Assembly (NCBI GenBank): GCA_030535455.1
Contig: JAUNJY010000038.1
Span: 1-40,881, forward strand
Length of the DNA stretch: 40,881 nucleotides
DNA from: a bacterium
GTDB taxonomy: Bacteria > Bacillota > Clostridia > Lachnospirales > Lachnospiraceae
Reading direction: 5' to 3'
Under the pieces are notes generated by a model. The model saw nothing but the letters and a program-made list of their open reading frames with translations. It was not told the origin of the DNA and made no database searches. The position numbers and the translations under genes were made by a program. Numbering within the stretch: the stretch's first letter is position 1; each line of letters opens with the position of its first letter. This document shows positions 1-40,881 of this stretch, piece after piece.

Positions 1-40
1 GTAATACAATGTAGTATGAGACGAAAGGAGAGTGATATAA

Positions 41-1417
41 TTGAAATTATATCGTTTACTTGAAAGAATGGAATACAGTGTTCTTGCCGGTAATGCAGAT
101 CTTACGATTTCTACGATTGAACACGATTCCACCAAAGTTGTTAAGGACTCCGTCTTTGTCTGCATCAATGGAAACAAGATTGATGGACATGATTTAGTAA
201 ATGCGGCAATTGCAAGAGGTGCAACTGCGATTATCTCAGAACGTCAAATATTTGTACCAGATCATATTACAGTCATATTAGTCGGTAACACGAAGATTGC
301 CTTATCCTACATGGCAGCAGCCTATTACGGATATCCGGCAGAACAGCTAAAGACAGTCGGTATTACCGGCACCAAAGGAAAGTCAACGACATGCTGCATG
401 GTTCAGTCGCTGCTTAGTGCAGGAGGAATAAAGACCGGCGTGATTGACGAAAAGCAAGTGCTGCCTGCAAGGCAGGAACTAGACTCCTTGCTGCTTCATA
501 AACAGTTACGGGATATGGTGACGGAAGGCTATGAGGCAGTGGTGATAGAAGTATCAAGCAAAGCATGTAAGCAGTATAAGATGGCAGGGATTTCGTTTGA
601 TTATGGAGTGCTGACCAACATTGCAAGGGAACATATCGGCCCGAATGAACATGGCTCCTTTGAGGAGTATATTGAGTGTAAGGCACAACTATTTAGACAG
701 TGTAGAATTGGAATTGTAAATGCAGATTGTGAGAAACTGCCCGAGATTATGAAAAATCATAGCTGCCGAGTGGAGACCTATGGGAGACGGCAAAATGCAT
801 TATTGTATGCATATCAGCCGGTTCTTATGGAGAAAACAGGGTATCTGGGAAATCAGTTTTATGTAGGAGGAATCATGTGCTCCTGCTTTGAACTTTGGAT
901 GCCAGGGCTATTTAATATATATAATGCGCTTGCTTCAATACTGGTGGCAAGACATTTTATGATTACAGAAGAGACGATGAAACGTACCTTTGATAATCTT
1001 GTAATCAAAGGGTGTCAGGAAGCAGTGGTGTTATCGCCAAACTATACAGTGATTGTGGATTCATCCAACGACTTAAGAAGTGTTACAGAATTAATCAGTG
1101 CAGTAAAGGCGTACGTACCAAGGAGACTGGTATGTATCTATAATTGCGATCAGGCAATTAACCGGGTACATCGCTATGCAATCGGAAGAACCCTTGCAAT
1201 GAATGCGGATGAGATCGTAATCACCACCGACCATAAGGAAGATCAGATTTTAGAAGAGATTTCTTTAGGAATAACAGATTATGGTGGGACGCCTAAGAAT
1301 ATTCTGCATTCGATTGAAGCAATTAGCCATACGATTTTGAATGCCAAGGCAAAAGACATCATTTTGTATATTGGCAATAAAATAGAAATTAACCAAGAAA
1401 AGCTGGTTACGTTATAA
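41..1417 (+). CDS. MurE-like Mur ligase family protein (divergent paralogue)
   Basis: This 458-residue protein has the Mur ligase layout: an N-terminal UDP-binding-type domain (about 1-100), a central ATPase domain with P-loop GTKGKST at about 110-116, and a C-terminal domain. Residues 167-217 match the MurE core, including EVSS and the lysine region ECKAQLF that is carbamylated in the family. Two MurE signatures are altered. The DNPR amino-acid-selection motif is replaced by TTDHKED near 396, and the usual YAHTPD stretch reads VDSSNDLRSV near 340. It may therefore add a different amino acid, act on another substrate, or be a non-canonical paralogue. The start is TTG, chosen because AAAGGAG lies 10 bases upstream; no ATG fits better. 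It precedes murF by 36 bases, probably in one operon. Family membership is firm; calling it the true MurE is not. Confidence 0.8.
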   Translation: MKLYRLLERMEYSVLAGNADLTISTIEHDSTKVVKDSVFVCINGNKIDGHDLVNAAIARGATAIISERQIFVPDHITVILVGNTKIALSYMAAAYYGYPAEQLKTVGITGTKGKSTTCCMVQSLLSAGGIKTGVIDEKQVLPARQELDSLLLHKQLRDMVTEGYEAVVIEVSSKACKQYKMAGISFDYGVLTNIAREHIGPNEHGSFEEYIECKAQLFRQCRIGIVNADCEKLPEIMKNHSCRVETYGRRQNALLYAYQPVLMEKTGYLGNQFYVGGIMCSCFELWMPGLFNIYNALASILVARHFMITEETMKRTFDNLVIKGCQEAVVLSPNYTVIVDSSNDLRSVTELISAVKAYVPRRLVCIYNCDQAINRVHRYAIGRTLAMNADEIVITTDHKEDQILEEISLGITDYGGTPKNILHSIEAISHTILNAKAKDIILYIGNKIEINQEKLVTL

Positions 1418-1453
1418 ATAAATAGTCGAAAAAGACGAAAGGGTAGGTTTAAT

Positions 1454-2911
1454 ATGGAAGTACTAAGTATAAGAGAAGTAGTAAGTGCGGTAGGAGGAAG
1501 CGTGATTAGCGGACCAATGGAAGGTTCCATTACAGACGTTTCTACCAATTCAAGAGAAATTAAAGAAGGAACATTGTTTGTCCCAATCATCGGAGAACGA
1601 GTGGATGCCCATAAGTTTATCAAAGGCGCACTTGAATTAGGTGCAAGCGCAACTGTGACTTCAAGACCATTAAATGAAATCGAAGTAGTAGAAGGAAAGA
1701 CTTATATCTTAGTAGAAGATACATTACAGGCAATGCAAGACCTTGCCGCTTATTATAGAAGCAAATTTACTATTCCAGTAATCGGGGTTACAGGAAGCGT
1801 TGGCAAGACGACGACAAAAGAAATGATTGCAGCGGCCCTTGAGACAAAATTCAGTGTTTTAAAGACAGCAGGCAACATGAACAGTCAGGTGGGACTTCCT
1901 CTTACATTATTCAATATCGAGAATAGCCATGATGTGGCAGTAATCGAAATGGGCATGAGTATCGAGGGAGAAATGGAGAACCTTGTAAAAATTGCAAAGC
2001 CTACCATGGCAGTTATGACAAACATTGGCGTATCCCATATTGGCCAGCTAGGAAGCAAGGAAAACATCCGTCGTGAAAAATGCAATATCATCAATGCATA
2101 TGCAGAGTATAAAGAAGGCAGCCTTTATGTAAATGGAAACGACCCATTGTTACATGAAGTGGTAGAAGAGCAAAAAGGCGAAAAGACAATTGATTTAAGA
2201 GAAGAAACAAAGAAAGCATTAGCATATACTTCTGTTTATTCCTTTGGTACAAACGAAGATGCATGTTTTAGAGCAACTGACATCGTGTTCAAAGGAACAG
2301 AGACAACATTTACGTATGCTAGCAAGGAAGAAGGAAAAGAGTGCAAAGAACAAATCAAGCTTAGCGTATTAGGTGAGCATAATGTTATGAACGCATGTGT
2401 AGCCTTAGGCGTGGCTTCCAAGTTAGGAATTACAGCTGATGTGGCAAAGGCAGGACTTTATAGCTACCAGCCTATTGCAATGCGTGGTCAAATTGAAGAA
2501 GTAAATGGCGTTACGCTAATCGATGATTCTTATAACTCCAGTCCAGACTCCATGAAGAGCGGTCTAAAAGTATTATTTGCAATGGAAAACAAACGTGTAT
2601 TTGCAGTGTTTGCAGATGTATTGGAACTTGGTGAAGATTCTAAGAAACTACATTACCAAGTAGGTGAGTTTATTGCAGAGGAAGCAAAAGACGGCAATAA
2701 AGTAGATGGAATTATCACGATTGGTACGGAAGCAAAAGCAATATCTGATGCTGTCGTAGATGCAAAGCTTGACATGATTGTGAAACATTGCAATAATAAC
2801 CAAGAAGCAGTAGAGGCGATTAAGAGCGTGATGGAACCGGGAGATGCATATCTGATCAAAGGTTCTAGAGGCATGCATACAGACGAAATCGTAGCAGAAT
2901 TAAAGAAGTAA
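1454..2911 (+). CDS. murF: UDP-N-acetylmuramoyl-tripeptide--D-alanyl-D-alanine ligase MurF
   Basis: MurF adds D-Ala-D-Ala to the UDP-MurNAc-tripeptide in the cytoplasm, the last soluble step of peptidoglycan precursor synthesis. The 485 residues are a normal MurF length. The ATP-binding loop GVTGSVGKTTTKE is at 111-123, followed by NMNSQVGLP, the EMGMSIEGEM segment, the TNIGVSHIGQLGS stretch and the late DDSYNSSPDSM motif, all typical of MurF rather than MurC, MurD or MurE. The start is ATG preceded by an AAAGGGTAGG ribosome site. It follows the MurE-like gene closely, and a hairpin at 2941-2980 separates it from priA. Confidence 0.96.
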   Translation: MEVLSIREVVSAVGGSVISGPMEGSITDVSTNSREIKEGTLFVPIIGERVDAHKFIKGALELGASATVTSRPLNEIEVVEGKTYILVEDTLQAMQDLAAYYRSKFTIPVIGVTGSVGKTTTKEMIAAALETKFSVLKTAGNMNSQVGLPLTLFNIENSHDVAVIEMGMSIEGEMENLVKIAKPTMAVMTNIGVSHIGQLGSKENIRREKCNIINAYAEYKEGSLYVNGNDPLLHEVVEEQKGEKTIDLREETKKALAYTSVYSFGTNEDACFRATDIVFKGTETTFTYASKEEGKECKEQIKLSVLGEHNVMNACVALGVASKLGITADVAKAGLYSYQPIAMRGQIEEVNGVTLIDDSYNSSPDSMKSGLKVLFAMENKRVFAVFADVLELGEDSKKLHYQVGEFIAEEAKDGNKVDGIITIGTEAKAISDAVVDAKLDMIVKHCNNNQEAVEAIKSVMEPGDAYLIKGSRGMHTDEIVAELKK

Positions 2912-2940
2912 TTAACTATAAAATAGAAAGATTATAAAGA

Positions 2941-2980
2941 GGCTGACGCAAAAGTAGAGGTTACTCCTTTTGTGCCAGCC
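2941..2980 (+). terminator. Hairpin between murF and priA, probable terminator
   Basis: The arms 2941-2954 (GGCTGACGCAAAAG) and 2967-2980 (CTTTTGTGCCAGCC) pair over 14 positions with one wobble and one mismatch. A further GAG/CTC pairing closes a small loop inside. The tail (TTACTTATC) is only weakly T-rich, so it may attenuate rather than stop transcription. It ends 39 bases before the priA start. Confidence 0.55.
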
Positions 2981-3019
2981 TTACTTATCAAAAATACACA
3001 AAAAAAGGAGGTGCAGTGT

Positions 3020-5266
3020 ATGATATTTGCAGATATTATAGTAGATATTTCTCATGAGAACATTGATAAGTCATATCAATATGCTGTGCCAGAAGAACTG
3101 GAACAAGAAGTAGAGATTGGTGCCTTGGTAGAGATACCATTTGGCAAGGGAAATAACAAGAGAAAAGGGTATATCGTAGGTCTGGGAACAGAAGCTAAGT
3201 TTCCGGTAGAACGTATGAAGCCGATTTATGGCTTGGTAAAAGGAAGCCTTGTCATTGAATCACAGCTGATTGCTTTGGCATATTGGATCAAGGATAATTA
3301 TGGTGCAACCATGAACGATGCGCTTCGGACAGTTATTCCCATTAAGAAAAGTGTAAAGACACAGGAAAAGCGATATATTCATCTGATCATTGGACTAGAA
3401 GAAGCAAGGGCTAAGTTAGATGAGTTCTTAAGAAAGCATAATACGGCAAGAGCAAGGCTGCTTGGAGAATTAATGGATCAGACAACGATGGACTACGAGA
3501 CAGCAATCCATAAGTTAAAGATCAGTCGTCCGACCATTGCAGATCTTCAGAAAATGGGAATTATTACGGTTTCTAGTGAGGTGAAATACCGTAATCCGGT
3601 TAAGAATTTAAAACAAGAAGAGTTCTATCTTAAGTTAAATGAACAGCAAGAAGAAATTGCATCCTCCATTAAAGGTGAATTCAATATGGGCATTCGAAGG
3701 ACTTATTTAATCCACGGAATTACAGGAAGTGGAAAGACAGAAGTCTATATGGATATTATCGCAGAGGTGATCAAACAGAAGAAACAAGTCATTATGCTGA
3801 TACCGGAGATTGCGCTTACGTATCAGACTGTAATGCGTTTCTATAAGAGATTTGGAGACCGCGTTTCTATCTTAAATTCAAGGATGTCCCATGGAGAACG
3901 TTTTGACCAGTATACGAGAGCGAAAAATGGAGAAATCGACATTATGATTGGTCCAAGATCTGCGCTGTTTACTCCATTTGACAACTTAGGAATGATCATT
4001 ATCGATGAGGAACACGAGGGCAGCTATAAAAGCGAGATGCCACCAAAATATCATGCGAGGGAAGTGGCAATCGAGCGTGCAAGGCTTACCAATGCTTCCG
4101 TTGTATTAGGTTCTGCAACTCCATCTGTGGATGCCTACAAGAAGGCAATGGACGGTGAGTACAAACTGTTTGAGTTAAATGCAAGGGCAGGACAAGGTAG
4201 TCTTCCTACAGTTTATATTGCTGATCTTCGTGAGGAGTTAAAGGCTCATAATAAATCAATCTTTTCTAGAAAGTTAAAGGCATTGATGCAGGACCGCTTA
4301 GAGAAAAAAGAGCAGATCATGTTATTTATCAATCGCCGAGGCTATGCTGGCTTTGTATCTTGCAGGGCATGTGGCCATGTAATGAACTGTCCACATTGTG
4401 ATATCTCATTAACCAGCCATACAAATGGGAAGTTAGTCTGTCATTATTGCGGATATGAAGAATATAAGCCAAAGAATTGTCCAAGCTGTGGTTCCCCTTA
4501 TATTGCAGCATTTGGTACGGGTACTCAGAAAGTGGAGGAATATGTCCATAAAGAGTTTCCGACAGCCAGAGTGCTTCGAATGGATACGGACACGACCAGT
4601 GGAAAAGACGGACATGAAAAAATATTAGCAGCATTTGCAAATCATCAGGCAGATATCCTGGTAGGAACACAGATGATTGTAAAAGGACATGATTTTAAGG
4701 ATGTAACCTTGGTTGGCGTCATTGCAGCAGATTTATCCTTATATGCATCCGACTACCGTGCAGCAGAACGTACATTTGAACTGTTGGCACAGGCAGCAGG
4801 AAGAGCAGGACGTGGGGAAAAGCCAGGAGAGGTCGTAATCCAGACCTACAATCCGGATCATTATAGCGTAGTGGCGGCAGCAAAAAATGATTATAAGGAA
4901 TTTTATGATCAGGAAATCAGCTATCGTAATATGGTGAAATATCCGCCATGTTCTAATATCTTAGCAGTGCTTTTGACATCAAAGAAGGAACAGGTGGTAG
5001 TTCAGGCAAGCAAGCTGCTTGGCGGGGCGGTATCCACACAGTTTGCCTATTTAAATGAGGAGACAGAAGTACTTAAGGTAATTGGCCCGGCAAAGGCTAA
5101 TCTATCAAAGGTAAATGACGTGTTTCGTTATGTGATCCATTTAAAATGTGAAGATTATGACTTGTTAAAGCAAGTGAAGAATTATATGGAAGGTTTTGTG
5201 CAGTATTCAGAGTACTTTAAATATTGCAGTGTGCAGTATGACTTTAATCCTATGAATGGATATTAA
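3020..5266 (+). CDS. priA: Primosomal protein N' (replication restart helicase PriA)
   Basis: PriA is a 3'-5' superfamily-2 DNA helicase that recognises stalled forks and starts primosome reassembly. The 748 residues include an N-terminal DNA-binding domain, a Walker A motif GITGSGKT at about 233-240, a DEEH Walker B box at 329-332 and a zinc-binding insert with four CxxC pairs between 448 and 490, all intact. The reading frame is open back to 2972, but I place the start at the ATG at 3020. A strong AAGGAGGTG site lies just before it, and the protein then begins with the usual FADIIVDI segment. In many Firmicutes priA stands next to def; here about 11.7 kb of other genes intervene. Confidence 0.96.
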   Translation: MIFADIIVDISHENIDKSYQYAVPEELEQEVEIGALVEIPFGKGNNKRKGYIVGLGTEAKFPVERMKPIYGLVKGSLVIESQLIALAYWIKDNYGATMNDALRTVIPIKKSVKTQEKRYIHLIIGLEEARAKLDEFLRKHNTARARLLGELMDQTTMDYETAIHKLKISRPTIADLQKMGIITVSSEVKYRNPVKNLKQEEFYLKLNEQQEEIASSIKGEFNMGIRRTYLIHGITGSGKTEVYMDIIAEVIKQKKQVIMLIPEIALTYQTVMRFYKRFGDRVSILNSRMSHGERFDQYTRAKNGEIDIMIGPRSALFTPFDNLGMIIIDEEHEGSYKSEMPPKYHAREVAIERARLTNASVVLGSATPSVDAYKKAMDGEYKLFELNARAGQGSLPTVYIADLREELKAHNKSIFSRKLKALMQDRLEKKEQIMLFINRRGYAGFVSCRACGHVMNCPHCDISLTSHTNGKLVCHYCGYEEYKPKNCPSCGSPYIAAFGTGTQKVEEYVHKEFPTARVLRMDTDTTSGKDGHEKILAAFANHQADILVGTQMIVKGHDFKDVTLVGVIAADLSLYASDYRAAERTFELLAQAAGRAGRGEKPGEVVIQTYNPDHYSVVAAAKNDYKEFYDQEISYRNMVKYPPCSNILAVLLTSKKEQVVVQASKLLGGAVSTQFAYLNEETEVLKVIGPAKANLSKVNDVFRYVIHLKCEDYDLLKQVKNYMEGFVQYSEYFKYCSVQYDFNPMNGY

Positions 5267-5300
5267 TAGAAGCTTTAAGATTTAACTTACGGAGGAATTC

Positions 5301-5690
5301 ATGACAAAAGGACAATTAGAAGCAAAAATTAGTGAAATTGTTAGTAAATTTGAAGTAGTATATCTTGGGAAGGGGCCAAAATCCATACGTACTTATATTC
5401 TGGGGGATATGATTGTAATACGTATGGTAAGTTTTTTAAGCCATTCCGATAAAAAGTTAGCAAGCACTCCTCAGGGTATTGGATTATACAAGGAAGTGCA
5501 GACCCATCTGTTTGAAGAGGGACAGCAGGTGCTGTCACAGATGCTGAAGGATTCCATTGCAATCAATATTGCAAGCACCCATATGGACATCAGCACCAAA
5601 ACCGGAGAAAAGGTAATTGTTCTCACATTAAAGGAAGATTTGGAAGAAATGATAAAAAATGAGACCAGTGTCTCGGTTTTTCATTCATAA
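5301..5690 (+). CDS. DUF2294 / MpsC-family protein
   Basis: A 129-residue soluble protein without signal peptide or membrane helix. The pattern GKGPKSIRTYILGDMIVIRMVS at about 24-45, followed by ASTHMDISTKTGEKVIVLTL near 101-120, is what I recall for the DUF2294 family. That family is also called MpsC after a staphylococcal locus linked to inorganic-carbon or membrane-potential functions. The molecular role here cannot be read from sequence. The ATG has a clear GGAGGAATTC ribosome site and lies 34 bases after priA. The last codons lie inside a hairpin plus T-run (5661-5681), so the terminator overlaps the coding end. Confidence 0.75.
   Translation: MTKGQLEAKISEIVSKFEVVYLGKGPKSIRTYILGDMIVIRMVSFLSHSDKKLASTPQGIGLYKEVQTHLFEEGQQVLSQMLKDSIAINIASTHMDISTKTGEKVIVLTLKEDLEEMIKNETSVSVFHS
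5661..5681 (+). terminator. Terminator embedded in the 3' end of the DUF2294-type gene
   Basis: GAGAC (5661-5665) pairs with GTCTC (5670-5674) across a CAGT loop and is followed by GGTTTTT. The preceding run of A can pair with the T-run and lengthen the stem. It lies before the TAA at 5688-5690, so the signal is part of the reading frame. Confidence 0.55.
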
Positions 5691-5744
5691 CCATGCAAAA
5701 AGTGTGAACAATAGCGCAAAATGACGAGAAAGGTCACTTTAACA

Positions 5745-5773
5745 TTGACAAAATGTAAATATTTCGCTAAACT
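5745..5773 (+). promoter_or_regulatory. Promoter for the DUF4914-type gene and its leader
   Basis: A perfect -35 TTGACA (5745-5750) is followed by a 17-base spacer and TAAACT (5768-5773). Transcription would begin near 5780 and produce a leader of about 400 bases before the next gene. Confidence 0.65.
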
Positions 5774-5799
5774 CTATTCAAGCAAACAAAAGTAATTAG

Positions 5800-5999
5800 G
5801 CGGGCAAGAGAAGCATTGAGCTGCCGTGGCAGTGAAGATGAAGCTCAAACCATTCTTGTTTCTTGGATTTGCAATATTTACGAAGTTAGAATTACATTTT
5901 GAACAATCATTGAAGTTTATATAAAGAGGAAGACAATGCAAACTAGCGGTGCTAGGTTGTCCGTAAGCCGATATCCATTACAGGGGTATCGGTTTTTTT
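5800..5999 (+). promoter_or_regulatory. Structured leader RNA ending in an intrinsic terminator (riboswitch/attenuator candidate)
   Basis: The 493-base gap between 5691 and 6183 has no convincing gene but contains ordered secondary structure. TTGAGC (5816-5821) pairs with GCTCAA (5843-5848) around a small TGCCGTGGCA hairpin. CAAGA (5805-5809) pairs with TCTTG (5854-5858) outside it. A second element at 5932-5961 has GACAA/TTGTC enclosing CTAGC/GCTAG. The terminator at 5968-5999 follows directly. This is the layout of a metabolite-sensing leader or attenuator. I could not match it to a riboswitch class I know, and I did not find an obvious antiterminator pairing. Confidence 0.5.
5968..5999 (+). 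terminator. Intrinsic terminator at the end of the leader
   Basis: CCGATATCC (5968-5976) pairs with GGGTATCGG-type sequence (5984-5992), nine pairs with one wobble, followed by seven T (5993-5999). It lies 184 bases upstream of the next start codon, so it would control read-through into that gene. Confidence 0.8.
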
Positions 6000-6183
6000 G
6001 TTAAAAGAAAGGAAAATCCATGTGAAAATTTCTATTATTTAACAAAACGTCTGAAGAGAAGCTTGATTCATATAAACGACTAAACATCTACGAAAAGAAA
6101 CCAGTAAATGACAAGAGGTAGTACAAGATGAATTCGACAAAAGAAGTAAATACACAAAGCAATGGTGAAGAAAGGAGATTATT

Positions 6184-8061
6184 ATGTTTGAAATGCTAAG
6201 TAAATTTAATTTAACAAAAGATGTGGAAGCGATGCTATCCAATAGCAAGTCTTTAACATTCCCAAAAACAAGAGAAGAATTGATCCGAATTTCTTTCGGA
6301 CATGATCAACTCGATAACTATGAAGTAGCCTATGAAGTAGAGGGCAAAGGTAAGGTAGTGGAAGCTACTGTTACTAGATGTAAGAATGGTGTAGTTGTAA
6401 ATTATCCAGAAGACTATATGAGAAGAAGAGATCCTGACTGTATGGTGATCGGAGATGATAAAGCAACTGATAAACCGAAATACATAGAACGTTTCGGTAA
6501 GAAGTTTAACAGTGTCAGAAAAGAAACGTTGGAATGGTTAAAAGGCCAAGAACTTATTGTAATGCCATTTATGTCAGGTGGCGAGCAATACGGCTATGAA
6601 TCATTATTAATCGTTCCTAAAAATGCAGCATTTTTCGCATGTGGTTTGGCAGACATGCAAGGCTTTTTAAGCATGGATGAAATTGAGGAAGGATTTACTC
6701 CAAGAGCAATCGTATTTGCAGCACCTCCATTCCGTCATACTCATTTTAAAGGACGCCAGGTGGTTGTACACAATCGTACAGAATTAGTTCATGAAGTATA
6801 CGCTTATAACTTATATCCAGGTCCAAGTGCGAAAAAAGGAATTTATTCCGTATTATTAAATATCGGTGAAGAAGAAGGCTGGGTAACTTGCCATGCTTCT
6901 GCAGTAAAGGTAATCACACCATACGATAATGAAATCGTTGTAATGCATGAAGGTGCTTCTGGCGGCGGTAAAAGTGAAATGCTTGAGCCAATCCACAGAG
7001 AAATGGATAACAGAATTTGTATGGCAAGAAATACGAAGACTGGTGAAAAGACTTATCTTGAGTTAAGTGAAACATGTGAACTTCGTCCAGTAACGGATGA
7101 CATGGCAATCTGTCACAGCGCGATGCAGACAGACAGCAACAAATTAGTTCTTATGGATGCAGAAGCAGGCTGGTTCTTACGTGTGGACAACATTACAAAT
7201 TACGGCAGTGCTCCTAGTATTGAAAAAAACATTATCCAGCCAAAAGAACAGTTAGTATTCTTTAACATGGATGGTACTCCAAAAGCAACCTGTCTTCCTT
7301 GGGAACATATCATGGACTCAACAGGAAAACCATGTCCTAACCCACGTGTAATCTTACCACGTGCTTCTGTGAAAGATATTGTAAATGAACCAGTGGAAGT
7401 CGATGTAAGAAGCTTTGGGGTTAGAATGCCACCAAGTACCAAAGATAAACCAAACTATGGTATCATGGGTATTTGCCACATCCTTCCGCCAGCACTTGCT
7501 TGGTTATGGAGATTAGTAGCTCCACGTGGCTACAACAATCCTAGTATCATTGACTCCAAAGGCATGAGTAGTGAAGGTGTTGGTTCTTACTGGCCATTTG
7601 CTACTGGTAAGAAAGTCACACAGGCAAACTTGTTATTAGAACAGATTAAAAATGCTTCTTCAACAAGATATGTGTTAATTCCTAACCAGCATATTGGTGC
7701 TTATGAAGTAGGATTTATGCCACAATGGATTGCAAGAGAATATATTGCAAGACGTGGTGGTGCCAAATTCAAGCCAGGTCATTTAAAACATTCCCGTCTT
7801 CCTCTTTTAGGATACTGCTTAGAATCCTTAAAGATTGACGGACAATATATCCGCCGTGCATTCCTTCAGCCAGAAACTCAATCTGAGTTAGGAGAAGAAG
7901 GTTACGATGCAGGTGCAAAAATCTTAACAGATTTCTTTAAAGAAGAATTACAACAATTCTTAACAGAAGACTTAGATCCATTAGGACGTCAAATCATCGA
8001 ATGTTTCATGAATGATGGAACACTTGAAGATTACCTTGACTTAATTCCAATGCGCTTCTAA
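6184..8061 (+). CDS. Large P-loop protein, probable DUF4914 family (PEPCK-like nucleotide-binding site)
   Basis: A 625-residue soluble protein with no signal peptide. A glycine-rich nucleotide loop, GASGGGKS at 257-264, lies after a long N-terminal half. It resembles the kinase-1 P-loop of phosphoenolpyruvate carboxykinase-type enzymes. Downstream, MDAEAGWF, the GTPKATCLPWEH segment and GIMGICHILPPALAWLWRL are family-like blocks that I associate with DUF4914, a family of about this size in Clostridia and Bacteroides. No reaction can be assigned. The start is ATG after AAAGGAGATT. The gene is transcribed alone behind a structured leader and followed by a hairpin at 8078-8114. Its codon choice looks biased toward frequent codons, compatible with high expression. 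Family name moderately sure, function unknown. Confidence 0.65.
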   Translation: MFEMLSKFNLTKDVEAMLSNSKSLTFPKTREELIRISFGHDQLDNYEVAYEVEGKGKVVEATVTRCKNGVVVNYPEDYMRRRDPDCMVIGDDKATDKPKYIERFGKKFNSVRKETLEWLKGQELIVMPFMSGGEQYGYESLLIVPKNAAFFACGLADMQGFLSMDEIEEGFTPRAIVFAAPPFRHTHFKGRQVVVHNRTELVHEVYAYNLYPGPSAKKGIYSVLLNIGEEEGWVTCHASAVKVITPYDNEIVVMHEGASGGGKSEMLEPIHREMDNRICMARNTKTGEKTYLELSETCELRPVTDDMAICHSAMQTDSNKLVLMDAEAGWFLRVDNITNYGSAPSIEKNIIQPKEQLVFFNMDGTPKATCLPWEHIMDSTGKPCPNPRVILPRASVKDIVNEPVEVDVRSFGVRMPPSTKDKPNYGIMGICHILPPALAWLWRLVAPRGYNNPSIIDSKGMSSEGVGSYWPFATGKKVTQANLLLEQIKNASSTRYVLIPNQHIGAYEVGFMPQWIAREYIARRGGAKFKPGHLKHSRLPLLGYCLESLKIDGQYIRRAFLQPETQSELGEEGYDAGAKILTDFFKEELQQFLTEDLDPLGRQIIECFMNDGTLEDYLDLIPMRF

Positions 8062-8077
8062 TATAATGCAATACATT

Positions 8078-8114
8078 CGGAGAGCACCCGGCACATATCG
8101 CCGAGTGCTCTCCG
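8078..8114 (+). terminator. Strong hairpin after the DUF4914-type gene
   Basis: CGGAGAGCACCCGGC (8078-8092) pairs with GCCGAGTGCTCTCCG (8100-8114) with a single mismatch and a seven-base loop. The tail CTTGTCCG is not a good T-run, so it may work as an mRNA 3' stabiliser or an imperfect terminator. Confidence 0.6.
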
Positions 8115-8226
8115 CTTGTCCGTAAAATCGGCAAGAAAATAATACATACATTCTTATAATAAATCTTATAAAATTCTTAAGACTATTATGGAAAAATTAA
8201 TAATACATCCGATAGCGATTTTTGTC

Positions 8227-8255
8227 TTGCAAGAAAGAAAAGGTTAGAGTAAAAT
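8227..8255 (+). promoter_or_regulatory. Promoter of the first LCP gene
   Basis: TTGCAA (8227-8232), a 17-base spacer and TAAAAT (8250-8255) place transcription start near 8262, about 50 bases before the ATG at 8311. The rest of the 249-base gap 8062-8310 holds only the hairpin above and AT-rich sequence. Confidence 0.5.
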
Positions 8256-8310
8256 AGAAAAATGTTATAAAACAGAACAAAATAAAATATAGAGGGGATA
8301 CATAGAGAAT

Positions 8311-9894
8311 ATGAGAGAATATTTTGGAAATATGTTATCTAGATTAAAAGAACGTAAATTAGGGATGGTATTCCTTACACTTCAATTAATTGCTTCTGTT
8401 GCAATTGTAATCTTAGTAGAACGACTTCATATGTTAAAACCCGTATTTTTAGGGGCAATAATTGGAGGAGTAGCAGTACTGTTCTTATTAATGGTGATTG
8501 GAAACGGCGCAAAGAGTAAGTTTCACATTTGTGCAAAAGTAATTTCTGCATTGTTAATTATTGTATATGGCTTTGGTGCGTACTATTTATATGTTGCAAG
8601 AGATGCAGCAGGAAAAGTAACTGATGTTAATATACAGACAGAAAAAGTATCAATCTATGTACTGAAAACAAACGAAGCAGAGACAATCAACGATGTTGTG
8701 GATGGTACATTTGCAGTATTTAATGTAAGCGGTTCATCTAATAAGATCGATGAAACAATTGCTTCTGTAAATGCACATGTTAATAAAGAGATTGCAACGA
8801 AAGAATTTTCAGATGCAGTGTCAGCAGCAAAAGCATTGTATGAAAAAGAAGTGGATGCAATCATTATGGATGAGTCATATGTACAGATGATTGAGGATAA
8901 CAAGACATACAAAGATTTTGAAACAGAAACAAAGGTTCTTGAAAGTTATGAACATAAGACAACTTTACAAAACCTAAATGCAGTATCTGATGTAACAGAA
9001 AAACCATTTAGTGTATTTATTTCTGGTATCGATACATTTGGTGATGTAAATAAGAAGAGTCGTAGTGATGTTAATATGACAGCTACAATCAATCCTAAGA
9101 CAAAACAAATCCTTCTTACTAGTACTCCTAGAGATTACTATGTTGAAACTACAGTTTCAAATGGACAAAAAGATAAACTTACTCATGCAGGGTTATATGG
9201 TATTGAATGTTCAATCGGAACGTTAGAAAAATTATACAACATGCAGATTAACTACAATGTACGAGTGAACTTCTCTGGATTTGAAGATATCGTAGATGCA
9301 TTGGGTGGAATTACAGTTCATTCTGATTATGACTTTACATCAGATCAAGGCCCAGCATTTGTAAAAGGCGATAATGAAATGAATGGTAAACAAGCATTAG
9401 CATTTGCTCGTGAACGTCATGCATTTGCTGCAGGCGACATTCAAAGAAATAAAGATCAACAATATGTTATGCAAGGAATTATCAACAAAGTATGCTCACC
9501 AACGATCTTAACAAACTTTGCTTCTATCCTTAAGAGTATTGAAGGCAATATGTCTACAAACTTAAAATACGATGACATTGCAGCATTTGTTCAAATGCAG
9601 ATCAATGATGGAGCAAGCTGGGATGTTATTATGATCGGTCTTGATGGTGAAGGCAAGAAATTAACAACTTACAGTGCGCCATCACAAAGTGCTTATGTAA
9701 TGTTACCAAACGAAACAAAAGTTTCTAATGCGACTGCATTGATCAATAAAGTATTAAATGGAGAAGTATTTACTCAAGAGCAAGCAAAAGAAGTAATGAA
9801 GTCATCAACAGTAATTGATGCAACAACTCCTTTAGCAACTACAGAGCCTAGTGCTTCACCAGCTACAGAACCAACTGCTTCACCAAAGAATTAA
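8311..9894 (+). CDS. LytR-CpsA-Psr (LCP) family envelope protein, copy 1
   Basis: LCP proteins transfer lipid-linked teichoic acid or capsule-type polymers onto peptidoglycan outside the membrane. The 527 residues start with three hydrophobic helices (about 18-37, 45-64, 74-95). An extracytoplasmic accessory segment (about 105-235) follows, then the LCP domain (about 250-400). The domain shows SRSDVNMTATINP, LLTSTPRDYYV, VDALGGITV and FARERH with the following GDIQRNKDQQ arginine/aspartate cluster, the catalytic pattern of the family. Three helices plus an accessory domain before LCP recall the CpsA/Cps2A subtype. The C-terminus is a Thr/Ser/Pro/Ala tail. It has its own promoter (8227-8255) and a perfect terminator (9904-9942). 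A close paralogue follows. Confidence 0.93.
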   Translation: MREYFGNMLSRLKERKLGMVFLTLQLIASVAIVILVERLHMLKPVFLGAIIGGVAVLFLLMVIGNGAKSKFHICAKVISALLIIVYGFGAYYLYVARDAAGKVTDVNIQTEKVSIYVLKTNEAETINDVVDGTFAVFNVSGSSNKIDETIASVNAHVNKEIATKEFSDAVSAAKALYEKEVDAIIMDESYVQMIEDNKTYKDFETETKVLESYEHKTTLQNLNAVSDVTEKPFSVFISGIDTFGDVNKKSRSDVNMTATINPKTKQILLTSTPRDYYVETTVSNGQKDKLTHAGLYGIECSIGTLEKLYNMQINYNVRVNFSGFEDIVDALGGITVHSDYDFTSDQGPAFVKGDNEMNGKQALAFARERHAFAAGDIQRNKDQQYVMQGIINKVCSPTILTNFASILKSIEGNMSTNLKYDDIAAFVQMQINDGASWDVIMIGLDGEGKKLTTYSAPSQSAYVMLPNETKVSNATALINKVLNGEVFTQEQAKEVMKSSTVIDATTPLATTEPSASPATEPTASPKN

Positions 9895-9903
9895 GAGCAA
9901 AAT

Positions 9904-9942
9904 AAAAAGCCATTACAAGAAACGTCTTGTAATGGCTTTTTT
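9904..9942 (+). terminator. Intrinsic terminator after LCP copy 1
   Basis: A 17-base perfect stem, 9904-9920 with 9925-9941, closes an AACG tetraloop. The A-run on the left pairs with the T-run on the right, so it can also act on the opposite strand. Confidence 0.92.
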
Positions 9943-9998
9943 CGACTTATAGTAAAAGTGAAATATCTTAATATTTTATTAGGTAATTCTTATTCATA

Positions 9999-10027
9999 TT
10001 GTAAAAGTAAAAAAATGCGAGTAATAT
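9999..10027 (+). promoter_or_regulatory. Probable promoter of the second LCP gene
   Basis: TTGTAA (9999-10004), a 17-base spacer and TAATAT (10022-10027) lie 55 bases before the chosen ATG at 10082, just after the strong terminator of copy 1. Confidence 0.4.
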
Positions 10028-10081
10028 GAAAAATGATAAAGAGTGCTATAAAAATTGTGGAGAAGGAGAAAATACAAAGTT

Positions 10082-11608
10082 ATGGAAGAAAAATTCATAG
10101 ACACGTTAAAAAAACGCAAGGTAGGTATGTCATTATTAGTGCTTCAGCTGGTTGCGTCAGTGGTGGCAATCTGTATTATGGCAAACCTGCATATACTATC
10201 TTATGGGAAGGTAGCAATCGTAGTCTGTGCAGAAGCAGTGCTGTTTGGGGTCGTTGCTTATCTGCATGGTGGTAAGAAAGAAAAAGTATCAATGATAGCA
10301 AAAGTATTGTCAGTTGTGCTGATTCTAGGAAATGTCCTTGTTTCCTTTTACTGTGCAGAGGCACGTGGAACAATAGGAAAAGTGACAGGAAATAATGTAC
10401 AGATTGATCGAGTTTCAATCTACGTACTGAAGGATTCTAATGCAACAACGATTAATGACATTGCAGACGGTACGTTTGGTCTTCTGACGATTGATTCCAC
10501 TGATAAGATTGATGAAACCGTAGCAACGGTAAATAAAAATGTAAATAAGGAAATTAAGACGACAAAGTATACAGATGCAGTATCTGTTGCAAAAGCCTTA
10601 TATGAGAAACAGGCAGATTCCATTATTATGGACGACGCTTATGTCAGCGTAATAGAAGAAGATAATACATATAAAGATTTTTCGGATAAAACAAAAATCT
10701 TATCAACTTACGAACATAGTACCACATTAAAAAATCAGAACGCCGTTTCAGATATTACAGATAAATCATTCAGCGTATTCCTTTCTGGAAATGATACATT
10801 TGGTTCCATAAAGACAAAGAGCCGCTGTGATGTAAATATGATAGTTACGGTAAATCCTAAGACAAAACAAATCCTATTAACAAGTACTCCAAGAGATTAT
10901 TATGTACCAACTACGGTTTCCAATGGCGTAAGGGATAAACTTACCCATGCCGGCAACTCAGGAATTGAGTGTTCTACTGGAACAATAGAAAATCTATATA
11001 ACATAAAGATTAATTACTATGTAAAAGTAAACTTTACCGGATTTAAAGAAATTGTAGATGCCTTAGGCGGAATTACAGTACATTCAGACTTAGACTTTAC
11101 ATCAGAACAGGGTCCTGCTTTTGTAAAAGGGGATAACAAGATGAATGGAAAACAAGCATTGGCATTTGCAAGAGAACGTCATGCATTTAAAGATCAGGAT
11201 TTACAGCGTAATAAGGATCAGCAGTATGTGGTCAAAGGAATTGTAGACAAAGTCTGTTCCCCAGCAATCCTTACTAAGTTTACAGAGGTATTAAAGGGTG
11301 TAGAAGGCAGCATCATTACCAATATGCCATATGATGACATTGCTTCTTTCGTTCAGATGCAATTAAATGATAATGCAAAATGGGATATCATCTCTGTTGG
11401 CCTTACTGGAACAGATGCTACAAAGACAACATTCAGTATGCCTCATAAGAAAGCCTATGTCATGATCCCTGATGATAATCAGGTGAAAAATGCAAAGCAG
11501 CTGATTGAAAAAGTAATGGCAGGTGAAGTGTTTACAGACGAGGAAGCCAAGGCATTTGTGAAAGCCAAGGCTTCACCAGCTCCAACTGCTACAACAGCAG
11601 GAAACTAA
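10082..11608 (+). CDS. LytR-CpsA-Psr (LCP) family envelope protein, copy 2
   Basis: A 508-residue paralogue of the preceding gene with the same plan: three N-terminal membrane helices, an accessory extracytoplasmic segment (KVSIYVL-type start also present here), and an LCP domain with CDVNMIVTVNP, LTSTPRDYYVPT, VDALGGITVHSD and FARERHAFKDQDLQRNKDQQ. The tail ASPAPTATTAGN is short and Pro/Thr-rich. The frame is open upstream to a TTG at 10055, but that codon overlaps the AAGGAG ribosome site. The ATG at 10082 gives an N-terminus (MEEKFIDTLKKRKVGM) that aligns with copy 1. Similarity along the whole length indicates a tandem duplication. Predicted role is attachment of a wall polymer to peptidoglycan; which polymer is unknown. 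Confidence 0.92.
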   Translation: MEEKFIDTLKKRKVGMSLLVLQLVASVVAICIMANLHILSYGKVAIVVCAEAVLFGVVAYLHGGKKEKVSMIAKVLSVVLILGNVLVSFYCAEARGTIGKVTGNNVQIDRVSIYVLKDSNATTINDIADGTFGLLTIDSTDKIDETVATVNKNVNKEIKTTKYTDAVSVAKALYEKQADSIIMDDAYVSVIEEDNTYKDFSDKTKILSTYEHSTTLKNQNAVSDITDKSFSVFLSGNDTFGSIKTKSRCDVNMIVTVNPKTKQILLTSTPRDYYVPTTVSNGVRDKLTHAGNSGIECSTGTIENLYNIKINYYVKVNFTGFKEIVDALGGITVHSDLDFTSEQGPAFVKGDNKMNGKQALAFARERHAFKDQDLQRNKDQQYVVKGIVDKVCSPAILTKFTEVLKGVEGSIITNMPYDDIASFVQMQLNDNAKWDIISVGLTGTDATKTTFSMPHKKAYVMIPDDNQVKNAKQLIEKVMAGEVFTDEEAKAFVKAKASPAPTATTAGN

Positions 11609-11627
11609 AAAAACGTATGCGGACATA

Positions 11628-11656
11628 TTGTTGAACCCCTTGTGAAATGATATAAT
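11628..11656 (+). promoter_or_regulatory. Promoter of the zinc-ribbon protein cluster
   Basis: TTGTTG (11628-11633), a 17-base spacer and a perfect TATAAT (11651-11656), preceded by TGA as an extended -10. It lies just before the first of three adjacent paralogous genes and probably drives all of them. Confidence 0.65.
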
Positions 11657-11687
11657 TTTATTACTGAGTATACGCAGGAGGAGAAGA

Positions 11688-13562
11688 ATGAAGTGTAAAA
11701 ACTGTAATAAAAAGATATTTGGATTTGCAAGGGAGTGTCCGTATTGTAAACATCCAATTGAAAGTAATCCCGATGCGGTTGGGGTATATTTAAATAATGT
11801 AGAAGCAAGAGAAAAACAAAGAAGTGCAAGGAAACGAAGAAAGTCGTTTCCATTGACAAAAAGAACAAAAGGTGCAGTAGCGGCGCTTGTGGGTGCTACC
11901 ATTATATGCACAGTGGTGTTGCATAGGCCTGATGATACGGTTACTATAACGAAAGATACTATTTTTTATCAGAGTCAAGGCCAGCTAATCAGCAAAGATT
12001 TAAACAAAGATGGAGGAGAGGTAGTCGGAAAGATGACTTTTGACACCTCAGAGTATTATTTTTCATCAAATTTAGAAACAGCAATGCTTTATAATGTGGA
12101 AGAGCAAAAAAAACTATATTACGTTAGTGATGTAAAGTATTCGGAAACCGGTGTCTCTTATAGTATCTATGAAAAGAATACGGATAACTGGTCAAAAAAG
12201 CCGAAGGAGCTTGTAACAGATGTAACAATACATACATGGGATGAACATGGAAATCTGTATTATGTATTAAATAATGACGGTAAACTTTATAAATATGATG
12301 GAGAAAACACAGTAAGTGCAGATGTTGGAATTATCTCAGAAATGAAGTACTCAAAAGAGTTAAATGGACTGTTCGTAAGTATTATGCAAATAGATTCAGA
12401 CCAAGTGGTGTCAGGATCACTTTTTGGGCAAGGAGCTGGAAATATGCTTGATGACCTGGATGGGGAACCGCTATATACACAGAAAATAGCCATAATAGAT
12501 ACGGATAGTTTGGTGTTCACTTACCAGCTGGATTTACCAGAGGCGCAGTATCAGATGACAAAAGACTGCACAAAATTATATGTGTTAGAAGACGGCATAT
12601 TAAGTGAGAGGGATTTAAAAGAGCAGACCGAAAAGATAATACAGGCTGGAGTTCAGGAGTTTAGTATGACATATGATGGAACTACCGATGTGTTATATTA
12701 TATTCAGTATAATCTCGAAAGAAAAGTAGCATATGAGCTGTACCAAGATCCATTATTAGAGCAGGATGAAAGAACAAGTAAGGATAAGGTACTAATGGAT
12801 ATAGAAAAACCAGGTGAAAAGATGGAACGTATAAACCGGGAGTCGTTTCGAGATACTTTGAAAAATACTACAGTCTGTTTGCATAAAGGAGCACTATATA
12901 GTTATCAATCTGGTAAGAAGACGTTAATTAGCTCAGATGTTGCTATGTACAGTTATGGTTACTACCAAGGCTCCAAAATAATGCCGATCGTTTACAAGTC
13001 ACAAGATATTAATTGGAATAGATTTGTTATTTTGAGGGATGTGGAAAGTGTAAACCAGATTCAAATCGGTGACTATAGCAGTTATGAGGATGAGACGGAT
13101 TATTCCACATGCATAACCAGTTGGTATCTAACGGATCATGATAGTAACCAAACTGAAATGTGTGAGACAATGGTAGCATATTCAAGTGAGGAGTATGTTG
13201 TTCAAGACTCTAAACTGGTACAAGTGGATGATGATACCGAGTTCCTTTGTTATGATTCGATTAAGAAAGTTGGAGAACTTACTTACTATGTGGCTAAAGG
13301 TGAGACATATACACTGTATTGCAAAGATAAGCAAGGAAATGTAGAAGAAGTTGCAAGTGATATAATGGCTTTTCAAGTGCTTGATGATGAAAGAGTCTTG
13401 ATATTAAATGGCTATGAAGATGGTGAAGAAAAGACATGTTATCTCATTGGACAGTCAGGGATGCAGATGGAGGTAGCAGAAGAAGCAGAAAGGATTTTGG
13501 GGAATTCGGATTTGTTATGGGTGTCTCCATCAGTTTTTGATGAAAATAATATAAATTATTAG
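11688..13562 (+). CDS. Zinc-ribbon, single-membrane-helix, large ectodomain protein, copy 1
   Basis: A 624-residue protein I cannot name. Residues 1-20 form a zinc ribbon (Cys 3, 6, 17, 20: CKNC and CPYC). A basic linker follows, then one membrane helix at about 62-79 and a long exterior region rich in short beta-type segments (LYYV, LYKYDGENT, DVLYYIQY). The basic stretch before the helix predicts a cytoplasmic zinc ribbon and an extracytoplasmic C-terminal part. A conserved block near residue 354 (QDP, acidic residues, then an Arg-rich helix and LYSYQSGKK) recurs in the next two genes. A propeller-like ectodomain is possible but only inferred. The ATG has AGGAGGAG upstream and follows a strong promoter at 11628-11656. 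Confidence 0.75.
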   Translation: MKCKNCNKKIFGFARECPYCKHPIESNPDAVGVYLNNVEAREKQRSARKRRKSFPLTKRTKGAVAALVGATIICTVVLHRPDDTVTITKDTIFYQSQGQLISKDLNKDGGEVVGKMTFDTSEYYFSSNLETAMLYNVEEQKKLYYVSDVKYSETGVSYSIYEKNTDNWSKKPKELVTDVTIHTWDEHGNLYYVLNNDGKLYKYDGENTVSADVGIISEMKYSKELNGLFVSIMQIDSDQVVSGSLFGQGAGNMLDDLDGEPLYTQKIAIIDTDSLVFTYQLDLPEAQYQMTKDCTKLYVLEDGILSERDLKEQTEKIIQAGVQEFSMTYDGTTDVLYYIQYNLERKVAYELYQDPLLEQDERTSKDKVLMDIEKPGEKMERINRESFRDTLKNTTVCLHKGALYSYQSGKKTLISSDVAMYSYGYYQGSKIMPIVYKSQDINWNRFVILRDVESVNQIQIGDYSSYEDETDYSTCITSWYLTDHDSNQTEMCETMVAYSSEEYVVQDSKLVQVDDDTEFLCYDSIKKVGELTYYVAKGETYTLYCKDKQGNVEEVASDIMAFQVLDDERVLILNGYEDGEEKTCYLIGQSGMQMEVAEEAERILGNSDLLWVSPSVFDENNINY

Positions 13563-13585
13563 TCTCTTTAAAGGCGGGGATTAGG

Positions 13586-15442
13586 GTGCGGTGTAGAAAG
13601 TGTAAAAAGAAGATTTCGGAATATGCAAAAGAGTGCCCATACTGCAATACATTAGTAAAAAAAGATGAAACAGCCGTAAATTCCTATATAGCTCTTGTGG
13701 AAAACCAGGCCAAAGGGAAAGAGAATGGCGCAAAAGAAAAGGAAAGAATCAGAATTCGTAAATCCATATGGTTTGCGATAATTTCTGGTATTTTCCTTTT
13801 CTTTTTAATAGCAGGTATTTTACGATATTATCGCTATCAATGGAAGATTACAGAGGATACGGTATTTTATGAGAAAGACAATAAGCTCATTGCCAAGAAT
13901 ATAATTACAAATGAAACAAAAGAGGTTGCCAATCTGAACTTTGACCAGCAGGCATACCGGGGCATTACCCATCTTCAGGAGTCGTTTGTATCCTATAAGG
14001 AAAAGTCTCATGAGTTGTATTTTGTAAATGACATTGAAAATAAATTAAACAGAGACATCTATTCCGTTTATAAACAAGACACTAATGACTGGTCGACCAA
14101 TGCAAAATGCGTAGATCAAAACATTGTGCTCCATACATGGAGTGAGGATGGAAGCTTATTTTATATGAAGGTAGCCCAGGATACGTTATATAAGTATAAT
14201 GGCCATAAGATTGAACAGATTGCCATTAAGAACATCGATACCATTACATATGTAGCTGCACTACACTGTATTCTAGTGACACAAAATAATAGTGATGTAG
14301 AGGATGAGTATTCCTTTGAGGACAGTTATCCTACAGAAGGAAAAGTAGTAGGGAGGAATAAGTTCTATCTGGTTAATGTGGAAACGTTGGATATAGAGGA
14401 CCTTGGAGTAATGCCTGAGGGAGAGTATGCCTTTACTTCGGATTATCGCCATTTATATATGCTAAAAGAAAACCAGATTTTTGATTATGATTTGGAGGAA
14501 AAGACTAGTTCTCTTTTTATGAATAATGTATATGATTTTGAACTGGTGACCAACAAGGGGAAGGACCGGCTGTATTATATTACCTATACGCTGCAAAAAA
14601 GGACGTTGTATTCTTGCTATAAGGATCCGTATAGTGAGAAGGATAAACAAGTAGAAAAAAGCAATGCTTTAAAGAAAAAGGAAAGCAGTGAAGAGAAGCG
14701 GTTACGTCAAAACAGGGAACAGTTCCGAGAGGAGCTGCGGACGCAGACCATAGGTGAATATTCAGGCAGTCTATATTATTTTGAAGATGGAAAGAGCGAG
14801 AAAGTAGCTGATGGAATTGGTGGATTTGAAGCAACCGAACAGTCTGAAACGGATAAAGTCATAGTTTATAAGACTGGAAAGATTGAATGGACAGGTTATG
14901 TGATTGAAAAGGATGTATATTCGGATGCTCAGCGAAGTCTGGCATCATTAAGTGAAATGGAGTATGAACAGGATAGCAGCAATCAGTTTACCTATGTCCA
15001 GCTGGCAGAATATACTGAGCTTGGGAAAGAACCTACATTATATGAATGTGTCAAGGGAAAGGCAACAGATGATTATCTGGTAGAGGATGGCCAGATTGAG
15101 AAGTATGAAGAAATAAAAGAGAAGTACTATTTTGTTCCAGATTCCTATCAAAAAAAGAAGGATGCGGAATATCAGGTTGTGGTGAAGAGTGATAAGACAG
15201 GGAATTTGTATGGGAATGTATCCGGTAAGCAGCAAGCCTGTTTGCTTACCAATATCATTGAATACTATACAAAGGAAGATGGACATGCAATTGTTATTCA
15301 AGAAGGTGAAAGTTCAGAGTGGACCATGTATCGCATTGATGTGGCAGGTAATAAACAGGTAATCGATGAAAATGTGGATGGAATATTTGCTGATAATATA
15401 TGGTTGCTAAATGAAGAAATAGGTACATTATTGGAGGATTAG
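13586..15442 (+). CDS. Zinc-ribbon, single-membrane-helix, large ectodomain protein, copy 2
   Basis: A 618-residue paralogue of the preceding gene: Cys 3, 6, 17 and 20 (CRKC, CPYC), charged linker, membrane helix at about 61-79 and a large ectodomain. The conserved block is KDPYSEKDKQVEKSNALKKK around 346-365, followed by a charged helix and SLYYFEDGKS. The start is GTG, supported by AAGGCGGGG just upstream and by alignment with the ATG of copy 3. It begins 23 bases after copy 1 and ends 3 bases before copy 3, so the three are one transcription unit. Function unknown. A cytoplasmic metal-binding ribbon joined to an outside domain suggests sensing or anchoring, as inference only. Confidence 0.75.
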   Translation: MRCRKCKKKISEYAKECPYCNTLVKKDETAVNSYIALVENQAKGKENGAKEKERIRIRKSIWFAIISGIFLFFLIAGILRYYRYQWKITEDTVFYEKDNKLIAKNIITNETKEVANLNFDQQAYRGITHLQESFVSYKEKSHELYFVNDIENKLNRDIYSVYKQDTNDWSTNAKCVDQNIVLHTWSEDGSLFYMKVAQDTLYKYNGHKIEQIAIKNIDTITYVAALHCILVTQNNSDVEDEYSFEDSYPTEGKVVGRNKFYLVNVETLDIEDLGVMPEGEYAFTSDYRHLYMLKENQIFDYDLEEKTSSLFMNNVYDFELVTNKGKDRLYYITYTLQKRTLYSCYKDPYSEKDKQVEKSNALKKKESSEEKRLRQNREQFREELRTQTIGEYSGSLYYFEDGKSEKVADGIGGFEATEQSETDKVIVYKTGKIEWTGYVIEKDVYSDAQRSLASLSEMEYEQDSSNQFTYVQLAEYTELGKEPTLYECVKGKATDDYLVEDGQIEKYEEIKEKYYFVPDSYQKKKDAEYQVVVKSDKTGNLYGNVSGKQQACLLTNIIEYYTKEDGHAIVIQEGESSEWTMYRIDVAGNKQVIDENVDGIFADNIWLLNEEIGTLLED

Positions 15443-15445
15443 GAG

Positions 15446-16897
15446 ATGCGTTGTAGACGGTGTAGAAGAAAGATATCTCAATATGCAAAAGAATGTCCAT
15501 ATTGCAAAGAACAAGTGAGTGTTGATCCTTTGAAGATTAAACAGTATATGGATCAGCTTCAGCAGCCGCTAGACCAGACGAGAGGCAGAAAGAACAGTTA
15601 TTTGAAAAGTCTTGTCTGTTTGGTCAGTCTTTTATTCGTCCTGCTGCTGGTAAGTGGAAGTGGCACAAGGACATGGGATAGCCTGGTCTATAGAAAAGAT
15701 GACAGCCTGCCTGTAAATGAGCTAGACCAAAAAGAGAATGGTTCAGAGGTTAAAGTGTTATTTAACAATGAGAATAATGAAACCTTATATTTTGCTACAA
15801 ATATCGATAAACAGCCAATTAGTTCTTATCAGATTTATGAACAGAACACAAAGGATTGGAAAGAAGCGCCTAAGTTAGTAGCAGAACATGTCAGACTTTG
15901 TACAAGAGATGCAAAGGAGAACCTATATTATGTTACCGATGAGGATGCATATTTATATAAATACGATGGGAAAAACACGAAAAGGCTTTTGCTTCCGTTT
16001 ATCAGCCAGCTTCAGTACGTGAACGAGGACAATCGGCTGCTTGTAATCTGCAAGACAGATCATGAGAATGGGGTACAGAAGGATGGCAGTTATGAGCGGC
16101 CATTAGAAGAGGAATGGATGAATTCGGACAGGACAGTGAATTCCTTATATCATGTTATGCCAGATACTTTTACAGAACAATGTATCGTGGAAGATCTGGG
16201 GGAACAATATAAAGTATCAGAAACCTATCATTGCGTCTACTACTTACAGAATAACCGATTATTTCAATGTAAGACAGAAAATGAGGAGGCCGTCATCTTT
16301 AAGACCAATGTCAGTGACTTTGCATTGATGACGGTTGAAGAGACAGAGGCATTATACTATGTTCAATATCAATTAACAGAAAGAAGATACTATGATTATG
16401 TGAAAGACCCTTATCAGGCAGCAGATGACCAGGTAGAGGAAAGTGTGGCATTAAGCAAGAAGGAGACAAAAAAGGAATATGAAGAGAGGCAAATGCGTAA
16501 TGAGCTTCGATTGGAGCTGCTTAATCAAGTTGCCTATACATATAAGGGGACACTTCATTGTTATGCAAAAGGAAAAGACAAAGCATATAAAGAGAATGTA
16601 AGCGGCTTGTCAGAAGCAAAGAAGGACAACACCCTTTCAATATATAAATCAAAGGAATTTTCCGGTGATTATGTCATACCAAAAGAGGGTGGCCGAGAGA
16701 TTGTTGACCAGCTTGCAATGTATTTTTCAGAACCGGTAAAACAGCAGGAAGGAGAGAATTATTATACGGCTGCCCTGTATGACTATAATGAACAGACCAA
16801 TGCTATCCCGATTCCTCGCACAGTGCTTATTATGTATGAACCAACCTTATATGAAATAATTGATGGTGAAATGACAAAGTCAAAGAGAAGGACGTAG
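15446..16897 (+). CDS. Zinc-ribbon, single-membrane-helix protein, copy 3 (shorter C-terminus)
   Basis: The third member of the tandem family, 483 residues, with Cys 3, 6, 17 and 20 (CRRC, CPYC), a membrane helix at about 54-71 and the conserved KDPYQAADDQVEESVALSKK block at about 320-339. The first 60 bases are close to those of copy 2 at nucleotide level, pointing to a recent duplication. The protein stops after TLYEIIDGE. In copies 1 and 2 the corresponding region (copy 2: TLYECVKGK) continues for more than 100 further residues, so the C-terminal part is missing. No homologous remnant is visible in the other frames after the stop. The ATG has TTGGAGG eight bases upstream. Confidence 0.72.
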   Translation: MRCRRCRRKISQYAKECPYCKEQVSVDPLKIKQYMDQLQQPLDQTRGRKNSYLKSLVCLVSLLFVLLLVSGSGTRTWDSLVYRKDDSLPVNELDQKENGSEVKVLFNNENNETLYFATNIDKQPISSYQIYEQNTKDWKEAPKLVAEHVRLCTRDAKENLYYVTDEDAYLYKYDGKNTKRLLLPFISQLQYVNEDNRLLVICKTDHENGVQKDGSYERPLEEEWMNSDRTVNSLYHVMPDTFTEQCIVEDLGEQYKVSETYHCVYYLQNNRLFQCKTENEEAVIFKTNVSDFALMTVEETEALYYVQYQLTERRYYDYVKDPYQAADDQVEESVALSKKETKKEYEERQMRNELRLELLNQVAYTYKGTLHCYAKGKDKAYKENVSGLSEAKKDNTLSIYKSKEFSGDYVIPKEGGREIVDQLAMYFSEPVKQQEGENYYTAALYDYNEQTNAIPIPRTVLIMYEPTLYEIIDGEMTKSKRRT

Positions 16898-16905
16898 TCA
16901 ATCTA

Positions 16906-16954
16906 TTGGCTCGAAAAAAGTATTATTGTATAATAAGGCTAGTTGGGTTATAAT
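16906..16954 (+). promoter_or_regulatory. Two overlapping promoters before def
   Basis: First: TTGGCT (16906-16911), 17 bases, TATAAT (16929-16934). Second: TTGTAT (16926-16931), 17 bases, TATAAT (16949-16954). Both have ideal spacing and read toward def. This is the likely main start for the translation and ribosome-maturation genes that follow. Confidence 0.65.
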
Positions 16955-17024
16955 AAAAACTATATGGGAAAAAATCAGTAGGTTCCCGAATGAGCATTAA
17001 AGCATTGAAAGTGAGGATAAATTT

Positions 17025-17507
17025 ATGGCATTACGTAACATAAGAACTATTGGTGATAGTGTTTTAAATAAAAGAGCAAGAGAAGTGGAAGATGTAGATC
17101 AACATATCGAAATCTTAATCGAAGATATGCTTGATACAATGTATGAAGCACAAGGCGTTGGCCTTGCAGCACCTCAAGTTGGCATCTTAAAAAGAATCGT
17201 AGTAATCGACGTATCACCAGAAGGTGATGACCCAATCATCTTAATCAATCCAGAAATCATTGAACAAGATGGAGAGCAAGAAGGTTCTGAAGGCTGTCTT
17301 AGTGTACCAGGAAAAGTTGGTATCGTGAAACGTCCTAACCACGTAAAAGTTAGAGCATTTGATATGGATATGAATGAATTTGAGATTGAAGGTACAGAAT
17401 TATTAGCAAGAGCATTCTGCCATGAAATCGATCACTTAGATGGACATTTATATGTAGAACATTTAGAAGGTCAATTAATGGATGTTGACCAATTAGATGA
17501 AGAATAA
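17025..17507 (+). CDS. def: Peptide deformylase
   Basis: Removes the formyl group from the N-terminal formyl-Met of nascent proteins in the cytoplasm. The 160 residues contain all three signature motifs: [10 protein letters not shown] at 44-53, EGCLSVPG with metal ligand Cys91, and HEIDHLDG with His133, Glu134 and His137. No C-terminal extension. It is preceded by two promoters and followed by fmt, the enzyme that adds the formyl group. This is the usual pairing. Confidence 0.97.
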
Positions 17508-17532
17508 GTCACGTCAGTTCGTGAACATTTGG

Positions 17533-17558
17533 TAGGGGTGTCTAATAGACACTCCCTA
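17533..17558 (+). terminator. Weak hairpin between def and fmt
   Basis: TAGGGGTGTC (17533-17542) pairs with GACACTCCCTA (17548-17558) with one bulge. The tail TTTGCTT is poor, so it probably only tunes read-through into fmt. Confidence 0.35.
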
Positions 17559-17599
17559 TTTGCTTATGCAAACAAGTAAAGATAGAAAAGAGGAATTTG

Positions 17600-18544
17600 A
17601 TGAGAGTAGTATTTATGGGAACACCGGATTTTGCGGTACCAACATTAGAAAATATTATTAAAGCTGGCCATGAAGTAATTGCAGTAGTTACTCAGCCAGA
17701 TAAGCCAAAGGGTCGTAGTAAGACAATGCAGTTTACACCGGTAAAGGAAGTTGCAGTAGCACACAATATTCCAGTATACCAACCGATAAGAATTAAAAAG
17801 GATGAAGAATTTATTGAACAGTTAAGAGAGATGGCACCTGATGTAATCGTTGTAATTGCATTTGGACAAATGTTGCCACAATCCGTATTAGACATTCCTA
17901 AATATGGCTGTATCAATGTACATGGTTCTTTACTTCCTAAATACCGTGGTGCCGCTCCGATCCAATGGTCGATCATTGACGGAGAAGAAGAAACGGGCGT
18001 TACTACAATGATGATGGATGTCGGATGTGATACCGGCGATATGTTATTAAAGGCAACAACAAAGATTACAAGAGAAGACACAGGCGGAAGCTTATTTGAC
18101 CGTTTAGCAACAATGGGAGCAGATCTTCTGATTGAAACATTAAAAGCTGCGGAAGAAGGAACTCTAGTAAGAGAAAAACAAGGCGAAGCTCAAAGCGAGT
18201 ATGCAAAGATGTTTACAAAATCATCTGGTGAGATTGACTTTAATAAGGATGCGGCTTATATCGAACGTTTAGTTCGTGCATTAAATCCTTGGCCAAGCGC
18301 ATATACACATTTAGATGGAAAAACATTAAAGATATGGTCAGCTGACGTGGTAGAAGATAAAGTGGAAGGCCAAGTCGGTGAAATCGTTGAAGTTAAGAAG
18401 GATGAACTTCTTGTTCAGACTGGCAAGGGTATTCTTGCATTGAAAGAACTTCAATTAGAAGGAAAGAAACGTATGACAGTAGATGCATTCTTACGTGGAT
18501 ATGAAGTAAAACAAGGAACTATATTAGGCAAGTTAGAAGCTTAG
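17600..18544 (+). CDS. fmt: Methionyl-tRNA formyltransferase
   Basis: Formylates initiator Met-tRNA using 10-formyl-tetrahydrofolate. The 314 residues match the usual Fmt size. Catalytic residues are present: Asn106 and His108 in INVHGSLLPKYRGAAPIQW and Asp144 in GCDTGD. The N-terminal VVFMGTPDFAVPTL is characteristic, and the C-terminal tRNA-binding domain is complete. The frame also contains a TTG at 17597, but the ATG at 17600 is better placed from AAGAGGA. It lies 92 bases after def. Confidence 0.97.
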   Translation: MRVVFMGTPDFAVPTLENIIKAGHEVIAVVTQPDKPKGRSKTMQFTPVKEVAVAHNIPVYQPIRIKKDEEFIEQLREMAPDVIVVIAFGQMLPQSVLDIPKYGCINVHGSLLPKYRGAAPIQWSIIDGEEETGVTTMMMDVGCDTGDMLLKATTKITREDTGGSLFDRLATMGADLLIETLKAAEEGTLVREKQGEAQSEYAKMFTKSSGEIDFNKDAAYIERLVRALNPWPSAYTHLDGKTLKIWSADVVEDKVEGQVGEIVEVKKDELLVQTGKGILALKELQLEGKKRMTVDAFLRGYEVKQGTILGKLEA

Positions 18545-18633
18545 TGATCATAGTTAGATAAAATTCATGAAGTTTCCTATCTTAAAAAGGCTTTTAAGAA
18601 AAAGCCTGGAGGAGATATGAAAGGAGCAATTAG

Positions 18634-19356
18634 ATGTTTGGATATTATTCACCATATCGTATGTATTTTGACCCAACATATATGTTAGTCTTAATTGGTG
18701 CAGTGATTTGCTTGATTGCATCAGCAAGAGTCAAGACAACGTATTCTAAATTTAGCAGGGTACGAAGTATGTCAGGCTATACAGGAGCAACTGCAGCAGA
18801 GGCAATCCTTCATCGTGCAGGCATCTATGATGTTAGAATTCAGCACGTGGCAGGAAACTTAACGGATCATTATGATCCAAGAAATAAGACATTGAACTTA
18901 AGCGATAGTGTATTTGGCAGTGACTCAGTTGCAGCCATTGGAGTAGCAGCTCATGAATGCGGACACGCAATTCAACATGCAACACATTATGCACCGCTTT
19001 CTATCAGAAGTGCAATTGTTCCCGTTGTAAACTTTGGTACAAATATTGCCTGGTTATTTATTTTAGCAGGCCTGTTCATTACCTCATCCAGCGGCAACAT
19101 CTTGCTTTTAATCGGAGTATTAGCATTTTCATTAGGCGTGTTATTCCAGTTAATAACACTTCCTGTGGAATTCAATGCATCAAATAGAGCATTAAAGATT
19201 TTAAAAGAATCAGGGATTTTACGTAACGACGAAAACTATGGTGCCAGAAAGGTATTATCTGCAGCAGCACTTACTTATGTTGCAGGTGCAGTTTCAAGTA
19301 TTCTTCAATTATTACGTATATTAATCATCATTGGAGGAAGAAGACGTGACGACTAG
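18634..19356 (+). CDS. YugP-type membrane zinc metallopeptidase
   Basis: A 240-residue membrane protein of the Zn_peptidase_2 (YugP-like) family. One helix is at about 15-30 and two or three more lie after the active site (about 135-175 and 210-236). The zinc motif HECGH is at 107-111, and the likely third ligand Glu178 lies in PVEFNASNRA. Its substrate is unknown in the family. It is inserted between fmt and rsmB and overlaps rsmB by 11 bases, so it belongs to the operon. A hairpin (18588-18607) and a second strong ribosome site followed by an ATG at 18617 in another frame precede it. Confidence 0.9.
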   Translation: MFGYYSPYRMYFDPTYMLVLIGAVICLIASARVKTTYSKFSRVRSMSGYTGATAAEAILHRAGIYDVRIQHVAGNLTDHYDPRNKTLNLSDSVFGSDSVAAIGVAAHECGHAIQHATHYAPLSIRSAIVPVVNFGTNIAWLFILAGLFITSSSGNILLLIGVLAFSLGVLFQLITLPVEFNASNRALKILKESGILRNDENYGARKVLSAAALTYVAGAVSSILQLLRILIIIGGRRRDD

Positions 19357-20713
19357 CAAAAAGAACACGAGCCAAGTTCGTGAAGTTGCACTAGAAGTAA
19401 TTATAGAAGTATTAGAAAAAGGCGGATACAGCCATAAAGTGCTAGGACAGGCGCTTACAAAGTATCAGTATCTTGATAAGCAGGAACGAGCATTCCTTTC
19501 AAGATTATGTGAAGGAACAATTGAACGTGCCATTGAGCTTGATTACATTATCAATCAGTTCTCTAAGGTGAAAGTAAAGAAACAAAAGCCGGTCATCCGC
19601 AATATCTTACGTATGGCAGTTTATCAGATCCGTTACATGGATGCAGTGCCAGACAGTGCAGCATGTAATGAGGCCGTTAAGCTTGGTGTAAAAAAAGGAT
19701 TTGGAACATTACGCGGATTTATCAACGGTGTCCTTCGTAATATTAGCCGTAATCAAGAAGAAATCACGTATCCAGATCAGGCAAAAGAGCCAATCAAGTA
19801 TTTAAGCATTAAATACTCTATGCCGGAATGGATTGTATTAAAATGGATGAAAGAATATGATTATAAGACAGTGGAAGGAATTCTTGAAAAGTATAATCAG
19901 TCTAAGGCTACAACAATTCGTACCAATTTATTAAAGACGACACCGGAAGAATTAAAAGCTTCCTTAGAGAAAGCAGGAGTAACAGTGAAGCCTGCTTCCT
20001 ATATGCCATATGCATTCTATATTTCAAATTACAATTACCTTAGCAACTTAGAAGAGTTCAGAGAAGGCTTGTTCCAAGTACAGGATGAAAGTTCCATGCT
20101 TGTTGGGGAAATTGCAGATGTAAAAGAAGACAATATTGTAATCGACGTCTGTGCAGCGCCGGGCGGCAAGACACTTCATATGGCTGAAAAGCTAAAGGGA
20201 ACCGGAATGGTATATTCTAGAGACTTAACATATGAAAAGACTGCATATATTGAAGAAAATGTATTACGTCTTGGAATTGAGAATGTATCTGTCGAAGCAA
20301 GAGATGCCTTAGTATTAGACCAAGACAGCGTAGGCAAGGCAGATGTGGTAATTTGTGATTTACCATGTTCCGGGCTTGGCGTAATCGGCAAGAAACCGGA
20401 TATCAAGTATAAGATTACAGAAGAACAATTAAGTGATCTTAGCAAGCTTCAACAAGAGATTTTAAAAGTTGTCACTACGTATGTGAAACCAGGCGGTACA
20501 TTAATTTACAGTACATGTACAATTAATAAGGCTGAAAATGAAGATAATATGAACTTTATTGTAAAAGAGCTAGGATTTAAGTTAGAAAATATCGATACTT
20601 ACCTTCCTAAGACTCTACAAAATGAAACAACAAAGGAAGGTTATCTTCAATTAATCCCTGGAATTCATAATACTGACGGATTTTTCATCTCAAGATTAAA
20701 AAAAGTTCAGTAA
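19346..20713 (+). CDS. rsmB: 16S rRNA (cytosine-967-C5)-methyltransferase RsmB
   Basis: Methylates C967 of 16S rRNA with S-adenosylmethionine. The 455 residues comprise a NusB-like N-terminal RNA-binding domain (about 8-135), a linker and a Rossmann methyltransferase domain. The SAM loop VCAAPGGK is at 268-275. The two RNA m5C cysteines are Cys341 in DLPCSG and Cys391 in STCTI. I choose the GTG at 19346 because GGAGG lies eight bases before it; the frame is open to a TTG at 19331 that overlaps this ribosome site. The start overlaps the end of the YugP-type gene, suggesting translational coupling. Confidence 0.96.
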   Translation: MTTSKKNTSQVREVALEVIIEVLEKGGYSHKVLGQALTKYQYLDKQERAFLSRLCEGTIERAIELDYIINQFSKVKVKKQKPVIRNILRMAVYQIRYMDAVPDSAACNEAVKLGVKKGFGTLRGFINGVLRNISRNQEEITYPDQAKEPIKYLSIKYSMPEWIVLKWMKEYDYKTVEGILEKYNQSKATTIRTNLLKTTPEELKASLEKAGVTVKPASYMPYAFYISNYNYLSNLEEFREGLFQVQDESSMLVGEIADVKEDNIVIDVCAAPGGKTLHMAEKLKGTGMVYSRDLTYEKTAYIEENVLRLGIENVSVEARDALVLDQDSVGKADVVICDLPCSGLGVIGKKPDIKYKITEEQLSDLSKLQQEILKVVTTYVKPGGTLIYSTCTINKAENEDNMNFIVKELGFKLENIDTYLPKTLQNETTKEGYLQLIPGIHNTDGFFISRLKKVQ

Positions 20714-20749
20714 AGTATTTTATTTGACGTAAAGTAAAGGTATAATTAA

Positions 20750-21787
20750 ATGGAAAAAATTGATATAAAATCATTGAATTATGATCAGATCATTGAAGAA
20801 ATGACGAAAATAGGAGAAAAGCCATTTCGTGCTAAGCAAGTTTATGAATGGCTTCATGTAAAATTAGTAGATAGCTTTGATGAAATGAGTAATCTTAGCA
20901 AAGCTTTAAGAGAAAAATTAGATGCGAATTATAGAATTATTCGTACAAAAGAAGTAGATAAGAGAGTTTCTAAAGACGGATCCACAAGTAAGTTCTTATT
21001 TGAACTTTACGATAACCGAGTAATCGAAAGCGTTCTTATGAAATACAAACATGGAAATTCTGTTTGTATTTCCTCACAAGTAGGCTGTCGTATGGGCTGC
21101 CGTTTCTGTGCGTCTACATTGGGCGGACTAGAAAGATGCCTTACTGCTTCAGAAATGCTAGATCAAATCTATCAGATACAAAAGATCTCAGGGGAGAGAG
21201 TTTCCAACGTTGTAGTAATGGGAACTGGCGAACCGTTAGACAATTATGATAATTTGGTGCAATTCGTCCGCATGTTAACAGATGAGCATGGTCTGAATAT
21301 CAGTCAAAGAAATATTACTGTTTCAACTTGCGGTCTTTGTGAGCGTATTAAGCAATTGGCAGATGAAGAGTTACAGATTACACTTGCAATTTCACTTCAT
21401 GCACCGAATGATGAAAAAAGAAGAGAATTAATGCCTGTAGCCAACAAGTATTCCATCTCAGAGATCATGGATGCTTGTAAGTACTATTATAGCAAGACTT
21501 CTCGTCGTATTACCTTTGAATACAGTTTAGTAAAAGGGGTAAATGATGGCGTTGAGCAAGCAATGGAATTAGTACAACTTGTAAAGGGGCTAAATTGTCA
21601 TATTAACTTAATCCCAGTAAACCCTATAAAGGAACGTGATTATGTACAATCCGACAATTCCTATATCCAAAATTTCAAAAATATACTTGAAAAAAAACGA
21701 ATTAATGTTACTATTAGAAGAGAAATGGGTTCGGATATTGATGCTGCCTGCGGACAGCTAAGAAAGAGTTATATAGATAATAAGTAG
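20750..21787 (+). CDS. rlmN: Dual-specificity 23S rRNA/tRNA adenine-C2 methyltransferase RlmN
   Basis: A radical-SAM enzyme that methylates C2 of A2503 in 23S rRNA and A37 in some tRNAs. The 345 residues contain the iron-sulfur motif CxxxCxxC at Cys113, Cys117 and Cys120, the GTGEPLDNYDN segment, and the C-terminal cysteine (Cys334, AACGQL) that carries the methyl intermediate. No extra resistance-type features were seen. It follows rsmB by 36 bases and precedes the phosphatase gene by 22. Confidence 0.97.
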   Translation: MEKIDIKSLNYDQIIEEMTKIGEKPFRAKQVYEWLHVKLVDSFDEMSNLSKALREKLDANYRIIRTKEVDKRVSKDGSTSKFLFELYDNRVIESVLMKYKHGNSVCISSQVGCRMGCRFCASTLGGLERCLTASEMLDQIYQIQKISGERVSNVVVMGTGEPLDNYDNLVQFVRMLTDEHGLNISQRNITVSTCGLCERIKQLADEELQITLAISLHAPNDEKRRELMPVANKYSISEIMDACKYYYSKTSRRITFEYSLVKGVNDGVEQAMELVQLVKGLNCHINLIPVNPIKERDYVQSDNSYIQNFKNILEKKRINVTIRREMGSDIDAACGQLRKSYIDNK

Positions 21788-21809
21788 GTGTTAAAGAAAG
21801 GAGAGGGCT

Positions 21810-22535
21810 ATGAAATCATTTTCTGTCACGGATATTGGATTAAAACGAACCGTGAATCAAGACTACGTGTTTAGTAGTGAGCAAGAAATTGGCAAATTGC
21901 CTAATCTATTTATTGTAGCAGACGGTATGGGTGGACATAACGCTGGTGATTTTGCATCTAAATATTGTGTACAGTCAGTTATTGAATATATTAAGAATAG
22001 CGACGACGTAACTACAATCAGCATTTTGAATGGTGCAATCAAGTATGCCAATAAAATGCTAAGACAAAAAGCATCTGAGGATGAGACACTGGAAGGAATG
22101 GGGACAACTATGGTTGCAGCATCAGTATACGGTAAACGTATGCTGGTGGCCAACATAGGAGATTCAAGACTTTATGTGTTAAATGATCAGATCAAACAGA
22201 TTACGAAAGACCATTCTCTCGTAGAGATCATGGTTGAAAGTGGTGAGATTAATGCAGAAGACGCAAGATTTCATCCCAATAAAAATGTTGTAACACGAGC
22301 AATTGGCGGCATTGACGACTCTGCTTGTGCCGATTTTTTTGAAGTTGACTTAAATGAGGGAGATATAGTATTATTATGCTCCGATGGACTGTCAAATATG
22401 TTAGGTGATGACGAGATTTTACAAACCGTAAATGAGTTATCAGGTAACCTAGAAGAAACCGGGAAAACTTTGATTAAGAAAGCAAATGACCACGGTGGAA
22501 AAGACAATATAGCGATAATTCTGATGAAAGTATAA
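21810..22535 (+). CDS. prpC: PP2C-type Ser/Thr protein phosphatase (PrpC/Stp)
   Basis: A manganese/magnesium-dependent phosphatase that reverses the action of the neighbouring PASTA kinase. The 241 residues have the PP2C motifs in order: NQDY with Asp18, ADGMGGHNAGDFAS with Asp38, GTTMVAA, NIGDSRLY, the DHSLVE segment, LLCSDGLSNM and GGKDNIAII. No membrane helix is present, so it acts in the cytoplasm. The start is ATG after AAAGGAGAGG. It lies 16 bases before the kinase, the usual pairing. Confidence 0.96.
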   Translation: MKSFSVTDIGLKRTVNQDYVFSSEQEIGKLPNLFIVADGMGGHNAGDFASKYCVQSVIEYIKNSDDVTTISILNGAIKYANKMLRQKASEDETLEGMGTTMVAASVYGKRMLVANIGDSRLYVLNDQIKQITKDHSLVEIMVESGEINAEDARFHPNKNVVTRAIGGIDDSACADFFEVDLNEGDIVLLCSDGLSNMLGDDEILQTVNELSGNLEETGKTLIKKANDHGGKDNIAIILMKV

Positions 22536-22551
22536 AGGAGCGTAGGAAAGA

Positions 22552-24747
22552 ATGTTAAAACCAGGTATGTATATTAGCGACCGGTACGAAATTATTGAAA
22601 AAGTAGGTTCAGGGGGGATGGCTGATGTCTATAAGGCACGCTGCCATAGATTGAACCGTTTCGTAGCAATCAAGGTCCTAAAGTCAGAATACAGTAATGA
22701 TACATCATTTGTTATGAAATTCCGTGCTGAGGCGCAATCTGCAGCGGGACTTTCTCATCCTAATATAGTAAACGTTTACGATGTAGGCGATGACGATGGA
22801 TTATACTACATTGTCATGGAATTAGTAGAAGGAATTACGTTAAAGAATTTCATTGAAAGAAAAGGGAAACTTGAAATTCGTGAAGCAGTAGGAATTGCAA
22901 TTCAGATCTGCCAAGGCCTAGAAGCTGCTCATGATAATCATATTATTCATAGAGATATTAAGCCACAAAACATCATTATTTCCAAAGAAGGAAAAGTTAA
23001 AGTGACTGATTTTGGCATTGCCAAAGCAGCGACATCTAATACGATCAACTCCAATGCAATGGGAAGTGTACATTACATTTCTCCAGAGCAGGCAAGAGGT
23101 GGTTATAGTGATGAAAAGAGTGATATCTATTCATTAGGTGTTACTTTATATGAAATGTTAAGCGGAAGAGTGCCATTTGCAGGAGAGAATACAGTTTCTG
23201 TTGCTCTTGCACATATTCAGTCAGAAGCAGTTCCACTAAGACAAATCAATCCAGATATTCCATACAGCTTAGAGCAAATCGTTATGAAATGTATGGAGAA
23301 AAAACCGGAAAGAAGATATCTGTCTGCAGCGGAATTGATTGCAGATTTAAAACGATCCATCGTTAATCCTAATGGGGATTTTGTAAAAGTGGTATCCGCA
23401 ATCGTGGATGATTCACCAACAATCAATCTTTCCCATGATGAAGTAGAGCAAATTAAAAGTGCTGCAAAAGTGGCAAATGAACCAGTGAATGATGTCTTAC
23501 ACGAGGAACCTGTAGCAAAAAGAGTGGCTCCAGCGGCTCAAGAAGAACAAAAACATGCTGCGGGTGATGATTTCGATGACTTAGATAGCGAAGATGAGGA
23601 CCATGATATTGATCCAAAACTTGATAAGATCATGGTAATTGGAAGCGTAGTGTTAGCTGTAATCCTTGCGGTAATCATAATTGTAATCGTATTGAATGTC
23701 ACAGGTATCTTTGGTAGAAAATCTAGTTCTAAGCTAGATCCAACTGCTTCACCGGTTGCTACAACTGAAGTGACAAGTACGCCAACTCCAGAAGTAACTG
23801 CTACACCAACTGCAGCTGCTGTTAATTTACCAGATGTAGTAGGAAAAACTTATAGTGAAGCAAAAATGTTATTAGATGAACAAAACATTCGCTGTACATT
23901 TAAAGAAGATAATAATTCAACAGAATCAAAAGATACAGTAACAAGAGTTATTATGGATGGAACGGATATTAGTACAGGTACTACAATTCCATCCGATAAG
24001 ACAGTTGAAGTATATTACAGTACTGGTTCTAATTCGGTGATTGTACCGAATGTAGTAGGTAAAGGTAAATCTAGTGCAACAACTGCATTAAAGAATAAGA
24101 GTATTTACAATATCGAGTACCAAGAAGAATACAGTGACACAGTAAGCAGTGGTGTTGTAATCCGTACAAATCCATCTTCTGGAGAAACAATGTCCAAATC
24201 TGATACGATTACAGTTACAATCAGTAAAGGAAAAGAAGTTAAGAACGTTGCAGTTCCTAGCTTGGCAGGAAAGACAGAAGATGAGGCGATTTCAGAACTT
24301 GAAGATGCCGGATTAAAAGTTGGCTCCAAGAAAAAAGAATATAGTGACAGCGTAGAAGAAGGCAAAGTAATCAGTCAGGGTACTGAAGCAGGAAGCCAAG
24401 TTCCAGAGGGTACAAAGATCAGCTTTGTAATCAGCAAGGGACCAAAGGCAACTCCATCTCCAACGCCAACACAGACACCTACATTCAAAGGAACAGTTAA
24501 GATTGATCCAAACGATGTATTTGATGCAGCAAAAGATGAGGACGGAAACCCATCTTCAGGAAAAGTAGAAGCTTATGTTACTGTTGATGGAAAGAAAATC
24601 TCTGTAATCAGTGCTCAAATGATGTCATACAGCGATTTCCCTTATACAAGAACAATCACTGGACCAAAATCCGGTGAATATGTATTAACGATCTTAGTTG
24701 ACGGAGTACAAAGAAGCGGAACTCGCTATGTAGATTTTAATCAATAA
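22552..24747 (+). CDS. prkC: PASTA-domain Ser/Thr protein kinase (PrkC/Stk)
   Basis: A membrane kinase that senses peptidoglycan fragments or lipid II and phosphorylates division, wall and translation proteins. The 731 residues are ordered as follows. The kinase domain is at about 13-270, with glycine loop GSGGMADVY, Lys41, HRDIKPQN with Asp135 and the DFG Asp153. A charged juxtamembrane segment comes next, then one helix at about 359-387. A Thr/Pro-rich stalk leads to three PASTA repeats at about 425-492, 496-560 and 566-629. After a second Pro/Thr linker an additional domain of about 85 residues (647-731) ends the protein; it has a beta-rich, Ig-like appearance. That domain is not part of the minimal PrkC plan. 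The cognate phosphatase is immediately upstream. Confidence 0.96.
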   Translation: MLKPGMYISDRYEIIEKVGSGGMADVYKARCHRLNRFVAIKVLKSEYSNDTSFVMKFRAEAQSAAGLSHPNIVNVYDVGDDDGLYYIVMELVEGITLKNFIERKGKLEIREAVGIAIQICQGLEAAHDNHIIHRDIKPQNIIISKEGKVKVTDFGIAKAATSNTINSNAMGSVHYISPEQARGGYSDEKSDIYSLGVTLYEMLSGRVPFAGENTVSVALAHIQSEAVPLRQINPDIPYSLEQIVMKCMEKKPERRYLSAAELIADLKRSIVNPNGDFVKVVSAIVDDSPTINLSHDEVEQIKSAAKVANEPVNDVLHEEPVAKRVAPAAQEEQKHAAGDDFDDLDSEDEDHDIDPKLDKIMVIGSVVLAVILAVIIIVIVLNVTGIFGRKSSSKLDPTASPVATTEVTSTPTPEVTATPTAAAVNLPDVVGKTYSEAKMLLDEQNIRCTFKEDNNSTESKDTVTRVIMDGTDISTGTTIPSDKTVEVYYSTGSNSVIVPNVVGKGKSSATTALKNKSIYNIEYQEEYSDTVSSGVVIRTNPSSGETMSKSDTITVTISKGKEVKNVAVPSLAGKTEDEAISELEDAGLKVGSKKKEYSDSVEEGKVISQGTEAGSQVPEGTKISFVISKGPKATPSPTPTQTPTFKGTVKIDPNDVFDAAKDEDGNPSSGKVEAYVTVDGKKISVISAQMMSYSDFPYTRTITGPKSGEYVLTILVDGVQRSGTRYVDFNQ

Positions 24748-24769
24748 AATAAATGAAAACATTTATTTT
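24746..24769 (+). terminator. AT-only hairpin after prkC
   Basis: A perfect 10-base stem (24746-24755 with 24760-24769) closes an AAAA loop. It has no GC-rich core, so any termination would be partial. A weak promoter-like pair (TTGGTA at 24768, TAATCT at 24791, 17 apart) follows. Confidence 0.35.
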
Positions 24770-24814
24770 GGTATATACTAAATGCAAAAATAATCTATTC
24801 ACAAGGAAGTTATA

Positions 24815-25702
24815 ATGCAAGGAAAAATCATTAAAGGAATTGGTGGCTTTTACTACGTTCATATACCTGGAAAAGGGGTATATGAATGTAGGGCAAAAGG
24901 CAATTTTAGAAATCAGAAAGTAAAACCGCTTGTCGGAGATAATGTAAAGATTGACATAATAAGCGAAGAAAAGATGACTGGCCATGTAAAGGACATCTTA
25001 GTTAGAAAGAGCGAGTTAATTCGCCCGGCTGTATCCAATGTAGACCAGGCGCTTGTAATTTTTGCAGCTGCAAAGCCGGCTCCAAATCTAAATCTTTTAG
25101 ATCGATTTCTAATTACAATGAGAAAACAGCACCTTGATACAATTGTATGTTTTAACAAGAAGGATGTAGTGAGTAATGAAGAGCTTGCCGTGTTAAAAGA
25201 TACGTATGAAAAGTGTGGCTATCACGTATGCTTTACCAGTGCAAAAAAGTCAGAAGGAATTGAAGATATCAAGGCTTTGATTAAAGGAAAGACAACCGTG
25301 CTTGCAGGTCCAAGTGGTGTTGGTAAGTCCACGATCATTAATCTGTTACATCCTAGGGCTAATATGGAAACTGGAACGATAAGTGAAAAGATTGAACGCG
25401 GAAAGCATACAACAAGACATTCAGAATTATTTTTTGTAGATGATGATACGTACTTGTTTGATACACCCGGATTTAGTTCTTTATATCTGGAAGATATGGA
25501 AAAAGAAAATCTTAGAGATTATTTTGCTGAATTTGAAAAATATGAACCTTTTTGCAAGTTTCAAGGATGTCAGCACATCAATGAACCAAAGTGCGGCGTA
25601 AAGGAAGCATTGAAAGAGGGCAAGATCAGTAAAGTACGCTATGAGAATTACGTACTGATGTATGAAGAATTAAAAGAAAAAGATAGAAGAAAATATAAGT
25701 AA
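24815..25702 (+). CDS. rsgA: Small-subunit ribosome-maturation GTPase RsgA
   Basis: A circularly permuted GTPase that checks late assembly of the 30S subunit. The 295 residues start with an OB-fold (about 1-70). GTPase motifs follow in permuted order: NKKD at 114-117 comes before the P-loop GPSGVGKS at 165-172 and DTPG at 216-219. A zinc site at the end uses Cys247, Cys252, His254 and Cys260. The ATG has AAGGAAG upstream. In Firmicutes it commonly follows prkC, as here. Confidence 0.96.
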   Translation: MQGKIIKGIGGFYYVHIPGKGVYECRAKGNFRNQKVKPLVGDNVKIDIISEEKMTGHVKDILVRKSELIRPAVSNVDQALVIFAAAKPAPNLNLLDRFLITMRKQHLDTIVCFNKKDVVSNEELAVLKDTYEKCGYHVCFTSAKKSEGIEDIKALIKGKTTVLAGPSGVGKSTIINLLHPRANMETGTISEKIERGKHTTRHSELFFVDDDTYLFDTPGFSSLYLEDMEKENLRDYFAEFEKYEPFCKFQGCQHINEPKCGVKEALKEGKISKVRYENYVLMYEELKEKDRRKYK

Positions 25703-25719
25703 TTTGTTTTTCTTTTATG

Positions 25720-25763
25720 CCGCGGGAGAGTAACGTATGCGTTATTCTTCCGCGGTTTTCTTT
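25720..25763 (+). terminator. Intrinsic terminator after rsgA
   Basis: A 16-base stem (25720-25735 with 25740-25755, two wobbles) around a TATG loop is followed by TTTTCTTT. It should end most transcripts from the upstream operon before rpe. Confidence 0.88.
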
Positions 25764-25829
25764 CAATATAAATAGTTACAAAAAAAGATAAGTACGGCGA
25801 ATAGCCAGACAACAGGAGGAAGATACAAC

Positions 25830-26507
25830 ATGATTAAGTTAGCGCCATCAATTTTAGCAGCTGATTTCACAAAATTAGGTGAAGATATTGCGAAAGTAGA
25901 AAGTGCAGGGGCAGAATATCTCCACATTGATGTTATGGACGGTATTTTTGTACCAAGTATTTCATTCGGGATGCCTGTAATCCAAGCAATTAGAAAGAAT
26001 AGTAAGTTATTTTTCGATGTGCATTTGATGATTGAAGAACCAATTCGTTATGTGGATGATTTTGTAGCTGCAGGAGCAGATTTAATTACCGTACATGCAG
26101 AAAGTTGTAAACATTTACACCGTACTGTTATGAAGATTAAAGAATCTGGTGTAAAGGTTGGGGTTGCGTTAAATCCTTCTACTCCAGTGGATGTAATTGA
26201 TTATGTATTAGAAGAACTTGATATGGTTCTTGTTATGAGTGTAAATCCTGGCTTTGGCGGACAGAAATTTATTCCAGGCATGGTTCGCAAGATTGAAGAA
26301 GTGAAGAAAATGATAGAGGAACGTCATTTGAATGTTGATATTCAAGTGGACGGAGGAATTAATCCTAAAAACGTAAACCAAGTAATTGAAGCAGGAGCAA
26401 ATGTCATCGTTGCAGGATCTGCAGTCTTTTCTGGAGACATTGCTACTAACGTTGCTGATTTTAAGGAGGTTTTCACTAATGGAGATGAAAGAACTAAAAC
26501 TAGGTAG
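25830..26507 (+). CDS. rpe: Ribulose-phosphate 3-epimerase
   Basis: Interconverts ribulose 5-phosphate and xylulose 5-phosphate in the pentose phosphate pathway. The 225 residues form a TIM barrel. Metal and catalytic residues are visible: His32, Asp34 and Asp37 in HIDVMDG, the DVHLMIEEP segment with its histidine, VNPGFGGQ, and QVDGGIN. The start is ATG after CAGGAGGAAG. The last 29 bases overlap the start of the PilZ gene. Confidence 0.96.
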
Positions 26508-27168
26508 ATCTATTGAGATACTAGTAACAAGAGAAGATTATAAATTACATTTGATCAGTAAACTTGAAGATGTATGTGAAGACCATATTTCCGTTACTTT
26601 GATAGAGGGAAATGGACGAAAATTCATATTTAAAGATACCGATCAAATTGAATTTATTTATAAGGATGATAACAGACTATATAAATTCAGACATTTAAAA
26701 GGTGCCATAACAGTACTGGATAATACGTATGTACACTCGTTTTATGGGCCTGTAGAGGGAGAAAGCTTTAATCGCCGTAATGCATTTCGTGTCTTTCTTG
26801 GCGAAGAGAATACATTTTCCTGGACCGGTAATGGATATGAAGAAATTCTTCATGAATATAGAGAAAAGATGGAAGAGGCAAATGGAGAAAGACTTACAAA
26901 AGATTGTCCTTGTATCATAAAGGATTTATCTGAAAATGGTGCTGGTATTTTTACCAATGAGCGTCTTGAGTTATCCGATTTTGTCAGCTTTGAGCTTTTA
27001 ACAAGTCTTGGAAAGATCCGTTGTATTGGCAAGGTTGTTCGTGTTTCCAATGAACGACAGGGAATGTACCGTACATTGTATGGTGTTCAGTTTACTGAAG
27101 TAAGCAATGTTATTTCCAAATATATTTTTGCGGTGCAACGTCTGCAATTAAAGAAAACAAGACGTTAA
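26479..27168 (+). CDS. PilZ-domain cyclic-di-GMP receptor (YcgR-like)
   Basis: A 229-residue cytoplasmic protein with an N-terminal YcgR-type beta domain (about 5-90) and a C-terminal PilZ domain (about 97-220). Both ligand motifs are intact: RNAFR (RxxxR) at 100-104 and DLSENG (D/NxSxxG) at 149-154, so cyclic-di-GMP binding is predicted. YcgR-like proteins slow flagellar motors or control exopolysaccharide, but the target here is unknown. The frame is open further back to 26386; I choose the ATG at 26479 because TAAGGAGGT lies eight bases upstream. It overlaps rpe by 29 bases and is followed by thiN after 12. Confidence 0.88.
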
Positions 27169-27180
27169 GGAGTTGCTGTT

Positions 27181-27843
27181 ATGGAACATAAAAAAACTGG
27201 TCTCTTGATTTGCGGAGGAGCATTTGACCAAGAGTTCTGCAAGGAATATCTTGAGAAAAACAGCTTTGACGTTGTAATCGCAGTAGATCGTGGCTTGGTG
27301 TATGCAAATCAGATTGACTGTAAGGTAGATATTATCTTAGGTGATTTTGATTCTGTAGATCCGGACATACTAAAGAAATACACAAGTGAACAGAGTGAGG
27401 CAAAGGTAATTCAGTTAAATCCAATTAAGGATATGACGGATACCGAAGAGGCAATTGACATAGCATTACAGGAAGGGATAACGGAGGTTACAATCCTTGG
27501 AGCAACAGGAAGAAGGATGGACCATTTATTAGCGAATATAAATTTGTTAATGAAACCGTTGAAGAAATCTGTAAAAGCATGTATACTTGATAAGAATAAT
27601 TGTATTTATGTCAGAAATAAATGCTTTTCCATAAGAAAAGACGATTTATTCGGGAAATATGTTTCATTTATTCCGTTGACAACTGAAGTTAATGGAGTAA
27701 CATTAAGAGGATTTAAGTATCCGTTAAATGACTATACGCTGACAATCGGCAACAGCCTTGGTGTCAGCAATGAAATAATACAAGAAGAAGCACAAGTAGT
27801 ATTTAATGATGGAGTATTAATTGTGGTGGAATCCCGTGATTAG
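27181..27843 (+). CDS. thiN: Thiamine pyrophosphokinase
   Basis: Transfers pyrophosphate from ATP to thiamine to make the cofactor TPP. The 220 residues include an N-terminal catalytic domain with DRGL at 36-39, ILGDFDSVDP near 52-61, TDTEEAI near 87-93 and LGATGRRMDH at 106-115. A C-terminal thiamine-binding beta domain follows. Position after rpe (here with PilZ between) matches the Bacillus-type order. The ATG lies 12 bases after the PilZ stop. Confidence 0.94.
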   Translation: MEHKKTGLLICGGAFDQEFCKEYLEKNSFDVVIAVDRGLVYANQIDCKVDIILGDFDSVDPDILKKYTSEQSEAKVIQLNPIKDMTDTEEAIDIALQEGITEVTILGATGRRMDHLLANINLLMKPLKKSVKACILDKNNCIYVRNKCFSIRKDDLFGKYVSFIPLTTEVNGVTLRGFKYPLNDYTLTIGNSLGVSNEIIQEEAQVVFNDGVLIVVESRD

Positions 27844-27891
27844 TGCTTTAAATGTGTGAAAATGCAGCGTAATGAAGAAAGGAAGTCACAT

Positions 27892-28989
27892 ATGAAATTA
27901 GGAATAGTAGGATTACCAAACGTAGGTAAAAGTACTTTATTTAACTCTTTAACAAAAGCAGGAGCAGAATCTGCAAACTACCCATTCTGTACAATTGATC
28001 CAAATGTAGGTGTTGTAACAGTTCCAGATAAACGTCTTGATGTATTATCTGATATCTACAAAACTCAAAAAACTGTACCAGCGGTAATCGAATTCGTTGA
28101 TATTGCAGGTTTAGTAAAAGGTGCTTCCAAAGGGGAAGGTCTTGGTAACCAATTCCTTAGCAACATCCGTGAAACAGATGCAATCGTTCACGTTGTTCGT
28201 TGTTTTGATGACAGCAATATCATCCACGTAGATGGTTCTGTTGATCCACTTAGAGATATTGAAACAATTGAATTAGAATTAGTATTTGCTGACGTTGATG
28301 TACTAGAAAGAAGAATTTCCAGAGTTGGAAAACTTGCTAGAAATGATAAGACTGCAAATAAAGAATTAGATTTCTTACAAAGATTAAAAGCTTACCTTGA
28401 AGAAGGAAGACTTGCAAAAGGATTTGAACTTCAAGATGAAGAAGAAGAAAAATTCATGGCAGAGTATAACTTATTAACTGGCAAACCAGTAATCTATGCT
28501 GCAAACGTTGAAGAAGGCGACTTAGCTGATGATGGCGCTAGCAATGAATGGGTTCAAAAAGTAAGAGAATATGCTGCAAAAGAAGGCAGTGAAGTATTTG
28601 TTGTTTGTGCACAAATCGAACAAGAAATCTCTGAACTTGATGATGATGAAAAGAAAGAATTTTTAGAAGACTTAGGAATCGAAGAATCCGGTTTAGATAA
28701 ATTAATTCGTGCAAGTTACTCTTTACTTGGCTTAATCAGCTACTTAACTGCTGGTGTTCAAGAAACTAGAGCTTGGACAATTGAAAAAGGTACAAAAGCA
28801 CCTCAAGCGGCTGGTAAAATCCATACAGATTTTGAAAAAGGATTTATCCGTGCAGAAGTTGTTGGATATGATGACCTTATTAATGCTGGCAGTTTCGCTG
28901 CTGCAAAAGAAAAAGGTCTTGTTAGACTTGAAGGTAAAGAATATGTTATGCAAGATGGTGACATCGTTACTTGGAGATTTAACGTATAA
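27892..28989 (+). CDS. ychF: Redox-regulated ribosome-binding ATPase YchF
   Basis: An OBG-family P-loop protein that prefers ATP and binds ribosomes. The 365 residues fit the family. The P-loop GLPNVGKS is at 7-14; [13 protein letters not shown], the [20 protein letters not shown] switch region and a C-terminal TGS domain ([21 protein letters not shown]) are present. The frame is open to 27856, but GAAAGGAAG immediately before the ATG at 27892 and the conserved MKLGIVGLP start fix the beginning. Codon choice looks strongly biased, as expected for an abundant protein. Confidence 0.97.
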
Positions 28990-29042
28990 TTAATGTAACA
29001 TTTTCAGAATAGTTTTGGAAATGTTAACTTGGGGAGGCTGTT

Positions 29043-29903
29043 ATGTTCCTTGAATTAAGTATAGGTTTTCCGAATCTAGGAATAGAGATCGAAAACTTAG
29101 GCAGATCAATCCGAGTCTTTGGAATTGACATTGCCTATTATGGAATGATAATTGCATTGGGAATGTTTGCAGGATATCTTGTGGTAAGCTGGCAGGCAAA
29201 AAGGACTAAGCAAAACACAGAAAACTATCTTGATTTTGCAGTAATCGCTATTATCTTATCGGTTATTGGAGCAAGGATTTATTATGTGGTGTTTAATTGG
29301 TCTGTATTTAAGGATAATCCACTTCAGGTGTTCAACCTTAGAAGTGGAGGGCTTGCCATTTACGGCGGAGTAATTACAGCAACGGTTACAGCAATCGTAT
29401 TTACAAGAATTAAAAAGATTAATTTTTGGTTGTTTGCAGATACGGCTGTGTTGGGCCTGTTAACCGGACAGATTATTGGACGCTGGGGTAATTTCTTCAA
29501 CCGTGAGGCATTTGGCGGATATACCAATAACTTGTTTGCAATGCAGTTAATGAAAAGTGAAGTACACACATCAGATATAACAAAGGAAATGTTAGATCAT
29601 ATTCAATGGATTGATGGGTATCAGTATATTCAGGTCCATCCAACGTTTCTCTACGAATCCCTTTGGAATTTTGCTTTATTACTATTACTTCTTGTTTATT
29701 CAAAACATAAGAAAGTGAACGGCGAAATTATGGCTCTGTATCTGATTGGATATGGGCTAGGACGTCTATGGATTGAAGGTCTTAGAACGGATCAGTTAAT
29801 GCTGTGGGGAACAAATCTTCCAATATCCCAGTTGATTAGTGGTATTGCCGTGCTGCTTGGAATTTGCATCATTGGATATCGCTATAAAGTTAATAAGAAA
29901 TAA
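29043..29903 (+). CDS. lgt: Prolipoprotein diacylglyceryl transferase
   Basis: Transfers diacylglycerol from phosphatidylglycerol to the lipobox cysteine of prelipoproteins in the membrane. The 286 residues form about seven helices. Diagnostic stretches are GARIYYV at 76-82, GGLAIYGG at 102-109, the Lgt signature GRWGNFFNREAFG at 146-158, and HPTFLYES. The ATG has TGGGGAGG upstream. It is closed by a terminator at 29909-29951, so it is the last gene before the fatty-acid operon. Confidence 0.97.
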   Translation: MFLELSIGFPNLGIEIENLGRSIRVFGIDIAYYGMIIALGMFAGYLVVSWQAKRTKQNTENYLDFAVIAIILSVIGARIYYVVFNWSVFKDNPLQVFNLRSGGLAIYGGVITATVTAIVFTRIKKINFWLFADTAVLGLLTGQIIGRWGNFFNREAFGGYTNNLFAMQLMKSEVHTSDITKEMLDHIQWIDGYQYIQVHPTFLYESLWNFALLLLLLVYSKHKKVNGEIMALYLIGYGLGRLWIEGLRTDQLMLWGTNLPISQLISGIAVLLGICIIGYRYKVNKK

Positions 29904-29908
29904 AAGAG

Positions 29909-29951
29909 AGGTCATAACCAGATAAGAGATTATTTGGCTATGGCCTTTTTT
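29909..29951 (+). terminator. Intrinsic terminator after lgt
   Basis: AGGTCATAACCAGATAA (29909-29925) pairs with TTATTTGGCTATGGCCT (30 bases of stem-loop, ending 29946) with a wobble and two mismatches, followed by six T. It separates lgt from the fatty-acid operon promoter. Confidence 0.8.
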
Positions 29952-30014
29952 CTGCTTTTGATGTAATAAATAGTTAAAAACTCATTAATATTTGGAAAAA
30001 AGTAGTAAATAATA

Positions 30015-30042
30015 TTGACATGTATTGTTATAGTGATATACT
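30015..30042 (+). promoter_or_regulatory. Promoter of the fatty-acid synthesis operon
   Basis: A perfect -35 TTGACA (30015-30020), a 16-base spacer and TATACT (30037-30042), preceded by TGA as an extended -10. This should be a strong promoter that needs repression. Start of transcription near 30049 leaves a leader of about 115 bases before fabH. Confidence 0.75.
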
Positions 30043-30054
30043 TTGAGAGTCAAA
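30042..30054. promoter_or_regulatory. FabT-type operator overlapping the promoter
   Basis: The perfect palindrome TTTGA-GAG-TCAAA overlaps the last base of the -10 and the expected start site. It matches the core of the streptococcal FabT box as I recall it (TTTGA-N3-TCAAA). FabT is a MarR-family repressor of fatty-acid genes, and a MarR gene ends this operon. Binding by that protein is inference. Confidence 0.6.
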
Positions 30055-30138
30055 ACATTTTAGATTAAAATAAATTGAATATAAAATAAATTGAAAGTCA
30101 AATAGTTTTAATTTGAAATGTATTGATAGTAAAATCAT
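30043..30138 (+). repeat. Degenerate 16-bp tandem array in the fabH leader
   Basis: Six units start at 30043, 30059, 30075, 30091, 30107 and 30123, exactly 16 bases apart. They share TTgA at the start and AAA at positions 10-12, roughly TTGAnAGTcAAATnAT. Units 1 and 4 (30043, 30091) keep TTGA-N3-TCAA palindromes; unit 6 has TTGATAGTAAAAT. A 14-base exact direct repeat lies at 30066-30079 and 30082-30095. The array fills the space between the promoter and the fabH ribosome site. Confidence 0.6.
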
Positions 30139-30164
30139 TTGGGAAGGTGGAGGTATTTTTAATA

Positions 30165-31088
30165 ATGACAGGAAGAATAGCAGGAACCGGATCTTATATT
30201 CCGAGCCAAGTGTTAAGTAACGAGGATCTGTCAAAGATAGTGGATACCAGCGACCAATGGATAAGGGAGCGTACAGGAGTTTTAAGACGCCATATTGTAA
30301 AGCAGGACACAACGGTCAGTATGGCAGTAAAATCAGCTGAAGCGGCAATTTTGGATGCACATATAAATCCAGAAGAATTGGACATGATCATAGTCAGCAC
30401 CATTTCCTCAAATTTGCTGATGCCATGTACAGCATGTGAAGTGCAAAAGAAAATCGGTGCAGTAAATGCTGCCTGTTTTGATTTAAATGCAGCATGCAGT
30501 GGATTTTTAGTTGCCTATAGCACGGTCTTAGGGTACATAGAGATGGGAATTGTAAAAAAGGCATTGATTATTGGAAGTGAATGTATGTCAAAGCTGTTAG
30601 ACTGGTCTGATCGCTCCACCTGTATTTTGTTTGGGGATGGTGCAGGAGCCGTAGTCATTGAGGCGGCTGATGGAGAAAAGGGCGCAGTAGTGCTACATTC
30701 AGATGGAGAAAAAGGGAATGCCTTGTGTTTAGAAACGCATGGAAAAATTACTATGAATGGACAAGAAGTGTTCCGTTTTGCAGTTTCCAATGTTCCAAAG
30801 GTAATCGAAGAATTATTACATAAGATGGGAAAACAAAGAGAAGAAATCGACGCATACATTTTACATCAGGCAAATCAAAGGATTCTTGATGCAATAGCAA
30901 AGCGTTTAGGAGTGGATAAGAAGTATTTTCCCAGCAATATCAGAGAGTATGCCAATACATCGTCTGCAAGCATTCCAATCTTGCTTGATGAGTTAAAGAA
31001 AAACGGTGATATAGATAAAGGACAGCAGCTGATATTGGCAGGGTTTGGCGGTGGCCTTACATGGGGAGCCGCTTATATTAGAATTTAG
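30165..31088 (+). CDS. fabH: Beta-ketoacyl-ACP synthase III (FabH)
   Basis: Starts fatty-acid synthesis by condensing acetyl-CoA or branched acyl-CoA with malonyl-ACP. The 307 residues carry the Cys-His-Asn triad: Cys111 in LNAACSGF, His234 in LHQANQRI and Asn264 in YANTSSAS. The C-terminal FGGGLTWGAA loop is typical. The frame opens earlier at 30123, inside the repeat array; I choose the ATG at 30165 because AAGGTGGAGG precedes it and MTGRIAGTGSYIP is the normal FabH start. First gene of the operon. Confidence 0.96.
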   Translation: MTGRIAGTGSYIPSQVLSNEDLSKIVDTSDQWIRERTGVLRRHIVKQDTTVSMAVKSAEAAILDAHINPEELDMIIVSTISSNLLMPCTACEVQKKIGAVNAACFDLNAACSGFLVAYSTVLGYIEMGIVKKALIIGSECMSKLLDWSDRSTCILFGDGAGAVVIEAADGEKGAVVLHSDGEKGNALCLETHGKITMNGQEVFRFAVSNVPKVIEELLHKMGKQREEIDAYILHQANQRILDAIAKRLGVDKKYFPSNIREYANTSSASIPILLDELKKNGDIDKGQQLILAGFGGGLTWGAAYIRI

Positions 31089-31116
31089 AATATAGAATGA
31101 AAAAGGAGAAGATCAT

Positions 31117-31341
31117 ATGTTAGAAAAATTGAAAAAGATTATTTCAGAGGGATTAGATATTGAAGAAGAAAAGGTAGTGCCAGAGGCAGATTTTAAAAAT
31201 GACCTTGGTGCAGATTCCCTTGATTTGTTTGAACTTGTAATGGCATTTGAAGAAGAGTTTGGAATTGAAATTCCAACGGATGACTTAGAAAAGATGTCTA
31301 CGGTAGGAGAGGTAATGAACTATATCGAGGAACATCTATAA
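31117..31341 (+). CDS. acpP: Acyl carrier protein
   Basis: A 74-residue acidic helical protein that carries growing acyl chains on phosphopantetheine. The attachment site is Ser34 in GADSLDLFELV, followed by FEEEFGIEIP. Size and composition are standard for AcpP. ATG after AAAAGGAGAAG, 28 bases after fabH and just upstream of fabK. Confidence 0.96.
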   Translation: MLEKLKKIISEGLDIEEEKVVPEADFKNDLGADSLDLFELVMAFEEEFGIEIPTDDLEKMSTVGEVMNYIEEHL

Positions 31342-31357
31342 AGGGAAGGTGAAGTCA

Positions 31358-32299
31358 TTGAATAGCAGAATAACGGATTTATTAGGGATTACTTATCCTA
31401 TCATACAAGGTGGAATGGCATGGGTTGCAGAAGCTAATCTGGCAAGTGCGGTGTCTAATGCTGGTGGATTAGGAATTGTAGCTGCAGGGGGTGCCTCAGC
31501 GGAGGTTGTCCGTGGACAGATCATTCGTGCCAAAGAAGCAACGGACAAGCCCTTTGGAGTAAATATAATGCTAATGAATCCTGATGCAGATGCAATTGCT
31601 AAGATGCTGGTAGAAGAAGGCGTCAAGGTAGTTACTACTGGAGCAGGAAGCCCTGAGAAATATATGAAGATGTGGAAGGAAGCAGGAATTAAAGTAATCC
31701 CTGTTATTGCAAGTGTAGCATTGGCAAAGCGTATGGAACGGTGTGGCGCTGATGCGGTAGTAGCAGAAGGCTGTGAAGCAGGCGGCCATATTGGGGAAAG
31801 TACAACCATGACTCTTGTACCACAAGTGGTGGATGCAGTGAAAATACCGGTGATAGCGGCAGGAGGAATTGCAGATGGCCGAGGAATGGCAGCTGCCTGT
31901 ATGTTAGGAGCCAGTGGTATACAGATGGGTACGGCATTTATCGTAACGGATGAATGCGTGGTTCATGAAAATTATAAGCAGTGTATCTTGAAGGCCAAAG
32001 ATATTGATACAAGAGTGACTGGGCGTACCAATGGCCATCCAGTACGAGGCATTCGAAATGAACAGACAAGACAATATTTGAAGCTGGAGGCAGAAGGTGC
32101 TGACTTTATGGAACTAGAGAGACTGACACTTGGAGGACTGCGTCGTGCTGTTGTGGATGGTGATGTAAAGACTGGAAGCGTAATGTCAGGTCAGATTGCA
32201 GGAATGGTGAATGAAACATGTACTTGTAAAGAGTTTATAGAGCGCATGATGAGAGAGTATCAGGAAGTGGTTGAAGGAGGACTTGCTTATGTCAGATAA
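31358..32299 (+). CDS. fabK: Enoyl-ACP reductase II (FabK)
   Basis: An FMN-dependent reductase that completes each elongation cycle; it replaces FabI in this operon. The 313 residues form a TIM barrel with QGGMAWVA near 17-24, GLGIVAAG, the catalytic His144 in EAGGHIGEST, AGGIADGRG and MGTAFIVTDE. The frame includes a GTG at 31349, but that codon is too close to the ribosome site. The TTG at 31358, with AAGGTGA ahead of it, gives the usual MNSRITDLLG start and places the histidine at 144 as in pneumococcal FabK. The end overlaps fabD by 11 bases. Confidence 0.94.
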   Translation: MNSRITDLLGITYPIIQGGMAWVAEANLASAVSNAGGLGIVAAGGASAEVVRGQIIRAKEATDKPFGVNIMLMNPDADAIAKMLVEEGVKVVTTGAGSPEKYMKMWKEAGIKVIPVIASVALAKRMERCGADAVVAEGCEAGGHIGESTTMTLVPQVVDAVKIPVIAAGGIADGRGMAAACMLGASGIQMGTAFIVTDECVVHENYKQCILKAKDIDTRVTGRTNGHPVRGIRNEQTRQYLKLEAEGADFMELERLTLGGLRRAVVDGDVKTGSVMSGQIAGMVNETCTCKEFIERMMREYQEVVEGGLAYVR

Positions 32300-33227
32300 G
32301 ATTGCATTTCTCTATCCAGGACAAGGAGCACAAAAGTCTGGTATGGGAGCGGATTTTTATGAAAGCTTCTCCCTTGCCCGTAAGCTATATGATCAGGCTG
32401 AAAATGCAATTGATTTCGGATTGAAAGAAGTGTGCTTTGAGAAAACAGAGAAGCTAGATGAGACAGAATATACACAGCCAGCCTTGCTTACAACTTCTCT
32501 TGCTATTACCAGAGTAGCAGAAAGCTTTGGTCTTACCCCAGATATCACAGCCGGTCTTAGCCTAGGAGAATATAGCGCGATTGCAGCAGCAGGAGGTCTA
32601 AATGTGCTGGATGCCGTAAGGCTTGTTCGTGCCAGAGGCTGTTATATGCAGAAAGCAGTGCCTGATCACCAAGGGGCAATGGCAGCAATACTGGGAATGG
32701 AAAGTGAGAGAATAGAGCAATTATTAGAGGATAGAACAAATGTTTGGGTTGCTAATTATAACTGTCCAGGCCAAGTGGTAATAACAGGACAGATTGATGC
32801 CGTAAAGCAAGCCATAGAAGTGATGAAACAAGAGGGATGCAGGCGGGCAGTCTTATTAAATGTCAGCGGTCCATTTCACTCTCCGATGATGAAAGAGGCA
32901 GCCAGACAATTAAATGAGAAGTTAGTACATACAGAAATCATGTCCATAACTTGTCCATATATCACCAATGTAAATGCAAAACCCATAACTGAAAAAGAAC
33001 AGATTATAGAGTTACTTACCATGCAGATGACACATCCTGTCCTTTGGGAACAAAGTGTAAGGGAAATGATCAAACAAGGTGTAAATATATTTGTAGAGAT
33101 CGGACCAGGCAAAACATTGAGTAATTTTATAAAGAAAATAGATAAGACAGTGAAGACATACCAAATGGGAACAGTACAGGAAATGGAGCAAGTGATAGGA
33201 GAGCTTATATGTGTAAAAAACAAGTAG
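32289..33227 (+). CDS. fabD: Malonyl-CoA:ACP transacylase (FabD)
   Basis: Moves malonyl from CoA to ACP. The 312 residues contain YPGQGAQ near the start, the catalytic Ser91 in GLSLGEYSA, the substrate arginine segment VRARGCYMQ and His197 in SGPFHSPMM. An alternative upstream codon at 32271 is rejected because GAAGGAGGA lies between it and the ATG at 32289. It overlaps fabK by 11 bases and fabG by 19, consistent with coupled translation. Confidence 0.96.
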   Translation: MSDKIAFLYPGQGAQKSGMGADFYESFSLARKLYDQAENAIDFGLKEVCFEKTEKLDETEYTQPALLTTSLAITRVAESFGLTPDITAGLSLGEYSAIAAAGGLNVLDAVRLVRARGCYMQKAVPDHQGAMAAILGMESERIEQLLEDRTNVWVANYNCPGQVVITGQIDAVKQAIEVMKQEGCRRAVLLNVSGPFHSPMMKEAARQLNEKLVHTEIMSITCPYITNVNAKPITEKEQIIELLTMQMTHPVLWEQSVREMIKQGVNIFVEIGPGKTLSNFIKKIDKTVKTYQMGTVQEMEQVIGELICVKNK

Positions 33228-33949
33228 CGGTGGTAACGGGAGCATCCAGAGGGATTGGAAGAGCAATTGCAATTCAGCTTGCCACTCAGGGCTGTTTTGT
33301 AATCGTCAATTATAATGGCTCTAAAGAGGCGGCGCTTAACACAAAAGAAGAGATTGTATCTCGTGGAGGCGAGGCAGAAGTATATCAATGTGATGTGGCA
33401 GATTATTCTGAAAGTGAACGTTTCTTCAGTGAGATTATAAAAACATATGGAACAATTGACGTGTTAGTCAATAACGCAGGCATTAACAGAGATGGACTGA
33501 TTATAAAAATGAGCGAAGAGGACTTTGATCGTGTGATCGATACAAATATGAAAGGTGCTTTCCATTGTATCCGTTTTGCTTTAAAGGCTATGTTGCGTCA
33601 AAAATCTGGGAGGATCATAAATATCTCATCGGTATCCGGAGTTATGGGAAATGCCGGCCAAGCCAATTATGCGGCATCCAAAGCAGGCATTATAGGCCTT
33701 ACAAAATCCGTAGCCAGAGAAGTGGCATCCCGACATATTACGGTAAATGCAGTTGCACCAGGATTTATTCAGACGGATATGACAGAGAAACTTTCGGATG
33801 CTGTGAAAGAGCGTGTAAAAGCAGGCATACCGTTAGGACAGTTTGGTAAGCCAGAAGACGTAGCAGCAATGGTTGGATTTCTGGCAACGAAAGAAGCGGA
33901 CTATATTACAGGACAGGTAATCTGTGTGGATGGCGGTATGGCAATGTAG
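33209..33949 (+). CDS. fabG: 3-oxoacyl-ACP reductase (FabG)
   Basis: An NADPH-dependent short-chain dehydrogenase that reduces the beta-keto group. The 246 residues have the cofactor loop TGASRGIG at 10-17, NNAG at 88-91 and the catalytic set Asn113, Ser141, Tyr154 and Lys158. The C-terminal TGQVICVDGGMAM is typical of FabG. It begins inside the end of fabD. Confidence 0.96.
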   Translation: MCKKQVAVVTGASRGIGRAIAIQLATQGCFVIVNYNGSKEAALNTKEEIVSRGGEAEVYQCDVADYSESERFFSEIIKTYGTIDVLVNNAGINRDGLIIKMSEEDFDRVIDTNMKGAFHCIRFALKAMLRQKSGRIINISSVSGVMGNAGQANYAASKAGIIGLTKSVAREVASRHITVNAVAPGFIQTDMTEKLSDAVKERVKAGIPLGQFGKPEDVAAMVGFLATKEADYITGQVICVDGGMAM

Positions 33950-33971
33950 AAAGTGAGGGAATAAAAGAAGA

Positions 33972-35216
33972 ATGAGACGACGAGTAGTAGTAACGGGAAT
34001 GGGAGCAGTAACCCCAATTGGGAATACGGTAGACGAATACTGGGAAGGAATTTTACATAATAAAGTCGGAATTGGTCCAATTACAAAGTTTGATACGACA
34101 GAATATAAAGCCACTCTGGCAGCAGAAGTGAAAGGATTTGATGGAAAGAAGCTGCTTGGATTTAAACAGGCAAAGCGTATGGATCTGTTTTCCCAATACG
34201 CAGCTGTTGCTGCAAAAGAAGCATTTATACAATCCGGTATTACAATGGAGAATGAAGATCCTTATAAGGTAGGCATCGCAGTAGGGTCAGGCATTGGGGG
34301 ATTGCATGCAATCGAAACCGAGTATGAAAAGCTGCTAGCAAAAGGGCCTGCGAAAGTGAACCCATTACTTGTACCAATGATGATCACCAATATGGCAGCT
34401 GGAAATATTTCCATCATGCTTGGAGCGAAAGGAAAATGTATTAATGTGGTGACGGCATGTGCAACAGGATGCCACTCTATTGGAGAAGCCTATCGAACCA
34501 TCCAATGTGGGGAGGCCGCAGTGATGCTTGCTGGTGGCACGGAAAGTTCTATAACACCGTTAGGCGTTGCTGGATTTACAAGCCTTACAGCACTCACGGC
34601 AAGCAAGGATCCTTTCCGTGCATCTATTCCATTTGACAAGGAGAGATCTGGATTTGTTATGGGTGAGGGAGCTGGTGTGGTAGTCTTAGAAGAACTAGAA
34701 CATGCCAAAAGCCGAAATGCTACCATTTTTGCTGAGGTCGTAGGTTATGGAGCCACTTCGGATGCATTTCATATCACTTCCCCGGCAGAGGATGGAAGTG
34801 GTGCAGCAATGGCAATGGAAATGGCAATGAACGAAGCTGGAGTTAGTCCGGCACAGATAGACTACATAAATGCGCATGGAACCAGCACACATCATAACGA
34901 TCTGTTTGAAACAAGGGCAATTAAGATGGCAATGAAAGAGTCAGCAAATAATATAAAGATTAATTCAACCAAATCCATGATTGGACATTTGCTTGGCGCA
35001 GCAGGTGCTGTGGAATTTATTACATGTGTAAAAAGTATTACAGACTCCTATATCCATCCTACAGTAGGGACAAAGGAAACAGATATAGAATGTGACTTAG
35101 ATTATGTTTTAGGGGAAGGAGTCCATAAAGAGCTTACCTATGTACTAAATAATTCTCTTGGCTTTGGCGGACATAATGCCAGCCTATTAATTAAAAGATA
35201 TAAGGAGGAGGTGTAG
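33972..35216 (+). CDS. fabF: Beta-ketoacyl-ACP synthase II (FabF)
   Basis: The elongating condensing enzyme. The 414 residues contain Cys163 in VTACATGCHS, His302 in NAHGTSTHHND, Lys334 and His339 in TKSMIGHLLGAAG, and the NNSLGFGGHNA end. It is the only elongating synthase of the operon; no FabB is present. The start is ATG, 22 bases after fabG. Confidence 0.97.
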   Translation: MRRRVVVTGMGAVTPIGNTVDEYWEGILHNKVGIGPITKFDTTEYKATLAAEVKGFDGKKLLGFKQAKRMDLFSQYAAVAAKEAFIQSGITMENEDPYKVGIAVGSGIGGLHAIETEYEKLLAKGPAKVNPLLVPMMITNMAAGNISIMLGAKGKCINVVTACATGCHSIGEAYRTIQCGEAAVMLAGGTESSITPLGVAGFTSLTALTASKDPFRASIPFDKERSGFVMGEGAGVVVLEELEHAKSRNATIFAEVVGYGATSDAFHITSPAEDGSGAAMAMEMAMNEAGVSPAQIDYINAHGTSTHHNDLFETRAIKMAMKESANNIKINSTKSMIGHLLGAAGAVEFITCVKSITDSYIHPTVGTKETDIECDLDYVLGEGVHKELTYVLNNSLGFGGHNASLLIKRYKEEV

Positions 35217-35219
35217 CAT

Positions 35220-35636
35220 ATGGAATATAATCATTTGATCGATCTGATTACTACTGTATCAAAATCCAATTTAAAAGATTTTCGTTATGAAGACGGAGAG
35301 ACCAAAGTCATTATGTCATCCAATGAAAAAGATATGGGAGAAGCAGCTGCAACCTGTGTTTCACAGCAGCAGCCAAAACAAGAGACGCCAGATGTAAAGG
35401 AAGGCAAGATTGTTACATCTCCATTGGTTGGGACCTTTTATCGTACTCCATCAGAGGAAGCAGCAGCTTTTGTGGAAGTGGGAGACTTGGTTAAAAAGGG
35501 ACAGGTACTGGCAATTGTGGAAGCAATGAAGCTGATGAATGAGATTGAAAGTGAGTATGATGGGGAAATTCAAGAAGTTTATCCGGAAAGTGGCACTATG
35601 GTTGAATATGGCCAGCCGTTATTCCGAATCCTATAG
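35220..35636 (+). CDS. accB: Biotin carboxyl carrier protein of acetyl-CoA carboxylase (AccB)
   Basis: Carries the carboxybiotin between the two half-reactions of acetyl-CoA carboxylase. The 138 residues have a short N-terminal helix domain, a Gln/Pro-containing linker (about 45-60) and a lipoyl-type domain with biotin Lys104 in EAMKLMNE. The start lies 3 bases after fabF. Confidence 0.96.
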   Translation: MEYNHLIDLITTVSKSNLKDFRYEDGETKVIMSSNEKDMGEAAATCVSQQQPKQETPDVKEGKIVTSPLVGTFYRTPSEEAAAFVEVGDLVKKGQVLAIVEAMKLMNEIESEYDGEIQEVYPESGTMVEYGQPLFRIL

Positions 35637-35648
35637 GGGGAAAATAAA

Positions 35649-36077
35649 ATGATGGGAATAAAGGAAATTGAAGCGATACTTCCTCATAGACATCCATTTT
35701 TACTGGTGGATGCCATAGAAAGTTACGAACCTGGAAAATCAGCAGTAGGATATAAATGTGTGACGTTTCGAGAAGACTTTTTTGCAGGACATTTTCCGGA
35801 AGAGCCGGTGATGCCCGGAGTCCTGATTATAGAAGCTCTTGCCCAGGTGGGAGCTATAGCAATCTTAAGTGAGGAAGAGAACAAGGGAAAGATCGCGTAT
35901 TTTGGTGGGATTAATAACTGCAAGTTTAGGCGAAAAGTAGTTCCCGGTGACAAGTTACGGTTAGAAACAAAGATTATTCGTAGGAAAGGTCCAGTAGGAA
36001 TTGGAGAGGCAGTTGCAACCGTAGATGGCGAAGTGGCTGTGAAGGCGGAACTTACCTTTATGGTTGGAAAACAGTAA
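35649..36077 (+). CDS. fabZ: 3-hydroxyacyl-ACP dehydratase (FabZ)
   Basis: Removes water from 3-hydroxyacyl-ACP. The 142 residues form a hot-dog fold with [11 protein letters not shown] at 11-21, catalytic His48 in AGHFP and Glu62 in [11 protein letters not shown]. FabZ alone is not expected to isomerise double bonds, and no FabA, FabM or second FabZ-like (FabN) gene is in the operon. Two ATG codons stand in tandem at 35649 and 35652; either could be used. Confidence 0.96.
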
Positions 36078-36088
36078 GGAGAGGGCGT

Positions 36089-37438
36089 ATGATTAGGAAA
36101 GTATTAATAGCCAATCGAGGGGAGATAGCAGTCCGTATCATTCGAGCATGCAGAGAGATGGGCATTGGTACAGTTGCCATATATTCCGAGGCGGACCGAG
36201 AAGCCCTTCATACCCAGCTTGCGGACACGGCAATCTGTATAGGACCGGCACCAGCCATAGACAGTTATTTGGATATGGAGCGTATCATAAGTGCAACGAT
36301 TGCATCAGGAGCAGATGCAATACATCCTGGATTTGGCTTCTTATCGGAGAATGCAAAGTTTGTTCGATTGTGTGAGCAGTGCAATATCACATTTATCGGC
36401 CCTCCCTCTGATGTAATTAGCCGAATGGGAAATAAGGCAGAGGCAAGAAATACAATGGTGGCAGCAGGCGTCAAGGTAATTCCGGGAAGCAAAGAAGAAG
36501 TGTTTGATGTGGAACGTGGGAAAGAACTGGCGAGAGAGATTACCTATCCGATCATGATCAAGGCAGCACTTGGCGGAGGCGGAAAAGGAATGCGGGTTGC
36601 CATGGAGGAAGAACATTTTGCCGATGCATTTCTAACAGCCCAAAAAGAGGCTGCTATAGCATTTGGAGACAGTACCATGTATCTGGAACATTTTATTGAA
36701 AATCCAAGGCATATTGAATTTCAAATACTTGCTGATGCTTATGGCAATACAGTTTATCTAGGAGAGCGAGACTGTACGATTCAGAGAAATCATCAAAAGA
36801 TGATTGAAGAATCTCCTTCCCAGGTTCTTACGGAAGTGCTTAGAAGGAAGATGGGGGCAGAGGCAGTAAAGGCAGCTAAAGCAGCAGGATACGAGAATGC
36901 AGGAACAGTAGAGTTCTTATTAAATCAAGATAATCAGTTTTATTTTATGGAAATGAATACTAGGATACAGGTGGAACATCCGGTCACAGAATGGGTAACT
37001 GGCATTGATTTAATTAAAGAGCAGGTGCGTATTGCGGATAAGAAACCACTCAGTTATCGCCAGGAGGATATCACCATAACAGGACATGCAATTGAATGCA
37101 GGATTAATGCGGAGGAGCCGGAGAAAAACTTTCGTCCATCACCAGGAATGATCACCAATGTGTATTTGCCAGGAGGAAAGGGTGTCCGAGTGGACTCGGC
37201 AATCTATAATGGCTATGAAGTACCATCATACTATGATTCCATGCTTGCAAAGCTGATTGTCCATGCAAAAAATCGAAAAGAGGCAATTACAAAGATGAGA
37301 AGTGCCTTAGGTGAAGTAATCATTGAAGGTGTACATACCAATGTAGATTATTTATATGACCTTATAAATAAGGAAGAGTTCGAAAAAGGTGACTATGATA
37401 TCAATTTTATTGATAGGCTTAGAGGTGATACAGTATGA
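36089..37438 (+). CDS. accC: Biotin carboxylase (AccC)
   Basis: Carboxylates the biotin on AccB with ATP and bicarbonate. The 449 residues show the standard domains: an N-terminal fold with [17 protein letters not shown], an ATP-grasp domain with GGGGKGMR (about 163-170), the [14 protein letters not shown] active-site stretch, and the C-terminal cap with YDSMLAKLI. The stop overlaps the start of accDA by 4 bases (ATGA). Confidence 0.97.
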
Positions 37439-39126
37439 AGCTGACAAATATGTTTAAGAAAAATGAGCAGCTAGAAGGCATAAAACGAGAAGAAGGAATG
37501 CCGGATGTTCCTATCGGCTTAGTAAAGAAATGTAATAAATGTAAGTCAATGGTGTTTGTTAATGAAGTCAAGGAAAACTACTATATTTGCCCAAAGTGCG
37601 GAGGGTATCTAAGGATACATGCTTATCGCCGAGTGGAGATGCTTGCAGACCAAGGCGTATTTCATGAGTGGGACAAAGACGTGGCTGGCAAAGATCCATT
37701 ACAGTTTGAGGGGTATCCGGAAAAATTAGATTCATTACGAGAAAAGACTTCCCTTAAGGAAGCTGTAGTTACAGGGCGTATTCGAATTGAAGAAACTCCT
37801 GTGGCAATTGGCGTGATGGACAATCGTTTCTTGATGGGAAGCATGGGAGAAGCAGTAGGAGAACGAATTACAAGAATGTTTGAGCGGGCTACAATTCGTA
37901 ACCTTCCTGTAATCCTATTCTGTACTTCGGGTGGAGCCAGGATGCAAGAAGGTATTACCTCTCTCATGCAGATGGCAAAGACGTCAGCAGCAATAAAGCG
38001 TCACAGTGATGCCGGAGGACTATTTATCAGCATATTAACGGACCCAACCATGGGCGGGGTGACAGCAAGCTTTGCTATGTTAGGTGACATAATTCTTGCA
38101 GAACCTAAAGCACTTATTGGATTTGCTGGTCCAAGGGTGATTGAACAGACCATCGGCAGCAGATTGCCCAAAGGATTTCAACGCTCTGAGTTTTTATTAG
38201 AGCACGGCTTTATTGATGGCATTGTAGAACGTAAGGAATTAAAACATGTATTAGGACGGCTGCTTTTGGCTCATAGTGGGAAAACGAAGGCAGAGGATAG
38301 TGCAGTAGATCAATTAGAAGAAGTCCTTCCTTTAAAAGAGGTAAAAAAAGATGCTTGGGACAGGGTGGAAATATCAAGGAAAAAAGATCGGCCAGTGGGA
38401 GAGGACTATATTGATAAACTGTTTCCTGAGTTCTATGAGCTTCATGGAGATCGTTGTTACGGTGATGACAAAGCAATCATCGGAGGAATTGCAATGTTTC
38501 ATGGTACACCGGTAACTGTGATTGCTCAGTCCAAAGGCCATACCACTAGTGAAAATATTACACGTAATTTTGGCATGCCATCACCGGAAGGCTATCGAAA
38601 GACATTAAGGCTAATGAAGCAGGCAGAAAAATTCCATCGCCCTATTTTTTTATTTGTAGATACACCGGGAGCTTTTTGTGGTTTGGAGGCAGAAGAACGA
38701 GGGCAAGGTGAGGCAATCGCTAAAAATTTATATGAGCTGTCATCAATGAAAGTACCAATTGTATCGCTGATCATTGGAGAAGGAGGAAGCGGTGGTGCAT
38801 TGGCTATGGCCGTTGCAGATGAGGTATGGATGCTTGAGAATTCAGTTTACTCCATTTTGTCCCCAGAAGGATACGCTTCGATTTTGTGGAAAGATAGCAA
38901 GCTTTGTAAGAAAGCAGCAAGCGTAATGAAGATGACAGCATTTGAGTTGCAAAAACAAGGGGTAATCGAGAAGATTTTGGCTGAACCCGATAAGTACTCT
39001 GTAGAAACCATGCAGCCAGTCATAGAGAAGTTAGACTATGAACTGTATCGGTTTTTAAAAGAACGGGAGGATATCGATGGCGAGACACTTATTAATGCCC
39101 GCTATAATCGGTTTCGTCAGATGTAA
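37435..39126 (+). CDS. Fused acetyl-CoA carboxylase carboxyltransferase, beta plus alpha (AccD-AccA)
   Basis: Transfers the carboxyl group from biotin to acetyl-CoA to give malonyl-CoA. The 563 residues fuse both subunits. The AccD half (about 1-290) has a zinc ribbon with Cys33, 36, 52 and 55 and the GGARMQEG, MGGVTASFA and GFAGPRVIEQT segments. The AccA half (about 303-563) has RPVGEDYID, ELHGDR, GHTTSENITRNFGMPSPEGYRK, DTPGAFCG, GEGGSGGALA and SPEGYASILW. There is no stop or frameshift between them. The long helical start of separate AccA proteins appears shortened into a linker. It starts in the end of accC. Both halves look functional. Confidence 0.94.
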   Translation: MKLTNMFKKNEQLEGIKREEGMPDVPIGLVKKCNKCKSMVFVNEVKENYYICPKCGGYLRIHAYRRVEMLADQGVFHEWDKDVAGKDPLQFEGYPEKLDSLREKTSLKEAVVTGRIRIEETPVAIGVMDNRFLMGSMGEAVGERITRMFERATIRNLPVILFCTSGGARMQEGITSLMQMAKTSAAIKRHSDAGGLFISILTDPTMGGVTASFAMLGDIILAEPKALIGFAGPRVIEQTIGSRLPKGFQRSEFLLEHGFIDGIVERKELKHVLGRLLLAHSGKTKAEDSAVDQLEEVLPLKEVKKDAWDRVEISRKKDRPVGEDYIDKLFPEFYELHGDRCYGDDKAIIGGIAMFHGTPVTVIAQSKGHTTSENITRNFGMPSPEGYRKTLRLMKQAEKFHRPIFLFVDTPGAFCGLEAEERGQGEAIAKNLYELSSMKVPIVSLIIGEGGSGGALAMAVADEVWMLENSVYSILSPEGYASILWKDSKLCKKAASVMKMTAFELQKQGVIEKILAEPDKYSVETMQPVIEKLDYELYRFLKEREDIDGETLINARYNRFRQM

Positions 39127-39140
39127 GTGTGGAGGAAGAT

Positions 39141-40205
39141 ATGAATAATCAACCATTATATATAGGAGAGAAAAAGGCTAAAGTACCAATGATGCAAGGT
39201 AGCATGGGTATTGGAATAAGCCTTGGAGGCCTGGCGGGAGCGGTTGCCAAGGCCGGTGGGGTTGGGATGATATCTACTGCGCAGATTGGATTTCGAGATA
39301 AAGACTTTGAAAGAAATCCCTTTTTGGCTAATCTGAAAGCGATGAGGCAAGAGTTAAAAAAGGCGAGGCAGATTGCGCCTGATGGAATTATTGGATTTAA
39401 CATAATGACGGCACTAACGCACTATAAGGACTATGCTGAGTATGCAAGCAGGCTTGGTGCAGATCTAATTGTGTCAGGAGCAGGTCTTCCGGTTGATCTG
39501 CCACGATATGTAAATGGGACGAAAACAGCAATTGCCCCCATTGTCTCATCAAAGAAATCAGCACATACAATCTTTCATTACTGGCAGAAGAAATTTCACA
39601 GGCTGCCTGACCTTTTGGTGGTGGAAGGGCCACAGGCAGGGGGCCACCTTGGCTTTACAAGAGAGACATTACTTGACTATGAGGAAAATAGCGAACAGTA
39701 TATTGGAGAGATAAAAGAGATATTTGCAGAAGTTAAGTGGTGGGAAGAACAATATAAGAAGAAGATACCTGTTGTTGTGGCAGGAGGGGTGGATACTAAG
39801 GAAAAGGTTAAAACATTGTTTCAACTAGGTGCAGATGGAGTGCAGGTAGGCAGCCGTTTTGTAACAACAGTGGAGTGTGATGCAGCAGAGGCATATAAAC
39901 AGCAATATCTATCAGCGGAGAAAGAGGATATCGTAGTAATCCAGAGTCCGGTTGGAATGCCTGGACGTGCAATTCGTAATACCTGGCTAAGACAGCTGGA
40001 AGAAGGGAAAAAAGATACTATTACCAAGTGTTATCATTGCCTGAAAAAATGTGAGCCAGCAAAAATTCCGTACTGTATTACAAAAGCGCTGATTGCCGCA
40101 GCAAATGGAGATATGGAAAATGGACTGGTATTTTGTGGAGCAAATGCATACAAGTCAAAAAAAATCGAAACAGTGTCAGAAGTAATTGATTCTTTGTTAA
40201 AATAA
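39141..40205 (+). CDS. Nitronate-monooxygenase/FabK-family flavoprotein with C-terminal Cys cluster (FabX-like candidate)
   Basis: A 354-residue FMN-binding TIM-barrel protein related to FabK. Family features are MMQGSMGIGIS near 17-27, GGVGMIS, VEGPQAGGHLGF with the active-site His169, VVAGGVDTKE and GVQVGSRF. Unlike FabK it has inserts and a C-terminal cysteine motif: Cys297, 300, 304 and 312 (CxxCxxxC-x7-C), suited to an iron-sulfur cluster. Helicobacter FabX, also annotated as a 2-nitropropane dioxygenase, uses FMN plus a [4Fe-4S] cluster to make unsaturated fatty acids. Last position in a fatty-acid operon without FabA or FabM fits that role, but this is inference; a second enoyl reductase or a detoxifying oxygenase is possible. 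I choose the ATG at 39141 (GGAGGA upstream) over the GTG at 39129. Confidence 0.8.
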   Translation: MNNQPLYIGEKKAKVPMMQGSMGIGISLGGLAGAVAKAGGVGMISTAQIGFRDKDFERNPFLANLKAMRQELKKARQIAPDGIIGFNIMTALTHYKDYAEYASRLGADLIVSGAGLPVDLPRYVNGTKTAIAPIVSSKKSAHTIFHYWQKKFHRLPDLLVVEGPQAGGHLGFTRETLLDYEENSEQYIGEIKEIFAEVKWWEEQYKKKIPVVVAGGVDTKEKVKTLFQLGADGVQVGSRFVTTVECDAAEAYKQQYLSAEKEDIVVIQSPVGMPGRAIRNTWLRQLEEGKKDTITKCYHCLKKCEPAKIPYCITKALIAAANGDMENGLVFCGANAYKSKKIETVSEVIDSLLK

Positions 40206-40214
40206 AAGTATAAT
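40186..40214 (+). promoter_or_regulatory. Promoter of the MarR gene
   Basis: TTGATT (40186-40191), a 17-base spacer and a perfect TATAAT (40209-40214). The -35 lies inside the last codons of the preceding gene, so the regulator can be made independently of the operon. Confidence 0.6.
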
Positions 40215-40228
40215 GATAGACAAAATAA

Positions 40229-40245
40229 TACAACATCATGTTGTA
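40229..40245. promoter_or_regulatory. Perfect palindrome before the MarR gene, probable operator
   Basis: TACAACATCATGTTGTA is an 8-1-8 perfect inverted repeat just after the expected transcription start and before the GTG. Size and position suit autoregulation by a MarR dimer. It differs from the TTTGA-N3-TCAAA motif at the fabH promoter. Confidence 0.55.
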
Positions 40246-40260
40246 AAAGGGGCAAGATGA

Positions 40261-40716
40261 GTGAATTCATATGACACAATCAATAATACATTGGTAAAAT
40301 TATTTAATGAAATCTTGGACTTGGAAGAGGTTGCATTGATTACGGAAGAATATCAAGATATCACCAGCAATGATATGCATATTATTGAGGCAATCGGATT
40401 AGGCGAAGGCAGTAATATGTCAACAATTGCAAAGAGACTTAATATTACAGTAGGTTCACTTACGACTTCTATGAATAGCTTAGTGAAGAAAGCATATGCT
40501 ATTCGTACACGTAGTGATGAGGATCGAAGGGTAGTGTACATAAAGTTAACCGACAAAGGTGTGAAAGCATATAAACATCATGAAGAATTTCACAATAGAA
40601 TGACAGAAGCGGCTATTCGAAGTCTTGATGAAGAACAGCTGCCGGTGCTGATTAAGACACTGACCGGATTATCTTCATTTTTTCAAGAATTAAAAGAAAA
40701 AGAAAAACATACCTAA
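40261..40716 (+). CDS. MarR-family transcriptional regulator (possible FabT-type)
   Basis: A 151-residue winged-helix protein. N-terminal and C-terminal helices form the dimer, and the DNA-binding part spans about 37-100, with STIAKRLNITVGSLTTSMNSLVKKAY as the recognition helix region and RTRSDEDRRVVYIKLTDKG as the wing. Position at the end of the fatty-acid operon and the FabT-like box before fabH suggest that it represses this operon, perhaps with acyl-ACP as co-repressor as in streptococci; this is inference. The GTG at 40261 follows AAAAGGGGC; the ATG at 40257 is in another frame and stops after five codons. Confidence 0.88.
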   Translation: MNSYDTINNTLVKLFNEILDLEEVALITEEYQDITSNDMHIIEAIGLGEGSNMSTIAKRLNITVGSLTTSMNSLVKKAYAIRTRSDEDRRVVYIKLTDKGVKAYKHHEEFHNRMTEAAIRSLDEEQLPVLIKTLTGLSSFFQELKEKEKHT

Positions 40717-40756
40717 GGGAATGGATTTTAGCTTGTCGACAAAGTCGCCAAACTTT

Positions 40757-40881
40757 GGATGAAATCAGGATTTCATCCAGTACTAAAGGAAATGATTAGC
40801 GCTCATTCGTGCAAGTCCTTATAAATCAGGACCTATTCGCGCTAATCCGATATCCGAAAAGCGCGGTTTCCGAATATCGAT
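40757..40881. repeat. Cluster of inverted repeats up to the window edge
   Basis: After the MarR gene I see no open gene, only structure. GGATGAAATC (40757-40766) pairs perfectly with GATTTCATCC (40769-40778). ATTAGCGC (40795-40802) pairs with GCGCTAAT (40839-40846) and encloses GTCCT (40815-40819) pairing with AGGAC (40828-40832). A third imperfect pair begins at GATAT near 40848 and ends near the window edge. A terminator, a small RNA or part of a dispersed repeat are all possible. Confidence 0.4.

Follow-up and report, generated by a model that had tools for sequence, protein, structure and literature searches.

A FabX-class candidate for the double-bond-forming enzyme of anaerobic fatty acid synthesis in a Lachnospiraceae fab operon

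Introduction

The proposal of an anaerobic pathway of unsaturated fatty acid synthesis goes back to labelling experiments in a Clostridium. Isabella and Clark, in 2011, reportedly described a conserved protein for anaerobic unsaturated fatty acid synthesis in anaerobes without FabA. We take the protein encoded by NGO1024 of Neisseria gonorrhoeae to be UfaA.

The FabX protein of Helicobacter pylori oxidizes decanoyl-ACP, with O2 as the acceptor, and then isomerizes the product (PMC8626469; this and the other papers given by PMC number are cited from partial texts). The gonococcal homologue has been reported to be essential for anaerobic unsaturated fatty acid synthesis (PMC11300592), and NGO1024 is induced anaerobically in gonococci (PMC3032703). 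Fusobacterium nucleatum has a FabX-like protein, C4N14_08920, in a host that carries FabK as well as FabX (PMC11091888), as does the locus described here.

We analyzed a stretch of 40,881 nucleotides (nts), called the window below, that makes up contig JAUNJY010000038.1 of assembly GCA_030535455.1, from a member of the Lachnospiraceae that we infer to be an anaerobe. An earlier note, made from the letters alone, had proposed that a FabX-like protein encoded at the end of a fatty acid (fab) operon supplies unsaturated fatty acids. The results below make it highly probable that this gene, fabX, encodes a FabX-class enzyme with an FMN-binding TIM barrel and a C-terminal [4Fe-4S] cluster, which acts on acyl-ACP and makes cis-3-decenoyl-ACP for FabF and thus for unsaturated fatty acids. 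Sequence comparison and genomics support the class, the cofactor sites and the fatty acid context; the product, cis-3-decenoyl-ACP, and its chain length are what the analogy with H. pylori FabX would predict.

Results

The fab operon and fabX

The operon is on the forward strand and consists of fabH (30165..31088), acpP (31117..31341), fabK (31349..32299), fabD (32289..33227), fabG (33209..33949), fabF (33972..35216), accB (35220..35636), fabZ (35649..36077), accC (36089..37438), an accDA fusion (37435..39126) and fabX (39141..40205). The product of fabK reached the NCBIfam model for the enoyl-ACP reductase (TIGR03151; 474.4 bits, cut-off 453.1), and fabZ was assigned by family search; acpP and the other fab and acc open reading frames (ORFs) were named from their sequences, fabH with no family search. 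The fabX ORF runs from an ATG at 39141 to a TAA at 40205 and encodes a 354-amino-acid (aa) protein of the FMN/[4Fe-4S] type in the nitronate monooxygenase (NMO) family, an assignment drawn from the ORF, a PDB search, Pfam, an alignment and a tree. Its ATG lies 14 nt past the accDA stop and is immediately preceded by GGAGGA; a GTG at 39129 is an alternative start.

The gene had been placed at the operon's end. It is the last enzyme gene, but a gene for a FabT-like MarR regulator comes after it (40261..40716, forward strand; NF050133, 139.4 bits, below the 200-bit cut-off), a position kept in three related loci (L042, L116 and L117). What had been read in this second NMO-family member, namely VEGPQAGGHLGF with His169 and the cysteines 297, 300, 304 and 312, is exact in the sequence, and fabK indeed has no such cysteine site between 31349 and 32299. 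The FabK histidine given as His144 has to be renumbered: the histidine of its AGGH motif is residue 147 counted from the GTG at 31349, and the discrepancy may reflect the choice of start. A PADLOC search for a defense role of fabX gave 0 matches.

The fabX product is nearest to FabX

A phmmer search of the PDB gave H. pylori FabX as the closest solved protein (216 bits, E = 4e-63, residues 4 to 352), whereas the best FabK scored 74 bits (E = 1e-19). The protein matched PF03060 at 161.9 bits and scored 115.8 bits against the NCBIfam FabK equivalog, short of its cut-off of 453.1. In a tree, 43 FabX rows were split from 13 FabK rows by a 100/100 branch, with the window sequence on the FabX side. 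The first of two structure models (4-row alignment, mean pLDDT 76.6, pTM 0.81) had FabX entries as its top five PDB matches (E from 3.6e-26 to 1.3e-23, TM by query 0.75 to 0.79); FabK matches started at 9.6e-17, below these five. Around the cysteines, pLDDT was below 50 at residues 294 to 303, and the second model (3-row alignment, mean pLDDT 66.7) was worse. Because both models are too poor at the cysteines, we claim that these converge only by homology to solved FabX. The description "FabX-like" therefore holds: the nearest solved relative is FabX, not FabK or a true nitronate monooxygenase.

Pfam does call the domain NMO, and the gene could encode a detoxifying NMO-family enzyme, such as a true nitronate monooxygenase, that came to lie in the operon by chance. 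We consider this very improbable. Solved chains named nitronate monooxygenase matched at 3.3e-7 or weaker, a Streptomyces 2-nitropropane dioxygenase at 4.7e-9 and a Thermotoga "putative nitroalkan dioxygenase" at 9e-18, against the 4e-63 of FabX, and such an enzyme would leave the cysteines, the linkage to fab genes and the operator sites described below unexplained.

FabK has the NMO family, FMN and the catalytic His in common with the fabX product, and this shared fold and histidine would suit an auxiliary enoyl-ACP reductase, that is, a second FabK-like enzyme in which the cluster replaces the NAD(P)H domain. The finding that overexpression of Fusobacterium FabX partly relieves FabK inhibition (PMC11091888) would fit as well. 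However, FabK is without the four-cysteine (Cys4) site and the inserts, a dedicated FabK is encoded in the same operon, the window sequence groups with FabX at 100/100, and the part of PMC11091888 cited here argues that FabX cannot replace FabK. We regard a reductase of this kind as improbable.

The window protein aligned over its full length with H. pylori FabX (PDB 7e1q and 9lt5), with which it shares the TIM barrel, FMN residues, catalytic His and four cluster cysteines, at 37% identity over 340 positions. The corresponding identities were 39 to 46% for 31 relatives, made up of the 29 best-scoring matches of the window's order plus two named Clostridium sp. records. FabX homologues have been counted in seven phyla at 50% identity (PMC8626469); as the values found here are all under 50%, the clostridial class probably fell outside that count, as far as the partial text tells.

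Active-site and cluster residues

The FMN and active-site residues of FabX and the ligand role of its cysteines have been described (PMC8626469). In the alignment, H182, S273, N99, E175 and Q240 of FabX correspond to H169, S269, N87, E162 and Q235 of the window protein, and T243, an FMN residue, is replaced conservatively by Ser238. The codon of the catalytic-type His169 is at 39645..39647. The codons of Cys297 to Cys312 (40029..40076) encode the predicted [4Fe-4S] ligands, spaced CxxCxxxCx7C, compared to CxxxCxxxCx11C in H. pylori. Three of the four share aligned columns with C304, C308 and C320, and the first is one residue off C300. Two further cysteines are present, at positions 246 and 332.

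The equivalents of N99, E175, H182, Q240 and S273 and the four cysteines were kept in 31/31 relatives, and the His and four cysteines also in all eight named relatives that belong to other groups, among them N. gonorrhoeae. The CxxCxxxCx7C spacing was found in 30 of the 31, the exception (L019) being CxxxCxxxCx7C; across the eight named relatives the gaps ranged from x2 to x5, x3, and from x7 to x12. The cysteines and active-site residues thus match those of FabX, as the earlier note had asked to be checked. The PF03060 score and the four cysteines of the 31 relatives exclude, on sequence grounds, a chance origin of the cysteine site, and the fabX product is predicted to bind a [4Fe-4S] cluster through Cys297, Cys300, Cys304 and Cys312.

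Several positions differ. The window protein has Ser21 and Ser238 at FMN-contact positions where the relatives have Gly (31/31) and Thr (30/31). Cys332 occupies the FMN-contact position of FabX T340 and is a Cys in 24/31 relatives. The ACP contacts T130 and R164 of FabX are V118 and K151 in the window; the Lys is present in 23 of the 31 relatives, and the T130 position is variable.

Other double-bond enzymes in the source genome and its order

The source genome (4.35 Mb in 126 contigs, 93.6% complete and 7.7% contaminated) gave two strong NMO-family matches, FabK (253 bits) and fabX (160 bits); seven others did not exceed about 32 bits. The one PF07977 protein found in it is the FabZ of the operon. 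There was no match to PF00378 (crotonase) at E = 0.001, and therefore no FabM, and none at the same threshold to PF00487, the one desaturase family searched. The fabX product itself matches PF03060 and neither PF07977 nor PF00378. FabA, FabM and FabN, which the earlier note had found absent from the window, are thus absent, as far as sequence tells, from a genome with FabZ as its one PF07977 protein and no PF00378 match; the whole-genome search suggested in that note detected no FabA, FabM or PF00487 desaturase. The sequence of a FabZ does not reveal whether the protein can act as an isomerase (PMC2700279).

We then counted FabX (best E < 1e-60, best eight candidates scored per genome) in 246 genomes of the window's order, the window's own included. 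FabX was found in 112. All 112 had a PF07977 (FabZ-type) protein, and the 58 genomes that lack such a protein had no FabX among the matches listed; these are plain counts, uncorrected for shared ancestry and assembly gaps. A FabX match was absent, among the best eight candidates per genome, from 76 of the 188 genomes with FabZ. It was also absent at E = 1e-50, among the matches listed, from the third comparison genome of the window's genus (G543, 91% complete; four genomes in all). FabX is therefore not universal. A single-protein pattern scan of genome contigs recovered 2 relatives only, because such patterns reach only close kin.

Crotonase matches at E < 1e-20 were absent from 73/112 of the genomes with FabX, which makes an ordinary FabM unlikely there. 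Crotonase matches at this threshold did not separate genomes with FabX (39/112) from those with FabZ and no FabX (29/76), nor did extra PF07977 copies (6 versus 3 genomes). Since neither FabZ copy number nor crotonase separates the two groups, no replacement enzyme was identified for the genomes without FabX.

Gene neighborhood in relatives

We examined 42 FabX loci, consisting of longer stretches from 40 FabX genomes plus the two named records. In eight, fabX was inside or at the end of a fab operon, and in another eight it was divergent beside one; the remaining 26 had no adjoining fab operon in the fetched stretch, some of which ended at contig ends. The order accDA-fabX-fabT of the window was also present in the two genomes of the window's genus that carry FabX. 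The widest families of non-fab neighbors were an ABC-ATPase (8/42 loci) and an ApbE-like protein (5/42), neither at a fixed place. No electron carrier was recognized, by eye and without formal annotation, among neighbor families common to at least three of the 42 loci.

Some loci had peculiarities of their own. The ApbE-like gene, as read from sequence, was two to five genes from fabX (L052, L053, L054, L061 and L064). Clostridium sp. chh4-2 (G246) and MCC353 (G247) each had two FabX genes, one behind accDA and one elsewhere, and another genome (G396) also had two copies. In one contig (G073:C66:20171-21243), fabX was in two adjacent pieces in different frames and is perhaps broken or misassembled.

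A FabT-like operator

Before fabH is TTGACA-16-TATACT (30015..30042, forward strand), which scored best among the sigma-70-like promoter matches in the region. It is a consensus match only, and promoter-like matches were not above chance (26 found versus a shuffle mean of 26.4). Directly behind its −10 element is an exact FabT-like operator, TTTGAGAGTCAAA (30042..30054, forward strand), the one exact copy in the window; a one-mismatch copy is at 30090-30102. The number of one-mismatch copies in the whole window was not above chance either (6 versus a shuffle mean of 4.7). Support for the regulatory claim thus comes from the exact site before fabH and from the following cross-genome control, not from counts within the window. 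Between the exact operator and fabH (30042-30140) there are also degenerate TTGA...AAA copies, possibly an operator array.

A gene was scored positive if exact TTTGANNNTCAAA was present within 100 nt upstream of it, and expectations came from dinucleotide shuffles. The site was found upstream of 12 of 33 standalone fabX genes, from 11 genera (shuffle mean 0.033), and of four of eight divergent fabX genes (shuffle mean 0.003), whose upstream region is common to fabT. It was absent from 21 of the 33 standalone genes, from all 13 in-operon fabX genes and from all 12 genes of the compact class described below. Among 354 other ORFs of the same loci (at least 120 aa, with free upstream DNA; shorter genes were outside this control), nine were positive, all of them fabH or fabT by position. 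Of random 200-nt stretches, 6/3527 had the operator. The standalone genes with the site were those of L051, L059 to L061, L067, L070, L073, L075 to L078 and L088; in L046, L047, L048 and L057, operator sites were upstream of acpP, likewise a fab gene.

Palindromes such as TTTGATTATCAAA were present between fabX and fabT in seven of the eight divergent loci (300 nt shown). They resemble the FabT site of Streptococcus pneumoniae, given as ANTTTGACTGTNAAATT in the part of PMC8406281 cited here. The MarR protein of the window would presumably bind the site at 30042-30054, and expression of fabX would follow the FabT-like control of the fab operon.

A compact Cys4 relative

We searched 299 genomes of the phylum for the long FabX and for a compact relative, about 305 aa long, scoring the best six and seven candidates per genome, respectively. 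Long FabX (E < 1e-60) was found in 56 genomes and the compact class (E < 1e-90) in 94. No genome had both among the matches listed; about 18 would be expected under independence, but the classes follow taxonomy. One genome (G266) matched the compact query at 8e-65 and was left unassigned to a class.

The long-FabX search of the phylum had turned up 25 compact genes, and 12 of these were inspected. All 12 had the four cysteines, spaced CxxCxxxCx4C except in L103, where the spacing is CxxxCxxxCx4C. The insert that FabX has ahead of its active-site His was missing in the six aligned compact rows. In four of the 12, the gene was placed between acpP and fabF, in a fab operon that includes fabK as well; another two were divergent beside a fab operon; examples in or near a fab operon are L100 (7752-8672), L102 to L104, L106 and L107. 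The class fell between FabK and FabX in the tree, where support was weak, and in the PDB it was nearer to FabK (1.8e-51) than to FabX (6.4e-38). It may be a second Cys4 branch that serves unsaturated fatty acid synthesis.

Homologues outside the order

A tblastn search of a plasmid collection that includes some chromosome-sized records as well matched 25 records, of which 20 were listed and eight fetched. The gonococcal gene fetched is presumably NGO1024, being the only match found in that record. Its protein is on the same side of the FabX/FabK split as the window protein, has the His and Cys positions in common with it and is 35% identical to it, with a spacing of Cx5Cx3Cx12C; no fab operon gene matched within its 6.9-kb stretch. 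The window protein is thus of the same NMO lineage as UfaA, in a genome without a detected FabA. The Fusobacterium vincentii homologue keeps the His, the four Cys and most FMN residues and clusters in the tree with H. pylori FabX, outside the clostridial clade.

On plasmid pHG1 of Cupriavidus necator (L094, 3791-4969), a FabX/UfaA-type gene is near an SCP2-domain gene and two U32 peptidase-family genes, one of them annotated for ubiquinone biosynthesis; we take these three to be the UbiT, UbiU and UbiV genes of oxygen-independent quinone synthesis. Also nearby are genes for a FAD:protein FMN transferase, a Crp/Fnr regulator and a hemerythrin-domain protein. These surroundings are likely an anaerobic-growth cluster. 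FabX-class genes on Aulosira and Pseudanabaena plasmids (L090 and L091) are near psbA, as if in a low-oxygen gene set, and the Pseudanabaena gene is flanked by psbA and a heme oxygenase gene. The pHG1 and Pseudanabaena contexts are consistent with a low-oxygen enzyme.

Discussion

The analogy with Helicobacter FabX, on which the earlier note had built, stands for the family and the residues but not for the whole reaction. The H. pylori enzyme, the only class member for which we found a mechanism described, needs O2 (PMC8626469, partial text), and therefore a FabX in an anaerobe cannot simply copy its chemistry. This raises a chemical question. Because FabZ already makes trans-2-decenoyl-ACP, the isomerase half of the reaction alone would suffice in a fermenting anaerobe. 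We think that the most likely oxygen-free mechanism is a net isomerization of trans-2-decenoyl-ACP, a proposal to which we would give about even chances. The fabX product would then act where fatty acid synthesis branches: FabZ would supply trans-2-decenoyl-ACP, His169 and FMN would shift the double bond to cis-3 with no need for a terminal acceptor, the [4Fe-4S] cluster would tune or stabilize the flavin, and FabF would elongate cis-3-decenoyl-ACP to unsaturated fatty acids.

Indirect evidence comes from Fusobacterium, where the MIC of a FabK inhibitor rose on induction of fabX and reached 3.1 μg/mL, versus 0.4 μg/mL with the empty vector (PMC11091888). This rise suggests, indirectly and as far as the partial text goes, that FabX consumes the substrate of FabK and not its product, which favors isomerization over oxidation; an enzyme that oxidized FabK's product should not relieve FabK inhibition, and the result therefore speaks against oxidation.

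Alternatively, the enzyme might run the pathway backward by one step, dehydrogenating decanoyl-ACP to trans-2-decenoyl-ACP and then isomerizing it, with electrons passing from FMN through the [4Fe-4S] cluster to ferredoxin, flavodoxin, electron transfer flavoprotein (ETF) or another acceptor that is not oxygen. H. pylori FabX does the same with O2 (PMC8626469), and the four cysteines, present in every FabX-class sequence inspected, are easier to understand as a conserved cluster if electrons move. The gonococcal homologue has been described with an unknown electron acceptor (PMC11300592), ETF-ubiquinone oxidoreductase is co-induced with NGO1024 in anaerobic gonococci (PMC3032703), and the ApbE-like family within five genes of fabX in 5/42 loci, like the annotated FAD:protein FMN transferase near the pHG1 copy, would also fit. 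Against this, no electron carrier was recognized among the recurrent neighbor families (at least 3/42 loci), the oxidation would be superfluous where FabZ already yields trans-2-decenoyl-ACP, and the Fusobacterium overexpression points the opposite way (PMC11091888). We consider an oxidizing enzyme of this kind unlikely, if worth keeping in mind.

A FabX-class gene, either within a fab operon or preceded by the operator of one, offers a concrete and testable candidate for the double-bond enzyme in the lineages that have it, and the compact sister class may extend this answer to relatives without long FabX. More broadly, the H. pylori enzyme could be a derived exception, and a Cys4 NMO-family protein, either long (FabX) or compact (about 305 aa), could be the enzyme so far missing from the account of anaerobic double-bond formation in many clostridia and their relatives within the phylum. 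We put this idea forward tentatively, judging its chances to be slightly short of even.

A search of the open literature on FabX and on clostridial genes for unsaturated fatty acids, which leaves most subscription journals outside, found no clostridial FabX in titles or the openings of abstracts among the matches listed. FabX, UfaA, their spread among anaerobes and an anaerobic role for the family have already been published; what the present locus and its relatives add to these known systems is a clostridial subclass of FabX together with its regulation, and a compact sister class.
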